Below, piece after piece: positions 1-64,000 of a stretch of DNA of 64,000 nt. Position numbers and translations under genes: made by a program. The stretch is from NCBI GenBank assembly GCA_903867885.1, contig CAIPTD010000145.1, forward strand, positions 28,738 to 92,737, read 5' to 3'. The notes beneath the pieces are model-generated. The model made no database searches, was not told where the DNA came from, and saw only the letters and a list, made by a program, of their open reading frames with translations. Numbering within the stretch: the first letter of the stretch is position 1; each line of letters opens with the position of its first letter. The stretch is from an uncultured Ferrovum sp. (GTDB lineage Bacteria; Pseudomonadota; Gammaproteobacteria; Burkholderiales; Ferrovaceae).

Positions 1-118
1 ACCACCATACCCGAGCAAGCAGACTGAGCTGCCAAATACTGAATAGCATTATCGTTATTAAAAACAGGCGCACAAGAATGAGACGAACACGCCCAAAGAG
101 TGAGATCTTTTCACTCAC
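1..118 (-). CDS. mtgA: Monofunctional peptidoglycan glycosyltransferase, N-terminal fragment
   Basis: This frame is not in the ORF track. A GTG codon at 118 opens a minus-strand frame that overlaps the aroE stop by one base (TAGTG) and runs off the left edge. The 39 visible residues are a basic start, one hydrophobic segment (LILVRLFLITIMLFSIWQL) and then ARVWW. That is the membrane anchor expected of MtgA, an inner-membrane enzyme that polymerises lipid II into glycan strands. In betaproteobacteria mtgA commonly follows aroE, as here. The catalytic domain lies outside the window, so the call rests on the anchor and on gene order. Confidence 0.7.
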   Translation of the reverse strand, partial: MSEKISLFGRVRLILVRLFLITIMLFSIWQLSLLARVWW

Positions 119-966
119 TATTTAGCCAATGCGCTTCTAAGTTGTTTTAAGACCTGCGCCGTATCCGGCAACACTCCTCGCCACCAATAAAAGGCTTCAG
201 CAGCTTGTTCCACTAACATGCCGAGGCCGTCGGCACATTTTGTTGCCCCTTGCTGTCGGGCATAAGCCAAGAATGCGGTTTCACCCGAAGGGACATACGC
301 AAGGTCATAGGCCACGGTCTGTTCAGCCCAAACGCCAGGGGGCAAGGGTGGAACCTCACCCTTTAAACTTGCTGATGTTGCATTAATAATTAAATCAAAA
401 GCGGTGTGATGCTGAACAAGCTCAGATTGAGCATTAAAAACCAGAGGGCAGGAACCCAATGCGATTTGCATAGACTGGACCAAACTAACGGCGCGCGCCT
501 CAGTCCGGTTTGTAAGCGCCACTAAGGCTGGATGTGCTTCTAATATGGGCCCCAAGATGCCCCGGGTTGCGCCTCCAGCGCCCAATATCAAAATTCTTTT
601 ATGCTTTAGTTCAATTCCAAGCCGGTCTTGCAGATCACGCATCAATCCCACTCCGTCTGTGTTGTCTGCCTCAAGTTCTGCAGTTTTTGAATTGAAGCGT
701 AAGGTATTCGATGCCCCTGCAATGACCGCACGAGAAGTTTTTTTGGTGGCGAGTGCAAGCGCGCGCTCTTTAAAAGGAAGCGTTACGTTAAGGCCCTGCA
801 AATCAGATTTAAACCAATCCGCAACTTGTTCTTCAAAATCGCAGAGATCGCCTAATTCTGCCCGATATTCCATGTCCTGCCCTGACTGTTCAGCAAACAG
901 CCGATGGATGATGGGTGATTTAGAATGTCCGATGGGATTACCCACTACTGCATAGTGATCTGTCAT
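118..966 (-). CDS. aroE: Shikimate dehydrogenase (NADP)
   Basis: AroE reduces 3-dehydroshikimate to shikimate with NADPH in aromatic amino acid synthesis. The 282-residue product is full length. It opens with YAVVGNPIGHSKSP, the shikimate-binding signature, and has the catalytic Lys in NVTLPFKE and the DNTDGVG motif near residue 102. The nucleotide-binding glycine loop LGAGGATRG follows near 128, and the C-terminal LGMLVEQAAEAF closes the family pattern. It is divergent from glnA across a 350-nt spacer and abuts mtgA downstream with a one-base overlap, so the two are probably co-transcribed. Confidence 0.95.
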   Translation of the reverse strand: MTDHYAVVGNPIGHSKSPIIHRLFAEQSGQDMEYRAELGDLCDFEEQVADWFKSDLQGLNVTLPFKERALALATKKTSRAVIAGASNTLRFNSKTAELEADNTDGVGLMRDLQDRLGIELKHKRILILGAGGATRGILGPILEAHPALVALTNRTEARAVSLVQSMQIALGSCPLVFNAQSELVQHHTAFDLIINATSASLKGEVPPLPPGVWAEQTVAYDLAYVPSGETAFLAYARQQGATKCADGLGMLVEQAAEAFYWWRGVLPDTAQVLKQLRSALAK

Positions 967-1098
967 TGGCTACAAACTCAATTAGGCATTTGTAAAGATT
1001 TTAAACGGCAATTTGCTCTGTGCAACTGAAAACAAGAAAGAAAGAAGTTTTCACATCAACCGATTTCCGCACCACAAGTGAGCACAGTTTGAACAACG

Positions 1099-1115
1099 CG
1101 CACCAATGTAGGGCA
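1099..1115 (+). promoter_or_regulatory. Putative NtrC enhancer site upstream of glnA
   Basis: CGCACCAATGTAGGGCA matches the known NtrC palindrome TGCACCA-N3-TGGTGCA at 10 of 14 defined positions. It lies about 100 nt upstream of the predicted glnA start, a typical enhancer distance. The 17-mer shares 13 positions with the one at 31574 before the glnK-amtB operon. The rest of the 967-1316 spacer holds only the sigma-54 promoter and the glnA ribosome-binding site; I see no other gene there. Confidence 0.55.
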
Positions 1116-1187
1116 TATTTATCGCCATGTCCCATTGATTCCTTGCACAAACCCTTTATGGCACAATACTGCACCTCTTACTGAAGC

Positions 1188-1203
1188 TGGCACGCCTTCT
1201 GCT
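1188..1203 (+). promoter_or_regulatory. Sigma-54 (-24/-12) promoter of glnA
   Basis: TGGCACGCCTTCTGCT has the -24 element TGGCACG and a -12 element CTGCT with ten bases between GG and GC, the spacing RpoN needs. Transcription should start near 1213, giving a leader of about 100 nt. With the NtrC-like site upstream and ntrBC downstream, this indicates nitrogen-limitation control of glutamine synthetase. Confidence 0.75.
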
Positions 1204-1316
1204 TAATTGAGCCCACAGAGTAGATGCCTGCGGATCAAGCTTAAGGTTTGAAAGGCTCGCGCTGCAGATAATTTTTAACCGAATCATTACCAAGTTAATT
1301 TTAGGAGACACCCCAA

Positions 1317-2732
1317 ATGGCAAAGACCGTCGCCGACGTCATGCAAATGGTTAAAGAAAATGATGTTCGTTTCGTGGACTTCCGTTTCACCGATACCCGA
1401 GGCAAAGAGCAGCACGTTTCCGTGCCTTTAAGTCATTTCGATGAGGCCAAATTCAGCGAAGGTCACGCCTTCGACGGTTCTTCAATTGCCGGCTGGAAAG
1501 GTATTCAAGCATCTGACATGCTTCTTATGCCCGATCCCTCTACCGCGAATATGGACCCGTTCATGGACGAGGCCACCCTGATTCTGACCTGTGATGTGCG
1601 TGAACCGTCCACAGGTCAGGGATACGACCGCGACCCACGCTCCTTAGCGCGTCGCGCCGAGCAGTATCTTGTAGATAGCGGCATCGGCGATGTGGCTTAT
1701 TTTGGTCCAGAGCCCGAGTTTTTTGTTTTTGATAGTGTGAACTGGAGCGTGGACATGTCCGGCTCTATGGTCAAAATTCACTCAGAAGAAGCACCTTGGA
1801 GCGCCCCCTTAGCGCTTGAAGGCGGCAATATGGGCCACCGCCCCGCAGTGAAAGGTGGATACTTCCCTGTTCCTCCCGTGGATTCATTGCAAGACATACG
1901 CTCCGCCATGTGCATGGCCATTGAAGACATGGGCGTACCTGTTGAAGTGCATCATCACGAAGTCGCAACCGCAGGTCAGTGCGAAATTGGCACCAAATTC
2001 GCACCTTTGGTTCAGCGCGCTGACTGGCTGCAGATCTTGAAGTACTGTGTTCACAATGTTGCGCATTCCTACGGCAAAACAGCCACCTTTATGCCTAAAC
2101 CTATCGTAGGCGATAATGGTTCAGGTATGCATGTGCATCAATCTGTTTGGAAGAACGGCGTAAACCTGTTTGCAGGCGATGGCTATGCCAACCTATCTGA
2201 ATTCGCCTTGTTTTACATCGGCGGCATCATCAAGCACGCTAAGGCATTGAATGCGATTACCAATCCCGGAACAAACTCTTATAAGCGTTTGGTGCCCGGT
2301 TTTGAGGCCCCCATCAACTTGGCCTACTCCGCCCGCAATCGTTCTGCTGCGATTCGTATTCCTTATGTTCAAAGCGATAAGGCTCGCCGGATTGAAGTAC
2401 GTTTCCCTGACCCCACCGCCAACCCCTACTTAGCTTTCTCAGCCATGTTGATGGCAGGTTTGGATGGCGTACAAAACAAAATTCACCCCGGTGAAGCCGC
2501 TGACATGAATCTGTATGATTTATCCCCAGAAGAGTCAGCAAAAATCCCCCATCCAGCCGCATCTTTGGATGAGGCGCTGGCTGCCCTCGAAGCGGATCAC
2601 GCATTCTTAACCCGTGGCGGTGTATTCACTGAAGACATGATCAAAGGTTATATTGATCTGAAGATGGAAGAAGTCACGCTGTTCCGGATGACCACTCACC
2701 CCGTGGAATTCCAAATGTACTACAGCATCTGA
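1317..2732 (+). CDS. glnA: Glutamine synthetase, type I
   Basis: GlnA makes glutamine from glutamate, ammonia and ATP in the cytoplasm and is the main entry point for ammonium at low supply. The 471-residue protein has the usual GSI length. Visible signatures are FDGSSIAGW near residue 52, the active-site stretch [13 protein letters not shown] near 211, GSGMHVHQS near 268 and [10 protein letters not shown] near 369. Tyr400 in NLYDLSPEE is the expected adenylylation site, so activity is probably also controlled by GlnE. AGGAGA lies 9 nt before the ATG. A sigma-54 promoter precedes it and a strong terminator follows. Confidence 0.98.
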
Positions 2733-2771
2733 TTACTTCGACCTGGGGTCAGCCAGGTAAGCCAGACCGAG

Positions 2772-2800
2772 ACGGCACTCCCAGTGGGTGCCGTTTTTTT
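2772..2800 (+). terminator. Rho-independent terminator after glnA
   Basis: ACGGCACTC-CCAGT-GGGTGCCGT forms a 9-bp stem (one G-T pair) with a 5-nt loop, followed directly by seven T. It should make glnA largely monocistronic and lower read-through into ntrB. Confidence 0.9.
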
Positions 2801-2833
2801 CATTTTGGCCCACACCTTGCTTATAAAATAACT

Positions 2834-3901
2834 ATGCCTACTCAGTCTCTTCCTGGTTTAGATCTTTTAGCCACACCCGTCATCTTGATAGATACAGAGG
2901 GCTTGGTGTGCTACCTCAATCAAGCCGCCGAAAACTTTTTAATGACGAGCCGACGAAATGCGATTGGCCAAACCTTGCGCGCCCTGATGCCAGGCTTAGG
3001 TCATCTTGACAGCATAGTTGAATCTGCACTGAAAGAGGATTTGGGCTTTATTGAGCACGAATTGACCCTGCGCCATGCCGAAGGCTTACCCCTAGTCATC
3101 AACTGCGTAGGCACCCCCGTTCATGGGGAACAGGAAGGAGTATTACTGGAACTTCGGCCCATTGACCAGCAACGACGTATCGCGCGGGAAGAACGACTAT
3201 TGCAAGATCAACGAATAAATAAAGAACTCATTCGCAATCTAGCGCATGAAATCCGCAATCCCTTGGGCGGAATCCGGGGTGCCGCGCAACTGCTAGAACG
3301 CGAACTCACAGACCCCTCGTTAAAAGAGTACACCCAAGTCATTCGTAAAGAGGCGGATCGTTTGCATGTTTTGATGGATAGACTGCTCTCACCCGTTCGC
3401 GTGCCTCAAAGCCTTGCAGTCAACATTCATGAGGTTTTAGAACGTGTTCGCAGCCTCATCTTGGCTGAATTCCCAGACGGAATTCGTATCATCCGCGACT
3501 ACGATACCAGCCTTCCCGAGATTACGGGCGATCGCGAACAATTGATTCAGGCCGTGCTGAACATCACTCGGAATGCCGCACAAGCCTTAGAAGGAAAGGG
3601 AGAAATCCGATTAAAGAGCCGCGCCTCCCGTCAGATCACCTTAGCAAAGAAACGTTTTAAGCTCGCTTTACTGGTCGACATTATCGATAACGGTCCAGGC
3701 ATTCCTGAACCTCTTCAGGCACGAATGTTTCACCCCCTTGTCTCGGGCCGAGAAGGCGGTAGCGGTTTAGGCCTCATGCTGGCCCAAACCTTTATCAACC
3801 AACATCAGGGCTTGATTGAATGCGAAAGCTACCCCGGTAGAACTTGCTTTAGCCTGCTACTTCCCGTTCCAGATTCGGAACTAGTCAACGCTATTTCTTA
3901 G
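2834..3901 (+). CDS. glnL: Nitrogen regulation sensor histidine kinase NtrB
   Basis: NtrB phosphorylates NtrC under nitrogen limitation and dephosphorylates it when PII signals sufficiency; it is cytoplasmic. The 355-residue protein has an N-terminal PAS-like domain (about 8-110), the HisKA box NLAHEIRNPLGG with phospho-acceptor His138, then the ATPase N box NITRNAAQALEG, G1 box DNGPGIP and G2 box GGSGLGL. No membrane segment is present, as expected for NtrB. ntrC starts 19 nt downstream. A TATAAAAT sequence sits just before the ATG but its -35 is poor, so I do not call a promoter. Confidence 0.96.
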   Translation: MPTQSLPGLDLLATPVILIDTEGLVCYLNQAAENFLMTSRRNAIGQTLRALMPGLGHLDSIVESALKEDLGFIEHELTLRHAEGLPLVINCVGTPVHGEQEGVLLELRPIDQQRRIAREERLLQDQRINKELIRNLAHEIRNPLGGIRGAAQLLERELTDPSLKEYTQVIRKEADRLHVLMDRLLSPVRVPQSLAVNIHEVLERVRSLILAEFPDGIRIIRDYDTSLPEITGDREQLIQAVLNITRNAAQALEGKGEIRLKSRASRQITLAKKRFKLALLVDIIDNGPGIPEPLQARMFHPLVSGREGGSGLGLMLAQTFINQHQGLIECESYPGRTCFSLLLPVPDSELVNAIS

Positions 3902-3920
3902 GTATTGAGAAGGATTAAAT

Positions 3921-5321
3921 ATGAACCCCGTTTGGATCGTTGATGATGACCGCAGTATTCGATGGGTATTTGAAAAAGCACTTGCTCGGGAAAATATTGA
4001 CTTTAAATCCTTTGGAACTGCTTCAGAGGTACTCGATGCCTTAGCACATGATCACCCGCAAATTGTGGTGAGCGATATTCGCATGCCCGGTCAGGATGGC
4101 ATCGCACTGTTGCAAGCCCTAAAAGATAAATGCCCTTCTACTCCCGTCATCATCATGACGGCCTATTCAGACCTGGAAAGCGCCGTGGCGGCCTTTCAGG
4201 GTGGCGCCTATGAATATTTACCTAAACCTTTCGATGTAGATCATGCAGTTGAACTCATCCGTCGAGCCCTAGATGAAAGCAAACGCCAAGGGGTAGTTGA
4301 AGTAGATGACAGCACCGTCCCGGAAATTCTGGGGCAAGCTCCCGCCATGCAGGAAGTTTTCCGTGCCATCGGACGCCTTTCTCAATCCCACGCCACGGTT
4401 CTGATCAACGGTGAATCGGGAACAGGAAAAGAACTCGTAGCCCGGGCCCTTCATCGCCATAGTCCACGCGCAAGCAAACCTTTTATCGCTATCAATACAG
4501 CAGCAATACCTAAGGATTTGCTTGAATCCGAATTATTTGGCCATGAACGTGGGGCCTTTACAGGAGCCAACACCATGCGGCGTGGGCGGTTTGAACAGGC
4601 TGAAACAGGCACACTGTTTTTAGATGAAATTGGAGACATGCCTGCAGAACTGCAAACCCGTTTGCTGCGGGTTTTGTCAGATGGTCAATTTTATCGTGTG
4701 GGAGGCCATCAACCCATCGCCGCGAACGTACGCGTGATTGCCGCCACCCACCAAGATCTTGAAAATCGCGTTCAACAGGGCTTGTTCCGTGAAGATCTTT
4801 TTCATCGGCTGAATGTGATTAGGCTACGTTTACCTGCCCTTCGCGAACGACGCGAGGATATCCCGCTTCTCGCCAAACATTTTCTATCCATGAGCGCGCG
4901 CGATTTGGGCGTGGAATCGAAGCGTCTGTCTGAAAATGCTTTAAAGTATTTGCAAGCCTTTGATTGGCGTGGAAATGTACGTCAAATCGAAAACGTCTGT
5001 CATTGGCTGACTGTGATGGCACCTGGTCAAAATATAGAAATTCCCGATCTTCCTCCTGAAATTCGAGGAACCCAAGATCAATCAACCGGGGATCAGCCTG
5101 CGGATTGGAAAACGGCTTTAGACAACGTAGCCGCCCAAGCTTTGGCCCGAGGTGAGCGCGGCATTATGGAAGGGCTGACCCAAGATTTTGAACGTGCACT
5201 CATTCTACGCGCACTCAAACACACAGGCGGTCGACGTGTTGAGGCGGCCCAATGTTTGGGGCTTGGTCGCAACACTTTAACCAGAAAAATTCAGGAATTA
5301 GGGCTGGATGATACCGAATAA
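3921..5321 (+). CDS. glnG: Nitrogen regulation response regulator NtrC
   Basis: NtrC activates sigma-54 promoters of nitrogen assimilation genes when phosphorylated. The 466-residue protein has a receiver domain with phospho-acceptor Asp52 (VVSDIRMPGQDG) and Lys in LPKPF. The central AAA+ domain has Walker A GESGTGKE, the sigma-54 contact loop GAFTGA and Walker B LFLDEIGDMP. The C-terminus is a Fis-type helix-turn-helix (RRVEAAQCLGLGRNTLTRKI). GAAGGA precedes the ATG. Its likely targets in this window are glnA and the porin-glnK-amtB operon, both with sigma-54 promoters. Confidence 0.97.
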   Translation: MNPVWIVDDDRSIRWVFEKALARENIDFKSFGTASEVLDALAHDHPQIVVSDIRMPGQDGIALLQALKDKCPSTPVIIMTAYSDLESAVAAFQGGAYEYLPKPFDVDHAVELIRRALDESKRQGVVEVDDSTVPEILGQAPAMQEVFRAIGRLSQSHATVLINGESGTGKELVARALHRHSPRASKPFIAINTAAIPKDLLESELFGHERGAFTGANTMRRGRFEQAETGTLFLDEIGDMPAELQTRLLRVLSDGQFYRVGGHQPIAANVRVIAATHQDLENRVQQGLFREDLFHRLNVIRLRLPALRERREDIPLLAKHFLSMSARDLGVESKRLSENALKYLQAFDWRGNVRQIENVCHWLTVMAPGQNIEIPDLPPEIRGTQDQSTGDQPADWKTALDNVAAQALARGERGIMEGLTQDFERALILRALKHTGGRRVEAAQCLGLGRNTLTRKIQELGLDDTE

Positions 5322-5331
5322 AAAGTGGAAT

Positions 5332-6753
5332 TTAAGAGGCAGTTCTAACCGCTTTATATCGGGCTAGCGCCCGCTCCCTGGCTTTCGCATGATCCACTAC
5401 AGGCATAGGGTAGTCTCGTGGCAACTTTACGCCACAGAGATCTTGCTCTGTAGTGGGCATCATCCAGGGGGCATGAATATATCGATCAGAAACCCCCTGT
5501 AGTTCAGGAACATAGCGCCGAATAAAAGCCCCTTCGGGATCAAATTTTTCTGACTGACTTATAGGATTAAATATCCTGAAATAAGGCTGAGCATCACAAC
5601 CCGTACTGGCAGCCCATTGCCACCCACCATTATTAGCGGATAAATCAAAATCATTCAGCTGCTCGGCAAACCATGCCTCCCCGGCCCGCCAGTCAATCAT
5701 CAAATCTTTCACCAGAAATGAAGCCGCGACCATACGCAGTCGGTTATGCATAAAGCCCGATTCCAGTAGTTGGCGCATGGCGGCATCCACCAGTGGATAA
5801 CCTGTTTTTCCTTGCTGCCAAGCCAATAACAAATCAGGGTCTTGATCAAACTGCAAAGCATCATATTCACGCTTAAAAGAACCCGAAGCAGCGTGCGGAA
5901 AGTTAAACAAAATTTGAAAATAAAAATCGCGCCAGATCAGTTCACTCAGCCATGATTGCGCACCCTCGCTACCATTGGCCAGAGCATGGCGAGCTAACTC
6001 ACGAATCGAAATCGTGCCAAAACGCTGATGAACTGAAAGATAGGACACCCCTTTCTTTCCCGGAAAATCCCGCATAACCCGATAATGGCTCATGCGACCC
6101 AGGAAATCGGCTAATACTTGCTGGGCTCCAGCACTGCCCGGCACAAAACCCTTTTTAAGAAGATTACTTGTTTCAAATCCCATCTCCTCCAACGTAGGAA
6201 TTGGAGCAACTTCATCCCAGGAAAAATACTGGGCTAATGACTCTACCGGCCAAGCGTCTAGTTGAACCGTATGTAAATTTTTTATCCATGCATTCTTATA
6301 AGGCGTAAAAACTGTAAAGGGCTTGCCCGCCTGCGTGAGTAATTCGGTTTTTTCAAATACCGCCTGATCTTTGAAGTCTAAAAAGCCAATTCCAATCGTC
6401 GCTAAGCTCTCTAACACTGCAGCATCTCGATTGCGTGCTGCGGGCTCATAATCCCGGTTGCAGTACACCGCATTGACCGCTAAACGCTGCGCCAGCGCGG
6501 GTATCTCCTCACGCGCCTTCCCATACAACACATGCAATGACCCACCTAAATCTCGTAACTCTTCAGCCAGTTTTTTGATGCTGTGCCAAATAAACTCCAC
6601 CCTTCGGTCAGATCGCGAATGCAAGGCATCCAAAATTTCTCGATCAAATACAAATACACAGTGAACCAAACCCCCAACAGAAAGAGCGGCAGACAGGCCA
6701 GCATTGTCATAAGCACGTAAATCGCGGCGGAACCAAAAGAGTATTTTTTGCAT
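5332..6753 (-). CDS. phrB: Deoxyribodipyrimidine photo-lyase
   Basis: This FAD enzyme repairs UV-induced cyclobutane pyrimidine dimers using blue light. The 473-residue product opens with the Rossmann start ILFWFRRDLRAYDNAGL. In the C-terminal FAD domain it has SELIWRDFYFQILFNFPH, TGYPLVDAAMRQL, MHNRLRM and DFDLSANNGGWQWAASTGCD, the class I signature. Length fits class I photolyases with an N-terminal antenna domain; the antenna cofactor cannot be told from sequence. It converges on ntrC with a 10-nt gap and is divergent from yqgE. Confidence 0.95.
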   Translation of the reverse strand: MQKILFWFRRDLRAYDNAGLSAALSVGGLVHCVFVFDREILDALHSRSDRRVEFIWHSIKKLAEELRDLGGSLHVLYGKAREEIPALAQRLAVNAVYCNRDYEPAARNRDAAVLESLATIGIGFLDFKDQAVFEKTELLTQAGKPFTVFTPYKNAWIKNLHTVQLDAWPVESLAQYFSWDEVAPIPTLEEMGFETSNLLKKGFVPGSAGAQQVLADFLGRMSHYRVMRDFPGKKGVSYLSVHQRFGTISIRELARHALANGSEGAQSWLSELIWRDFYFQILFNFPHAASGSFKREYDALQFDQDPDLLLAWQQGKTGYPLVDAAMRQLLESGFMHNRLRMVAASFLVKDLMIDWRAGEAWFAEQLNDFDLSANNGGWQWAASTGCDAQPYFRIFNPISQSEKFDPEGAFIRRYVPELQGVSDRYIHAPWMMPTTEQDLCGVKLPRDYPMPVVDHAKARERALARYKAVRTAS

Positions 6754-6809
6754 AGAGATTTCGTGTTTTCAGGACTAGTCGTTACAAGCGTTTGTGAGAT
6801 AATTCACCC

Positions 6810-7373
6810 ATGAGTTCCGTCGACCTTACCAATCATTTTCTGATTGCCATGCCGGCCATGACTGATCCCTTTTTTGCTCAAACACTCACTTACATCTGTC
6901 GTCATAACGATGAAGGCGCGCTGGGCTTGGTGGTAAATCGTCCTATCGATTTAACCTTGCGTGGACTGTTAGAGCAAATTGATATTCCAATGCAAGGGGA
7001 TCGCGGTGGTCAAATGCCAATCTACTACGGTGGCCCTGTGCATATGGACCGTGGCTTTGTGCTGCATGCGCCAATAGGTTCATGGCAGTCCAGCATGGTT
7101 GTGAATGACGAGATTGCGCTCACCACCTCACGAGATATTTTGCAGGAAATTGGTCGCGGTGAGTTAGCCCCAGATGGCATTTTAATTACCCTAGGCTATG
7201 CCGGATGGGAAGCGGGTCAACTCGAAAAAGAAATCGGAGAGAATAGCTGGCTAACCGTTGAAGCACGTACAGAAGTCTTGTTTGATACCCCAGCCGAAGG
7301 GCGTTTAGGCGCCGCCATGAATTGTTTAGGCATTAGTTTTGCCATGCTCTCTGATCAGGCAGGGCACGCCTGA
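6810..7373 (+). CDS. yqgE: YqgE/AlgH family protein
   Basis: The 187-residue protein belongs to the YqgE/AlgH (DUF179) family. It begins with [12 protein letters not shown] and has the family motifs [11 protein letters not shown] near residue 37, YYGGPV near 72 and [15 protein letters not shown] near 132. The biochemical role is not established; the AlgH name comes from Pseudomonas alginate regulation. The gene usually precedes ruvX, as here. A GATAAT hexamer at 6798 could be a -10, but the -35 is weak. Confidence 0.92.
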
Positions 7374-7417
7374 TCAACACAATCCTGCTCCCTTCCCTTC
7401 CCCTCCAAGGTACGCTC

Positions 7418-7837
7418 TTGGCTCTAGATCATTCGCGTGCAGCTACTGGCATTGCCCTAGCCGACATTCAACTCGGACAAGCTCGGGCCCTGACAGTACT
7501 GAGAGAAAGTAAAGAAGAAGCCCGCTTAGACCATCTCTTTAAATTGATTCAAGAGTGGGAGCCCGTTTTTATCGTGATGGGATTACCGCTGGACATCGAT
7601 GGTCATGAACAGGCTCAAAGTAAACGCGTGCGAAAATTCGCCGCAAAAATTGAAGCGCGTTTTGGCTTACCCTTATTTTTTCACGATGAACGCTGGACAA
7701 CAGCTGCTGCTGAAGCCGATCTGCGCGCGCAAGGCGCGAATGCACGCACCCTAACAGAACGCGCTGACGCAGAGGCCGCTCGTGAGATAATGCAGGGATT
7801 CCTAGATGCAACATCACAGCCACACCATACCCCATGA
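7418..7837 (+). CDS. ruvX: Pre-16S rRNA processing nuclease RuvX (YqgF)
   Basis: RuvX/YqgF is an RNase H-fold nuclease implicated in maturing the 16S rRNA 5' end. The 139-residue product has the first acidic strand as [16 protein letters not shown], where most homologues have a DFG turn. It then has [10 protein letters not shown] and the last acidic motif [12 protein letters not shown]. No ATG exists in frame at the right place. TTG at 7418 with AAGG 7 nt upstream is the best start, although the frame stays open further upstream. It overlaps pyrB by 4 nt (ATGA), so the two should be translationally coupled. Confidence 0.88.
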
Positions 7838-8784
7838 GCGCACATCCTCAACTTGATTCGCAGGGACGCCTGCAGCATCTCCTCACGATTGACGGCTTAC
7901 CGGCCTCAATCATTACTCAGATTTTAGATACCGCGCAGCATTTCAAGGAAACCGGTGCTGACTCCAAAAAACTCCCGTTATTAGCGGGTAAGTCTGTCTT
8001 TAATTTGTTTTTTGAACCCTCCACGCGCACACGAACTACTTTTGAAATAGCGGCAAAACGTCTGTCCGCTGATGTGATCAATCTCAATGTGGCGGCTTCC
8101 AGTCAAAGCAAAGGGGAAACCCTTCTGGATACGGTAGACAACCTTTCAGCAATGAGTGCCGATATGTTCGTAGTGCGCCATGCAGAATCAGGGGCAGCGC
8201 ATATGATTGCGCGCCATGTGGCAGCCGGTATTCACGTAGTCAATGCCGGCGACGGTCGGCATGCCCATCCCACTCAAGCCCTGCTGGATATGTTCACTAT
8301 TCGGCATTTCAAAGGGAGCTTTCAAAATTTGCGGGTGGCCATCATTGGCGATGTCTTGCACTCACGGGTGGCCCGCTCGCAAATTCATGCGCTAACTACG
8401 CTTAAGGTACCTGAAGTCCGCGTGATCGCGCCCAAAACACTGATCCCTAAAGATGTCGAGAATATGGGCGTGCATGTGTATCACGACATGCAAAAAGGCC
8501 TCAAGGATGTAGATGTGGTGATGGCATTACGCCTTCAGAATGAACGGATGAATGGCGCTCTGCTCCCCTCTCGGGAGGAGTTTTTTAAGTATTACGGGCT
8601 TACCCCTGAAAAACTTGCGGTAGCGCGTTCCGACGCAATTGTGATGCATCCCGGCCCCATGAATCGTGGCGTAGAGATCGATTCTGCGGTTGCGGACGGA
8701 CCACAATCGGTGATTTTGTCTCAAGTGACTTTTGGGATATTTGTTCGTATGGCAGTCATGGCAATTCTGGCGGAGAACACCTAA
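7834..8784 (+). CDS. pyrB: Aspartate carbamoyltransferase catalytic chain
   Basis: PyrB condenses carbamoyl phosphate with aspartate, the first committed step of pyrimidine synthesis. The 316-residue protein has the carbamoyl-phosphate loop [13 protein letters not shown] near residue 51, [11 protein letters not shown] near 84, [15 protein letters not shown] near 147 and [13 protein letters not shown] near the C-terminus. The next gene, 0 nt away, is a dihydroorotase-like subunit. In several proteobacteria that arrangement encodes a PyrB-PyrX holoenzyme rather than PyrB-PyrI. Confidence 0.97.
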
Positions 8785-10086
8785 ATGAAAATCCTGATTC
8801 GCGGGGGTAGGCTGGTCGACGCCACCCAGAAGCTGGATAAAGTTGGCGACCTCTATGTAGCCGCTGGACGAGTAGTAGGGGTAGATCGCATTCCTGATGG
8901 CTTCTCTCCCAACCGAACCATTGATGCTCAGAATCTGATTGTATCGGCTGGTTTGGTTGATTTATCTGCACGTTTGCGTGAACCAGGGTATGAATATCTC
9001 GCTACCCTGGAAAGCGAAATGACCGCGGCCGTAGCAGGGGGGGTGACAAGCTTGGCTTGTCCGCCGGATACCGACCCCGCTCTTGATGAACCTGGTCTTG
9101 TTGAAATGCTGAAGTATCGCGCTCAGGGTTTAAACCAATGCCGTGTATTTCCTATTGGCGCCCTTACAACGGGCCTGGATGGACAGCGAATAACCGAAAT
9201 GGCAGAACTCCGCGATGCGGGTTGTCTGGGCTTTTCGCAAGCCATGCGTCCGATTGCAGATACACAGGTTCTGGCCAGAGCCTTAGCGTATGCCGCCACA
9301 TTTAATTTTTGTGTCTGGCTTCAACCTCAAGATGCCTACCTTGGTCGAGGTGGCTTTGCTCATGACGGAGAGGTCGCTACCCGCCTGGGCTTAGCGGCCA
9401 TTCCCGTCACTGCAGAAACCGTAGCGATTGCAACGATCATATTGTTGATGCGTGAAACCGGCGCGCGGGTTCACTTCTGTCGCATATCGAGTGCGCGTGG
9501 GCTAGACATGATTCACCAAGCCCGCCTGGAAGGCCTTCCAGTGACCTGTGATGTGGGCGTTCATCACTTACATCTCTCAGAAATGGATATGGGTTGGTTT
9601 GACTCTAACTGCCATTTAAGCCCTCCTCTTCGCAGCATTACCGATCGGGATGCACTGCGCGCTGCCGCTTGCAGTGGTCTCATTGATGCCATCTGCTCTG
9701 ATCATAGTCCAGTGGATGAAGATACCAAACAAGTCCCCTTTGCAGAATCCTCAGTAGGGGCAACCGGGCTGGAACTGTTGCTTCCGCTTACCTTAAAGTG
9801 GGGCAAGGAACGCGGCTTAAGCTTGGGCGAAACCCTGGAACCTGTCACAACTAAACCCGCTCAAATTTTAGGTATTGCTGCTGGAACCTTGCAGGAAGGC
9901 ACCTTGGCAGATATTTGCATTTTTGATCCCAACGCAGAATGGAAAGTTGAGGCGTCAAGCATTGTTAGCCAAGGCAAAAATACACCTTTCTTGGGCTACA
10001 ACTTGCAAGGTCGGGTGCAACTCACCCTGGTGGGCGGTCAAGTCATTTTTGATCGTTCTCCTAAATCCAACAAAAACGCTCAGTAA
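8785..10086 (+). CDS. pyrX: Dihydroorotase-like subunit lacking metal ligands (PyrX type)
   Basis: This 433-residue protein has the type I dihydroorotase fold: N-terminal RGGRLVDATQK, LREPGYE, GGVTSLACPPDT, CDVGVHHLHLSE and SDHSPVDEDTKQ. The metal-binding HxH just before LREPG is replaced by Ser61 and Arg63 (DLSARLREPG). The later histidine seen in active enzymes as HICHVST is Arg here (HFCRISS). It is therefore probably the non-catalytic partner that stabilises PyrB, as described for Pseudomonas PyrC-prime/PyrX. A catalytic pyrC should exist elsewhere in the genome. It starts on the base after the pyrB stop. Confidence 0.9.
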   Translation: MKILIRGGRLVDATQKLDKVGDLYVAAGRVVGVDRIPDGFSPNRTIDAQNLIVSAGLVDLSARLREPGYEYLATLESEMTAAVAGGVTSLACPPDTDPALDEPGLVEMLKYRAQGLNQCRVFPIGALTTGLDGQRITEMAELRDAGCLGFSQAMRPIADTQVLARALAYAATFNFCVWLQPQDAYLGRGGFAHDGEVATRLGLAAIPVTAETVAIATIILLMRETGARVHFCRISSARGLDMIHQARLEGLPVTCDVGVHHLHLSEMDMGWFDSNCHLSPPLRSITDRDALRAAACSGLIDAICSDHSPVDEDTKQVPFAESSVGATGLELLLPLTLKWGKERGLSLGETLEPVTTKPAQILGIAAGTLQEGTLADICIFDPNAEWKVEASSIVSQGKNTPFLGYNLQGRVQLTLVGGQVIFDRSPKSNKNAQ

Positions 10087-10108
10087 CCCTCATTTTATTT
10101 CAATTGGT

Positions 10109-12139
10109 ATGAATCCACTTTTATCGCTAGACGGTTTGCCACGGTTTTCAGAGATTCACCCTAAGCTCATTAGCCCTGCTATTGACGACTTACTAACCCA
10201 ATGTCGTGCTGAAATTGCAGGGCTGCGCAATGCTACTGTTGCACCCTCTTGGGACAATTTTGTGGCCCCGCTCGAAAATGTCTCAGAGCGGCTTGCGCGC
10301 GTATGGGGCCAAGTCAGTCACCTGAATTCCGTGGTGAACACGCCAGAATTGCGTGATGCCTACAATGCCAACCTGCCAAAAGTGGCCTTATTTGGGGCAG
10401 AAATAGCGCAGGATGAAAAGCTTTTTGCACGCTATCAGGCGTTGGCCCAGTCTAGTGAATATCAAGCCTTATCAAAAGCGCAACAGCGTGTAGTAGATAA
10501 TGAAGTGCGTGATTTTCTGTTAGGTGGCGCGGCTCTACCCGAAGATAAAAAGCCCCGCTTTTTGGCTCTGCAAGAAGAACTCTCGCAACTGACTGCTCGC
10601 TTTGATGCCAATCTGATTGATACCACCCGAGCATGGGCGCATTGGGTGGATTCTAAAGAAGACCTAGCTGGCCTCCCTGAGGATGTGATCGAAGCAGCGG
10701 CCCATGCCGCTCAGGCAGAAGGTAAACCGGGCTGGAAATTTACCTTACATGCACCTTCGTACATTCCGGTGATGCAATATGCAGAATCACGACCCTTACG
10801 CGCAGCCTTGTATCGCGGATTTGCTACCCGTGCCTCCGAGTTTGGTAACCCAGATTGGAATAACACGGGTCTGATCGAAAAATTGTTGGCTCTTCGTGCA
10901 GAACAGGCTGAAATGTTGGGCTACGCCAGTTATGCCTCTCTCTCTCTGGTTCCTAAGATGGCGTCTTCCCCTCAGGAGGTGTTAACCTTTTTGCGAGATT
11001 TAGCCGCGCGCGCCAAACCTTATGGCGAAAGGGATATGCAGGAACTCAGAGCGTTTGCTGCACAAGCTTTAGGGCTCGACGATCTCGAACCATGGGATAT
11101 TCTCTTCGTCTCAGAGCGTCTGCGCTCCGAGCGCTACGCCTATTCTGATCAAGAAGTACGACGCTATCTGCCTGAACAACAAGTTCTGGCCGGCCTATTT
11201 GCTTTAATCGAAAAACTATACAAGGTAGTAATCCAAACCGCAGATGCTCCGGTATGGCATACCAATGTTCGCTTCTATGAAATACGCGATCTGCAAGATC
11301 AATTAGTGGGTCAGTTTTATATTGACCTGTATGCACGGGATGGCAAACAAGGCGGGGCATGGATGAATGATGCGATTACGCGTCGGCGCATGCCTCAAGG
11401 CGTGCAAGCCCCCGTGGCTTATCTCACCTGCAATTTCAGTGCGCCCATCGGGGGTCGTCCTGCCACCTTTACCCATGACGAAGTGCTCACTCTGTTCCAT
11501 GAATTTGGACACGGATTGCATCATTTGCTTAGTCGCGTTGATCACTATGCTGTCTCGGGCATTCATGGCGTGGAATGGGATGCCGTAGAACTCCCAAGCC
11601 AGTTTATGGAAAACTTCTGCTGGGAATATGATGTGCTGGCCGGGATGAGTAAACATATCGAAACCGGCGAAGTACTTCCCCGGGATTTATTTGATCGTAT
11701 GCTTGCAGCCCGCAATTTTCAAAGCGGCATGCAAACCTTAAGGCAGATTGAGTTTTCGCTGTTTGATATGCACCTTCATCATGATTTCATTGCATCTAAA
11801 GAAGATTCTGTACTCGATCTCTTAAACCGTATTCGCAAAGAAGTCGCGGTGGTCACCCCTCCTGACTGGCATCGCTTTCCGATGGCGTTTTCTCACATTT
11901 TTTCTGGTGGCTATGCCGCGGGCTACTATAGCTACAAGTGGGCTGAGGTTTTATCGGCTGATGCTTTTAGTCTGTTTGAAGAAAAAGGGGTCATGGACCC
12001 AGAAACGGGAGCGCGCTTCCTCAACGAAATTTTAGCAGTGGGTGGAAGTCGCCCGGCCTTAGAGTCCTTCCAAGCCTTTCGTGGACGGGCGCCGAGCATG
12101 GATGCGCTTCTTCGCCATCACGGTATGGTCGAAGCTTGA
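10109..12139 (+). CDS. prlC: Oligopeptidase A (M3 family metallopeptidase)
   Basis: PrlC is a cytoplasmic zinc peptidase that degrades oligopeptides, including cleaved signal peptides. I move the start from 9875 to the ATG at 10109 (MNPLLSLDGLPRFSEI), because the extra N-terminus only overlaps pyrX. This gives 676 residues, the usual size. The zinc site is FHEFGHGLHHL near residue 462, followed by GVEWDAVELPSQFMENF. The C-terminus has FSHIFSGGYAAGYYSYKWAE and GGSRPALESFQAFRGR, typical of the family. It overlaps xthA by 4 nt (TTGA). Confidence 0.95.
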   Translation: MNPLLSLDGLPRFSEIHPKLISPAIDDLLTQCRAEIAGLRNATVAPSWDNFVAPLENVSERLARVWGQVSHLNSVVNTPELRDAYNANLPKVALFGAEIAQDEKLFARYQALAQSSEYQALSKAQQRVVDNEVRDFLLGGAALPEDKKPRFLALQEELSQLTARFDANLIDTTRAWAHWVDSKEDLAGLPEDVIEAAAHAAQAEGKPGWKFTLHAPSYIPVMQYAESRPLRAALYRGFATRASEFGNPDWNNTGLIEKLLALRAEQAEMLGYASYASLSLVPKMASSPQEVLTFLRDLAARAKPYGERDMQELRAFAAQALGLDDLEPWDILFVSERLRSERYAYSDQEVRRYLPEQQVLAGLFALIEKLYKVVIQTADAPVWHTNVRFYEIRDLQDQLVGQFYIDLYARDGKQGGAWMNDAITRRRMPQGVQAPVAYLTCNFSAPIGGRPATFTHDEVLTLFHEFGHGLHHLLSRVDHYAVSGIHGVEWDAVELPSQFMENFCWEYDVLAGMSKHIETGEVLPRDLFDRMLAARNFQSGMQTLRQIEFSLFDMHLHHDFIASKEDSVLDLLNRIRKEVAVVTPPDWHRFPMAFSHIFSGGYAAGYYSYKWAEVLSADAFSLFEEKGVMDPETGARFLNEILAVGGSRPALESFQAFRGRAPSMDALLRHHGMVEA

Positions 12140-12903
12140 AAATTGCCACCTGGAATGTGAACTCTCTGAAGGTACGTCTGCCGCACCTTCAGGATTGGCT
12201 GCTTAGCGCTCATCCCGATGTGATTGCTCTGCAGGAAACCAAGACTGAAGATGCCAATTTTCCGCTAGCCGACATTCAAGCTGCGGGATGGCACGCTGTA
12301 TTTACCGGCCAGAAAACCTATAATGGCGTTGCTCTGATTTCGCGCAAACCTGCTTGCGACGTGACTTTAGGCATTCCTGGCTTTGCTGACGAACAAAAGC
12401 GCGTCATTGCAGGGACTTTTGGCGATGTGCGTGTCATTGGAGCCTATGTCCCCAATGGTCAGAGCTTGGATTCTGACAAATACCAGTACAAATTGAACTG
12501 GCTTGCAGCCTTCAAAGACTACCTAAACGACACGCTAAAGCGATGGCCCAATACAGTAGTAGTGGGCGATTACAATATCGCTCCCGAAGACCGGGATGTG
12601 CACGACCCCAAGGCTTGGGAGGGTGCTGTTTTAGTCAGCCCTGCCGAGCGCGCCGCCTTTCAGGCCATACTGGATCTGGGCTTCCGTGATGGCATGCGTT
12701 TGTTCGAGCAGGCCGACCAAACCTTTACTTGGTGGGATTACCGCGCAGCAGGATTTCGTCGCAATTTAGGTTTGCGAATCGATCACATTTTAATCAGCGA
12801 GGCCTTTGTTCCTTTTTGCACAGCCTGTGAAGTAGACAAAACCCCACGCAAGTTAGAGCGCCCTTCCGATCACGCCCCAGTCTGGGCAGAGTTTAAGGCC
12901 TAA
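12136..12903 (+). CDS. xthA: Exodeoxyribonuclease III
   Basis: XthA is the AP endonuclease and 3'-5' exonuclease of base-excision repair. The 255-residue product begins KIATWNVNSLKVRLPHL. It has the metal-binding Glu in ALQETKTED (about residue 34), VVGDYNIAPEDRDVHDP in the middle and the catalytic DHAPVWAEF at the end. The start is a TTG within the prlC stop overlap (TTGA); no ATG alternative preserves the conserved N-terminus. Confidence 0.94.
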   Translation: MKIATWNVNSLKVRLPHLQDWLLSAHPDVIALQETKTEDANFPLADIQAAGWHAVFTGQKTYNGVALISRKPACDVTLGIPGFADEQKRVIAGTFGDVRVIGAYVPNGQSLDSDKYQYKLNWLAAFKDYLNDTLKRWPNTVVVGDYNIAPEDRDVHDPKAWEGAVLVSPAERAAFQAILDLGFRDGMRLFEQADQTFTWWDYRAAGFRRNLGLRIDHILISEAFVPFCTACEVDKTPRKLERPSDHAPVWAEFKA

Positions 12904-12907
12904 TTGT

Positions 12908-13879
12908 CTAAGGAGCCTCGGCATGGAGCTCTTCAGTTTGGCGCGTAAAATTAAAGGTACGTGTAATGTCAATCACATCCGCTTGCCTATGCATCTTGGG
13001 GGTAAAGGGACCAAACGGAGCAGACATATAAACAATATTCACGGCCACTTGGTCCAGCGCAGAATCACCTGAACTGTTGTTCACAACTATTTTTTCGACA
13101 GTGCCATCGGATTTAACAGAGGCGGTGACTCTTACTTTTCCGTATACGGGTTCACCATTTCTAGGAGGCGGATAATTCAGGGTACCCACACGCTCAATCT
13201 TCGTTCGATACGCATCCTCATATTGAGCAAATACATAAGCCACGGCCCGCCCGCCTAACTCTTTACGTCGTGGCCTTTTTTGGTATGCATCAAACCGTTT
13301 TGAAATTTCGGCGGCCTCACGCATCAAGGCCTGACCATTTTGGTTGGGATCGATACCCGCCAGCGTTTTGCTTACTTCAGCATCATGGTCAGGTACTAAA
13401 GGGTGATACTGATACTCTTGAGGATTGCTTCGCTTTGAATTGATCTGGGCTTTTTGACTGTCTAACATTTGGCTGGCTTTGATTTGCGTCATAAGCTCCA
13501 GTGCTTCGCGCTCTAAGCGCGCAACCTCCTTTTCTGCTTCAGATGCTTGTCGGGCTAAATCATCATTCATGGCAGCAAGCGGGCTAGACAAGGTGTGATC
13601 CTCATCGGTGTTGCCCCCTCCATTTAAATCATTTTGGGCGCGTAAAGTAGCGTGACTCGGTTCCTCACTTGATTTGCTATTCACCAACACGACTTCCATC
13701 TGCTCCATGTCGTTCATCTTGGGCATGAATTGTTCAAAAGCAAAGCCAAATAAAATGGCTACGTGAACAAGGGCTGAAAGAAGGAGTGCATTGCGCAAAC
13801 TTGACCACGCATTGACCTCCCAACCCTTTTGACGGGCAAGCACAAGCGCACTAGAGGAGCCCAATTGCTCTGCAATCAT
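12908..13879 (-). CDS. TonB/TolA-like energy transducer
   Basis: I choose the ATG at 13879, which forms an ATGA overlap with the upstream ribonuclease stop, over the longer 13918 start. The 323-residue protein has a single N-terminal membrane anchor (NALLLSALVHVAILFGFAF). A charged, coiled-coil-prone segment follows (EAEKEVARLEREALELMTQI), then a periplasmic stretch and a TonB-type C-terminal domain (YGKVRVTASVKSDGTVEKIVVNNSSGDSALD). It would couple proton-motive force to an outer-membrane process. It lacks an obvious long Pro-Lys repeat and has no ExbB/ExbD neighbours, so its receptor is unknown. Confidence 0.82.
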   Translation of the reverse strand: MIAEQLGSSSALVLARQKGWEVNAWSSLRNALLLSALVHVAILFGFAFEQFMPKMNDMEQMEVVLVNSKSSEEPSHATLRAQNDLNGGGNTDEDHTLSSPLAAMNDDLARQASEAEKEVARLEREALELMTQIKASQMLDSQKAQINSKRSNPQEYQYHPLVPDHDAEVSKTLAGIDPNQNGQALMREAAEISKRFDAYQKRPRRKELGGRAVAYVFAQYEDAYRTKIERVGTLNYPPPRNGEPVYGKVRVTASVKSDGTVEKIVVNNSSGDSALDQVAVNIVYMSAPFGPFTPKMHRQADVIDITRTFNFTRQTEELHAEAP

Positions 13880-15714
13880 GCAAGCGCTCGGTAATGACAA
13901 GTCACCGTGAGCTCCCATAGGTCGGGGTGGCCTAGGTCCACATTGGCTAGGGTGCCGGGAGCGAGTTCGGATGCACCGTGCACTTTCACGATCAGCGGTG
14001 TACCCCTTACTCGGCCCGACCCCTCTCTTAGCATGGTCACGGTTGTCTGCTTCACTTCATTTTGAATCAACCAGCGCAAGGACCAGAAACGTTCCATAGT
14101 GCGCTGAAATTCATTGTAGCTATCGTAGGCAGTTTCGAATGATCGGGCCACCCCTGTTAGCTCACCACCATCGGCCGGCCAAACTGGATCACGCCCTTGC
14201 ACATGAGCTAATAACTGCCATTGGTTGATGAGATCTACATAACGCCGCAAAGGGGACGATGACCATGCATACTGGTTCACACCTAGACCTTGATGAGGAA
14301 GCGCCTCTACCCCTAGGCCAGTTTTCCCATTTACTTGGCTGCGGTAAATGCCCGACATTCCTTTTTCCTTGATCAAACCGCCCCAACTTTGATTCACATG
14401 AATCATCATTTCTGAAACAATTCTATCAATCGGGTTGCCACGCACTCGGGGCACAATTTCTACGCGATGATTCTCCACATAAAAGTTGTAATCGAGTGAG
14501 GGGGGCGAGCGCTCAATATGGCCTCGGGCTAAAGCGCGGCTATTGGCAAGTCGCCATAAAAATGTAAGCTCCTTGGCAAAGGGTATGCCTTCAACCACTC
14601 CTGCAAGGAGGTTTTCTTCTGAGAGTGCTGCTTCGATATTGCCATGCCTTAAATTGGCCGCAATAAAAACTTGTTCCGCACACGTCTCTTCACTCAGAAT
14701 CGTGCAATCCTCTCCATTCACGGTGAGGTATAGCGAGAGCGCAGGGCACCAGCGTCTTTCTGCCAGAGTGAAATGCTCAACTACCGAGTCAGGCAACATG
14801 GTGAATTTATCGCCTGGCATATATACCGTGGACATTCGTCCTCGGGCAAAAGCATCGATCTCAGATCCTGGCGCGATTCCTAATGCAGGCAAGGCGATAT
14901 GAATACCGATTCGCCAATTTCCATCTGGCAAGCCGACCACGCTAAAAGCATCATCAATTTCGGTGGTGGTGACATCATCAATGCTAAAGGCTTCGGCAGA
15001 CGCTTTGGGCAGAACAGAAGCATCAAAGTCCAATATAAAATCTAGATCGGGCTCACCAAACCATTCAAAGATAAAACGCTCCCGATGAAAAGCCAAGGGC
15101 GACTCAAATACCCCGCACTCTGCCAGGAGTTTGGGGAGGGTCATGCCTCGCTCTGTGGCAGAAGTTTCTAGGGCTTTTACTTCAGCCAAATTACGATCGG
15201 GCCGATATAAGAATTCCCGCCATCGCGGCAACCAAGCTTCAGGGAAATGTCCTTGCGATAAAGCCTCTACCCACTCGGTACGTTGTGCTTCTTCGCGTTT
15301 CTTGCGCTCAATGCCTGCTTTTGCGGCGCGTAAATTATCTGGGGTAGCCGGTTTATAACGGCCCTTACCTTTTTTATAGAAGAACATGGGCGAAGCATGC
15401 AGACTCAAAGCTACGGCTACCGACTCTACTGCACTAGGTGCATGCCCAAAATAGTCTTTTGCCAGTTGCTCAAAACCAAAATCGATATCTTGAGGGCAGC
15501 ATTCCCATAGAAAATCGACATCGATTTCTTGTGTCAACCGCTCTGCCTCCCCCATCAAATCCCCCGCGGAAGGGCGTTCAAAGCGCAACAAAACTTGGGC
15601 AGCTTTAATTTTGCCGCGTTTACCGTGGGGAGACTCCACTTGAAGGGCAGCCCCTTGTTCAGCCAACACAATCGAAGCCTTCAGGCCACCGTCTTCTTCA
15701 TGAAACACATTCAT
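13876..15714 (-). CDS. RNB-domain ribonuclease
   Basis: The 612-residue protein carries an RNase II/R catalytic domain. FSIDDVTTTEIDDAFSV holds the clustered aspartates that bind Mg, and HIALPALGIAPGSEIDAFARGR with MLPDSVVEHFTLAE follow the family pattern. The N-terminal third matches the short RNB group seen in betaproteobacteria next to tonB rather than classical RNase R; I see no clear S1 extension with a basic tail. It sits between mpl (ATGA overlap) and the TonB-like gene (ATGA overlap) in one transcription unit. The RNA substrate is not known. Confidence 0.88.
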   Translation of the reverse strand: MNVFHEEDGGLKASIVLAEQGAALQVESPHGKRGKIKAAQVLLRFERPSAGDLMGEAERLTQEIDVDFLWECCPQDIDFGFEQLAKDYFGHAPSAVESVAVALSLHASPMFFYKKGKGRYKPATPDNLRAAKAGIERKKREEAQRTEWVEALSQGHFPEAWLPRWREFLYRPDRNLAEVKALETSATERGMTLPKLLAECGVFESPLAFHRERFIFEWFGEPDLDFILDFDASVLPKASAEAFSIDDVTTTEIDDAFSVVGLPDGNWRIGIHIALPALGIAPGSEIDAFARGRMSTVYMPGDKFTMLPDSVVEHFTLAERRWCPALSLYLTVNGEDCTILSEETCAEQVFIAANLRHGNIEAALSEENLLAGVVEGIPFAKELTFLWRLANSRALARGHIERSPPSLDYNFYVENHRVEIVPRVRGNPIDRIVSEMMIHVNQSWGGLIKEKGMSGIYRSQVNGKTGLGVEALPHQGLGVNQYAWSSSPLRRYVDLINQWQLLAHVQGRDPVWPADGGELTGVARSFETAYDSYNEFQRTMERFWSLRWLIQNEVKQTTVTMLREGSGRVRGTPLIVKVHGASELAPGTLANVDLGHPDLWELTVTCHYRALA

Positions 15715-17087
15715 ACACCCGACTCCAGTGCTTTCGCCAACATGCCATGAACGCCACCAAAACCACCGTTACTCATCACCACAATCCGATCGCCTGCTTG
15801 CGCCTCACTACAAATTGCTTGCACCAATACATCCAATTCCGCGAAGCACGACGCTTTTTTTCCTAATGGGGATAAGGCTTGTGCTGGATCCCAACCTAGT
15901 CCTTTGGTATAGCAAAAAGTCTTATCCGCTGACTGCAAACTTTGGGCGAGGGCATTCGCCCATACGCCCATTTTCATGGTGTTAGAACGCGGCTCGATCA
16001 CCGCCAATATTCTGCCCTCAGGCGCACGCGAATGCAGGCCCTGAAGGGTTGTTTCGATGGCGGTAGGGTGATGCGCGAAGTCGTCATAGATGGTGATGCC
16101 CCGAACTGTAGCGATGAGTTCCATGCGGCGACGTACCCCCTTGAACCGCGATAAGGCATCGAGCGCCACCTGAGGCGGCACGCCCGCGTGAGCGGCGGCA
16201 GCAATGGCGGCGGCGGCATTAGCACGGTTATGCTCGCCTTGCTGGGCCCATACCGTCTCGCCAGCATAACTCTCTTTAATAGTGAGCACTAACTCTGAGT
16301 CTTTTTTTCCGGCGCTCGCCCACCAGCCAGTCTTCGCATCAAGGTATTCCACCGGCGTCCAACAACCACGGGCCAACACCCGCTGTAGCGCCTCGTTGGC
16401 CTTCGGCACCACCAGTCGACCGGTCTGCGGAACCGTTCTAACCAAATGATGAAACTGGGTTTCGATCGCAGCCAAATCAGCAAAAATATCGGCGTGATCA
16501 AATTCCAAATTATTCAGAATGGCGACCGAAGGACGGTAATGCACAAACTTTGAACGCTTATCAAAAAATGCGGTGTCGTATTCATCGGCCTCAATCACAA
16601 AGGGGGGACGACGGCCATTCAATCCATCACCAAATCCAGGCAGCGCAGCCGATACTCCAAAGTCTTTGGGTACGCCCCCAATCAAGAAACCGGGGGCCAG
16701 CCCTGCCGATTCAAAAATCCAGGCAAGCATGCTGGTCGTGGTGGTTTTACCGTGGGTGCCCGCTACGGCATACACCTCACAACCCCGAAGAATATGCTCA
16801 GCCAGCCATTGGGGGCCCGATATATAGGGTAGCCCTGCATCCAAAATAGCTTCCATCAGTGGGTTGCCGCGGGATACCACATTGCCGACAACAAACAAGT
16901 CCGGCTTAAGTTTTAGCTGATCGGTATCAAAACCTTCATGCAATTCAATACCGATCTGTTCCAGCTGGGTGCTCATAGGGGGATACACCTGCGCATCGCA
17001 ACCTGTCACCTGATGACCAGCCGCTTGGGCGAGACTTGCTAGGCCGCCCATAAAAGTCCCACAAATTCCGAGGATATGAATGTGCAT
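15711..17087 (-). CDS. mpl: UDP-N-acetylmuramate:L-Ala-gamma-D-Glu-meso-DAP ligase
   Basis: Mpl attaches recycled murein tripeptide to UDP-MurNAc, returning peptides from wall turnover to peptidoglycan synthesis. The 458-residue protein has N-terminal HILGICGTFMGGLA, the ATP loop AGTHGKTTTTSM near residue 112, EADEYDTAFFDKRSKF near 167 (the Mpl-specific form), EHNRANAAAAIAAA near 280 and YDDFAHHPTAI near 330. Size and motifs separate it from MurC. It is the first gene of the mpl-RNB-tonB-like unit and lies 3 nt from the stop of the upstream metallo-beta-lactamase-fold gene. Confidence 0.96.
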   Translation of the reverse strand: MHIHILGICGTFMGGLASLAQAAGHQVTGCDAQVYPPMSTQLEQIGIELHEGFDTDQLKLKPDLFVVGNVVSRGNPLMEAILDAGLPYISGPQWLAEHILRGCEVYAVAGTHGKTTTTSMLAWIFESAGLAPGFLIGGVPKDFGVSAALPGFGDGLNGRRPPFVIEADEYDTAFFDKRSKFVHYRPSVAILNNLEFDHADIFADLAAIETQFHHLVRTVPQTGRLVVPKANEALQRVLARGCWTPVEYLDAKTGWWASAGKKDSELVLTIKESYAGETVWAQQGEHNRANAAAAIAAAAHAGVPPQVALDALSRFKGVRRRMELIATVRGITIYDDFAHHPTAIETTLQGLHSRAPEGRILAVIEPRSNTMKMGVWANALAQSLQSADKTFCYTKGLGWDPAQALSPLGKKASCFAELDVLVQAICSEAQAGDRIVVMSNGGFGGVHGMLAKALESGV

Positions 17088-17090
17088 GAA

Positions 17091-18158
17091 TTATTTGCTC
17101 ATGAGGTCTTCGGACTCCAACTGGAGGTACCGATAAAAAAGATTATGGCCATGGTTGGGAGAATAATCATCCCAATCCATGTAAGGAAATACACTCGGCT
17201 GTTGGGTCACTTCTTCAAGGGGAAGACGACGCTCATACAAGCCTCGAGCCTGATGATCGAGGTCACGCAAATACCCTTGCAGTTGGCTAATAGCATCCTG
17301 AATACTGATGAAAGACTGTCGATCCTGCGGGGTCTTTAATTGCATAGCGCGAGAAGAGAGTGCTATAGGCCCATAGGCCGGAACAACCGCATAAGCCTTC
17401 GCCAAGCCATCAAAAGTAAGCGCTTGCTCCCACGCAAGTGGCGAGGTGTCTTGCACCGCAGGGACGCGATGCACGGAGAGCAAAGCTCCAGAAAAAACTA
17501 CCCCTGTTGCCTCATCTCGAATCACCAGATTACCGGGAACCGTGCCCTGAGGGCCTTCTACCACCGAAATCTTACGTCCGGCTAGATTGAATGAGCCCGA
17601 TGGAAACGCATAAGCCGTTGGTAAAACTAAGCGTGTGCCCTTCATGCGATCTTCGCCCAAAACTTGGATCAGCGTCTCTAAGCAGTGATCGCAACGTTGG
17701 GCCATCAGTCGAGGGGTGTGCACCTGCGACCAAATGGGTACGCCTAAATCTTTGAATACTCCATCACCAAATAAGACTTCCTGCGCGGGATGGCTTATCA
17801 GCACATATTGTAATGGCTTATTGGTGACTGTTTTGATGGCATGGATCAGCTCTTGCGCCCGTGCCGCGCTGGAACCTGTATCAATGATCACGACCCCAGT
17901 CTTGCCTACTAAAAACCCCAGATTACCAACCCTACCTAAATTGTTTGCATTCGGAGCGGCGCCATCGCCAGGTAATACATACACACCACGAGCAATTTTT
18001 TGGGCGTGTAACTTGTCGTTATTCGTAGCATGGACAGGGTTTGAGCCAAGGCTCAATAAGGCCGCCAAAAGTGCTAGGCGTCCTGTAATAAAGTGCGTGC
18101 TCCTGAACTGAATAACATGTCGCAAGAGCAATGATGAAGAAGTAAAGGGAAACTGCAT
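17091..18158 (-). CDS. Exported metallo-beta-lactamase-fold protein lacking metal ligands
   Basis: The 355-residue protein has an N-terminal export segment (RLALLAALLSLGSNPVHA). The rest resembles the MBL-fold quinoprotein-relay or SoxH-like hydrolases found beside PQQ dehydrogenases: GVYVLPGDG, GNLGFLVGKTGVVIIDTG and a strand ending in LISH. The zinc motif HxHxDH reads HPAQEV (123-128). The later Asp of SGD is Ala (VVFSGALLS), and the usual GHG reads AYG (VVPAYGP). A CDHC motif is present. Metal-dependent hydrolysis therefore looks unlikely, and a binding or chaperone role is possible. It is the last gene of the xox cluster, followed 3 nt later by mpl. Confidence 0.75.
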   Translation of the reverse strand: MQFPFTSSSLLLRHVIQFRSTHFITGRLALLAALLSLGSNPVHATNNDKLHAQKIARGVYVLPGDGAAPNANNLGRVGNLGFLVGKTGVVIIDTGSSAARAQELIHAIKTVTNKPLQYVLISHPAQEVLFGDGVFKDLGVPIWSQVHTPRLMAQRCDHCLETLIQVLGEDRMKGTRLVLPTAYAFPSGSFNLAGRKISVVEGPQGTVPGNLVIRDEATGVVFSGALLSVHRVPAVQDTSPLAWEQALTFDGLAKAYAVVPAYGPIALSSRAMQLKTPQDRQSFISIQDAISQLQGYLRDLDHQARGLYERRLPLEEVTQQPSVFPYMDWDDYSPNHGHNLFYRYLQLESEDLMSK

Positions 18159-18191
18159 TGGGCTTTTCCGTAAGGCCGCCCAGTATATCTC

Positions 18192-18222
18192 TGATCATGC
18201 CCTCATACAGGGGGCATGATCA
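18192..18222 (-). terminator. Perfect 11-bp inverted repeat between two xox-cluster genes
   Basis: TGATCATGCCC and GGGCATGATCA pair perfectly around a 9-nt loop in the 89-nt gap after the small Cys-containing gene. No U-tract follows on the minus strand. It may be a weak terminator, an mRNA-stabilising hairpin or an operator rather than a classical terminator. Confidence 0.5.
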
Positions 18223-18247
18223 TCAATGAATCAAATCTTAAAACCCC

Positions 18248-18610
18248 TTAAAGGAAGCAGGCGCCTTTCGCTTCAGCCGTAGCCTTTTTAAACTCGGCAT
18301 TTAAACGCTGCCCCATAGGCGTATCGCGAACCACGTTACCGCGCTCACCGGAGATGGTGAAGGCTTTTGCGGCGGTGGTCATATCTACAAACTGATCGTA
18401 GGTATAGTTTTTGGCTAGTTGATCCACTAGGCACGAACACTTTTGTACCATCTCAAAGCGCCCCTTATTGGGGTAATCGTTCATACACTCTTCCACGAAC
18501 TGCACACGTTCTGCGGTGGGGTAGTCATTACCTTCGTGAGCAACTGCATTCAGGGTAAACATACCAAAAGACGCGTGTAGCGCAAGGCAGAGTAAGGTTG
18601 TTTTTTTCAT
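18248..18610 (-). CDS. Small exported four-cysteine protein of the xox cluster
   Basis: I do not recognise a named family. The 120-residue product has a signal peptide (TLLCLALHASFGMF, likely cleaved after NAVA). The mature part of about 96 residues holds four cysteines: C42, C58, C60 (a CSC motif) and C118. That would allow two disulfides or a metal or heme-handling site, but no CxxCH is present. The start is 1 nt after the stop of the preceding 252-residue protein, so the two are clearly co-transcribed. The position in the cluster suggests a periplasmic accessory role in quinoprotein electron transfer; this is inference only. Confidence 0.7.
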   Translation of the reverse strand: MKKTTLLCLALHASFGMFTLNAVAHEGNDYPTAERVQFVEECMNDYPNKGRFEMVQKCSCLVDQLAKNYTYDQFVDMTTAAKAFTISGERGNVVRDTPMGQRLNAEFKKATAEAKGACFL

Positions 18611-19369
18611 TTATTTATTCTCCGAGAGGATGAGGTTTTCTTCGATCATGACTTTACCGGTGTTACTGCCCTCACGCATCACAGTTTTTAGGCTGACTAC
18701 ATTACCGGGGACCTGATCTGACACAATGAAGGAGTATGTTTTGTTAGCGAACCGTGTATAGCGCGCTTTAGCTGGATCATCTTTGAATGGATCAATGACG
18801 ATTTCTTCCGCTTTGATGTCTTTTCCATTCCATTTTATTGTGACAGGCTTGATTTCTTTGGTATCAACCAACGCTAAGCGAATGAGTTTGCGATAGTAGT
18901 TGGGACTACCACCGGTGATGCGTTTCATCTCAAGTACATCCCGTTCTAAAAAATACATGATCACAGGATTGCCGTGTGCGTTGTCTACTGGGGGCATTTC
19001 TTTTTTGTGCTCACCCGTCATGAACTCCGTTGATACTTTTCTAGCACCGTCTGCTTTGGAATCGGGGGCACTCACCAGAAGCGTTACTTTGTCTTCAAAT
19101 CCTGCCTCATAGGGGCCGGATTTGGAGAATTTGTAGTTGAGCACCGCGTCGCGATTGGGAAGATTTTTGAGTTGCTCACTCATGAATAAACGTATTTCAG
19201 CAGGCGACAGGGGTTGTTCAGGTGCTTTGGCTGCAGCGCCAGCTACATTGCCTTGCGGCGCATCGGCTGCTAATACCGTGAAAGCCGAGCCCAACAATGC
19301 CAGCAATAGTGTGACTGTAGGTGCAAAACGAGGCTTAGGTGTTGCGATATTTTTTGAGGATACAAACAT
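18611..19369 (-). CDS. Uncharacterised exported protein of the xox cluster
   Basis: The 252-residue protein starts with an N-terminal hydrophobic export signal (VTLLLALLGSAFTVLAA), then an Ala/Gln/Pro-rich linker. The mature domain looks beta-rich and loosely recalls LolA-type or lipoprotein-sorting folds (NPVIMYFLERDVLEMKRI, YYRKLIRLALVD, TIKWNGKDIKAEEIVIDPF). I see no cysteine, heme or metal motif. It lies between the protease-TPR gene and the four-cysteine gene in the same orientation with tiny gaps. I do not assign a function; a periplasmic carrier or assembly factor is possible. Confidence 0.7.
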   Translation of the reverse strand: MFVSSKNIATPKPRFAPTVTLLLALLGSAFTVLAADAPQGNVAGAAAKAPEQPLSPAEIRLFMSEQLKNLPNRDAVLNYKFSKSGPYEAGFEDKVTLLVSAPDSKADGARKVSTEFMTGEHKKEMPPVDNAHGNPVIMYFLERDVLEMKRITGGSPNYYRKLIRLALVDTKEIKPVTIKWNGKDIKAEEIVIDPFKDDPAKARYTRFANKTYSFIVSDQVPGNVVSLKTVMREGSNTGKVMIEENLILSENK

Positions 19370-19405
19370 ATTATCTTGGCTCCGAAATAGAGGGATGAAT
19401 GAGTT

Positions 19406-20443
19406 TTATTTTTGTGGTTTTGCTTCAGTGAGTAGAGATAATTTTGAATCCAACTGAAGCGCAAGATCGGGATCGATTACTTCTAATTTCTGGCGTATGC
19501 TTACCAATTCCTCATCATGACCGCTGGATTGAGCTGCGAGCGCTAACTCATACCAAGCCTCTCCTAATTGTGGCTCGAGGTCTGTTGCTTTTTGAAAAGG
19601 TGGAATTGAATCTTGCGTTGCATGCATTCCGGCATAAGCTTTCCCTAAAGTCAGCCATGCAACTGCAGAACCTGGATCTTGATGTGTCCAATCATTTGCC
19701 AACATTTGCAACTTGGACCAGTCTTTAACTAATTCTAAAAATGCTGCTTGCAGAAATAAAGGCTGTTTTTCATAAGGGGCTTGCCAAACAGGAACTTCGG
19801 CATTGAGTAAGGTAGGCTCTACAAAACCATCCGATGAGCCTAGCCACGTTTTAAAATGATCAACCGGCATGGAGTAATAGCAGTCGCCGGTTCCGCGTAG
19901 CCTAAAAGTTAAAATCCCCACTAACTTTCCTTCAGCGTCAAACAAGCCTCCGCCACTTGATCCTGAATTGAAAGCGGTTGAAGATTTAATGACGGGTGCA
20001 CCAGCATCTGGATACAAACCACGCACCACACCATCAGCAAACTGCAATTCGTAACCGCCCGTGAAGCCCATGGCGATCACACGGTCACCAACGTGAAGCG
20101 TGCTCGATGACCCAACCTCTGCTGGAACGCCCTCCAGTTCAGGCACCTCCAACATGCACAAATCATTGTGTATATCGTGACGTTGTTTTCTAACTGTCAG
20201 TCGCAACCCACTATACAGAACACGAATGAGTGGTGCAGGCCCCGTGACATGGCAACTGGTCACCACGCGCCCGGGAGCTACGATCACACCTGTACCCATG
20301 TTGTAATGATTATCGGGCGCTAAGGCTTCAATCCGAACAGTGGTCATGGCCATGCGCATGAATAAAGCACGGTCAAACTCCACGGCCAACACTGTTTGAG
20401 CGCTAAAAAGCGCAAAGCACGCAGACAGTAAAAAGCGTCTCAT
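19406..20443 (-). CDS. Exported trypsin-like serine protease with C-terminal TPR-like region
   Basis: The 345-residue protein has a signal peptide (FLLSACFALFSAQTVLA). A chymotrypsin-fold protease follows with an intact triad: His65 in VVTSCHVTG, Asp94 in HNDLCMLEV and Ser163 in FNSGSSGGGLFD. From about residue 235 the sequence turns helical, with TPR-like repeats (AWLTLGKAYAGMHATQDSIPPFQKATDLEP, split here: LGKAYAGMHATQDSIPPF then KATDLEPQLGEAWYELALAA). There is no PDZ domain, so it is not DegP/DegQ. AGGAG lies 9 nt before the ATG. Within the xox cluster it may process or guard a periplasmic partner; the substrate is unknown. Confidence 0.8.
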   Translation of the reverse strand: MRRFLLSACFALFSAQTVLAVEFDRALFMRMAMTTVRIEALAPDNHYNMGTGVIVAPGRVVTSCHVTGPAPLIRVLYSGLRLTVRKQRHDIHNDLCMLEVPELEGVPAEVGSSSTLHVGDRVIAMGFTGGYELQFADGVVRGLYPDAGAPVIKSSTAFNSGSSGGGLFDAEGKLVGILTFRLRGTGDCYYSMPVDHFKTWLGSSDGFVEPTLLNAEVPVWQAPYEKQPLFLQAAFLELVKDWSKLQMLANDWTHQDPGSAVAWLTLGKAYAGMHATQDSIPPFQKATDLEPQLGEAWYELALAAQSSGHDEELVSIRQKLEVIDPDLALQLDSKLSLLTEAKPQK

Positions 20444-20505
20444 CTTAATAAGCTCCTAGTCATGCACCTGAATCTCAATGGTAAGAAAAAGGTGTATATC
20501 TCCGG

Positions 20506-21393
20506 CTAAGGAATGAGCACACCTTTTTCATCCAGCAAGGGGATACCAAAATCCTTGAGGATTGCGGTGATCTCAGTTCTGTTTTGGTCAACCAAGGATT
20601 GGAGAGTGGCTTTCCATTTTGGTTCACCGTAACGCAAACCCATTCCCATTGAAAAGGTAGTGGGGTGCTGATCATCCACAGGAGTTAAGGGAAGCAATAC
20701 TAGGTTTTGTTTGGCTACGCGCTTAGCATAGTAGCCCGCTACGGGGCCCCATACTAGCGCCGCATCGACCTCGCCCTTCAGTAGATGCTCAACAATTTCA
20801 CCTGCATGGAAATCAGGACGTGCATCCATCAAACGATATGGAACGGCCTGATCTTCTAGACCATGCTTAACCAACCATTGACTTGCACTGGAGTCCCGGT
20901 CATAGACGGCAATTTTGAGTTTACTGAGTTGTTCTTTAGGAAGATCCAGCAACGCTTCACTGGTCTTTAGTCCTGCTAGAGGGCTATCGGGTCTGACTAC
21001 GAGCATTTCACCGGAGCGGAAATAGGCTTTGGTTACCGCCATCTGATCACTATTTAATGGTGCTGCTATCACGACATCACAACGAAAATGCGTATCGCCG
21101 GGTAATTTGTATTTGAGGGTATTCCGCACAAATCCTAATCGTTGCGGGGTGGAGTAATACTGCAACGGCACATCGAGCTTTTTCGCTAATAACTCAGCGA
21201 TTTTATTTTCAAATCCCTCTCCTTTTAGGTTGGAGTTGGGAAGATTGTTAGGGTCCTGGCAAACCCGAAGTGCATCAGGCTTTTCATCTTGCGGTGCCGG
21301 TTCAGGTTCGGCTGCACCGACAGATACAGCACAGAATAACAATGATGCAGTTAGGGTTGAAATCACCCCTTGGGGAAGCCAGGTGTTGTTCAT
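20506..21393 (-). CDS. xoxJ: XoxJ-type periplasmic binding protein
   Basis: XoxJ/MxaJ proteins are periplasmic solute-binding folds encoded with methanol dehydrogenases; XoxJ has been proposed to help activate XoxF. The 295-residue protein has a signal peptide and the family opening ALRVCQDPNNLPNSN. It then has GFENKIAELLAKKLDVPL, and the FRCDVVIAAP and GPVAGYYAKR motifs of the quinoprotein-associated SBP family. It starts 15 nt after the xoxG stop. There is no permease or ATPase nearby, which supports a non-transport role. Confidence 0.9.
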   Translation of the reverse strand: MNNTWLPQGVISTLTASLLFCAVSVGAAEPEPAPQDEKPDALRVCQDPNNLPNSNLKGEGFENKIAELLAKKLDVPLQYYSTPQRLGFVRNTLKYKLPGDTHFRCDVVIAAPLNSDQMAVTKAYFRSGEMLVVRPDSPLAGLKTSEALLDLPKEQLSKLKIAVYDRDSSASQWLVKHGLEDQAVPYRLMDARPDFHAGEIVEHLLKGEVDAALVWGPVAGYYAKRVAKQNLVLLPLTPVDDQHPTTFSMGMGLRYGEPKWKATLQSLVDQNRTEITAILKDFGIPLLDEKGVLIP

Positions 21394-21408
21394 ACTTTCT
21401 CTTTAGAA

Positions 21409-21810
21409 TTATTGTGCGATCATTTCAGGCTTGGTGCGGGTAATCGCGCCATCTGAGCGACCTTTTAGGTAAGCGTATAAGCTATCGATATTATCCATCA
21501 CACGCTTATTTGCATTCCAAGCCGGCATACCGCGCTCAAGACGACCCGCAGTAATCGTTGTAACGAATTCGTCCTTGCTCAATACCTGCAAGCTTTTAAT
21601 CAGTGAGGGGCCAACCAGACCTTCTTGGTTGGGGCCGTGGCATGCTGCGCAATTTGCTTCGCGCCATACACGGAAGCCTTCCATCGTTTTTGCATCTACT
21701 TTCACACCGTCCACAACGGTATAGGGTTTGGCATCATCTGCCTGTACAACTTGAGCGCCGACGAGCGCTGAGGTGATCAAGGCAGCTGAGATAATCGTAG
21801 TGCGGAACAT
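21409..21810 (-). CDS. xoxG: Cytochrome c of the XoxF system (XoxG)
   Basis: The 133-residue protein has a signal peptide (ISAALITSALVGAQVVQA) and one heme-c site, C54-A-A-C57-H58. A likely distal Met lies in RGMPAWN. XoxG is the direct electron acceptor of XoxF in lanthanide-dependent methanol oxidation, passing electrons from PQQH2 to the terminal oxidase chain. Its place directly after xoxF and before xoxJ fits the standard xoxFGJ order. A terminator-like hairpin in the 183-nt gap from xoxF suggests it is expressed below XoxF. Confidence 0.9.
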   Translation of the reverse strand: MFRTTIISAALITSALVGAQVVQADDAKPYTVVDGVKVDAKTMEGFRVWREANCAACHGPNQEGLVGPSLIKSLQVLSKDEFVTTITAGRLERGMPAWNANKRVMDNIDSLYAYLKGRSDGAITRTKPEMIAQ

Positions 21811-21895
21811 TATAGTTCTCCTAATGTAGGTAAGAATTTGAGCGGGCCGATGCGTCGTCGGTTCCCTAATAGAATGAAATTAATCTGAGGCGGAT

Positions 21896-21937
21896 AAAAA
21901 CAGATGGCACCCCGGTTTAACGCCGGGATGCCATCTG
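21896..21937 (-). terminator. Rho-independent terminator between xoxF and xoxG
   Basis: On the minus strand CAGATGGCATCCCGG and CCGGGGTGCCATCTG form a 15-position stem with one mismatch and a 7-nt loop, followed by TTTTTA. It should stop much of the xoxF transcription before xoxG. Confidence 0.88.
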
Positions 21938-21957
21938 AAGTTTACTGCTATTCACGT

Positions 21958-21979
21958 TCGGCGCATTATTCTGCGCCGA
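21958..21979 (-). other. Second hairpin at the xoxF 3' end
   Basis: TCGGCGCA and TGCGCCGA pair perfectly (8 bp, 6-nt loop) 14 nt after the xoxF stop and before the U-tract terminator. It has no U-tract of its own and may protect the xoxF mRNA 3' end. Confidence 0.6.
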
Positions 21980-21993
21980 GCATCTTGGCTAAA

Positions 21994-23814
21994 TTACTTG
22001 CCAGGAATCGCGAACACGGTCAAGGAACCACCGAGTTCTGTGAACTTGTTCAGTTCTTTGTAGCCACCCACTGCGCCTAGGCCGTCGGTGTCTTTCTCAA
22101 GACCAGCTGCCATGCCGATACCGGCCCAGCCACCAATTCCTGAGTACACGCCAACAAACTGCTTGCCTTTGTGCTCGTAGGTGAACACGTTGCCGATGAT
22201 GCCGGAAGGAGTCTTGAACTTCCAGAGCTCTTTACCGGTCTTGGCGTCAACTGCTTTGATGTAGCCTTCTAGGGTACCGTAGAATGCCAGGCCACCTTTG
22301 GTGGTCAAAGCACCGGACCATACCGAGAACTTCTCGGGCTTGGACCAAACGATCTTACCTGTGCCGCCATCCCAAGCAATGAAGTTACCCATTGTGCCGT
22401 CTTTCTGGTCTTTGCTAGCCGAAGGAGCGGGGAACATCGACAGGGTTGCACCAACATAAGGTGATCCTGCGGTGTACTCAACTTTGAAAGGCTCGTAGTC
22501 CATGCAAACGTGGTTGGTAGGAACGTAGAACAACTTGGTGTCTGGGCTGAAAGATGCGGGCTGCTCATCTTTGGAACCTAGAGCTGCTGGGCAGATACCT
22601 TTGGAGTTAACGTCAGGACCATTCTTAGCGGTGGAGTACTTCGCCACAACTTGGGGACGGCCGGTCTTCATGTCAACGTGGGTAGCCCAGTTCACAGCAG
22701 GATCATACTTCTCTGCAACCAAGAGAGCACCGGTGGTGCGGTCTAGGGTGTAGCCGAAACCGTTACGGTCAAAGTGAGACAATGCTTTGGTCTCTTTGCC
22801 ATGAACAGGAATATCAGCCAAGATCATTTCGTTGATGCCGTCAAAATCCCACTCATCGTAGGGGGTCATCTGGTAAACCCAGTTGACTTTACCGGTATCA
22901 ACATCGCGAGACCAGATAGACATAGACCACTTGTTGTCGCCAGGACGCTGAGCAGGGTTCCAGGTTGAGGGGTTACCTGTACCGTAGAACATTGCGTTCA
23001 AGCTAGGATCGTAAGAATACCAACCCCAGGTTGTGCCGCCACCGATCTTCCACTGGTCGCCTTTCCAGGTCTTCAAGGAAGAGTCTTTTCCGACTGGAGC
23101 CATTTTGCCATCGGTCCAGGTCATGGTCTTCTCGGGATCCATCAACATTTCTTCGTCAGGACCAACGCTGTAGCCTTTCCATGCTTGCTTACCGGTGTTG
23201 ATGTCGTAAGCAGCCATGAAGCCACGAACGCCCCACTCACCGCCAGAAATACCGGTGAATACTTTGTTCTTGAATACGTGAGGTGCGGATGAATTTACAG
23301 CGCCCAACTTAGGATCACCGTTCTTCACAGACCAAACAACCTTACCGGACTTAGCATCCAAAGCAACGAGGTTGGTATCAGCTTGTTGCAAGAATACTTT
23401 GCCTTCTGCATACGCTAAACCACGGTTAACCGTGTCGCAGCACATTTGGGGCACAACTGCTGGGTCTTGCTTAGGCTCATACTTCCAAACGATTTGCAGG
23501 GTGTTCAAGTCATAGGCCCAAACTTTATTGGGGAAGGGGCTATGGATGTACATCATGTCGCCGATAACCAGGGGTGAACCCTCGTGGCCACGCAGCACGC
23601 CAGTGGAGAAGGTCCAAGCAACTTGGAGCTGGTTCACGTTAGCGGTGGTAACTTGGTTTAGTGAGCTGTAACGATGGTTTGCGAAATCTCCAGCCTGGGC
23701 AGCCCAGTTCTTGGAATCTTTGATTTTAGCAGCCAAGTCGTCGTTGGCTTGTGAAGCAACGGGGGCAACCAGAGCGGCGCCAACCAATAGCATCGTGATG
23801 CGATTCAAATTCAT
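21994..23814 (-). CDS. xoxF: Lanthanide-dependent PQQ methanol dehydrogenase
   Basis: XoxF oxidises methanol (often formaldehyde too) in the periplasm with PQQ and a rare-earth ion. I place the start at 23814 rather than 23880: AGGAGGT sits 3 nt before this ATG and the signal peptide then reads naturally ([16 protein letters not shown]). The 606-residue precursor has the adjacent cysteines C125-C126 (PQMCCDTVN) over PQQ and repeated propeller motifs. It also has EWDFDGINE, with D323 as catalytic Asp and D325 as the extra Asp that marks lanthanide enzymes; MxaF has Ala there. No MxaI subunit gene is nearby. Confidence 0.95.
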
Positions 23815-24069
23815 ACAACCTCCTAGTGTGAATTTCAAGCCGACACCAGGCCTATCCTGGTATACGGCAACCAGCAACATAAACGTCGTTGCAGCAGCGT
23901 CTTAAGCACCCATCCGATTTCTGTTCTTATTTGACTGCTTGTGGTGTCGGATGTCGGCATTTGTTACTGGGTCGATTGCCTGATCAATTCCTGAAGTTAT
24001 TTTTACTTTTGGATTGATCCTAAATCTTTGCTTAGTCCACCTTACAGAGGAGACAGCAGACCCTTAACC
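23815..24069 (-). other. Long structured 5' leader of xoxF
   Basis: If transcription starts about 7 nt after the -10 box, the xoxF mRNA has a leader of about 255 nt. It contains two perfect 7-bp inverted repeats, CATCCGA/TCGGATG (23911-23917 with 23947-23953) and GATCAAT/ATTGATC (23982-23988 with 24013-24019). The AGGAGGT ribosome-binding site lies at 23818-23824. No gene is apparent. I cannot match it to a known riboswitch class. Confidence 0.45.
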
Positions 24070-24075
24070 ACGCTG

Positions 24076-24103
24076 ATAATACACCCCGAAATGGAGTTGT
24101 CAA
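24076..24103 (-). promoter_or_regulatory. Sigma-70 promoter of xoxF
   Basis: On the minus strand TTGACA (24103-24098) and TATTAT (24081-24076) are separated by 16 nt, close to the consensus. It is the best promoter-like sequence in the 606-nt spacer between metH and xoxF. Confidence 0.65.
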
Positions 24104-24167
24104 CGCACTTAATATAAAAAAACATAAAAAGATTTTGCTGCGCCGCGACAATACAACCCCAAGTGGG
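24076..24167 (-). repeat. Two tandem near-identical elements at the xoxF promoter
   Basis: On the minus strand CCATTTCGGGGTGTATTATC, overlapping the -10 box, recurs about 72 nt upstream as CCACTTGGGGTTGTATTGTC, differing by a few bases and one shifted base. A third partial copy, GGGTTGTAT, lies on the plus strand at 24346-24354. They could be binding sites of a regulator. Confidence 0.45.
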
Positions 24168-24173
24168 GCGCGG

Positions 24174-24203
24174 GCTTTCGTGAAATCAGGGGTTCATGAA
24201 AGC
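24174..24203. promoter_or_regulatory. Palindrome upstream of the xoxF promoter
   Basis: GCTTTCGTGAA and TTCATGAAAGC form an 11-bp inverted repeat with one mismatch and 8-nt spacing, about 70 nt upstream of the -35. It is a candidate activator site. The remainder of the spacer up to 24420 is AT-rich with no gene that I can see. Confidence 0.4.
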
Positions 24204-24420
24204 GTAATCAAATCCTTTACATGAATTCAACTAGAGAATTAATCCTTAGCTTCCGGTGACTTAGAACTTTGTCTACGACGATCATCAGGGGGCTTATGCC
24301 ATGCGACAAATCTTTTTTTCTTTTCGACTCTCAATGAAAATTTAAGGGTTGTATCAAGAAAAAATATTTTTACGTCGAGCGGATTTTCTCTATCTTTTTT
24401 TAATTATTTACGAAACAGGA

Positions 24421-27400
24421 TCATTTAGACCCCACGATTGGGGTGTATCCCAACACGGGCATCAGGTCTTGTTCGGCAATTTTTAGATCGACACCCCGTC
24501 GATGGGCATAGTCTTGCACCTGATCCAGCCCAATAGGATTGACAGCAAAATACCGTGCATCAGGATGCGCGATATAAAAGCCGCATACCGCTGCTGACGG
24601 CCACATTGCCATACTGCTGGTGAGCTGCAATCCTGCGTTCTTTTCTGCTTGTAGGAGCTCAAAGAGCGCTCGCTTGCTGCTGTGATCGGGACAGGCAGGG
24701 TAGCCTGGAGCTGGGCGTATGCCTTGATAACGTTCTGCAATCAGATCTTGTACCGATAAATTCTCATCAGGCGCATAGCCCCAAAATTCACGGCGTATCC
24801 GTCCATGTAGGTGCTCTGCAAAGCCTTCAGCTAGGCGATCAGCCAAGGCTTTCAACATAATGGCGCTGTAATCATCATGTGCAGCCTCGAAGGCTTGGGC
24901 CCGCTCTTCTACGCCATCGCCGGTATTCACGGCAAACGCCCCAACGAAGTCGTTCACCCCACTTTCTTTAGGGGCTACAAAATCGGCTAGGCAAAATTGT
25001 GCCCTGTCATTGGCCTTAGCATGTTGTTGCCGGATGCCGTGCCATGTTGCCAGCAGCTCCCCCGGATGGGTCGCAGAAAACAAAGCAATGTCATCGTCGT
25101 TGACCTGTGCGGCGGGGAACAAGCCATACACGGCATGGGCTTTGATCCATTTTTCATCCATGAGCTTTGCAAGCATCGCTTGTGCGTCTGCCCATAGATT
25201 GCGGGCGGCTTCGCCCACAATTTTATCTTCTAATATATCGGGGAATTTTCCTGCCAAGTCCCATGCTTGAAAAAAGGGTGCCCAGTCGATATCCGTCACA
25301 ATCTCTTCCAGCGGATAGTCAGTAAGGGTATACACCCCCAATTGCTTGGGCTTCACAGGATGATAGGATTTCCAATCGATCACAGGCTTACGTGAGCGGG
25401 CCTCAGCGATGGGCACCAAGGGCCCAGGACCTTTTTTGGCGGCATGGAGTTCGCGCACATGTTGATAATCTTTACGGAGTTCTTCTAGGTACGCGGTTTT
25501 AAGATCATCTGATAGCAGATTGCTACATACGCCTACCGCTCGGGAGGCATCCGGTACGTAGATCACAGGCCCGCTGTAATGGGGTGCAATTTTGACTGCC
25601 GTATGGACACGCGAACAGGTAGCCCCACCAATCAAGAGGGGAATCTTCATACCCAAGCGCTCCATTTCTCGCGCCACATGGGCCATTTCTTCTAGCGAAG
25701 GGGTAATGAGGCCGGACAACCCAATGACATCCACTTTCTCTTTCATCGCGCGATCTAGAATCTGATCGCAAGGCACCATTACACCCATATTGATCACTTC
25801 AAAGTTATTACATTGAAGTACTACGGTGACGATGTTCTTCCCAATATCGTGTACATCACCCTTCACAGTCGCGATCAGAATGCGCCCCTTTGCACGGGTA
25901 TCGCCAGATGCCTCTTTTTCTTCTTCAATGAAGGGGATGAGGTGGGCCACGGCCTGCTTCATGACGCGGGCACTTTTTACTACTTGAGGCAGGAACATCT
26001 TGCCTTCGCCAAACAGATCGCCAACCACGTTCATGCCGTCCATGAGCGGGCCTTCGATGACTTGAATAGGACGATCATAGAGTTGGCGCGCTTCTTCGGT
26101 GTCTTCCGTCACATACTGGCTAATCCCTTTCACTAAAGCATGCGTGAGCCGCTGCGCCACTGGAGCTTCCCGCCATGACACATCTTCGACTTGGGTTCGG
26201 GCACCGCCTTTTACTTGTGCGGCAAATTCGACCATGCGCTCGGCTGCATCAGGGCGGCGATTGAGAATGATGTCTTCTACGTGTTCTAGCAGCTCTGCCG
26301 AAATATCGGCATACACTCCCAACTGCCCCGCGTTCACGATACCCATCGTCATGCCTGCGCGAATGGCGTGGTATAGGAAGGCCGTATGAATCGCTTCTCT
26401 CACGGCGTCATTTCCACGGAATGAGAAACTGACGTTTGATACCCCTCCACTGATTTTGGCGTGGGGCAGTGTTTGCTTAATCGCACGGGTAGCTTCGATG
26501 AAATCTACGGCATAGTTATCGTGCTCGGCGATACCCGTAGCGATCGCAAAAATATTGGGATCGAATACGATGTCTTCGGGGGGATAGCCCACTACCTCGG
26601 TAAGAATCTTATAAGAGCGAGTACAGATCTCTACTTTGCGTTTGAGTGTATCGGCCTGACCTTGCTCATCGAAGGCCATCACAATCATGGCTGCGCCATA
26701 ACGCCTCACTAGCTTGGCTCGCTCGATAAAGGCCTCTTCGCCTTCTTTTAAGCTGATCGAGTTGACAATACCTTTACCTTGTAGGCATTTCAATCCGGCC
26801 TCAATGACTTTCCAATCAGAGGAATCTAGCATCACCGGAACGCGCGAAATATCTGGCTCGGCAGCAATCAGATTCAGGAAGGTACGCATAGCCACGACCG
26901 CATCTAACATGGCTTCATCCATATTGATGTCGATGATTTGCGCGCCGTTTTCGACTTGATTGCGGGCTACGCTGACGGCCTCTGCATAATCGCCAGCAAG
27001 AATTAATCTAGCAAATGCTTTTGAGCCTGTGACATTGGTGCGTTCACCTACGTTCACAAAGAGTGAATCGTCTTTGATCGTGAGTGGCTCAAGGCCTGAC
27101 AACCGCATATGGGGTTCGATCTTAGGTAATACCCGCGGCGCTTGATCAGCCACAGCATCGGCAATGGCTTTAATGTGGGCCGGCGAAGTACCGCAGCAGC
27201 CGCCCACAATATTTAGAAAGCCAGCTTGTGCAAATTCACGCAGCAAGGCGGCCGTATCAGCCGGGCCTTCATCGTATCCCAAATCAGCCAAGGGATTAGG
27301 TAAGCCTGCATTGGGATGGGCGCTAACATAACAGCCCGCAATACGTGAAAGCTCTTCAATATAAGGGCGCATTAACGTTGCCCCAAGCGCGCAATTCAAT

Positions 27401-28131
27401 CCAATGGAAAGCGGTTGAATGTGGCGCACCGAATTCCAAAAGGCTTCGGTAGTTTGGCCGGTTAAGGTGCGTCCACTTTGATCGGTGATCGTGCCAGAGA
27501 TCATGACGGGCATCTTGTGGCCTACGCGGTCAAAGTAGGCATCGATCGCAAAGAGCGCGGCCTTAGCGTTCAGGGTGTCAAAAACGGTTTCGACCAAGAG
27601 GATATGCACGCCGCCTTCTACTAAAGCTTCAATCGCCTCGGTGTAATCGCGTACCAAGGTATCAAAATCGATATTCCGAAACCCCGGGTCGTTTACATCG
27701 GGGGAGATGGATGCAGTTTTCGTGGTTGGCCCTAATACCCCTGCAACATAACGAGGCTTAGCCGGGTTCTTAGCCGTCCATTCATCCGTCACGCTGCGTG
27801 CCAATTTGGCGCCTTCACGATTCAACTCAGGGACCCAATACTCCATGTGGTAGTCGCTCATCGAAGCGCCCGTGGAGTTAAAGGTATTGGTCTCAATGAT
27901 GTCCGCACCCGCTTCGCAATACTGGCTATGAATTTCGCGAATAATGTCGGGCCGAGTCAAGGTAAGTAAATCGTTATTGCCTTTGAGCGGATGCGCAAAA
28001 TCTTTAAAAGCATCGCCACGATAGTCTTCCTCAGTCAACTTGTAGCGCTGAATCATGGTGCCCATGGCACCGTCCAGCATCAAAATACGTTGGGCCAATA
28101 GGGCTTCGAGTTGGGAGCGAATAGCAGACAT
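24421..28131 (-). CDS. metH: Methionine synthase, cobalamin-dependent
   Basis: MetH transfers the methyl group of 5-methyl-tetrahydrofolate to homocysteine via methylcobalamin. I use the ATG at 28131 ([20 protein letters not shown]) instead of 28266, because the extension runs back through an upstream terminator. The 1236-residue protein is full length. It has the homocysteine domain with [10 protein letters not shown] and the zinc cysteines [10 protein letters not shown] (about 310), and the folate domain with [14 protein letters not shown]. The cobalamin domain has [10 protein letters not shown] with axial His near 760. The C-terminal reactivation domain has [11 protein letters not shown]. 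It is monocistronic here. Confidence 0.97.
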
Positions 28132-28193
28132 AAGTTTCCGGGTTAAAGGGCGATTAGCCCAGGTGCTTAAACCCTCCAATATTATCATGGCCT

Positions 28194-28210
28194 CACGGGC
28201 GTCACCCGTG
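28194..28210 (-). other. Hairpin in the metH leader
   Basis: CACGGG and CCCGTG pair around a 5-nt loop about 65 nt before the metH ATG. I could not match the leader to a cobalamin, SAM or SAH riboswitch consensus by eye. Confidence 0.35.
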
Positions 28211-28253
28211 CAATGGTTCAAGCGACTGATCCCTTTCATCTCAGACGCTACGT

Positions 28254-28283
28254 AAAAAAAGGGCACCCTGCGGTGCCCTTTTT
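28254..28283 (-). terminator. Terminator of the porin-glnK-amtB operon
   Basis: GGGCACC-GCAG-GGTGCCC forms a perfect 7-bp stem with a 4-nt loop, followed on the minus strand by seven T. It is also flanked by T's on the plus strand, so it could work both ways. It separates amtB from metH. Confidence 0.9.
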
Positions 28284-28325
28284 CGTATCTGCGCTTGGGG
28301 TGAACCCAGCGCAGAGGGATAGTAC

Positions 28326-29777
28326 TTAGGCTACGCTTTCGCCGTGGAGAGCCACGTCAAGACCTTCGCGTTCCTGTTCTTCAGTCACACGCAATCCGAT
28401 CACCATATCGATAACCTTCAAGAGTATGTATGAAACTACGAAACCGTAGATCACGGTAACGCCTACGCCATAAACCTGTTGCATAAAGCTGCCGTCTACA
28501 CCACTGATTTCATGCACGTTAAGGGGGCCAGTCAACAACGCACCCACAATACCACCGATGCAATGCACACCAAATGCATCCAATGAGTCGTCATAACCCA
28601 GCATGTGTTTCAGTGAAGTTGCAGACCAGAAGCAAACCACACCCGCAACCACACCGATGATCAAGCTACCGCCTACTCCCACGAAACCCGATGCGGGGGT
28701 AATGGCAACCAGACCAGCCACAGCACCTGAAGCGATACCCAAAACACTGGGCTTGCCTTTGATGAACCACTCAGCAAACATCCAAGCCAGAGCAGCCGCA
28801 GCAGTTGCAATCTGAGTGACCGCCATCGCCATACCTGCACGGCCATCCGCAGCCACTGCAGAACCTGCGTTGAAGCCGAACCAGCCTACCCACAACATCG
28901 AGGCCCCAATCAAGGTTAAGGTGAGGTTGTGCGGTGCCATGGCTTCTTTGCCGTAGCCCACACGTTTACCCATCACTAAGCATGCAGCCAAACCAGCGAT
29001 ACCCGCATTGATATGCACTACGGTACCACCTGCAAAGTCCAACACACCCAAACCATTCAACCAGCCTGAAGGCTCCCATACCCAATGCGCAACGGGTGAG
29101 TACACAAACAAGGACCAGAGGGCCATGAAAATCAGCATCGCGCTAAATTTCATACGCTCAGCGAAGGCACCCGCAATCAAAGCTGGGGTGATGATCGCAA
29201 AGGTCATCTGGTACATCATGTAAACAGATTCAGGGATGTTGGTCGCGGCATGGTGAACCATGACCTTAGCGGCTTCTTTCTGATACAGCATGCCGTTCAG
29301 CAAGAAACGCATTGATCCGCCCAAGTAAGGAGAACCTGGCATAAACGCCCAGCTATAGCCAATGACTATCCACAGGATTGTGATCAAGCAACAGATCGCA
29401 AAGCTTTGCATCAGGGTAGCCAAGACGTTCTTCTTACGCACCATACCGCCGTAGAACAAGGCCAAGCCCGGGATGGTCATGAACAGCACCAAAGCGGTCG
29501 AGGTCAACATCCACGCCGTATCACCTGAATTGATCTTGTCTTGACCAATCAGTTGAGGTTCGGTGGGTGCGGGAGGTGCAGCGGGTGCTGCGCCTGCCGC
29601 CGGAGCTGCAGCATCCGCAGCCGCAGGCGCGGCAGGGGTAGCGGCGACGGGTGCAGCAGCCGGCGCTGCTGCGGCAGGAGCGTCAGCCGGCTTGGCTGCG
29701 TCTTCTGCGTACGAACCTGCTGCGAACAACAGGGCAGAACTCAGGGCGATAGCGCCCAAGGCGTGAATGAGTTTCAT
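28326..29777 (-). CDS. amtB: Ammonium transporter AmtB
   Basis: AmtB is a trimeric inner-membrane ammonium channel, blocked by GlnK when nitrogen is ample. The 483-residue precursor has a signal peptide, then an unusual stretch of about 50 residues made almost only of Ala and Pro, then the Amt core. Core motifs are [42 protein letters not shown] and [18 protein letters not shown] with the twin pore histidines. It follows glnK by 13 nt, the classic glnK-amtB pair. The Ala/Pro linker resembles one in the upstream porin. Confidence 0.96.
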
Positions 29778-29790
29778 CGTTTAAATCCCC

Positions 29791-30141
<351 letters not shown>

Positions 30142-30160
30142 TTAAAGAGATAGGGGGTAA

Positions 30161-31438
30161 TTAGAACTTGTAAACGGCTTCGATCGAACCTGAGGAACCG
30201 TTGTTGGTTTTTTGGGTGCCATCAGATTTTGAATAAAACAGCCCACCTGGAATTGATCCGGGCAAATTAGCACGGTCAATACGTGCTTCAGCACGAAGCT
30301 CTAAAGAGGAATCAACCATGTAGCCATAGGTCAGAGTGACAGATTGCACTTGGATGTATTTGTTTGCGGCGGCCGAACCAAGGGGGCTGCCTATAGCTGA
30401 TTTAAATCCACTTTGGTCAATAAAATCTTCTAAGCGCAAGGACCAACGGTTTTTCTCATTGACCTGATAATTGAAGTAGGCTGCCAAGGTATACCATCTG
30501 GGTTTGGAATCGGTAAACGATCCATAAGTAGTGGAATTTTTTGGCAACTGTTGTGTAGCATAGGTGGCATCAAGAACCAAGTTGAACTTCTCTGAAAACA
30601 CTTTGGTCAAGTTTGCGTCAATCACATCACGCTCGCCTTGATTGGAATCAAAAGAAACTACTGAACCAGAATTAAGTTCAGTGTTGTTACCAAACAAATT
30701 GACTGGCTCGGTACCGCCGTAAAAACTAATGTTAAATACCAGTGATTTGTCGGCCTTTGCCCAGTTGTATCCCAGTTCAACAGTTTTTTGAGTGTTGGCA
30801 TCTTTGATTTGATCCCAACCGTTATTTATACCAATGATGAAGTTACTGGTGTCACTCAATGCTTTAGTCGCACGCACACCGGTATGGGTATAAGGATATA
30901 AACCAAAACCCATAGAACGAGAGATGTTGGTGTTCGCAGTAGAGTCAGGCACTTCAACTCCAACTAAAGTACCAAACTTACCTAATTGGTAGGTCCAATC
31001 ACCTACTGCGTACTGTGCAAACGCTGCAGTTACATCAAAGTTATCGGTGGGCGTACTGCCTGTATAAGAGTGAATATAATTAGCGTCTTTACCAGCGGTT
31101 AAGGTAATCAAACCACCTGCCCCTTCTTTGGGTAACTTATCCACAGTAACGCTTAGTTGATGGATACCGAGGTTGGACTTTTCAATATTATTCACTGCTA
31201 AGAAGTTGCCTTGCTGAAAACCGACGTTAGAGGTGTTCGCACCTTCAGCGACCACATCCACATAGCCTTTTACTTCAACACCAGAGTTGGCGAAGATATC
31301 GCCTAGGGTAGGGCCCTTGGGGGCGGCGGGTGCAGCAGCCGCGCCATCGGCGGGTTTGGCAGCCTCTTCAGCATGGGCTAAGGAAGCACAGGCCAACATC
31401 GTGGCCATGAATAAAGCGTTGCGCGGAAACTTATGCAT
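30161..31438 (-). CDS. Outer-membrane beta-barrel porin, first gene of the glnK-amtB operon
   Basis: The 425-residue protein has a signal peptide (NALFMATMLACASLAHA), an Ala/Pro linker (AKPADGAAAAPAAPKGP) and then alternating beta strands ending in AVYKF, the terminal Phe typical of barrels inserted by BAM. It resembles the BBP2-type putative porins. The pattern YAVGDWTYQLGKFGTLVGVE is typical of that family. Lying first in the sigma-54 operon, it probably admits ammonium or another small nitrogen compound across the outer membrane; that role is inferred from context. Confidence 0.8.
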   Translation of the reverse strand: MHKFPRNALFMATMLACASLAHAEEAAKPADGAAAAPAAPKGPTLGDIFANSGVEVKGYVDVVAEGANTSNVGFQQGNFLAVNNIEKSNLGIHQLSVTVDKLPKEGAGGLITLTAGKDANYIHSYTGSTPTDNFDVTAAFAQYAVGDWTYQLGKFGTLVGVEVPDSTANTNISRSMGFGLYPYTHTGVRATKALSDTSNFIIGINNGWDQIKDANTQKTVELGYNWAKADKSLVFNISFYGGTEPVNLFGNNTELNSGSVVSFDSNQGERDVIDANLTKVFSEKFNLVLDATYATQQLPKNSTTYGSFTDSKPRWYTLAAYFNYQVNEKNRWSLRLEDFIDQSGFKSAIGSPLGSAAANKYIQVQSVTLTYGYMVDSSLELRAEARIDRANLPGSIPGGLFYSKSDGTQKTNNGSSGSIEAVYKF

Positions 31439-31495
31439 CTTGATATCCTCTCATTAACGTAATTGGGGTAATGCCATAACTAGCACGTCACTATA

Positions 31496-31511
31496 AGCAA
31501 TCAGCGTGCCA
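31496..31511 (-). promoter_or_regulatory. Sigma-54 promoter of porin-glnK-amtB
   Basis: On the minus strand TGGCACGCTGATTGCT matches the -24/-12 consensus TGGCACG-N4-TTGC fully. Transcription should start near 31485, about 47 nt before the porin ATG. Confidence 0.88.
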
Positions 31512-31573
31512 GTTTTTATTGCCCATTAAAATCAATACGTTATATTGTATGATTAGAATAAGCTCGATCCGCC

Positions 31574-31590
31574 CGCCCCAAATTAGGGCG
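31574..31590 (-). promoter_or_regulatory. Putative NtrC site 1 of porin-glnK-amtB
   Basis: CGCCCCAAATTAGGGCG is a near-palindrome about 90-105 nt upstream of the predicted start. It matches the enhancer-like 17-mer before glnA at 13 of 17 positions. Confidence 0.5.
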
Positions 31591-31604
31591 TACCTTTTTG
31601 CTCC

Positions 31605-31621
31605 AGCGTCACGCTGGTGCA
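31605..31621 (-). promoter_or_regulatory. Putative NtrC site 2 of porin-glnK-amtB
   Basis: On the minus strand TGCACCAGCGTGACGCT has a perfect left half of the NtrC palindrome and a partial right half, 11 of 14 positions. It lies about 30 nt upstream of site 1, a normal tandem spacing. Confidence 0.5.
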
Positions 31622-31664
31622 TCTTTTGATGTGTACTAAATGAATTAAAAAAGGAGTTTTGAAC

Positions 31665-31910
31665 ATGCAAAAAGCAACCGAAGTCTTAGATGAAATGGCC
31701 CGCCGTGTGGGCGAATTAATGCAAAGCAGCCCTGTTCGCGATTTTGAAAAGAACGCCAAAGCAGTGCTCTCTGCAGGCTTAAGCCGCTTGGATTTGGTGA
31801 CTCGTGAGGAATTTGATGTTCAGGCCGATGTGTTGATCCGCACGCGGGAACAGTTATCCCAACTAGAAGCGCGCGTTGCTGCATTGGAATCGCAACTCAA
31901 GACAAACTAA
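31665..31910 (+). CDS. ubiK: Ubiquinone biosynthesis accessory factor UbiK
   Basis: UbiK (YqiC/BMFP family) is a small trimeric coiled-coil protein that assists aerobic ubiquinone synthesis, acting with UbiJ on the membrane. AAGGAG lies 8 nt before the ATG at 31665; the TTG at 31659 would be only 2 nt away, so I take the ATG (81 residues). The sequence has VLDEMARRVGELM, FEKNAKAVLSAGLSRLDLV and a C-terminal coiled coil (REQLSQLEARVAALESQL), all family features. Confidence 0.9.
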   Translation: MQKATEVLDEMARRVGELMQSSPVRDFEKNAKAVLSAGLSRLDLVTREEFDVQADVLIRTREQLSQLEARVAALESQLKTN

Positions 31911-31980
31911 AACCCCAAAAGCAGCCCCCTAGGGTATAGATCCAAGGACTGCGTAGAGTGGGGCTCTAGAGTTTTCGAGC

Positions 31981-32394
31981 TTAGTTACGATTGATGTGTT
32001 TCTGGGGGCCTTCGGCGTGATCGTACAATTCACGCGCCACCGCTGCCGTGCATTCTATTTCAACACGGTACTCTGAGTTGATCAGCTTGGCGCCTATTGT
32101 TGCCCGTGCAGGAGTGTGCCCTTGCGGCACCCAGTCGTCCCAAATGGAGTTCATCGCCACGTAATCGCCCGCCGAGGCCAAGTAAATACGAGCTTGCACA
32201 ATATGAGTTTTATTGGCGCCTGCCCTTTCTAACAATGCATCAACAAAGCGTAATACTTCGCGTGTTTGCCCCGTGATATCCAAAGAGGTGTTCTCTGCAA
32301 CTTGACCGGCGATGTAAATCAAACGCCCAGTACCCATATCTACAACGGTCATTTCACTGAACCGTTCGTTCATGTCATAGCGAGAAATTTCCAT
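31981..32394 (-). CDS. RidA family protein
   Basis: RidA/YjgF proteins hydrolyse reactive enamine or imine intermediates. The 137-residue protein has IYIAGQVAENTSLD, TREVLRFVDALLERAGANKTHI and TPARATIGAKL, whose Arg is the key residue in active RidA. It looks closer to YoaB/YjgH-like subgroups than to archetypal RidA. It is 9 nt after the stop of the outer-membrane efflux gene and probably in the same transcript; a link to efflux is unclear. Confidence 0.85.
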   Translation of the reverse strand: MEISRYDMNERFSEMTVVDMGTGRLIYIAGQVAENTSLDITGQTREVLRFVDALLERAGANKTHIVQARIYLASAGDYVAMNSIWDDWVPQGHTPARATIGAKLINSEYRVEIECTAAVARELYDHAEGPQKHINRN

Positions 32395-32403
32395 TTTGTT
32401 CTC

Positions 32404-33846
32404 CTAGCTTTTCTTGGCGGGTTCAATGGGATCGGCCCAAGAGCCACCCAAGGCTTGGCACAATGCCACCGCATCTGAAAGCTGCATACCCTTAGTTTGC
32501 GCTACTGCAAGCTTCGCCTGTAGTAAATTTTGCTCAATGGGTAACAGTGCGAGGACACCTAAATCACCTACTTTAACCTGACGCTTCGCAATCTCCAGTG
32601 ACTTTTCTGCGGCAGCCACTGCGCGCTGTTGTCGTTTTACTGCCTCCGCATCCGCTTCTGCTGCAGCAAGCGCGTCAGAGACGTTTTGGAAGGCGTTTAA
32701 TACCGTCTGTCGATACATCGCCTTGGCTTGATCAAAGTTCGCTAAGGCCTGGCGTTGGCGTGCAGATAAAGTGCCCCCATCAAAAACTGGTACGGTCATC
32801 CCCCCAACCAAGGACCAGAAACTATTCACCGATTTGAAGAGATCACCAAAGGTTAAGCCTGACTGGCCAATCACATTAGTGCCTAGCGTAATCTGCGGAT
32901 AACGCGCTGCTTCAGCCACCCCGATTGCAGCGCTTGCCGAATGTAAGCTTTCTTCAGCAGCTAAAATATCGGGGCGTTTGTCCAAAAGCTGAGATGGCAG
33001 TGTTAACGGAATATCTTTGGGTAAGCTCAGATCCTGCAGCTTAAACTTCGCCACAATCTTATCTGCGCCATACACACCCACCAATGTCTTCAATGCATCG
33101 CGTTGCAGTTGAAGTGCTTTTTGAATGGGGGGAATCATCGCCTCGGTGTTTGCAACGGCGAGCTCCTGCGCAGCTACATCGCCTTCGGTATTAAAACCCG
33201 CGGCGCGTTGTTTCTTTAAGGCTTCCAGGTAATCCACTTGCGTCTTTAAGAGAGACTCAGTGATCTGCAATTGCTCACGCAGGCTCGCTTCTTGAATCAC
33301 CGCTAAAGTCACATTGCCGGCCAAGGTAATGCGCGTAGCTGAGAAGAGGTGGGCCTGCGATTTGCGTTGCGCTTCCAAGGACTCTACCGAACGACCATTT
33401 AAACCAAATACATCTGGGGTGTAGCTCACGTTCACCTGCGCCGTGTGCAGGTTATAAATGTACTGTGTTGAATTAGTGGATAAAGGATTGGCAAAAAGAT
33501 CTGGGGTTTTATTTCTCTGAAAACTGTAGCCAGCATTCACCTGAGGAGAGAACAAACCTTCTTGCGCTTTCACGGCTTCTGCAGCTGAACGCAAGGCAGC
33601 TTGTCCCGCATCAATGCTGGGGTTATGCATAAAGGACTGCACGATTAACTGGTTGAGATCTTCAGATCCAAACAGCGTCCACCATTCTGATTTCAAGGCT
33701 ATATCTGCGGCAACTTCTGGTTTTTTTCCCCCCTCGGAATACCCCTCAGGTAGTAAGAGGGCAGGTCGCTTGTAATCGGGGCCCATCATACTGCAAGCGC
33801 TCATCAGCATCACTGCAGAAAAAGTTAAAAGATACGTTGATCTCAT
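32404..33846 (-). CDS. Outer-membrane efflux lipoprotein (NodT/TolC type)
   Basis: The 480-residue protein has a lipoprotein signal with lipobox MSAC and acylated Cys18. An outer-membrane factor follows: PDYKRP, WWTLFGSEDLNQLI, a duplicated coiled-coil tunnel domain and LDKRPDILAAEESLHSASAAIGVAEAARYPQ (read in two parts, DKRPDILAAEESL and IGVAEAARYP). It forms the exit duct of a tripartite RND pump. Its ATG overlaps the pump stop (ATGA), so the operon order is membrane-fusion protein, pump, outer-membrane factor, RidA. Confidence 0.92.
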   Translation of the reverse strand: MRSTYLLTFSAVMLMSACSMMGPDYKRPALLLPEGYSEGGKKPEVAADIALKSEWWTLFGSEDLNQLIVQSFMHNPSIDAGQAALRSAAEAVKAQEGLFSPQVNAGYSFQRNKTPDLFANPLSTNSTQYIYNLHTAQVNVSYTPDVFGLNGRSVESLEAQRKSQAHLFSATRITLAGNVTLAVIQEASLREQLQITESLLKTQVDYLEALKKQRAAGFNTEGDVAAQELAVANTEAMIPPIQKALQLQRDALKTLVGVYGADKIVAKFKLQDLSLPKDIPLTLPSQLLDKRPDILAAEESLHSASAAIGVAEAARYPQITLGTNVIGQSGLTFGDLFKSVNSFWSLVGGMTVPVFDGGTLSARQRQALANFDQAKAMYRQTVLNAFQNVSDALAAAEADAEAVKRQQRAVAAAEKSLEIAKRQVKVGDLGVLALLPIEQNLLQAKLAVAQTKGMQLSDAVALCQALGGSWADPIEPAKKS

Positions 33847-36800
33847 CGGGATTTCCTTCGCATTTGCTCATAACCACTCTTGGCAAAGAAACGTTCCACT
33901 GAAAAATAGATGGTGGGCAAAATAAACAAGGTGAGAAAGGTAGACACAATTAACCCTCCCACCACCACAGTAGCAAGGCCTCGTTGCACATCGGTTCCTA
34001 CCCCGGTAGCCATCGCAGCCGGCAGCATACCAATCGACGCAACGGTTGCGGTCATCAAGACTGGCCGCAACCGCTCTGAGGCTGCAATCAAGACCGTTTG
34101 ATCCAGCGGCAAGCCTTCACCACTCACGCGGCGGAAGTTTGCCACCATAATAATGGCGTTCTGAACGGACACACCAAATAAGGCAATAAAGCCCACTGCC
34201 GTGGCAACATTTAATGTTGCGCCCGTCAGGTGAATGGCGATCAAGCCCCCTAACGTTGCCAATGGAACCACGCCCAAAATCAGCAAAGTCTGACGTACTT
34301 TGCCAAACTGCATGAATAACAACATGGCCATCACCAGCATCACAATCCCCAGAATGACGATCAATCGCGATTGAGCTCTTTGCTGGTTTTCAAACTGGCC
34401 GGCCCACTCAAGACGGAACTTGCCGTGGTCATATTTCACTTCTTTTTCGATACGATCGCGGGCTTCATCGAGGTACGATATCAAATCACGATCGCGGTTA
34501 TCCACCCGAACCGTGATTTGTCGTTCATTTAACTCGTGAGAAATGGTGGCCTCGCCGCTGCGCAAACTAATTTTTGCCAGTTGCGCAAGCGGTATCGTTG
34601 CTCCAGAACTGGATCGTAGCAACAACTGCCCCAGCGCCTCCGGGCTGCTCTTAGCTTCCCTAGGAAACCGCACACCCACGTTATAAGTTCGGTCATCGAC
34701 ATAGACTGAAATGACAGGCGCGCCCCCCACACCGGTGCCAATCAGATTGGCAATGTCCGCCACATTCACCCCAAAACGTGCCGCTGCCTCACGATCTATA
34801 TCCACCACCAATTGAGGAATAGGCGGCGCTTGGAATACTGAAGCAGAAGCGGTTCCGCGAACGGTATGGAGAATGTCTACGATCTGATCGGCAATCCTGC
34901 GATCTTCTGCCAAATCCGGACCATACACACGCAATACTAGAGGACTGTGCGCACCCCCTACCGCATCGTTCACACCATCGATAATCGGCTGACTAATTCC
35001 CACCGACATACCGGGCAATTGTTGTAATTTAGCATTCAGCTTTCTTACAAATTCTGCCTTAGTTTCTTGATCGGGCCACTCTTCATAAGGATGCAGTCCC
35101 ACAGGCGCTTCGATATGAGAAGGAGTCCATTGATCTGTTCCGCTATCGTTGCGACCGATTTGTGTCACGATATGTTTGACCTCTGGGAACTCAAGCACCG
35201 TGCTTCTTAACTCGGAGGCAAGCTCATTAGATTTCTCGATCGAGATCCCGCTAGGCAAATCCACCTGCAACCATAAAGACCCCTCATCAAGGTCCGGCAA
35301 GAATTCACGACCAGCGGTAGAACCTAACACCACAACCGCAACTAACACTGCGCCGCTAATCACATAAGCAATCCATGGCGCTTTCAAAAAATAAGCCAAG
35401 GTATCGTGGTATCGGTTGGTCAACCAGACCAAAGGGGTATTATGAAAAATCTTGCGCGGTTTTCTTAAAGCCACATACGCTAAACCAGGAATCAAAGTCA
35501 GGGCGCATAACAGCGCGCCAAATAGGGCGTACCCGACAGTCCAGGCCATAGGTGAAAATAATTTACCCTCAGCGCGCTCAAACGCAAACAAAGGACAATA
35601 GGCGGTCACGATAATTAAGGTGGCAAAAAACATGGGCTGCGCTACATGGCCCGTCATTTCTAGGATGTCCTCACCGGTTAATGTGGCTTCAGCGTCTTCT
35701 TCTCGACGACGCAAAATGGTCTCCATCACCACGATGGCACCATCAACAATAATTCCAAAGTCAATCGCACCCAGCGACAACAAGTTTGCCGGCATTTTGG
35801 TGAAGGTCATCAAAATAAAGACCGAGACCAATGCGATCGGAATAGCCACGGCGGCCACCATGGCACTGCGGGGACTCCCCAAAAACAGGATCAGCACTAA
35901 TGACACCAAACCAATCCCTTCCAGCACGGTATGGGTCACTTTATGAACGGTGAGCTTGACCAAATCATCGCGGTCTAAATAAGGCACGATCTTCACACCC
36001 ATGGGTTCAAGACGCTTCTGTAACTGCTCAACCTTGGCATGCACCCCCTCTAAAACTCTTGAAGGATTTTGGTACTTCAGCATCAACACGATGCCTTCAA
36101 TGGTGTCGGGGTTGTGGTTCATGCCCAACACACCCTCGCGCTCTTGGTGCCCAATTTGCAGTTTTCCCAGATCCCTTACCAAAACAGGACTGCCATCCTT
36201 TTGGGTCACAACCACTGTTCCCAAATGATCTAGGTTATGAATTTGGCCGATTGCGCGAACCACATAGCCTTGCTCGCCCCGAACAATTCTTCCCCCACCC
36301 GCATTCACGCTATTACTATTTACCGCTGCAACGACATCGTTCAGCGTGAGATTAAACTGCTGCAACTTGAGAGGGTCTACTTCAAGCTGAAATTCTTTGG
36401 TAAAGCCGCCAAAATTATTGACATCTACCACGCCCTGCACTTCCTTAAATCCGGGAATCACCATCCAGCGCTGAATCTCTGAAAGCTCCATCAGGTTCTT
36501 GGTATCTGATTCCAAGGTATAACGCAGAATTTCTCCGCCCGGACCCGATAGGGGGCCAATTCCTGCTTGAACACCTGGCGGCAAAGTCACTGAGGCAATT
36601 CGCTCCAGCACACGTTGATTGGCGAAGTAATCCTCTACTCCATCCTTAAATACCAAGGTGATCAGTGACAGCGCAAAGGTGCTGCTGGAGCGAATCGTCA
36701 CCAAGCCGGGGGTATTTCGTAAGCCTCGCTCTAGGGGGGTAGTAATTTGCTGTTCTACTTCTTCTGCTGCCAAGCCTGGAACTTGGGTGGTGACCACTAC

Positions 36801-36938
36801 TGTCACGTCGCCAATCTCCGGATAGGCTTCTACGGTCATATTGATCCAACACATATATCCGTAAATGCACAGTAGCCCTGCGACCACCCACATCAATTGG
36901 CGGCGCTTAAAAAACAGGGCAATGAGTTGATTAATCAT
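33843..36938 (-). CDS. Heavy-metal-type RND efflux pump (CzcA/CusA family)
   Basis: This proton-driven inner-membrane pump exports substrates through a tripartite channel. The 1031-residue protein has the HME-RND start ALFFKRRQLMWV and the early motif VEAYPEIGDVTVVVTTQ. The TM4 signature is DFGIIVDGAIVVMET, with Asp393 and Asp398, and a second hydrophobic bundle occupies the C-terminal half. The TM4 pattern is closer to the cobalt-zinc-nickel class than to the copper/silver class, which has DVGAMVDAA. The end of the motif (MET rather than VEN) is atypical, so the metal is uncertain. No metal-responsive regulator gene lies nearby. Confidence 0.93.
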   Translation of the reverse strand: MINQLIALFFKRRQLMWVVAGLLCIYGYMCWINMTVEAYPEIGDVTVVVTTQVPGLAAEEVEQQITTPLERGLRNTPGLVTIRSSSTFALSLITLVFKDGVEDYFANQRVLERIASVTLPPGVQAGIGPLSGPGGEILRYTLESDTKNLMELSEIQRWMVIPGFKEVQGVVDVNNFGGFTKEFQLEVDPLKLQQFNLTLNDVVAAVNSNSVNAGGGRIVRGEQGYVVRAIGQIHNLDHLGTVVVTQKDGSPVLVRDLGKLQIGHQEREGVLGMNHNPDTIEGIVLMLKYQNPSRVLEGVHAKVEQLQKRLEPMGVKIVPYLDRDDLVKLTVHKVTHTVLEGIGLVSLVLILFLGSPRSAMVAAVAIPIALVSVFILMTFTKMPANLLSLGAIDFGIIVDGAIVVMETILRRREEDAEATLTGEDILEMTGHVAQPMFFATLIIVTAYCPLFAFERAEGKLFSPMAWTVGYALFGALLCALTLIPGLAYVALRKPRKIFHNTPLVWLTNRYHDTLAYFLKAPWIAYVISGAVLVAVVVLGSTAGREFLPDLDEGSLWLQVDLPSGISIEKSNELASELRSTVLEFPEVKHIVTQIGRNDSGTDQWTPSHIEAPVGLHPYEEWPDQETKAEFVRKLNAKLQQLPGMSVGISQPIIDGVNDAVGGAHSPLVLRVYGPDLAEDRRIADQIVDILHTVRGTASASVFQAPPIPQLVVDIDREAAARFGVNVADIANLIGTGVGGAPVISVYVDDRTYNVGVRFPREAKSSPEALGQLLLRSSSGATIPLAQLAKISLRSGEATISHELNERQITVRVDNRDRDLISYLDEARDRIEKEVKYDHGKFRLEWAGQFENQQRAQSRLIVILGIVMLVMAMLLFMQFGKVRQTLLILGVVPLATLGGLIAIHLTGATLNVATAVGFIALFGVSVQNAIIMVANFRRVSGEGLPLDQTVLIAASERLRPVLMTATVASIGMLPAAMATGVGTDVQRGLATVVVGGLIVSTFLTLFILPTIYFSVERFFAKSGYEQMRRKSR

Positions 36939-38058
36939 TCAGCAAAACCCCGCCTTTCACGACAATCCGCTCGCCTGCTTTTAAACCATTTCGAACACGC
37001 ACACGATCACCCTCATCGCTGCCTAATTCCACAGATCGCGCTTCAAACTGCCAAGGTTTGGTTTCAACAAATACCAGAGTGACGTCATTCGTCATCACAA
37101 CCGCTGAATTGGGAATGATGACTTGGCTGGGTTGCGCCACATCAAACTGAATCGTTACAAACATATTGGGGCGTAACCATCCCCCGCTATTATTAATGCG
37201 CGCACGAACACGAGTTCGACGGGTATCAGGGTCTAGATTAGAGGCAATGCTTTTAACCGTGGCGCGCAGGGGGCGATCGGGAAAGGCCGCAGGAATGGCA
37301 AGCAGTGATTGTCCTAAAGTGATTTTAGACAGGGCATGTTCAGGCACTTGGGCAGTAAGGAATACCTGATCTAGGTTAGTGATCGTCATCAAGGCTGCCG
37401 TAGGGTCGTTAATGACCGATCCCGTTCCTACATTGAGCGCTGTCACTGTGCCGCTAATCGGCGCAATCACGGGTACGCTTAATCTTGAGGCTTCCACATT
37501 TTCTGCTACACCCAGACCTTTTAATCGATTTGCGGCTCGGTCTAATTCGGCCTTGGCTTGAACAAGGGCACTTTCTGCAGCTTCTACATCTTTTTGAGCA
37601 TTGCCTCCCGCTTTATTGACCTCTAAAGCACGGGCTCTGGCTTTTGAAGCCAATTCGTAGGTATCTCGGGCCTTACTGGCATCAGAACCTGCTTGTAATA
37701 AGTCAGGGGATTGAATACGTGCCAATACCTGCCCTGCTTGAACGGTATCGCCTAAACGGACAGGAAGATCTATAAAGCGACCTGTTAAAGGAGGCAAAAC
37801 GTTGACCGTATTGGCTGGATCGGCTTCCACGACTCCGGGCAAGGTCATGCTATGGGCGCCTGCCTCCTGTTTTGCTACATCCATTTGAATACGTTTGCGG
37901 TAAGGAGAGGCCTCGGGCACTCTAACCGTTTTTCCCTCATGTACTAGCATCTCTGGGGGAGATGAAACCTCGGGCTTAGCCGCATAGGCAAAGGCTGTCA
38001 TGAGTGCGAATAGTGCGACTAGACGCAAGAGAGATGCGAAGGAAAGGGGCCTGAGCAT
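36931..38058 (-). CDS. Membrane-fusion protein of the RND system
   Basis: The 375-residue periplasmic adaptor links pump and outer-membrane factor. It has an N-terminal export segment (FASLLRLVALFALMTAFAYA) and lipoyl-like half motifs VRLGDTVQAGQVLARI and VIAPISGTVTALNVGTGS. A helical hairpin between them (ARDTYELASKARARALEVNK) and a beta-barrel end with VVMTNDVTLVFVE complete it. It is the first gene of the efflux unit and overlaps the pump by 8 nt. I see no His-rich metal-binding N-terminus like that of CzcB. Confidence 0.9.
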   Translation of the reverse strand: MLRPLSFASLLRLVALFALMTAFAYAAKPEVSSPPEMLVHEGKTVRVPEASPYRKRIQMDVAKQEAGAHSMTLPGVVEADPANTVNVLPPLTGRFIDLPVRLGDTVQAGQVLARIQSPDLLQAGSDASKARDTYELASKARARALEVNKAGGNAQKDVEAAESALVQAKAELDRAANRLKGLGVAENVEASRLSVPVIAPISGTVTALNVGTGSVINDPTAALMTITNLDQVFLTAQVPEHALSKITLGQSLLAIPAAFPDRPLRATVKSIASNLDPDTRRTRVRARINNSGGWLRPNMFVTIQFDVAQPSQVIIPNSAVVMTNDVTLVFVETKPWQFEARSVELGSDEGDRVRVRNGLKAGERIVVKGGVLLND

Positions 38059-38234
38059 GGGTAAACGTCCGAGAAATATTACTTTTAGATTTCAACTCGA
38101 CCGAGAATAACAGAACCCATCAGTCAGAATTATGAATGTCCTTGTCAGGAAACCCCCAGAGAATAATGGTTTGGCATGACTGGGGCGAGACAGCCTGAGT
38201 GCTCGGTGGTCCTGTTTTAAGGAAAATGAAGGCC

Positions 38235-39752
38235 TTAAAATGCTGCACGCCATTGGGCGGCCATGAAAAGATGGGATTCATGAATGAGGGGAATTTGATC
38301 CAGATCAGCCAGCGTTCTGGCCACTTTTAATAGACGATGGGCGCCTCTAGGGCTGAGCCGATGTGTTTGAATGATGTGATGCCAAGTCGCTTCTACTTGA
38401 CTGCTCAATGAAGCGACATTCATTAAATTGCGCGCAGAGAGCCTCGCGTTTTCACAACCCTGTCTGTTTAGCTGGATCTGGCGGGATTGGATGACCTTTT
38501 CGCGCGCTTTCTGTGAAGTCAGCGCGACTTTGGGGGGCTTTTGGTCTGCTCTATGCAGGATCGCTTCTTTACGCACCGGAACCCATAGATCGATACGATC
38601 CAAGATAGGAGCAGAAACGCGCGCACGGTAGGCTTGGATTTTGGCTTCAGTACATCGGCAAGGTTTAGCATCATCTTGTCCTCGCCCGCAGGGACAGGGG
38701 TTCATCGTAGCTAATAATTGAAACTTTGCCGGTAACACTTCTGCTCCCGCAACGCGCGAGATATACACCTCTCCGCTCTCTAGTGGCTCACGCAAAGCCT
38801 CTAAACTAGCGCGAGAAAACTCGGGCAATTCATCCAGAAATAGGACCCCTTGATGGGCAAGACTGATTTCGCCCGGTCGAATCGGATTCCCTCCTCCGGT
38901 TATTGCAAGGGCAGGGGTGGTGTGATGGGGGCGACGAAAAGGACGAATCTTCCATGTCTGATGATTCAAAGGAAGCCCAGCCAGCGATCGATTGACCGCT
39001 GAGGTGAGGGCTTCCTCCTGCGTCATGGGCGGAAGGATTCCGGGTAATCTTTCGGCAAGAAGGGTCTTCCCGCAGCCAGGGGGGCCATAAAAAAGTAGGG
39101 AGTGCCCTCCTGCTGCCGCTACTATAAGCGCCATACAGGCTTGCTCCTGACCATAGATATCTGCCAGATCAGGCAAGGTCAAATCATCGTTGTGTTCCTC
39201 TTTGCGTTCAGGCGCATCTGCAAAACTTAAGGTTTGCTTGCCCATAATATGAGCACACACAGCCGCCAAACTTGGAGCGGAGTGAATTGAAGCCTCAAGG
39301 TGCAGCCTGGCCTCTTGAGCAGAACTGCTGGGCAAAACCAGCACCCGACCTTCAGCATGCGCCGCCACCGCCATGGCAAGCCCTCCTCGAATGGGTCTGA
39401 GTTGCCCATCTAAAGCAAGCTCCCCCGCAAACTCCAGGTTTTTAACTGGAGGAGGAATTTGTTGTGAGGCGATTAAAATACCCAAAGCAATAGGCAGATC
39501 AAATCGACCCGATTCCTTAGGCAAATCAGCAGGGGCCAAGTTGACCGTAATGCGCCGCTGCGGGAATTCAAAACCATTGGCCAGCAACGCCACCCGCACC
39601 CGCTCGCGACTCTCACGTACTTCGGTATCGGGTAGCCCCACCATATTGAATTGAGGCAAGCCATTCCCCAAATGAATTTCTACACTCACTGGAATGACTC
39701 GGGCACCCAAAAGGGCGCGGCTAAATAAAATGGAGAGATGGGTTGCGGGCAT
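38235..39752 (-). CDS. comM: ComM/YifB family Mg-chelatase-like AAA+ ATPase
   Basis: ComM is a hexameric helicase that promotes branch migration during natural transformation. The 505-residue protein has the Lon-S5-like N-terminus (VEIHLGNGLPQFNMVGLPDT, ERVRVALLANGFEFP). The Mg-chelatase-like AAA+ core has Walker A FYGPPGCGKTLLAERL, RRPHHTTP, Walker B GVLFLDELPEF and CPCGR. The C-terminal helical domain has SPRGAHRLLKVARTLADL. The family is widespread in bacteria that may not be competent, so presence alone does not prove transformation. Confidence 0.94.
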   Translation of the reverse strand: MPATHLSILFSRALLGARVIPVSVEIHLGNGLPQFNMVGLPDTEVRESRERVRVALLANGFEFPQRRITVNLAPADLPKESGRFDLPIALGILIASQQIPPPVKNLEFAGELALDGQLRPIRGGLAMAVAAHAEGRVLVLPSSSAQEARLHLEASIHSAPSLAAVCAHIMGKQTLSFADAPERKEEHNDDLTLPDLADIYGQEQACMALIVAAAGGHSLLFYGPPGCGKTLLAERLPGILPPMTQEEALTSAVNRSLAGLPLNHQTWKIRPFRRPHHTTPALAITGGGNPIRPGEISLAHQGVLFLDELPEFSRASLEALREPLESGEVYISRVAGAEVLPAKFQLLATMNPCPCGRGQDDAKPCRCTEAKIQAYRARVSAPILDRIDLWVPVRKEAILHRADQKPPKVALTSQKAREKVIQSRQIQLNRQGCENARLSARNLMNVASLSSQVEATWHHIIQTHRLSPRGAHRLLKVARTLADLDQIPLIHESHLFMAAQWRAAF

Positions 39753-39879
39753 CTCTCAAGAATGCCAGCTTCCATCTCAACACCTCGTTACGAGAAAGCC
39801 CAATTTTTTTATCTTAGAACCTTAGCTCTGAGACAATGTCGGATAGTGTTCATTAACAGTTTGAAAGGCCCCATTGAAT

Positions 39880-41142
39880 ATGCTCGCTCAATCTTTACGC
39901 GCCTCTTCTTCTCGGTCACCTGAATTAAGTTTGCCCCTGATCCTCTCAGAAGGCACCTCCTCACCGTATTGGGCCACTTATCTTCGGTTTGCCGTCCTGA
40001 TTGCTCTTGTTTTTGCGGTTACAGCGTGCGGCAAAATCGGCGATAAGCACAAAGAAGCGAATTCAAGCACCCCCGAGGGGCCGGCCGTAATCAATGGTTT
40101 GGCTTTAAATCGTGAACCCCTTATTCCGCCAGGCGCACAACTCCCTGACTTCACCGTACTGGTAGATAAAGCGGCACCAGCTGTAGTCAATATCAGTATC
40201 ACGCAAAAAATTACTACACATCGTCCGTCCGAAGAAGAGGAACAAGCCTTTGGAGAGTTCTTCCGTCGTTTTGGCCCTCCTAGAGGGGTTCCTCATGGTG
40301 ATGAGGGCCCATCTGACGGAGAAGTTAAATCTCTAGGTTCTGGTTTCATCGTAACCCCGGACGGTTACATCATGACTAATGCCCACGTAGTGACCAATGC
40401 TGAAGAAGTAGTGGTGCGCCTTGCAGATAAACGCGAATTTAAAGCCAAAGTAATTGGCTCAGACCGACGTACCGATGTCGCTTTAATCAAAATCAAAGCA
40501 GAAAAACTCCCAACTGTATCTGTGGGTGATCCCAGCAAACTAAAAGTAGGGGAGTGGGTAATGGCTATTGGCTCACCTTTTGGTTTTGATAGCACCGTAA
40601 CCAAAGGCATTGTGAGCGCGGTGGGTAGATCCTTACCTGATGAAAACTACACGCCCTTTATTCAAACCGATGCAGCTGTAAACCCTGGAAACTCTGGGGG
40701 CCCACTCTTTAATTTGCGCGGGGAAGTAGTGGGGATCAATTCGCAGATTTATAGTCAAACAGGGGGCTTTATGGGGATCTCGTTTGCTATTCCGATTGAT
40801 CTCGCCACGAATGTATCCAATCAGCTCAAAGTAAATGGCAAAGTAACACGGGGAAGACTAGGTATTCGCCTTCAAGAAGTCACCAAAGAACTAGCGGAGT
40901 CATTTGGCATAGATCGGCCAACGGGGGCTCTGGTTGCTCAAGTTGAACGCGGCTCACCTGCTGAACAAGCCGGAATACAAAGCGGGGATGTGGTACTGAA
41001 ATATGCTGGGCGTAAGGTTGAGTCATCGCGTGACCTACCCGGTATGGTAGGTTCTACCCCGCCCGGAAAAACCATCACCTTAGAAATTTGGCGCAAGCAC
41101 CATAGTCAAGAAGTAGATGTGAAGGTAGGGGAGTTACAGTAG
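39880..41142 (+). CDS. HtrA/DegQ-like serine protease with one PDZ domain, possible lipoprotein
   Basis: This is an envelope protease of the HtrA family for misfolded proteins. From the ATG at 39880 it has 420 residues; the TTG at 39874 is an alternative, and the GAAAGG site fits either. The N-terminal hydrophobic segment ends in VFAVTACGKIG, a plausible lipobox (VTAC) rather than a normal cleavage site. The triad is intact: His in MTNAHVVTNAEE, Asp in RRTDVALIKI and Ser in NPGNSGGPLFN. One PDZ domain follows (RGSPAEQAGIQSGDVVL). DegP and DegQ normally have two, so this is closer to DegS or a short DegQ in layout. Confidence 0.9.
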   Translation: MLAQSLRASSSRSPELSLPLILSEGTSSPYWATYLRFAVLIALVFAVTACGKIGDKHKEANSSTPEGPAVINGLALNREPLIPPGAQLPDFTVLVDKAAPAVVNISITQKITTHRPSEEEEQAFGEFFRRFGPPRGVPHGDEGPSDGEVKSLGSGFIVTPDGYIMTNAHVVTNAEEVVVRLADKREFKAKVIGSDRRTDVALIKIKAEKLPTVSVGDPSKLKVGEWVMAIGSPFGFDSTVTKGIVSAVGRSLPDENYTPFIQTDAAVNPGNSGGPLFNLRGEVVGINSQIYSQTGGFMGISFAIPIDLATNVSNQLKVNGKVTRGRLGIRLQEVTKELAESFGIDRPTGALVAQVERGSPAEQAGIQSGDVVLKYAGRKVESSRDLPGMVGSTPPGKTITLEIWRKHHSQEVDVKVGELQ

Positions 41143-41164
41143 TCCGCGCAGCGATTTACCCGCA

Positions 41165-41482
41165 TCACCAGCGATCGTCTTGAATCTGAATCACCCCGCC
41201 CTCAACCCTTACAGCAAACATGGTGAGCGGTTCGTAGGCGGGCGCGCAGAGGGCCTCTCCATTTTTAAGGGCAAACTTAGCGCCATGGTGGGGGCAAACT
41301 AACACCCCCTCTTCGAGTTGGCTGCCATTCAATTCACTGCCATCGTGGGAGCAACGATTTTCCATGGCAAATATGCAGCCGCCTTGTCGGGCTAAAAGAA
41401 CAGGGACACCGTCCATATCGACTGCAAGCGTTTCTCCCTCAACCAGGGCTGCATCGCCCTCTACCGAAACCCAATCACCCAT
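41165..41482 (-). CDS. Rieske [2Fe-2S] ferredoxin
   Basis: The 105-residue soluble protein has the Rieske cluster ligands C44-x-H46 (CSHDGSEL) and C63-x2-H66 (CPHHGAKF). It resembles the small ferredoxins of the NirD/dioxygenase type, without a membrane anchor. It is the last gene of the SUF operon, 5 nt after sufT. It may donate electrons in cluster assembly or simply be a client; that is not determined. Confidence 0.9.
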   Translation of the reverse strand: MGDWVSVEGDAALVEGETLAVDMDGVPVLLARQGGCIFAMENRCSHDGSELNGSQLEEGVLVCPHHGAKFALKNGEALCAPAYEPLTMFAVRVEGGVIQIQDDRW

Positions 41483-41487
41483 ACTAA

Positions 41488-41841
41488 TTACATCATTCCT
41501 AAATCAAGCATGGCGGCTTCAGTCATACGATCTCGCGTCCAAGTAGGTTCCCAAACGAGCTCTACTTTACAAGTATCGACAAAAGGGAGTTCCATAATGC
41601 GGCCTTCTACTTCTCCCGGGAAAGTCTGGGCAACAGGGCAACCAGGCGCTGTTAAGGTCATTTGAATATCAACATGCTTGCCGTCTTCAGCTAGCACCAC
41701 ACCATAAATCAGCCCCAGATCATAAATATTGACGGGGATTTCTGGGTCATACACGGTCTTCAACTGATCGATCACCGCTTGCTCCATTTCCTCCTGGGAT
41801 TTGGGGGCCGGCTGCTCGGGCTCTTTTAACCATTCAAACAT
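41488..41841 (-). CDS. sufT: SufT, MIP18/DUF59 iron-sulfur carrier-type protein
   Basis: SufT-type proteins help mature Fe-S proteins, especially under high demand. The 117-residue product has the DUF59 core: VIDQLKTVYDPEIPVNIYDL, GLIYGVVL, MTLTAPGCPVAQTFP (with the conserved Cys) and VELVWEPTWTRDRMTE. It is in the usual position at the end of a suf operon, 12 nt after sufU. Confidence 0.93.
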   Translation of the reverse strand: MFEWLKEPEQPAPKSQEEMEQAVIDQLKTVYDPEIPVNIYDLGLIYGVVLAEDGKHVDIQMTLTAPGCPVAQTFPGEVEGRIMELPFVDTCKVELVWEPTWTRDRMTEAAMLDLGMM

Positions 41842-41853
41842 GCTGATCTATCC

Positions 41854-42300
41854 TTATTCCGTTGAGACTTGCTGTTCGCCATGCAGCGCAGCATGCAGGG
41901 TGTGCCAAGCCAAAGTGGCGCATTTCACCCGCGCAGGAAATTCCTGCACGCCAGCCAACACTTGTAATTTGCCCAGTAAGGCAGGATCGATATCCGAGGT
42001 TCCCATCACGAGGGCATGAAATTGCTCAAACAAGGCTCCCGCCTCGACTTCGGTTTTACCTTTCAGCGCTTCGGTCATCAATGAAGCACTGGCAGTAGAA
42101 ATAGCGCAGCCTTGACCTTCGAAACCGGTATGGCTGATCCGGCCGTTTTCATCAAAGCCAATATAAAGTGTCAGACGATCTCCGCACAGCGGGTTGAACC
42201 CCTCACTCATGCGGTCAACCTTGATGGGCTTCGTGTGATTTCGCGGGTTGCGATTATGGTCAAAAATGACCTCTTGATAGAGTTCTCTTAAGTCACTCAC
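41854..42300 (-). CDS. sufU: SufU-type iron-sulfur assembly protein
   Basis: SufU is an IscU-like protein that acts as scaffold or as zinc-dependent sulfur acceptor of SufS. I use the GTG at 42300 (SDLRELYQEVIFDHNRNPRN), which gives the conserved N-terminus, follows AGGGG by 8 nt and avoids the long overlap with sufS. The 148-residue protein has the three cysteines in NPLCGDRL, GQGCAISTASASL and RVKCATLAWHTL. Confidence 0.92.
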   Translation of the reverse strand: MSDLRELYQEVIFDHNRNPRNHTKPIKVDRMSEGFNPLCGDRLTLYIGFDENGRISHTGFEGQGCAISTASASLMTEALKGKTEVEAGALFEQFHALVMGTSDIDPALLGKLQVLAGVQEFPARVKCATLAWHTLHAALHGEQQVSTE

Positions 42301-42304
42301 CGCA

Positions 42305-43558
42305 TTAACCCCTAAACATTTTTTGAACACGCTCAAGCGCCAGGAACAGCGCATCGACTTCTTCGATTGTGTTGTAAATCGCAAAAGAAGCGCGCGCTGT
42401 GGCTGGAATCTTGTAGCGCTCCATCACGGGCATCGCGCAGTGGTGTCCGGTACGAATAGCCACACCTTCCATATCAAGAATGGTACCGATATCGTGTGGA
42501 TGAATTCCTTCCAAGACAAAGGACAAAATACTTACTTTACCCGGCGCTTCACCAATGATGCGCAACCCGGGAAACGCTTTGGCACGCTGAGTGGCGTAAT
42601 CAAGCAAGAGGGCTTCATGGGCGGCAATGGTATCTAGGCCGATATTGTTCACATAATCGATAGCGGCTTTGAGTGCCACTCCGCCGGCGATATTGGGCGT
42701 TCCCGCTTCAAATTTATACGGGAGATGATTCCATTTGCTGCCGGAAAAACGTACCAGTGAAATCATGTCGCCACCACCCTGCCAAGGGGGCATGAGTTCT
42801 AGCAGGGATTGGCGGCCATACAGTGCACCAACACCTGTTGGGCCATACAATTTATGGGCGGAGAATACGTAGAAATCACAATCCAAAGCCTGCACATCTA
42901 CTGTGAGGTGTGAAACTGCTTGAGCGCCATCTACCAAGACTAAAGCGCCCATCGCATGGGCCTGTTCGATCATCTGCTTAACGGGGTTTACCGTGCCAAG
43001 CGCATTAGAAACATGCACGACTCCAACCAATTTGGTCTTGGGGCTCAGCATGGAGGCATAAGCTTCCATATCCAACACACCCAGATCATCAATGGGAATG
43101 GGTTTTAAAATCGCGCCCGTTTCCTCGCAAATCATTTGCCAAGGAACGATGTTGGAGTGGTGCTCCATGTGGGTAACCAAAATTTCATCACCCGGCTTAA
43201 GATTGGCACGACCCCAACTTTGTGAGACCAGATTGATCGCCTCGGTTGTGCCGCGTGTAAAAATAATGTCTTCAGTCCTGGGTGCATTCAGTAGAGCGCG
43301 AACCGACTCCCGCGAGGCCTCGTAAGCATCGGTGGCTTGTTGGCTGAGTTGATGCACACCTCGATGGATATTGGAATTGAGGTATTCGTAATAATGCTTC
43401 TCAGCCTCTATCACCACTTTGGGCTTTTGAGTCGTCGCGGCATTATCAAGATACACCAAGGGGCGATCGTGTACTTCACGAGTCAGTATGGGAAATTCAG
43501 CACGAATGGCTGCCATGTCTAACATGCTTGCTTCGCCTATAAAAGAGGGATGGTTCAT
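42305..43558 (-). CDS. sufS: Cysteine desulfurase SufS
   Basis: SufS is a PLP enzyme that takes sulfur from cysteine as persulfide for Fe-S assembly. The 417-residue protein has PLVYLDNAATTQKP near residue 34, TRGTTEAINLV and the PLP lysine in FSAHKLYGPTGVG. The active-site Cys lies in RTGHHCAMP near the C-terminus, all group II features. Its ATG overlaps the sufD stop (ATGA). The natural start could also be M12 or M15, since the family usually begins shortly before FPIL. Confidence 0.95.
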   Translation of the reverse strand: MNHPSFIGEASMLDMAAIRAEFPILTREVHDRPLVYLDNAATTQKPKVVIEAEKHYYEYLNSNIHRGVHQLSQQATDAYEASRESVRALLNAPRTEDIIFTRGTTEAINLVSQSWGRANLKPGDEILVTHMEHHSNIVPWQMICEETGAILKPIPIDDLGVLDMEAYASMLSPKTKLVGVVHVSNALGTVNPVKQMIEQAHAMGALVLVDGAQAVSHLTVDVQALDCDFYVFSAHKLYGPTGVGALYGRQSLLELMPPWQGGGDMISLVRFSGSKWNHLPYKFEAGTPNIAGGVALKAAIDYVNNIGLDTIAAHEALLLDYATQRAKAFPGLRIIGEAPGKVSILSFVLEGIHPHDIGTILDMEGVAIRTGHHCAMPVMERYKIPATARASFAIYNTIEEVDALFLALERVQKMFRG

Positions 43559-44880
43559 AGTGATAAATCCTCTAAAACAGAACCGCCGGGAAGATGGGTA
43601 AACAGTGCTTTACGCAAACTTGAGTACAACGCTTCCTGGCTTTCCAAACTGGACAATACCCTTGCTGCAAAGGCAAAAGTGACGAGTGCTCGGGCGGCGG
43701 CTTCATCAATGCCACGCGAACGCAAATAGAACAATTCTGCAGGATCGAGTTGGCCTACGGTTGCACCATGGCTGCACTTCACATCATCCGCAAAGATTTC
43801 GAGTTGGGGCTTGGTATCGATCTCGGCGTTCTCTGAGAGCAGTAGGTTGGCATTCGATTGCTGGGCATCCGTGTGCTGCGCATCTTTTTCCACCACCACG
43901 CGTCCATTGAACACGCCTCGCCCTGCTTCATCCAAAATCCCGCGATAACTTTGGCGACTTGTACAATTGGGACTAACATGACGCACTGTGGTGTGATGAT
44001 CTAAATGCATGCGTTTGCGGGGCAAGTAAGCCCCGTCTAAATCTGCATGGGCCCCACTTGCGTTTAAATTGATCCGCAAATCTTCACGACCTATTGAGGC
44101 ACCTAAGGCCAGGACGACGGAGTGATATTGCGCACGTGCAGCCACATCCACTTCCGTATCCGCCAAATGAATGGTCCGTTCCCCCTCAACTTGCAACTTT
44201 ACGTGAGTGAGGTCTGCATCTTGATCCAAGGTCACTCGAGTTAAGATTTGGGCAAAAGCAGACTCGTTATGGAGCGCAATGTGCTGCTCTACCAGGGTAA
44301 CGCGTGCACCCTCAGCAAGGTGAATAGCGCTTGCAGGAAAAACACTATGTCCGGCGGAAGCCGAAACAAACATGACTAAAATGGGACTGTGGATTGAAAC
44401 GCCGGCAGGAATGGTGAGATCAAGACCATCCTCGCTTAGGGCCAGCCCCAGAGAAACCAACGCGCAGTGATTGGGAGAGGACAACGGAAGCCCCTCATCA
44501 GGTCGGTCTGCCACGCGCGAAGACAAGGCCCCTGCTCTCACTCCAACAGCCAAAGCGTGCTTGGACAGTGCGGGAGCAAAACGGCCATCGACAAAAACCA
44601 GACGATGTTCCGCCTGCGGTAATACTGCAACTTCTAGAATCTCTGCGAGTGATGGCTCTACATGATCCTGCTCTCGCTTCAAGGGAAGCGGCTTTTTTTC
44701 AAGCGCTGCAAGGCTGGTGTATTTCCAGTTTTCCTGGCGCGTGGTGGGCAGGCCTTGCGCTAAAAAGTATTCCAGGGCTTTTTTGCGCTGGTCGTCCAGC
44801 TGAATATTGCCCGCACCTGGGAGTAGGCTTTCTACTCGCTCAAACTCATCAGCATAAAACTGGCTGGCTACATCGCTCAC
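43555..44880 (-). CDS. sufD: SufD, scaffold complex subunit
   Basis: SufD pairs with SufB and SufC to build Fe-S clusters. The 441-residue protein begins with a helical N-terminal part (GLPTTRQENWKYTSLAALE). The beta-helix core has YRGILDEAGRGVFNGRVVVE, SNANLLLSENAEIDTKPQLE and DDVKCSHGATVGQLD, which holds the conserved Cys and His, then FYLRSRGIDEAAAR. It overlaps sufC and sufS by 4 nt at either end. Confidence 0.95.
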   Translation of the reverse strand: MSDVASQFYADEFERVESLLPGAGNIQLDDQRKKALEYFLAQGLPTTRQENWKYTSLAALEKKPLPLKREQDHVEPSLAEILEVAVLPQAEHRLVFVDGRFAPALSKHALAVGVRAGALSSRVADRPDEGLPLSSPNHCALVSLGLALSEDGLDLTIPAGVSIHSPILVMFVSASAGHSVFPASAIHLAEGARVTLVEQHIALHNESAFAQILTRVTLDQDADLTHVKLQVEGERTIHLADTEVDVAARAQYHSVVLALGASIGREDLRINLNASGAHADLDGAYLPRKRMHLDHHTTVRHVSPNCTSRQSYRGILDEAGRGVFNGRVVVEKDAQHTDAQQSNANLLLSENAEIDTKPQLEIFADDVKCSHGATVGQLDPAELFYLRSRGIDEAAARALVTFAFAARVLSSLESQEALYSSLRKALFTHLPGGSVLEDLSL

Positions 44881-45653
44881 TGCGCCACTCCTTTGCTAGG
44901 TGCGTCTTTTTGATCTCCGGTCAGCCAGGCATAGCCTTGGCGCTCGAGCTCTAATGCCAATTCTGGCCCACCCGATTTAATAATACGGCCGGCCGAAAGT
45001 ACATGTACATAATCAGGCGTGATGTAATCGAGCAGGCGTTGATAGTGGGTAACCAAAATCATCGCGCGCTCGGGACTGCGCAAGCTATTTACCCCTTTTG
45101 AAACCACCTTAAGTGCATCAATATCCAGGCCAGAATCCGTCTCGTCTAACAATGCGAGGGTGGGCTCCAACATAATCATTTGTAGAATTTCATTGCGTTT
45201 TTTTTCGCCGCCCGAAAAGCCTTCATTGACGGCGCGATACAGCATCTTTTCGTCCATCTCCATAAAGCGCACTTTTTCTTTTACTAGACTCAGGAAATCC
45301 ATTGCATCGAGTTCTTGCATACCTCGATGGCGACGTCTTGCATTCACTGCGGCTTTGAGCAGATAAATATTGCTCACTCCAGGAATTTCAACGGGGTATT
45401 GAAAAGCCAAAAATACTCCGTCGCGCGCGCGATCTTCGGCGGGCATATCGAGCAAATCTTTTCCCTGATACATCACAGAGCCGCCCGTAATTTCATAACC
45501 GTCGCGGCCGGCAAGAATACTGGCCAGCGTACTTTTTCCTGAACCGTTGGGGCCCATTACTGCATGAATTTCTCCTGCATTCACCGTAAGGTTAATACCT
45601 TTTAGGATAGGTTTGCCGTCAACTTCGGCTGTGAGGTCTTTAATGTGCAGCAT
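44877..45653 (-). CDS. sufC: SufC, ATPase of the SUF complex
   Basis: SufC is an ABC-type ATPase that drives conformational change in SufBCD; it is cytoplasmic and not a transporter. The 258-residue protein has Walker A GPNGSGKSTLASIL, the signature FSGGEKKRNEI, Walker B ALLDETDSGLDIDA and the H loop VTHYQRLLDYI. Confidence 0.97.
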   Translation of the reverse strand: MLHIKDLTAEVDGKPILKGINLTVNAGEIHAVMGPNGSGKSTLASILAGRDGYEITGGSVMYQGKDLLDMPAEDRARDGVFLAFQYPVEIPGVSNIYLLKAAVNARRRHRGMQELDAMDFLSLVKEKVRFMEMDEKMLYRAVNEGFSGGEKKRNEILQMIMLEPTLALLDETDSGLDIDALKVVSKGVNSLRSPERAMILVTHYQRLLDYITPDYVHVLSAGRIIKSGGPELALELERQGYAWLTGDQKDAPSKGVAQ

Positions 45654-45722
45654 TGTATTTTCCGGAGTCTTTAATTAGATAAATTTTTGATTAGCTCGAT
45701 TCTTGCGTTTAAGGCTTCGTGC

Positions 45723-47171
45723 TTAGCCCACCGAACCCTCTAAGCTCACGCCAAGTAATTTTTGTGCTTCAACGGCAAACTCCATTGGCAGTTCCTTGAA
45801 AACTTCTTTGCAGAAGCCATTCACGATCATCGACACCGCATCCTCGGGGGATAGCCCGCGTTGGCGGCAGAAAAAGAGTTGGTCTTCACTAATACGGGAG
45901 GTAGAAGCTTCATGCTCTACCGTTGCACTGGGTTGTTTGACTTCAATATAAGGAAAGGTGTGCGCTTGGCATTTGTCCCCGAGCAATAAAGAATCGCATT
46001 GCGTATAGTTGCGCGCACCAACCGCTGACTTCGCCACTCTTACCAAACCACGATAGGACTGTTGTCCAAATCCTGCTGAGATTCCTTTAGAAACCACTGT
46101 GCTTTTAGTGTTCCGGCCAATGTGAATCATCTTAGTACCGGTATCTGCTTGTTGGCGGTGATTAGTCAGGGCCACCGAATAGAATTCTCCCACTGAGTGA
46201 TCGCCTTTGAGCACCACGCTGGGGTATTTCCAGGTGATAGCAGATCCGGTTTCTACTTGAGTCCATGAAATCTTGGCGTAATCACCGCGGCAATCGCCGC
46301 GTTTAGTCACAAAGTTATAAATTCCACCTTTGCCCTCTTTGTCGCCGGGGTACCAATTTTGTACGGTGGAATATTTGATTTGTGCTTTTTCCATCGCAAC
46401 CAGTTCCACTACCGCGGCATGGAGTTGATTTTCGTCTCGCATAGGTGCCGTGCAGCCTTCCAGATAGCTTACGTAAGCCCCAGCGTCTGCAACAATTAAA
46501 GTGCGCTCAAACTGGCCGGTGTTTTTAGCATTGATACGGAAATAAGTTGAGAGCTCCATTGGGCAGCGCACCCCAGGCGGGATATAGCAGAAGGAACCAT
46601 CGGAGAACACAGCAGAGTTTAGTGCGGCATAAAAGTTATCGCCGACCGGAACAACAGATCCTAAGTATTGTTTTATCAATTCTGGGTGGGTGTGCACTGC
46701 CTCGGAGAAACTGCAGAACACAATGCCCACCTCTGAAAGCTTGTCTTTAAAGGTGGTAGCCACTGATACGCTATCAAATACGGCATCAACGGCAACCCCT
46801 GCCAATATCGCCCGCTCATGCAATGGAATGCCCAGCTTCTCATAGGTTTTGAGAAGCTCAGGATCGACTTCATCCAAGCTTTTGGGGCCATCCTTCTGCG
46901 ACTTAGGGGCGGCATAGTAAATCATGTCCTGATAATCAATGGCAGGGTAATGCACATTTGCCCATTCAGGTGGGGTCATGGTGAGCCAATGTCGATAAGC
47001 CGCCAAACGCCATTCCAATAACCATTGAGGCTCGTTCTTCTTTGCGGAAATTAAGCGCACCACATCTTCGGATAGCCCACGCGGAATAACGTCCATTTCA
47101 AGCAGGGTTTCAAACCCATGCTCATAGTCTTTGCTGATGATTTCGTCGATGGTGCTTTGGGATTGGGACAT
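45723..47171 (-). CDS. sufB: SufB, iron-sulfur scaffold
   Basis: SufB is the main scaffold of the SUF system, where the nascent cluster is built. The 482-residue protein has [70 protein letters not shown] and [18 protein letters not shown]. The conserved C-terminal part is [20 protein letters not shown]. It is the second gene of the operon, 24 nt after the Rrf2 regulator. Confidence 0.97.
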
Positions 47172-47195
47172 AGTCGTTTCTCCTGGTAGCAGCGC

Positions 47196-47660
47196 TTAAG
47201 CGCTGACTGCCGCATGCGTTAAGTCCGGAGCGGACTTAACAAAATAAATAGGTTGTGATGGAGGGGCCGCCATGTCAGCCAAACTGACTTTTGCCAAGGC
47301 CTCATGAACGGCTTGACTGATTCGCTGCCAATTCGTTTTGACTGAGCATTGCGACTCTCGTACGCATGCCCCAGGACTGCTCCCGCATTCAGTGAGCCCA
47401 ATCGGGCCTTCCATGGCTTGCAAAATATCGGCCATTGAGATGTGTTGGGCAGGGCGCGTGAGTTGATATCCGCCTTTGGTGCCGCGTTGTGATTGCAATA
47501 ACCCCGCCTTAGAAAGTGTTTTAAGAACCTTAAGTGCAGTTTGTGCGCTAATCCCCACCACATTGGCCAGCTCACTGGCCGCATGGACTTCCCCTGGGTT
47601 TTGAGCCAGAAAATTCATGATGACGGTTGCGTAATCAGTAAGTTTGCCCATCTTGAGCAT
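47196..47660 (-). CDS. Rrf2/IscR-type regulator of the SUF operon
   Basis: The 154-residue protein is an Rrf2-family transcription factor: winged helix with TDYATVIMNFLAQNPGEVHA, VGISAQTALKVLKTLSKAGL and QSQRGTKGGYQLTRPA. Three cysteines (C-x6-C-x5-C in LTECGSSPGACVRESQC) probably hold a Fe-S cluster as in IscR. It matches the SUF-associated regulator subgroup. It is the first gene of the operon, and an IscR-like palindrome covers its own -10, so it probably represses the operon when clusters are plentiful. Confidence 0.92.
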   Translation of the reverse strand: MLKMGKLTDYATVIMNFLAQNPGEVHAASELANVVGISAQTALKVLKTLSKAGLLQSQRGTKGGYQLTRPAQHISMADILQAMEGPIGLTECGSSPGACVRESQCSVKTNWQRISQAVHEALAKVSLADMAAPPSQPIYFVKSAPDLTHAAVSA

Positions 47661-47691
47661 AGTTGCCGCCGTTTCAATAAGATTTGTTTAT

Positions 47692-47716
47692 ATAGTGGAC
47701 TATTATAGTCCCATAT
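47692..47716 (-). promoter_or_regulatory. IscR type-1-like operator with embedded -10 box
   Basis: ATAGTGGACTATTATAGTCCCATAT is a 25-nt near-perfect palindrome that fits the known IscR type 1 pattern (ATA...GACT...AGTC...TAT). On the minus strand the centre reads TATAAT (47707-47702), a perfect -10 for the suf operon. Binding should block RNA polymerase, giving autoregulation. Confidence 0.8.
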
Positions 47717-47739
47717 ATCATTCTCTTACCATAGGGGTC

Positions 47740-47748
47740 TGCTACACT
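47740..47748 (+). promoter_or_regulatory. Possible extended -10 promoter of gshA
   Basis: TGCTACACT resembles an extended -10 and occurs again before hemC. No good -35 is seen. It lies between the suf operator and the gshA ATG. Confidence 0.3.
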
Positions 47749-47822
47749 GCGCTCCTTGAACTTGAATGGGGCATTTAGACCCCCACCTAAGGATTTCCCC
47801 GCTCTTACATGGAGTACTAACC

Positions 47823-49142
47823 ATGGTGCCTCACCTCACCACCGCACTGACCGGACCACTTCTCACCCTGGAAAAAAAAGTTCTGGGGGCTATGCCCGAG
47901 ATCGAGCACTGGTTCAGACAGAAATGGATGGAGCACGCTGCTCCTTTCTATGCCTCTGTAGATTTGCGTAATAGCGGCTTTAAGTTAGCCCCGGTAGATA
48001 CGAATTTGTTCCCTGCAGGTTTTAATAATTTGCGGGAGGAGTTTCATCCTCTCGCGGTGCAGGCCCTCATGTCTGCTGTTGAAAAGCTGTGCCCCGAAAC
48101 AGAACGCTTGTTGTTGATACCAGAAAATCACACCCGGAATCAGTTTTACCTACAAAATTTGGCTATATTGCGAAGCCTGATTGCGCGCACTGGAGTGCAG
48201 GTAAGAATTGGCTCCTTGCTTCCTGATCTGGAAGGGCCCATGCCGGTCAGCCTACCCAATGGAGACACCTTGATTCTTGAGCCTGTGCAAAGAACGGGTA
48301 ACCGGCTCCACCTGGGTGACTTTGATCCTTGTGCCATTTTATTAAACAATGATTTGTCTGGCGGGGTGCCTCCCATTCTCGAGGGGCTGCAACAACGCCT
48401 GATCCCCCCAACTTGGGCGGGATGGAATCGCCGCCGTAAATCTCGCCACTTTGCTGCTTATGATCGCGTTGCCCAAGACTTTGGGCGTTTATTGGATATG
48501 GACCCTTGGTTCTTTAATCCCCTATTTTCTAGTTGTGGCCGAGTAGACTTTGCTTCCCGAACGGGCGAGGATTGCCTCGCCACAAATGTTGAAGAAATGC
48601 TGGCACAGATCCGTGAAAAATATCGTGAGCATGGAATTAGCCAAGAGCCATTCTTAATCGTAAAAGCAGATGCGGGTACGTATGGCATGGGCATCATGAC
48701 AGTGAAAAGCCCCGATGATGTGCGTAACCTCAATCGCAAGCAACGCAACAAAATGGCAGTAGTGAAAGAGGGCCTGGAAGTTCATGAAGTGCTTATTCAA
48801 GAAGGCGTGTATACCTTTGAACAAATTGATGATGGCGTAGCCGAGCCGGTTGTTTATATGGTTGATCACTTTGTTATTGGCGGGTTTTATCGGGTTCATA
48901 CCGGTCGCGGTCAGGATGAAAATCTGAATGCGCCTGGAATGCATTTTGTACCGCTGGCTTTTGATGAAACCTGCCAAGCGCCTGATCACGCTCATACGCT
49001 CTCTGAACCTAATCGGTTTTATACCTATGGGGTAGTGGCGCGACTAGCTTTGCTGGCTGCAGCCTTAGAATTAGAAGATATGGAAGCTGAAATTGAGCGA
49101 GAACTCGATGCCTCAGGTCCCGCTCCTTTGCTGATTTCCTAA
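47823..49142 (+). CDS. gshA: Glutamate-cysteine ligase
   Basis: GshA joins glutamate and cysteine, the first step of glutathione synthesis. It is of the proteobacterial group with an ATP-grasp-like arrangement, not the E. coli type. I take the ATG at 47823 (VPHLTTALTGPLLTLEKKVL), preceded by GGAG at 8 nt; the upstream ATG at 47766 has no ribosome-binding site. The 439-residue product has VDTNLFPAGFNNLREEFHPL, WNRRRKSRHFAAYDRVAQDF and FLIVKADAGTYGMGIMTVKS. gshB follows 28-38 nt downstream, depending on its start. Confidence 0.93.
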   Translation: MVPHLTTALTGPLLTLEKKVLGAMPEIEHWFRQKWMEHAAPFYASVDLRNSGFKLAPVDTNLFPAGFNNLREEFHPLAVQALMSAVEKLCPETERLLLIPENHTRNQFYLQNLAILRSLIARTGVQVRIGSLLPDLEGPMPVSLPNGDTLILEPVQRTGNRLHLGDFDPCAILLNNDLSGGVPPILEGLQQRLIPPTWAGWNRRRKSRHFAAYDRVAQDFGRLLDMDPWFFNPLFSSCGRVDFASRTGEDCLATNVEEMLAQIREKYREHGISQEPFLIVKADAGTYGMGIMTVKSPDDVRNLNRKQRNKMAVVKEGLEVHEVLIQEGVYTFEQIDDGVAEPVVYMVDHFVIGGFYRVHTGRGQDENLNAPGMHFVPLAFDETCQAPDHAHTLSEPNRFYTYGVVARLALLAAALELEDMEAEIERELDASGPAPLLIS

Positions 49143-49179
49143 AGCCCATTCGTTGTTTGATTAAGGATAATTGAAGTTC

Positions 49180-50166
49180 ATGCACCTTGCTCTGATCATT
49201 GATCCTTTAGAGTCGCTCAAGCCAGCCAAAGACTCCAGCATTGCTATTATGCGAGCGGCCGCCGAAAGAGGACACACCGTCAGTACCATCGCTGCCGGTT
49301 CGCTTTTGCTCAGGGAAGGCGTGGTATTGGGCCGTGCACAACAACTACATATTGCCCCCAGAGCTTCCTCGCAATGGTGTACGCCTTTAGATGAAAAGCA
49401 CCTTGCCTTAAGAGATTTTGATGCTGTATTGATGCGCCAAGACCCCCCCTTTGATCTTGAGTATTTATATAGCACGCACTTATTAGAGTTAGCACAAAGC
49501 AATGGAGCATTGGTTTTTAACAGCCCCAGTGCCCTGCGCGATCATAATGAAAAATTAGCGGCGACCCGCTTCTCACAATTCACTCCCGCTACCTTGGTTG
49601 GAAAAGATGCTCGGTATTTCCGAGAGTTCTTGTCCGAACATCAGGACATCATCGTCAAACCCTTGGACGGCATGGGGGGGAGCTCAATTTTTCGCATTCG
49701 GCAGGGTGATCCCAATACCAGTGTGATTATTGAAACCATCACCAAACAAGGCACTGAGACCGTCATGGCACAAGCCTATCTCCCCGCCATTGTAGACGGC
49801 GATAAGCGCGTCTTGGTGGTAGATGGCGAACCTGCTCCCTATTCCTTGGCGAGAATTCCTGCGGCTGGCGAAACACGCGGAAACCTGGCAGCGGGGGGGC
49901 GCGGCGAAGCACGCCCGTTGACCACTCGGGACAGAGAAATTGCTGAAGAAGTTGGGGCCTATGCGCGTACCCAAGGGTTGCTGCTCGTAGGCCTGGATAT
50001 CATAGGAGACCACCTTACGGAAGTGAATGTGACCTCTCCCACTTGCATGGTAGAAATTCGTGATCAAACTGGCTTTGATGTTGCTGATCAGCTGGTAGCC
50101 GCGTTAGATAGAATCATTGTGGATAAAAAGTCTGTCCCAAACGCTTTTAGCGGGGAAGCATCTTGA
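49180..50166 (+). CDS. gshB: Glutathione synthetase
   Basis: GshB adds glycine to gamma-glutamylcysteine. The protein has the GshB opening HLALIIDPLESLKPAKDSSI, VLMRQDPPFDLEYLYSTHLL, VFNSPSALRDHNEKLAA and the ATP-grasp motif VKPLDGMGGSSIFRI. Further on it has GGRGEARPLTTRDREIAEEV and EVNVTSPTCMVEI. The ATG at 49180 (328 residues) matches the family start. The TTG at 49171 is an alternative but its AAGGA would be only 3 nt away. Confidence 0.95.
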   Translation: MHLALIIDPLESLKPAKDSSIAIMRAAAERGHTVSTIAAGSLLLREGVVLGRAQQLHIAPRASSQWCTPLDEKHLALRDFDAVLMRQDPPFDLEYLYSTHLLELAQSNGALVFNSPSALRDHNEKLAATRFSQFTPATLVGKDARYFREFLSEHQDIIVKPLDGMGGSSIFRIRQGDPNTSVIIETITKQGTETVMAQAYLPAIVDGDKRVLVVDGEPAPYSLARIPAAGETRGNLAAGGRGEARPLTTRDREIAEEVGAYARTQGLLLVGLDIIGDHLTEVNVTSPTCMVEIRDQTGFDVADQLVAALDRIIVDKKSVPNAFSGEAS

Positions 50167-50936
50167 ATCCTCGATCATTTTCTTTAAATCGTCGCACTTG
50201 GCTTTTTCAAACGGGGGCGCTCATTGGCACAGCGGGTCTGGGCGCCCTCTCTGGATGCAGCTCAGAACCTTTTGCCCATTTTGAAGCGAACGCCTTTTCT
50301 GCTCCGGCCCAACTAGCGATATGGGGTCTAGAAGAGACGAGCAGAGCAAAAGTAGCGAAGAAAATTTGGAAAAAACTAGATGAAATGGATCAGGAAGTGT
50401 TGCAAGCTCACCTGACTCCAGAGGTGGATTTTCAGATGCGTGGGGCTGCGCTGGATGAAGCAGCCTTAATCTTGAAAGGACGAGAACTAGACGGTGCCTT
50501 ATTGAGTATTGGTGAGCACGTCCTCGCTTTAGGAGAGCGAGGGTTTCGCCCTTGGCATGTAGGTGTTCCTAATCCCATCAATCTTAAACCCCTACTCAGT
50601 TTTGACCTGTTTGCCGATGAACGACTGATCACCCTGGGCCAATATGCCACTTACCGACAAAAAGAAGGGGACGAAATCACCAGCAAAAGTATGGTGAGTG
50701 AAATCGGCGAATGCGCCAGTTGCTCTGTCATTTTGCGCGGAGCAGGTGGTGCGCGGCTCGCAAAAATCGCCTTGCAGTTGTATACATCCAGTCAGAATGA
50801 CTGGCAGGCTGTGATGAAACATGAAGGGCTGGATACGGTTCTTTGGGTGAGCAAAGAAGGCCACTATGAAGCAAGCAAAAACTTCGCTAGTCGCTCCATC
50901 ATGACTGATGCACGTGAATCACTGACAATAATTTAA
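50163..50936 (+). CDS. Degenerate ApbE-like Tat lipoprotein
   Basis: The 257-residue protein starts with a twin-arginine-like signal (NRRTWLFQTGALIGTAGLGA) ending in lipobox LSGC. The body weakly follows ApbE (FAD:protein FMN transferase): VDFQMRGAALDEAALILK aligns with the VDxGGIAKGYAVD region and LDGALLSIGEHVLALG with its ALVNxGGDxRALG strand. The glycine-rich and metal-binding positions are not kept, and it is shorter than ApbE (about 320). Catalysis looks doubtful. It overlaps gshB by 4 nt (TTGA). The family link is my inference and needs a profile search. Confidence 0.5.
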   Translation: MNPRSFSLNRRTWLFQTGALIGTAGLGALSGCSSEPFAHFEANAFSAPAQLAIWGLEETSRAKVAKKIWKKLDEMDQEVLQAHLTPEVDFQMRGAALDEAALILKGRELDGALLSIGEHVLALGERGFRPWHVGVPNPINLKPLLSFDLFADERLITLGQYATYRQKEGDEITSKSMVSEIGECASCSVILRGAGGARLAKIALQLYTSSQNDWQAVMKHEGLDTVLWVSKEGHYEASKNFASRSIMTDARESLTII

Positions 50937-50967
50937 GCTCTATGCGAATCCCGGCTTAATTGAATAT

Positions 50968-51990
50968 CTACACGCGAGCCAGCGCGATATCGCAAATCTT
51001 TTGGCAAAGCTCAGGGAAGGACAGGCCGCTTACTGCTGCGGATTGAGGCAGCAAACTCATCGCCGTCATACCAGGCAGGGTATTCGCCTCTAAGCACCAC
51101 AATCCACCATCGGCATCTCGCCGAAAATCAATTCGGCAGTAATCTCTTAGCTTTAATGCCTGAGCTACGGTCGCACCTAGTAGCTGTATTTTAGCGGTCT
51201 CGGCATCATCGATCTTCGCAGGGAACACCTCAATGGCGCCACCCGGTTGATATTTGGCCTCGTAATCAAAAATCTCACTACGGGTTAAAACAATCTCACC
51301 GACCGCCAAGGGCTGACCATCCAGGATGCCCACTGTTAATTCGCGACCAGGAATAAATTGCTCTACCAACACTTCATCATCATGTTGAAAAGCGCGTTCT
51401 ATAGCGGCAGGAAATTCACTCGAAGTGCGCACTACAGATAGCCCCACCGTTGACCCTTGTTTGCTGGCTTTTACAACTACAGGCCAGCCCAAAGTGAGCT
51501 CAACGGTACTGGCATCCACCGGGGCCATCAGCCAATCAGGGGTCGGCACACCCGCGTGACGCATTAAACGCTTAGCGATGTCTTTGTCCATCGCACAGGC
51601 GCTTCCAATTACTCCACTCGCGGTGTAAGGCAGCCCTCGTAAATCCAGTATTGCCTGTAAGCGCCCATCTTCTCCCGCACCTCCATGCAGAGCTACGAAT
51701 ACGAGATCTAATCCATTAAAAGCCGGATCGGCAAAAAATGCTGCCGGGTCTTCTGCCAGCTTTCCTAAACCGCCTAAGCTTTGAGGGGCCGTCGCTGAAA
51801 CGCCTGCCGAGAAGAGATCCTCCTCTTGCTCATTATTCAATGGGCCGGTTGCCGTATCAACAGCACTCACGACATGACCGAGTGACCGCAAAGCCTTGAC
51901 TACTTGAGCGGCACTGGCTATTGAAACATCGCGTTCGGAACTCGCCCCGCCAAAGAGGACGGCAATCTTGAGTTTGTTTACACTATTCAT
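50968..51990 (-). CDS. ddl: D-alanine--D-alanine ligase
   Basis: Ddl makes the D-Ala-D-Ala dipeptide for peptidoglycan. I take the ATG at 51990 ([14 protein letters not shown]), preceded by GGGGA at 5 nt, over 52005. The 340-residue protein has [35 protein letters not shown], the ATP-grasp lysines in [26 protein letters not shown] and [18 protein letters not shown]. It is not in a dcw cluster here but alone and divergent from hemC. Confidence 0.94.
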
Positions 51991-52039
51991 GTTGTCCCCA
52001 AGCATTGCAGCGCAAGCGCTAAGCGCAGATTACGCTTCG

Positions 52040-52048
52040 TGCTACACT
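52040..52048 (+). promoter_or_regulatory. Possible extended -10 promoter of hemCDXY
   Basis: TGCTACACT about 42 nt before the hemC ATG resembles an extended -10, identical to the sequence before gshA. The -35 is not convincing. Confidence 0.3.
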
Positions 52049-52089
52049 CATTAAAGACTAATTGTCCACTCGTAAAACACTTACTCATC

Positions 52090-53025
52090 ATGTCAGTCCG
52101 TTCTCATCTCATTATAGCCACCCGCGAAAGTCGTCTCGCCTTATGGCAAGCCCATCATATGCGGGACCGTTTAGCTGAATTATATCCAGAGGCCCGCCTC
52201 GATATACTCGGTATGACAACAACGGGCGATCAAATTCTGGATCGCACCTTAGCAGCAGTGGGTGGAAAAGGGCTGTTCGTTAAAGAATTAGAAGTGGCGA
52301 TGCGCGAAGGTCGCGCGCATTTTGCTGTTCATAGTTTGAAAGATGTGCCCATGGTTTTGCCCGACGATTTCGATATGATTTTTACAGGGCCTCGCGAAGA
52401 CCCCCTCGATGCTTTTGTCAGCAACGACTATCCTGATCTTCACAGCCTGCCCAAAGGTGCGGTGGTGGGCACATCTAGCCTGCGCCGTGAAAGCCAGTTG
52501 AGAGCCCGTTTTCCCCATCTTGAAATTCGCTCGCTGCGCGGCAACCTTGATACCCGTTTGCGCAAACTTGATAGCGGAGAATATCAAGCCATCTTACTGG
52601 CTGCCGCTGGATTAATGCGCTTGGGAATGGCGGAGCGAATCCGGACAAGACTCAGTTTGGAAGACAGTATTCCTGCAGTAGGTCAAGGCGCGCTTGGCAT
52701 TGAGTTTTTAAAAGATGACCACGCAACTCGGGCTGCGCTTGAACCTTTAATCGATCTGGCTACTACTTTAAGGGTGACCGCTGAACGGGCTTTCTCTCGC
52801 CGTTTAGCAGGAAGTTGCGATGTACCCCTTGGAGCACACGCCGTTCTTAAAGGTGAAGAACTTCACATCGAAGGATTTGTGGCTGCTGTAGATGGCTCCA
52901 AACTATTGCGCGAATCCGTCCGCGGCCTTTCTTCTCACGCCGAAAAATTAGGCACTCAACTCGCTGAAAACTTGCTTGCTCAAGGTGCTGCTGAGATTTT
53001 AGGTGATCGTGCGCCTATTATTTAA
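52090..53025 (+). CDS. hemC: Porphobilinogen deaminase
   Basis: HemC joins four porphobilinogens into hydroxymethylbilane. I take the ATG at 52090 ([20 protein letters not shown]), giving 311 residues; the track start at 52039 only adds an unlikely extension. Motifs are [66 protein letters not shown] and the cofactor-binding Cys in [15 protein letters not shown]. hemD starts 9 nt downstream. Confidence 0.97.
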
Positions 53026-53034
53026 ATCTCTGGC

Positions 53035-53817
53035 ATGAGCTCAAGCCCCGACTCGCGCCCGCTAGTCGGGCGACACATTCTGATTTGCAGGCCTGAAGGG
53101 CAAGATCGCCCTTTGGCGCAACACCTCCAATCACTGGGGGGGCAAACTTACTCTTACGCCGGTATACGCATTTCAGCCTGCGCGCATTCACCAGAAACAC
53201 GTTACCACCTTCAACATCTGGCTCAGTATCAATGGGCCGTCTTTGTGAGTCGTAACGCGGTTGAATTTGGGCTGCGCGCGTCTGAACATTTTGGTACCTG
53301 GCCTTCCCAAGTGCGTTGTGTTGCCATTGGCAAGGCCACCGCCCTGAAACTTGAACAAGCTGGCTGCGGGCCTGTGTTGCGCCCACAGGGCAGCGAAGAC
53401 AGCGAGGGCTTGCTTCAGGCCCAAGCCCTACAAGATTTAGAAGGTCAGCGGGTTCTTATATTTCGCGGGCAGGGTGGGCGCGAGGCCTTGGCAGAGGGCT
53501 TGAGGGCGGCAGGGGCTATCGTTGATTATGCGGAGGTGTATCAAAGACAAGCGCCCTCTGAAGACCCGGGGGAACTGCGCTCGATGGTTCATTCACATCA
53601 ACTTTCGGCTATTTGCGCCATGAGTAGCGAAACCCTGCACAATGTTCTTGAAGCCTTTGGTCTAGAATGTTTATCTGGCTTATGCTCTATTCCTTGGTTG
53701 GTGCCTCATCCCAAAATTGCAGCGGTAGCCCGCCAAGCAGGAATTCAGCAGGTAATAGAATCACCGGGTAGCGAACTTGAAGCGGTGAGTGGTGCCCTTA
53801 TTAACTTTTTTCGATAA
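53035..53817 (+). CDS. hemD: Uroporphyrinogen-III synthase
   Basis: HemD cyclises hydroxymethylbilane to uroporphyrinogen III. The 260-residue product shows the loose family pattern: LICRPEGQDRPLAQHLQSLG, WAVFVSRNAVEFGLRA, RVLIFRGQGGREALAEGLRA, VYQRQAP and ICAMSSETLHNVLEAF. HemD sequences vary widely, so the place between hemC and hemX is important support. No methyltransferase fusion is present. Confidence 0.92.
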   Translation: MSSSPDSRPLVGRHILICRPEGQDRPLAQHLQSLGGQTYSYAGIRISACAHSPETRYHLQHLAQYQWAVFVSRNAVEFGLRASEHFGTWPSQVRCVAIGKATALKLEQAGCGPVLRPQGSEDSEGLLQAQALQDLEGQRVLIFRGQGGREALAEGLRAAGAIVDYAEVYQRQAPSEDPGELRSMVHSHQLSAICAMSSETLHNVLEAFGLECLSGLCSIPWLVPHPKIAAVARQAGIQQVIESPGSELEAVSGALINFFR

Positions 53818-53824
53818 TTCACTC

Positions 53825-54895
53825 ATGAATTCGTCCGACGTTTCTGTGCCTCAACAAGATCCTTTAGAGCCCTCCCCTACTGCACGTTCCCCGCGTGAAA
53901 GAAGGCTTATTCGCGAGGTACGCGCGGCGATTGGCGTGGCTGCTCTGGCTTGTGTACTCACCATACTCGGTAACATCGAGTCGCAACGTGAGATTCTAGA
54001 GTCACGCTCTGATTTACAAAAACAGCTTGCTGAGCTTGATGCTACGAGCCGCCAAGCCCGAGCACTAGCAGGCCAAGCGCAAAACGCTACGGCTGATATT
54101 GAAACAAGAATCAGTGCGCTTGATGGTCGAGTGAGCGATACACAAACTCAGCAAACGACTTTGTCGGCCTTATATCGCGATCTATCGATTAACAAAGAAG
54201 AAGTGGTGTTGGCTGAAGTAGAACAGGCTGTTTCAATTGCCAATCAAGAATTACTCTTGGCGGGTGATGTCCGTTTGGCGATCAATGCAATGGAAGATGC
54301 CGAGCGCAGATTGGAGCGCATTAACCGCCCTTCTTTGCAAGGTATTCGGCAGGTGGTCGATCAGGATTTGCGCCGACTGCGCGCGATTCCGGTTGCGGAC
54401 GTATCGGGCATGAGTCTGCGCCTTGAAAATCTGGCAAATTCTGTTGATCAATTACCCTTAGCTGCTGCAGCACGGCCTGTCCCTCCGGCTAAAATGAAGG
54501 ATAAAAAACCAGAGGGCTTTTGGGCCAACCTTGGGGATAAATTTCTCACTGAGATTGGCCAAGCAGTTCGAATTCAACGCAGTGAAGGCGAAGCCTTACC
54601 CCCCTTAGCTCCTGATCAAACCTTTTTCCTGCGGCAAAACTTGCGCTTACGTCTTCTCACGGCAAGACAAGCACTCCTATCTCACGATGAAACAAACTAT
54701 CGGGGTGACCTAAGGCTAGCCAGCCGTTGGCTTGATAGCTGGTATGACAAACAAGATAAAGGGGTTAGGCAAGCAGGGGATACGTTGAGACTGATGATTG
54801 AGTCCCCTACGTCCATCCATCTCCCCGATGTGGCGGCGAGTTTAAATGCCATTCGTGATCATCAATCCGCTCGCACACCAGGCCGTGTGAAATGA
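53825..54895 (+). CDS. hemX: HemX, membrane-anchored protein of the heme operon
   Basis: I start at the ATG at 53825 (NSSDVSVPQQDPLEPS), 7 nt after hemD, giving 356 residues. It has a cytoplasmic head, one transmembrane helix (AAIGVAALACVLTILGNI) and a long coiled-coil region (DLQKQLAELDATSRQARALA) in the periplasm. The C-terminal helical domain has FFLRQNLRLRLLTARQALLS and YRGDLRLASRWLDSWYD. The family is annotated as uroporphyrin-III methyltransferase in some genomes, but no SAM-binding motif is visible and the function is unproven. Confidence 0.88.
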   Translation: MNSSDVSVPQQDPLEPSPTARSPRERRLIREVRAAIGVAALACVLTILGNIESQREILESRSDLQKQLAELDATSRQARALAGQAQNATADIETRISALDGRVSDTQTQQTTLSALYRDLSINKEEVVLAEVEQAVSIANQELLLAGDVRLAINAMEDAERRLERINRPSLQGIRQVVDQDLRRLRAIPVADVSGMSLRLENLANSVDQLPLAAAARPVPPAKMKDKKPEGFWANLGDKFLTEIGQAVRIQRSEGEALPPLAPDQTFFLRQNLRLRLLTARQALLSHDETNYRGDLRLASRWLDSWYDKQDKGVRQAGDTLRLMIESPTSIHLPDVAASLNAIRDHQSARTPGRVK

Positions 54896-56061
54896 ACACC
54901 GTCATTTGGATACTGCTACTCGCTGGTCTTGCGGTCACAACGGCAATATTGACTGCAAATGGCGGAGCCTTTGTGTTGATAGTATTACCTCCCTGGCGAA
55001 TAGAGTTATCGGTTGCAGCTTTTGTCATCGCCGTTTTGCTGATGATGGTATTGGGTTTTTTTGTAACCAGAGTCACTGCTGGAACCTTGAATCTACCCTC
55101 TAGCATCCGCGCTTTAAGATTGGGACGGCGTCAGGCAAAAGCTAAAGAGGCTGTTCTTTTTGCTGCAGAAGCTTTTTTTGAGGGGAATTACGCCAGGGCA
55201 GAACAGGCTGCGCAACGCGCACTGACCCAAGGTGAGTCTGTGGGCTTATGCGCCGTCATCGCAGCGCGGGCCGCACATCATCAGAGACGTTTCACTGAGC
55301 GGGACCAATACCTAGAGTCTTTACACAGCCTATTACCGCGCGATCGTATTTTGCAATTAAGCACGCAAGCTGATTTACTTCTTGATGAGCGCCGTCACCA
55401 GGAGGCAACCGAAGTGCTGCGCCGTGCCCGCGAAATCGCGCCTCGCAGCCAAACCGTTCGTCGCCTCACACTTCGTGCCCAGGTCTTGATGCGCCAATGG
55501 GATCTGGTCCTGAAAACACTTCAAACTTTAGAGGCTGCAAAAGGAATCGATGGCCCCCACGCAGATGCCGTTCGCCGGCAAGCTTTGCTTGGCTTATTGG
55601 CTCGCCATGGCCAAGATACCAAAAGCCTGCGTACTTTTTGGCGTTCATTGTCACAACGCGAACGCAGCGATCGCGCTTTGGTCATCTCGGCGGCTAGTTT
55701 ATTCATTGGCCTGAAATTGATGGACGATGCTAGAACCATACTTGAACAAGCATTAGATGAAGCATGGGATACCGAATTCGCCGCCCTTTACGGTAAGTGC
55801 CACAGTTCGAGTGTTCTTGAACAGATCAAGAAAGCTGAGGGCTGGCTCACCCTGCACCCCCAAGATGCCGGCTTGCTTCTGAGTTTAGGGCGCTTATGCC
55901 TTCACCAATCCTTATGGGGTAAAGCACAAAACTATTTAGAAGCGAGCCTCGCCCTCGAACCTTCGCGTGAAGGCCGAGCGCTATTGGAGGAGATGGGGAC
56001 CAATCTGATTTCCCGGATACCAAAAATGCGTCCGATGCCGCCTGATTTAGAAGGGGGTTAA
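54892..56061 (+). CDS. hemY: HemY-type membrane TPR protein
   Basis: The 389-residue protein has two N-terminal transmembrane helices (VIWILLLAGLAVTTAILTA and LSVAAFVIAVLLMMVLGFFV). A long helical TPR-like domain follows (YARAEQAAQRALTQGES, WGKAQNYLEASLALEPSREG). It belongs to the HemY group of heme-operon proteins, whose role is unclear and which is distinct from Bacillus protoporphyrinogen oxidase HemY. ATGA overlap with hemX. Its 3' end overlaps the opposite-strand reductase by 4 nt. Confidence 0.9.
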   Translation: MNTVIWILLLAGLAVTTAILTANGGAFVLIVLPPWRIELSVAAFVIAVLLMMVLGFFVTRVTAGTLNLPSSIRALRLGRRQAKAKEAVLFAAEAFFEGNYARAEQAAQRALTQGESVGLCAVIAARAAHHQRRFTERDQYLESLHSLLPRDRILQLSTQADLLLDERRHQEATEVLRRAREIAPRSQTVRRLTLRAQVLMRQWDLVLKTLQTLEAAKGIDGPHADAVRRQALLGLLARHGQDTKSLRTFWRSLSQRERSDRALVISAASLFIGLKLMDDARTILEQALDEAWDTEFAALYGKCHSSSVLEQIKKAEGWLTLHPQDAGLLLSLGRLCLHQSLWGKAQNYLEASLALEPSREGRALLEEMGTNLISRIPKMRPMPPDLEGG

Positions 56062-57089
56062 GCTTTTTTGTTAGGATCGACAGCAATCGTAAAGGGGTCA
56101 GAATAGAACTCTTCCTCAGGCAAACCACGTGAACTGATAAAACTGCGTTTTCCAGCATCGACCATCACTGGGGCCCCGCAGGCGTATACCTGATAGCCCG
56201 AAAGATCTGCAAAATCTGCCAGAATCGCTTCATGCACAAGCCCGGTACGACCCTGCCAATGGTCGTCGGCAAGAGGCTCAGAAAGTACCGGGATGAAAGT
56301 AAAGTTGGAGTAGTTTGCTTGCCAATTTCCTGCTTCTTTCGCCATGTAAAGGTCTTGCAAACTCCGCACGCCCCAATATAAAACCATCTGGCGTAAGGAA
56401 CCTTGGGCCAAGGCATGCTCAATAATGCCCTTAATCGGGGCAAATCCCGTTCCACCCGCCATAAACACGATCGGCTTATCGGAATCTTGGCGCAGAAAAA
56501 ACGTGCCCAAGGGCCCCTCTATACGCAAAATCGTCTTGGGTTTGAGTTCTTCAAAAACATATTTTGAAAAATTACCGCCCGGATAATGACGAATATGCAG
56601 TTCAACCAAGTTGCCTTCACCGGGAGTGCTGGCCATCGAAAAACTACGTCGCTTGCCGTCCTGCATGATGAAGTCAATATATTGCCCCGGTAAAAAATTG
56701 AATTTTTCCGTAGCGGGAAGTTTTAACCGCAAAATAGCAACGTCATGGCTAATGCGATCTATGCTCTCTACACGAACTGGCAGCTTGCGTACCGCAATAT
56801 CTTTGACACCGGAGATCATGCGCGCTTCAATCACGAGATCGGTCTTGGCTTTAGCCAGACAAAAGAGTGCCTTGCCTGATGAAATTTCTTCATCACTCAA
56901 AGCATTAGATTGATAATCGCCTAAATCTACCTCGCCAGAGACGATACGTCCCTTGCAGGTCCCGCAGGCACCGCTTCGGCACCCGTAGGGTAGGCCAAAC
57001 CCTTGGCGCAATGCGCCTTCAAGCAGGGTCTCGTTATCTTGGAGTTCAAAAGTGTGACCCGCAGGCTGGATAGTGACATGCAGTGGCAT
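56058..57089 (-). CDS. NAD(P)H-dependent 2Fe-2S flavin reductase (CDP-6-deoxy-glucoseen reductase-like)
   Basis: The 343-residue protein joins an N-terminal plant-type [2Fe-2S] ferredoxin to a ferredoxin-NADP-reductase module. Cluster ligands are C37, C42, C45 and C77 (GCRSGACGTC and LFCLA). The FAD motif is RRSFSMASTP, and the nucleotide motif is VFMAGGTGFAPIKG, followed by YWGVR. Betaproteobacterial homologues are often named CDP-6-deoxy-delta-3,4-glucoseen reductase, but no dideoxysugar genes lie nearby. A general electron-transfer or oxygenase reductase role is equally possible. Confidence 0.85.
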   Translation of the reverse strand: MPLHVTIQPAGHTFELQDNETLLEGALRQGFGLPYGCRSGACGTCKGRIVSGEVDLGDYQSNALSDEEISSGKALFCLAKAKTDLVIEARMISGVKDIAVRKLPVRVESIDRISHDVAILRLKLPATEKFNFLPGQYIDFIMQDGKRRSFSMASTPGEGNLVELHIRHYPGGNFSKYVFEELKPKTILRIEGPLGTFFLRQDSDKPIVFMAGGTGFAPIKGIIEHALAQGSLRQMVLYWGVRSLQDLYMAKEAGNWQANYSNFTFIPVLSEPLADDHWQGRTGLVHEAILADFADLSGYQVYACGAPVMVDAGKRSFISSRGLPEEEFYSDPFTIAVDPNKKA

Positions 57090-57110
57090 AAGCCGGGATA
57101 CTCCTAATCT

Positions 57111-58022
57111 ATGAATACGTTATCGATACAAACTGAAAGATTGTTGATTGTTGGATCGGGTGATGTCGCTTGGCGCGCGCTTCCTTGGTTATTAAAACGT
57201 TTCCGTGTTTTTGCGGTGTGCCGCAATACCGAAAATGCAACGCGTTGGCGAAACGCAGGTGCTGTCCCAGTGATTGCTGATTTAGACGACCGAAAATCCT
57301 TAATGCGGCTCAAAGGTCTGGCTAACTGGGTTTTGATCACTGCGCCGCCCAACGGTTCCCAACCTGACGATCCGCGGTTAAAGCGCTTGCTCGCTCAGCT
57401 TAGCTCGGCGCGGATCATACCATGCCGGTTAGTCTATATTGGTACTACAGGGGTTTATGGGGATTGTGCTGGCGCTAAAATTGATGAAACCCAGCCCCGG
57501 CGCGCAGAAAATGCCCGGGCAAAGCGACGAGTAGCGGCAGAAAACCTTTTACGCCATTGGTTGTATTCTTGTTCTCAGGTTCATCGCACAGCGAGTATTT
57601 TGCGAGCACCAGGCATCTATGCCGCTGATCGCCTACCTTTAGCACGACTTTCTGCTGGAACTCCTGCAATCCGAAGCGAAGAAGATAGCTACACTAGCCA
57701 CATACACGCAGATGACCTCGCAATGGCGGCATGTTTGGCGCTTTTCCGTGCAAAAGCCGGCCGCGCTTATCATGTATGTGACCACTCGCAGATCAAGATG
57801 GGGGATTGGTTTGATTTGGTAGCAGCGCATTTTGATCTCCCCAAGCCTGTCCGCATCACCCGATCAGAAGCTGAAAAGCAAATCCCTGCTGCGCTGTATA
57901 GTTTTATGCGGGAATCGCGCCGCTTAAGTAATCACAGGCTTTTACAAGAATTGCGCCTTAGGCTGCGCTATGCTTCGGTTAATCAAGGCTTAGCCGCTGT
58001 TCCCAAGCCCTTCACTTTTTAA
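57111..58022 (+). CDS. NAD-dependent epimerase/SDR family protein
   Basis: The 303-residue protein is an extended or atypical SDR. The N-terminal nucleotide loop LLIVGSGDVAW is a GxGxxx variant. It then has LVYIGTTGVYGDCAGAKIDE with the Tyr of an S/T-x-x-Y context, and HADDLAMAACLALF near residue 200. It resembles YeeZ-like proteins whose substrates are unknown. Only 21 nt separate it from the divergent reductase, and tlpA starts 9 nt after its stop. Confidence 0.82.
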   Translation: MNTLSIQTERLLIVGSGDVAWRALPWLLKRFRVFAVCRNTENATRWRNAGAVPVIADLDDRKSLMRLKGLANWVLITAPPNGSQPDDPRLKRLLAQLSSARIIPCRLVYIGTTGVYGDCAGAKIDETQPRRAENARAKRRVAAENLLRHWLYSCSQVHRTASILRAPGIYAADRLPLARLSAGTPAIRSEEDSYTSHIHADDLAMAACLALFRAKAGRAYHVCDHSQIKMGDWFDLVAAHFDLPKPVRITRSEAEKQIPAALYSFMRESRRLSNHRLLQELRLRLRYASVNQGLAAVPKPFTF

Positions 58023-58031
58023 AAGACCTGA

Positions 58032-58634
58032 TTGATGAACCCTAGAACTTCTCAAACGCGACTCGTTATTCTGCTTGCCTGTGCTGCAGCCTTTGGTCTT
58101 CTTAGCACCTGGTGGTTGCACCAAGCACCCGATACGCATGGGCCAACCGCGTTAGATGGTCTGCTTTCTTCACAGAGCAAAACCCCTCATCCCGCAACCA
58201 TTTCTCAAGGGGCGCTCATGGCAATTAGTCTGCCAGATCCTTCTGGCAAACCCCATACTTTTGCCGAATGGCAAGGCCGCCCCTTAGTCATTCATTTTTG
58301 GGCCACTTGGTGCCAGCCCTGCGTTGAAGAACTCCCCACCCTGGCAAAATTCAGCCGCTTATCGAAGTTTGCAGATGCCGCCGTGATTGGAATTGCAATG
58401 GACGCGCCTAAAGATGTGGATGCTTTTTTAAAGTCACACACCATTCCCTTCACAATCCTGCAAGAATCCCAGGGGATCGCTGATGATTTAAGTAGTCGAC
58501 TGGGAAATCCGGCAGGATCGCTGCCATTCTCTGCCATTGTGAATCGAAAAGGGGTAGTGGTTGAGACTCGCTTAGGTCCTTGGAAGGAGGGAGAACTAGA
58601 GGCGCACCTTGCGCCATTGCTGGCTGCAGACTAA
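58032..58634 (+). CDS. TlpA/ResA-like thioredoxin
   Basis: The 200-residue protein has one N-terminal membrane or signal helix (RLVILLACAAAFGLLSTWWL), a linker and a thioredoxin fold with the redox site FWATWCQPC near residue 97. It faces the periplasm and probably reduces disulfides, for example in cytochrome c maturation. VIGIAMDAPKDVDAFL and GSLPFSAIVNRKGVVV complete the AhpC/TSA-type core. Confidence 0.9.
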   Translation: MMNPRTSQTRLVILLACAAAFGLLSTWWLHQAPDTHGPTALDGLLSSQSKTPHPATISQGALMAISLPDPSGKPHTFAEWQGRPLVIHFWATWCQPCVEELPTLAKFSRLSKFADAAVIGIAMDAPKDVDAFLKSHTIPFTILQESQGIADDLSSRLGNPAGSLPFSAIVNRKGVVVETRLGPWKEGELEAHLAPLLAAD

Positions 58635-58779
58635 TTCGCCCATGCCCCAAAGAAACTGTCAAGTGAACCGAGGCTCCCCGGCGTTCACCGAAATTGTAGA
58701 CAGATTGAAGAAAATTGCTCACACTTCGTTCCACATTGACTCTTCGGCTGGGCGAACATGATTTCGCATGGCAGTTCTT

Positions 58780-59259
58780 ATGGACCTCAGAAAACTTAAA
58801 AAACTCATCGACCTCGTTCAAGAATCCGGAATTGCCGAACTTGAAATTACCGAGGGTGAAGAGAAAGTTCGTATCAACAGGGTAGGCTCCGGTGTGGCTG
58901 GAGGCGTTGTGATGTCGCAAGCGCCGACCATGATCCACCCAGATTATATTGCCCAGCCTCAGGCGCATTCTCATGCACCGGCACCTGCAGCTGTTCCCGC
59001 TCCCCCTCCTGTCTCGGAAGGCACCCCCGTCAAGTCTCCTATGGTGGGTACCTTTTATCGCGCGCCCTCTCCTGGCGCAGCCGCTTTTATTGAGGTGGGC
59101 CAGGCCGTTACGGTGGGACAAACTTTGTGCATCATTGAAGCTATGAAGCTGATGAACGAAATTGAGTCTGATGTGGCGGGTGTTGTTACTAAGATTCTTG
59201 TTGAATCCGGCCAACCCGTTGAATACGGTGAGCCGCTCTTCCTTGTTTCACCCAACTGA
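58780..59259 (+). CDS. accB: Biotin carboxyl carrier protein of acetyl-CoA carboxylase
   Basis: AccB carries the biotin that shuttles carboxyl groups for malonyl-CoA formation. I take the ATG at 58780 ([20 protein letters not shown]), the conserved start, giving 159 residues. An Ala/Pro-rich swinging linker (about 55-85) precedes the biotinyl domain, with the target Lys in [14 protein letters not shown]. accC follows by 15 nt. The 58635-58779 gap has no aroQ gene, which often stands here in betaproteobacteria. Confidence 0.96.
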
Positions 59260-59274
59260 GTTACCGCATCATTT

Positions 59275-60633
59275 ATGTTTGAAAAAGTGCTCATCGCCAA
59301 TCGCGGCGAAATTGCGCTCCGCATCCAGCGCGCCTGTCGCGAACTCGGTATCAAGACTGTTGCGGTGCATTCTGAAGCTGACCGTGAGGCCAAATATGTC
59401 AGGCTGGCAGATGAATCGGTATGTATCGGACCTGCTTCATCAGCCCAGAGTTACTTAAATGTACCGTCTATTATCAGCGCCGCGGAAGTAACCGGAGCCG
59501 AAGCCATTCATCCAGGTTATGGTTTCCTCGCTGAAAACGCAGACTTTGCGGAACGTGTCGAGAAAAGCGGTTTTGTTTTTATCGGCCCTCGTGCAGAAAC
59601 CATTCGCCTGATGGGCAGTAAAATTAGCGCGAAAGATGCCATGGAAGCGGCAGGCGTTCCTGTGGTTCCCGGTTCAGGGGGGGCACTCAATGATGACCCT
59701 GAAGCCCTCTTAAGCATCGCTGAAAAGATAGGTTTTCCAGTGATCATCAAAGCCTCAGCAGGCGGGGGCGGGCGCGGGATGCGTATCGTTCAAAATGCTG
59801 ACGAACTGGTGGCGGCTGTCGCGATGACTCGCGGCGAGGCGGGCGCTGCGTTTGGCGACGATACGGTTTATATGGAAAAATTCCTCACCCTGCCAAGGCA
59901 CATCGAAATTCAAGTGATGGCCGATGAGCACGGTAATGCCATTTTCTTGGGTGAACGGGATTGCTCTATGCAACGGCGACACCAAAAAGTCATTGAGGAA
60001 GCGCCTGCCCCCGGCATTTCTTCTGCACTACGCAACACAATCGGCGAGCGTTGTGCTGAAGCTTGCCGGCGTATTGGATATCGTGGTGCAGGAACTTTTG
60101 AGTTTTTATATGAGAACGGAGAGTTCTTTTTCATCGAAATGAATACTCGTATTCAAGTTGAACATCCCGTTACCGAAGCGATCACGGGTGTGGATTTAGT
60201 TCAGGAACAACTTCGTGTTGCAGCTGGTGAAAAGCTCAGCGTGACCCAGAAGGATGTTGTGATTCGTGGCCATGCCATCGAATGCCGCATTAACGCAGAA
60301 GATCCATTTACTTTTGTCCCTTCTCCCGGTCGTGTAACCCAATTTCATACCCCTGGCGGCCCCGGTATCCGTGTTGATTCACATATGTATCAAAACTGCA
60401 CGGTACCGCCCTATTACGATTCCTTAATCGCTAAAATCATTGCCCATGGCGATACCCGTGCCCAGGCTTTAGCTAGGATGCGTATTGCTCTTTCAGAAAT
60501 GGTTGTTGAAGGCATCAAAACCAATATTCCATTACACCAGGAGTTGTTGAATGACCCAGGCTTCATTGCAGGGGGCACTTCGATTCATTACCTAGAAGAA
60601 AAGCTCGCGCGCGAGCGCGGCAAAGGACACTAA
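59275..60633 (+). CDS. accC: Biotin carboxylase of acetyl-CoA carboxylase
   Basis: AccC carboxylates the biotin on AccB using bicarbonate and ATP. The 452-residue protein starts [20 protein letters not shown]. It has [15 protein letters not shown] near residue 80, the ATP-grasp glycine loop [14 protein letters not shown] near 159, [38 protein letters not shown] near 285 and [12 protein letters not shown]. prmA begins 3 nt after the stop. Confidence 0.98.
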
Positions 60634-60636
60634 ACC

Positions 60637-61539
60637 ATGCCTTGGCGACGCGTAGTGGTGTCGCTGCAGGCCGACTTGGCCGATGCCTTTGCTGACGCTC
60701 TATTAGATTCAGGTGCTTTGGCGGCCAGTATCGAGCAGGATCGCAGTGCCGGTCAGGCCGAACATGCCCTGTTTGGGGAACCTGGGTATATCGATGATAT
60801 GGGGCCGAGTCTGTGGCCCGATTGCCTGGTTGATGCCCTCCTTCCTTTGGATTTTGATGCGAACGCCTTGATTCACTCTGCGAGTGTTCTTCTTGAACTT
60901 CCTGAAGCACCGAATTTCACTGAAGATATCGTGGCCGATCAAGATTGGGTTAGAGCGACACAAAGTCAGTTTGAACCCATTCATATTGCCTCGGGCTTAT
61001 GGATTGTTCCAACTTGGCATGAACCACCCGAAACTCAAGCCATCAATATTCGTCTCGATCCGGGTCAGGCTTTTGGAACAGGAAGTCATCCTACTACTAG
61101 GCTTTGCTTGCAATGGCTTGCCGCCAACTGTCCTCAAGGAAGTGTTTTAGACTATGGGTGTGGTTCCGGGATTTTAGCCATTGCAGCGCATTTATTGGGC
61201 GCTCAAAAAGTCATTGGAGTCGATCTTGATCTTGCGGCGATCTCTACTGCCAATGCCAATGCGGAAGCCAATCATGTCGCGGCTCAATTTGGGCTACCGG
61301 ATCTACCCTCTGCGCAAGGGAAATTTGATGTTGTACTGGCCAATATTTTAACCCGTCCTTTAATTGCTCTCGCTCCTCTGTTGATTGCGCGTCTTGCACC
61401 TGGTGGGCAGCTGGTCCTGTCTGGCATCTTAGACCGACAGGTTGAAGAAGTTGTCAGCGCCTATGCCTTTGGCATAAAGCTTCATTCTTTTGGGGAACCA
61501 GGGGAATGGGCTTGTCTTAGCGGGCATCTCAAGCTGTGA
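60637..61539 (+). CDS. prmA: Ribosomal protein L11 methyltransferase
   Basis: PrmA trimethylates residues of ribosomal protein L11 with SAM. The 300-residue protein has WRRVVVSLQADLADAFADAL, DQDWVRATQSQFEPIHI, LDPGQAFGTGSHPTTRLCLQ, the SAM loop LDYGCGSGILAIAA, GVDLDLAAISTANANAE and DVVLANILTRPLIAL. It overlaps the next gene by 4 nt (GTGA). Confidence 0.96.
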   Translation: MPWRRVVVSLQADLADAFADALLDSGALAASIEQDRSAGQAEHALFGEPGYIDDMGPSLWPDCLVDALLPLDFDANALIHSASVLLELPEAPNFTEDIVADQDWVRATQSQFEPIHIASGLWIVPTWHEPPETQAINIRLDPGQAFGTGSHPTTRLCLQWLAANCPQGSVLDYGCGSGILAIAAHLLGAQKVIGVDLDLAAISTANANAEANHVAAQFGLPDLPSAQGKFDVVLANILTRPLIALAPLLIARLAPGGQLVLSGILDRQVEEVVSAYAFGIKLHSFGEPGEWACLSGHLKL

Positions 61540-62360
61540 GCCTCACGCGCGTTACGACTACGTGCCCGCAATGTAGTACCATTTTTCGGGTGAATCCAGA
61601 GCAACTCGCTGCGCGACGGGGGCAAGTGCGTTGCGGCAGATGCCGTCATGTTTTTAATGGCTATGAAACCGTATCGATTGGCCCGATAGAAAGCAATAAA
61701 ACCGCTTCAGGTTCTTCATCCAGAGCCACTTCATCCTATCCCTCCTCACCAGCCAGTTGGTGGAGCAGAATTCGTGGCTTTTCGGACACCGCTTCGCGTT
61801 CCTTGAGTTCAGAGGCACGAACGCCTGCCCCCAGTATTCTAAAAGGGGGATCTCCTCGTGACGAATTTGGTTTTCGCATTCCCTTTTGGAAACTTCATTT
61901 AGCGAAGTTTTTTTTTGCTTTTTCCTTCATTCTTTTTTTGCTTATTTTTGTTGGGGAGCGCATCGCCATCATTCAGCTTATTCCCGCAATGCGCCCCGTG
62001 TATCTCAAGATGCTGTCCCCCTTAGGCTTGCACACTCCGTTTCCCGGAGATGCGGATTTATGGACGGTTGAAAGCAGCGATTTACGCGAAGACCCCAAAG
62101 ATAGCGAAGTGTTTCACCTGAGTGCGACCCTTAGAAATCGCGCTAAAAGTACGCAATCGCTTCCATCTATTGATCTCAATCTGACTGATATGGATGGGCT
62201 GAGCATCGACCATCAAATCATCACCCCTGAGCAATATTTACCTGAGGGCCGATTGGTTGAACAAGGTTTGCCGGGCAACTCTGAACTGTCTTTTAAGCTG
62301 GAACTCAAACATTCTGGAAAGCGAAGTCAAGGTTATAGATTGGTTGTGTTCTTCCCTTAG
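61536..62360 (+). CDS. Zinc-ribbon domain membrane protein (DUF3426 type)
   Basis: The 274-residue protein starts at GTG in a GTGA overlap with prmA. The N-terminus has two CxxC knuckles, CPQCSTIFRV and CGRCRHVF, which form a small zinc ribbon (MJ0042 type). A Ser-rich linker follows, then one transmembrane helix (FFFAFSFILFLLIFVGERIA) and a C-terminal beta domain as in DUF3426. The family regularly follows prmA in betaproteobacteria; its function is unknown. Confidence 0.88.
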   Translation: MSLTRVTTTCPQCSTIFRVNPEQLAARRGQVRCGRCRHVFNGYETVSIGPIESNKTASGSSSRATSSYPSSPASWWSRIRGFSDTASRSLSSEARTPAPSILKGGSPRDEFGFRIPFWKLHLAKFFFAFSFILFLLIFVGERIAIIQLIPAMRPVYLKMLSPLGLHTPFPGDADLWTVESSDLREDPKDSEVFHLSATLRNRAKSTQSLPSIDLNLTDMDGLSIDHQIITPEQYLPEGRLVEQGLPGNSELSFKLELKHSGKRSQGYRLVVFFP

Positions 62361-62470
62361 AACTTTTTCTCATCAAAATAATCCAGGTTTGTAGTGTTGC
62401 ACCGCACTCATTGCGATTACCTCGTATAATCTACGGGTTAAATTTTTTTCATCTTTCTTGGGCCCAAGAC

Positions 62471-62995
62471 ATGATTACTTCTTCCAGCCCGCGTACACAG
62501 CGCGGCATGAGCACCGTTGAATCAGCCATCGCAGTTGCCGTTGGCGCCATTGGTCTGGTTATCGGCATTGTATTAATTGTGCAATTCTCTATTTCATCTT
62601 ATGGCAGCAGAGATGCAAGCAAAGAGTCATCTATGTCTCACGATGCCATCATGGCGCGCCTCAAGCCCGTGGGTGAAATCGGTATGTATGATCCCAATGC
62701 CCCTCAGCCTACAGCAGCCAAAGCCCTTGTTGTAGCAGCTGCGGTGCCCTCGGCAAACAAAGGTGAGGCCACGTTTAAAGGTATATGCACAGGTTGCCAT
62801 GGTGCCGGTGTAATGGGCGCCCCCAAATTTGGCGATAAAGCCGCATGGGCGCCTCGCATTGCCAAAGGTTTGGATGTGCTCTATGTCAGTGCCATCAAAG
62901 GAAAAAATGCAATGCCTGCAAAAGGTGGAAACCCAGCGTTGGCGGACGATGATATCAAGGCAGCTGTTCAATATATGGTTAATGCTGCCAAGTAA
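62471..62995 (+). CDS. Membrane-anchored cytochrome c5-like protein
   Basis: I start at the ATG at 62471, after a TATAAT at 62425-62430, giving 174 residues. One N-terminal hydrophobic helix (AIAVAVGAIGLVIGIVLIVQ) is followed by a periplasmic linker and a single heme-c domain with GICTGCHGAG. A typical class I end carries AMPAKGGNPALADDDIKAAV with the likely axial Met. The anchor is preceded by RGMSTVE, which looks like a prepilin cleavage motif. It probably carries electrons to a terminal oxidase. Confidence 0.88.
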   Translation: MITSSSPRTQRGMSTVESAIAVAVGAIGLVIGIVLIVQFSISSYGSRDASKESSMSHDAIMARLKPVGEIGMYDPNAPQPTAAKALVVAAAVPSANKGEATFKGICTGCHGAGVMGAPKFGDKAAWAPRIAKGLDVLYVSAIKGKNAMPAKGGNPALADDDIKAAVQYMVNAAK

Positions 62996-63001
62996 TTTCT
63001 G

Positions 63002-63805
63002 GTGAGTCGCTATGTGATTGGCGACGTGCAGGGGTGTTATGAGCCGTTAAAACGGCTTCTTAACACACTACCTTTGGGCTCCGACGATCAACTCTGGTTT
63101 ACCGGTGATTTGGTCAATCGGGGCCCGCATTCTTTAGAAGTGCTGCGCCTTGTAAGAGAACTTGGCCCGCGCGCAAGAACCCTACTTGGTAATCATGATT
63201 TGCACCTGTTATGCGTAGCAGAGGGATTTGCGACACAGCATAAAGGCGATACCTTAGCGGAGATTCTTGATGCTCCGGATCGCCTTGAGCTATTAAACTG
63301 GTTGCGCACGCAACCCTTAGCCATTCAAGAAGAAGGGTTTCTGATGGTGCATGCTGGGGTTTTTCCCACTTGGACGAGCGCGCAAACAATCCGCCTAGCC
63401 AATGAAGTTCAAACCTTTCTAAGCGGCCCTCACTACCGTGACTTTTTAGCAGTGATGTATGGAAACAAGCCAGATGCCTGGGATGAATCACTGAGCGGAT
63501 TCAACCGATTACGCGCCATTATCAATGCCCTGACCAGAATGCGACTATGCAGCCCTGAAGGAATAATGAATTTCTCGCACAAGGGAGAATTGGCTGATGC
63601 GCCTAAAGGTTTGATCCCTTGGTTTACAGTGCCTCACCGCGCTACTGAACACGATACGGTGATATTTGGACACTGGTCGGCATTGGGTTTAGTGATGAAA
63701 CCTAATTTGATTGGAGCAGATACGGGATGTTTGTGGGGTAGAACGCTCACTGCTGTGAGACTGGAGAACAGGGAAGTGTTTTCAGTACCCTGTTCTCCTG
63801 ACTAG
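63002..63805 (+). CDS. apaH: Diadenosine tetraphosphatase, symmetrical
   Basis: ApaH splits Ap4A into two ADP and also removes Np4-type RNA caps. The 267-residue product has the metallophosphatase motifs YVIGDVQGCYEPLKRLL, TGDLVNRGPHSLEVLR, LLGNHDLHLL, MVHAGVFPTW and VIFGHWSALG. It starts with GTG 6 nt after the cytochrome stop. A perfect 11-bp inverted repeat overlaps its 3' end. Confidence 0.96.
   Translation: MSRYVIGDVQGCYEPLKRLLNTLPLGSDDQLWFTGDLVNRGPHSLEVLRLVRELGPRARTLLGNHDLHLLCVAEGFATQHKGDTLAEILDAPDRLELLNWLRTQPLAIQEEGFLMVHAGVFPTWTSAQTIRLANEVQTFLSGPHYRDFLAVMYGNKPDAWDESLSGFNRLRAIINALTRMRLCSPEGIMNFSHKGELADAPKGLIPWFTVPHRATEHDTVIFGHWSALGLVMKPNLIGADTGCLWGRTLTAVRLENREVFSVPCSPD
63763..63798 (+). 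other. Perfect 11-bp inverted repeat at the apaH 3' end
   Basis: GGAGAACAGGG and CCCTGTTCTCC pair around a 14-nt loop inside the last codons of apaH. No U-tract follows on either strand. It may act as an mRNA end structure between the convergent genes. Confidence 0.5.
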
Positions 63806-63837
63806 CTAAAAAAGCCTATAACACCCACTCCGCCAAA

Positions 63838-64000
63838 TTACTTGGTGGTGGTGGTTGCAGTGGTGGTAGTGCTTACTTTAGGCACTTTGGGTGTTTTAGC
63901 TGTTTTGGTGGTGGTGGTGCCAGTTGTTGCAGTGGTGCCAGTGGTGCCGGTTGTTGCTGTGGTGGTGGTTGCAGTGGTACCGGTGGTGGTGGTGGTGGTT
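63838..64000 (-). CDS. Threonine-rich C-terminus of an unidentified protein (partial)
   Basis: This frame is not in the ORF track. A minus-strand frame enters from the right edge and ends at TAA (63840-63838). Its 53 visible residues are mostly Thr in runs with Ala and Gly, then a basic KTAKTPKVPKVS segment and a final run TTTTATTTTK. The DNA is a GGT/TGC-rich near-repeat (63841-64000), prone to length change. The plus-strand reading would be Gly/Cys-rich and has no start. I cannot identify the protein; low-complexity Lys/Pro/Thr tails occur in DNA-binding, granule-associated or surface proteins. Confidence 0.5.
   Translation of the reverse strand, partial: TTTTTTGTTATTTTATTGTTGTTATTGTTTTKTAKTPKVPKVSTTTTATTTTK
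63841..64000. repeat. GGT-rich low-complexity repeat
   Basis: The last 160 nt consist largely of GGT, GCC, AGT and TGC triplets (ACC-rich on the minus strand), with runs of four to six GGT. Imperfect units such as GGTGCCAGTTGTTGCAGT and GGTGCCGGTTGTTGCTGT recur. The repeat keeps a reading frame on the minus strand. Confidence 0.8.

Follow-up and report, generated by a model that had tools for sequence, protein, structure and literature searches.

A zinc-site-less, CxxC-bearing metallo-beta-lactamase-fold protein in a XoxF operon: a candidate third member of the quinoprotein relay

A gene in our window (the whole stretch of 64,000 nucleotides analysed here, from an uncultured Ferrovum sp.) raises the question of what a metallo-beta-lactamase (MBL)-fold protein does once its zinc site is gone. 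The gene closes a methanol-oxidation block that encodes a XoxF-type PQQ dehydrogenase, a c-type cytochrome, a XoxJ-like protein, a trypsin/TPR protein and two further proteins of 252 and 120 aa (Table 1). A review of the ped cluster describes a consistent link between SoxYZ-like, SoxH-like and rhodanese proteins and those PQQ dehydrogenases whose active site has adjacent cysteines, and it suggests that these relay proteins form disulfides, stabilise the cofactor or shield PQQ from sulfur species (PMC12997753). An initial annotation, made from the letters of the DNA, took the gene for an MBL-fold relay protein that had lost its zinc ligands and was nevertheless kept by selection.

Table 1. Coordinates of the CxxC MBL-fold protein, its altered sites and its operon partners in the window
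Feature	Position	Strand	Basis
RCxxC MBL-fold protein, zinc-site-less relative of SoxH_rel_PQQ_1/2	17091-18158	(-)	355 aa; ORF, profiles, AF2, Foldseek
Hydrophobic N-terminal export-type segment, about residues 22-45 (...SNPVHA)	18024-18095	(-)	Sequence; helix 22-38 in model
Former HxHxDH, now HPAQEV, residues 123-128 (H116 kept, H118 to A, D120 to E, H121 to V)	17775-17792	(-)	Alignment
RCDHC, residues 155-159, family-specific Cys pair in helix 148-167	17682-17696	(-)	Alignments; helix from AF2 model
H196 position (fourth His), now Thr206	17541-17543	(-)	Alignment
D221 position (SGD Asp), now Ala225	17484-17486	(-)	Alignment
H263 position (GHG His), now Tyr262	17373-17375	(-)	Alignment
Perfect 11-bp hairpin TGATCATGCCC...GGGCATGATCA between the 120-aa and CxxC MBL genes	18192-18222	(-)	Sequence
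120-aa exported protein, four invariant Cys (C..CxC..C; EC...KCSC...C), operon partner	18248-18610	(-)	Alignment
252-aa exported protein without Cys, operon partner, unnamed family	18611-19369	(-)	AF2 pLDDT 83.8
Trypsin-like (Trypsin_2) + TPR protein, operon partner	19406-20443	(-)	Domain profile
XoxJ/MoxJ-like periplasmic binding protein	20506-21393	(-)	TIGR03871, 248.8 bits (cut-off 212)
c-type cytochrome	21409-21810	(-)	Profiles
XoxF-type PQQ dehydrogenase, adjacent Cys-Cys (QMCCD), DFD lanthanide-type Asp pair	21994-23880	(-)	TIGR03075, 735 bits; motifs

An MBL fold outside the two named relay families

The reading frame is intact, as initially annotated, with 355 uninterrupted codons, and a PF00753 match of 33.7 bits (cut-off 22.7) places the product in the MBL-fold superfamily. 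Structure prediction, which had been suggested as a check, shows the fold to be retained: the AlphaFold2 model, built from a 39-row alignment, has a pLDDT of 90.0 and a pTM of 0.84, and its top Foldseek matches are all MBL folds, namely 8d2z from Burkholderia cenocepacia (E 2.6e-17, TM 0.76 on target), chlorothalonil dehalogenase, SdsA1 and CphA. The export signal that the initial annotation saw as kept is found as the N-terminal hydrophobic segment, and the C-terminal core is kept. The likeness to 8d2z, CphA, NDM-1 and class B metallo-beta-lactamases in general is one of fold only; the window protein is without their metal ligands, and there is no reason to expect beta-lactam hydrolysis.

The closest named families are TIGR04559 (SoxH_rel_PQQ_2, “quinoprotein relay system zinc metallohydrolase 2”) and TIGR04558 (SoxH_rel_PQQ_1, “quinoprotein relay system zinc metallohydrolase 1”). 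Against TIGR04559, alignment is full-length (model positions 2-281 of 283) and takes in the C-terminal W...N...LE block, but the score of 136.4 bits lies below the cut-off of 280. TIGR04558, with the same fold and genomic company, gives a similar score of 133.4 bits against a cut-off of 300. Relatives of the window protein behave in the same way, with 107-221 bits for 10 of them against TIGR04559 and 125-234 bits against TIGR04558. By their cut-offs, then, the protein is outside both named relay families, and we rate it as a third, zinc-less, CxxC branch among quinoprotein-relay MBL proteins. We found no description of a zinc-less MBL or MBL-CxxC family in the literature searched.

Loss of the zinc ligands and gain of a cysteine pair

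In alignment with canonical relatives, the seven metal-ligand columns of the window protein read H123, A125, E127, V128, T206, A225 and Y262, that is, H-A-E-V-T-A-Y as against HHDHHDH. The HPAQEV motif and the replacements of the SGD Asp and the GHG His had all been read correctly in the initial annotation. Its wider statement that every recognisable zinc ligand is lost holds for five of the seven positions; H116 stays and D120 has become a conservative Glu. The protein thus lacks the combination of HxHxDH and remaining ligands that marks an active MBL metallo-hydrolase.

To place this loss, we compared relatives drawn from 150 related genomes and from extra phylum and order draws. They sort into two main classes: proteins that keep HHDHHDH, and proteins with an incomplete ligand set plus a C-x2-C pair at window residues 156 and 159. 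We compiled 51 of the latter (26 from a first sample and 25 from an independent later draw used as a test, the Azoarcus and Caballeronia plasmid matches included) and 59 canonical relatives (44 in the tree described below and 15 further). The pair is present in 51/51 zinc-site-less relatives, including every one of the 25 drawn later, versus 0/59 relatives bearing zinc ligands. The suggestion that the CDHC motif (residues 156-159; 17682-17693, minus strand) might be a new site is therefore supported. None of the 51 has an intact ligand set. H116 is retained in 45, H118 in 8, D120 in 4 (with Glu in 41), H196 in 8, D221 in 8 and H263 in 14, and H121 is absent from all; where replaced, D221 is mostly Gly or Ala and H196 mostly Ser or Ala. 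A subgroup of 8 retains the three His of the first zinc site (Zn1), and the second zinc site is dismantled in all 51. Homologues at the same locus in four related genomes (G002, G003, G008 and G047) share the loss, none of them keeping HxHxDH.

The frequency of His at the H116 position and of Glu at the D120 position, together with the three-His subgroup and the four invariant Cys (including a CxC) of the neighbouring 120-aa protein, could mean that the CxxC pair is part of a replacement site for copper, zinc or iron, completed by His123 and Glu127 or through a dimer, and that the protein, loaded with metal anew, acts as a carrier or chaperone. We consider this unlikely, if worth keeping in mind, given that only two Cys per chain are conserved. 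The CxxC also persists in six members without a His at the H116 position, so a site of His, Glu and two Cys is not general, and as a rule for the subfamily the His123-Glu127-Cys2 site is weakened.

A single origin best describes the history of the CxxC class. In an IQ-TREE tree of 71 proteins, from which the ligand and Cys columns had been removed beforehand, a single branch separates the CxxC proteins from the rest. It has an ultrafast bootstrap of 91 and an SH-aLRT of 88 and recurs in 92% of bootstrap trees, and the change in zinc ligands and the appearance of the Cys pair coincide on it. The tree is rooted at its midpoint only; we infer that the direction was one of ligand loss because zinc ligands are near-universal in the wider superfamily. 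The ligand loss of the window protein is shared with its relatives and is of single origin, rather than local decay. Purifying selection acts on what remains, that is, on fold, signal and core: the dN/dS is 0.14 against the nearest relative (G004, 93% identical), and three downstream genes give 0.105, 0.073 and 0.075 in the same comparison. With catalytic residues lost and purifying selection in place, the protein would qualify as a pseudoenzyme on sequence grounds, and the initial view of a selected pseudo-hydrolase gains support from this dN/dS, the shared single-origin loss and the retained fold. Ordinary decay of a redundant copy, the redundancy being provided by a canonical paralogue on contig C81 of the same genome, is scarcely credible for a form that is common to dozens of genomes and named isolates, with intact frames, this dN/dS and an invariant new motif, and we rejected a pseudogene.

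The comparison with G004 has a feature of its own. Between its contigs C94, C111 and C28 and window positions 12908-23880, the XoxF, 252-aa and 120-aa proteins are 100% identical, and dS then climbs from 0.26 in the CxxC MBL gene to 0.49 in mpl, 0.84 in rnb and 1.8 in a TonB-like gene. A recombination tract may account for this gradient, as may a MAG bin of mixed content.

The window protein has no cysteines other than Cys156 and Cys159. The columns specific to the subfamily are these two (100%), E127, M152, G88, G209 and Y332; R155 and M152 are conserved at about 92%, and the pair is mostly RCxxC, among proteins mostly 26-37% identical to that of the window. Such conservation bears on the view that the protein is a structural pseudoenzyme, whose MBL body docks the carrier, XoxF or the cytochrome and whose Cys pair merely staples a helix after zinc loss. 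The coincidence of ligand loss and Cys gain on one branch fits this view, as does the conservation of fold-core residues across the subfamily while pocket residues drift. We nevertheless find it rather improbable: Cys invariance in 51/51 and the near-invariance of R155 and M152 at such low identity exceed what is usual for stapling, and the CxxC is found even in the subgroup of eight with three His ligands retained. A c-type heme site (CxxCH) was considered and rejected, with Leu following the pair in the window protein and no His there in any relative listed.

Where the pair lies in the fold can be approached through the NDM enzymes. In pairwise alignment, R155 matches Glu152 of NDM-1, a residue reported to lie at the edge of the active site and to contact Asp223 and a substrate carboxylate (PMC10493327), and the Cys pair is for this reason probably near the rim of the former active-site groove, a placement that rests on pairwise NDM alignment rather than on superposition. 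The model puts the pair in the middle of a helix, unlike the pairs of thioredoxins at a helix start, which makes its redox activity uncertain. The likeness to thioredoxin and Dsb-type proteins, a CxxC in an exported protein in a possible enzyme-maturation setting, is a putative one of working only; the folds are different.

The protein is also set apart from the named families by these features. It differs from TIGR04559 in the loss of HHDHHDH, the gain of CxxC and its place on a separate side of the tree. True TIGR04558 members are without CxxC, and most have HxHxDH. That the CxxC proteins are simply TIGR04558 members misnamed “zinc metallohydrolase 1” is ruled out by their sub-cut-off scores and by the missing CxxC of the true members.

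Operon structure and genomic company

The gene had been described as tightly placed in its operon. This is so downstream, where 3 nt separate it from mpl, but not upstream, where 89 nt with the 11-bp hairpin lie between it and the 120-aa gene. RNA folding of the 50-nt stretch around the hairpin gives -21.9 kcal/mol, and the hairpin is present at locus L034 as well. No T-run follows it, so it may serve in RNA processing or as an operator. A second stem, strong and terminator-like (21901-21937, minus strand; 15 pairs, 10 of them GC, then TTTTT), lies in the gap between xoxF and the cytochrome gene and is possibly an attenuator that would make xoxF the most abundant transcript.

In XoxF, the extra Asp of DFD is a reported lanthanide ligand, and the Cys-Cys disulfide lies over PQQ (PMC8546591). 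The trypsin-like domain, fused to TPR, has apparently intact catalytic residues (CHVTG, DLCML, GSSGGG). The 252-aa protein has no Pfam or NCBIfam match, and its model weakly resembles the half-barrels of LprG, LolA and MucB (TM about 0.3); its place in the operon gave the idea of a Cys-less SoxYZ carrier, which we do not claim, given this resemblance and the lack of a SoxYZ profile match. For the 120-aa protein there is no Pfam match and no significant NCBIfam match, and it occurs in 24/150 related genomes, mostly alongside the CxxC MBL.

G002, G003, G008 and G047 have this block as well, in the same or almost the same form and again with the CxxC protein last; G008 is without the trypsin/TPR gene, and the XoxF gene of G002 falls past the end of the contig. 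Azoarcus sp. KH32C has the order XoxF, cytochrome c, J, 252-aa, 120-aa, zinc MBL, SoxYZ-like carrier and CxxC MBL (WP_015451909.1, annotated merely as “MBL fold metallo-hydrolase”), and Caballeronia sp. M1242 has the same order, with the 120-aa gene not detected in its operon. G070 carries the CxxC gene in divergent orientation to the zinc paralogue with its SoxYZ-like carrier. The window operon has neither carrier nor zinc paralogue locally; in its own genome both are found on contig C81, as a canonical pair (zinc MBL, 322.8 bits; carrier, 277.6 bits) adjoining formylmethanofuran:tetrahydromethanopterin C1 genes.

Co-occurrence points to the same partners. The CxxC protein is present in 25 of the 150 related genomes. 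In Fisher tests that ignore relatedness, with counts uncorrected for phylogeny, a SoxYZ-like carrier above cut-off is found in 24/25 genomes with the CxxC gene versus 14/125 without, a close XoxF in 18/25 versus 5/125, the 120-aa protein in 19/25 versus 5/125 and the 252-aa protein in 14/25 versus 4/125; several of the genomes counted as without have the gene at contig ends (G081) or are possibly incomplete (G001 and G103). A PQQ dehydrogenase occurs in all 25. The seven without a close XoxF each have another PQQ dehydrogenase over cut-off, in one case (G097) directly adjacent. The CxxC protein thus shares with TIGR04559 its linkage to a PQQ dehydrogenase and a SoxYZ-like carrier, and the TIGR04559 gene is often its neighbour.

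These data separate two parts of the initial suggestion that the protein binds PQQ, a quinoprotein or a lanthanide. Gene order and co-occurrence favour a functional tie between the protein and a quinoprotein; nothing found supports PQQ or lanthanide binding. Gene order in the XoxF operon would also suit direct binding of PQQ, a lanthanide or a quinoprotein in the emptied pocket, for instance by a factor that inserts the XoxF cofactor. This is very unlikely in our judgement, since the replacements at D221 and H196 supply no lanthanide-type acidic cluster, genomes that lack the XoxF subclade have the protein too, and its occurrence follows that of the SoxYZ-like carrier no less closely.

A proposed place in the quinoprotein relay

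Our preferred reading, held with confidence a little short of even, is that the CxxC proteins are a single-origin, exported MBL subfamily that joins the quinoprotein relay as its third, non-hydrolytic member, with the CxxC exchanging thiol/disulfide or sulfane sulfur. As to the chemistry, we infer thiol-disulfide or sulfane-sulfur exchange with a partner that docks in the former groove. The relay would consist of a SoxYZ-like carrier, a SoxH-like zinc hydrolase and the CxxC MBL, serving PQQ alcohol dehydrogenases. Both MBL paralogues might share a groove shape that accepts the arm of the carrier; the zinc paralogue would hydrolyse, and the CxxC paralogue would reset the arm or relay sulfur through C156 and C159. 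The likeliest partner of the pair would be the arm Cys of the carrier, within a GGC(S/T)AP motif that all five aligned SoxYZ-like carriers keep; a second choice might be the adjacent-Cys disulfide over PQQ in XoxF. It is through the carrier and its GGC arm that the system resembles SoxH/SoxYZ sulfur oxidation, and unlike that system the window locus has no thiosulfate-oxidation context.

More tentatively, we propose that a zinc hydrolase was converted once into a CxxC thiol- or persulfide-exchange protein, and that the two MBL paralogues alternate on the arm Cys of the SoxYZ-like carrier, keeping the Cys-Cys disulfide or the PQQ of lanthanide-type methanol dehydrogenases working. For the SoxYZ-like and SoxH-like genes that accompany PQQ alcohol dehydrogenases, the review lists only possibilities (PMC12997753). 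A conserved, zinc-less CxxC paralogue encoded in the same operon speaks for thiol chemistry, for which C156 and C159 offer a two-residue test. If true, this would clearly exemplify the re-use of a hydrolase scaffold once its metal was lost, in a family that databases name metallo-hydrolase although the canonical metal site is missing.

Two further alterations of the zinc motif were seen among the relatives. An MBL protein at L031:1381-2340 reads GQHRHDH at the ligand columns, having lost HxHxDH and kept the other three ligands, and has no CxxC; it falls outside both main classes. In L113, L114 and L115, TIGR04558 members of one family and also without CxxC, NLHPDY replaces HxHxDH, a second and separate zinc-motif alteration among relay proteins.
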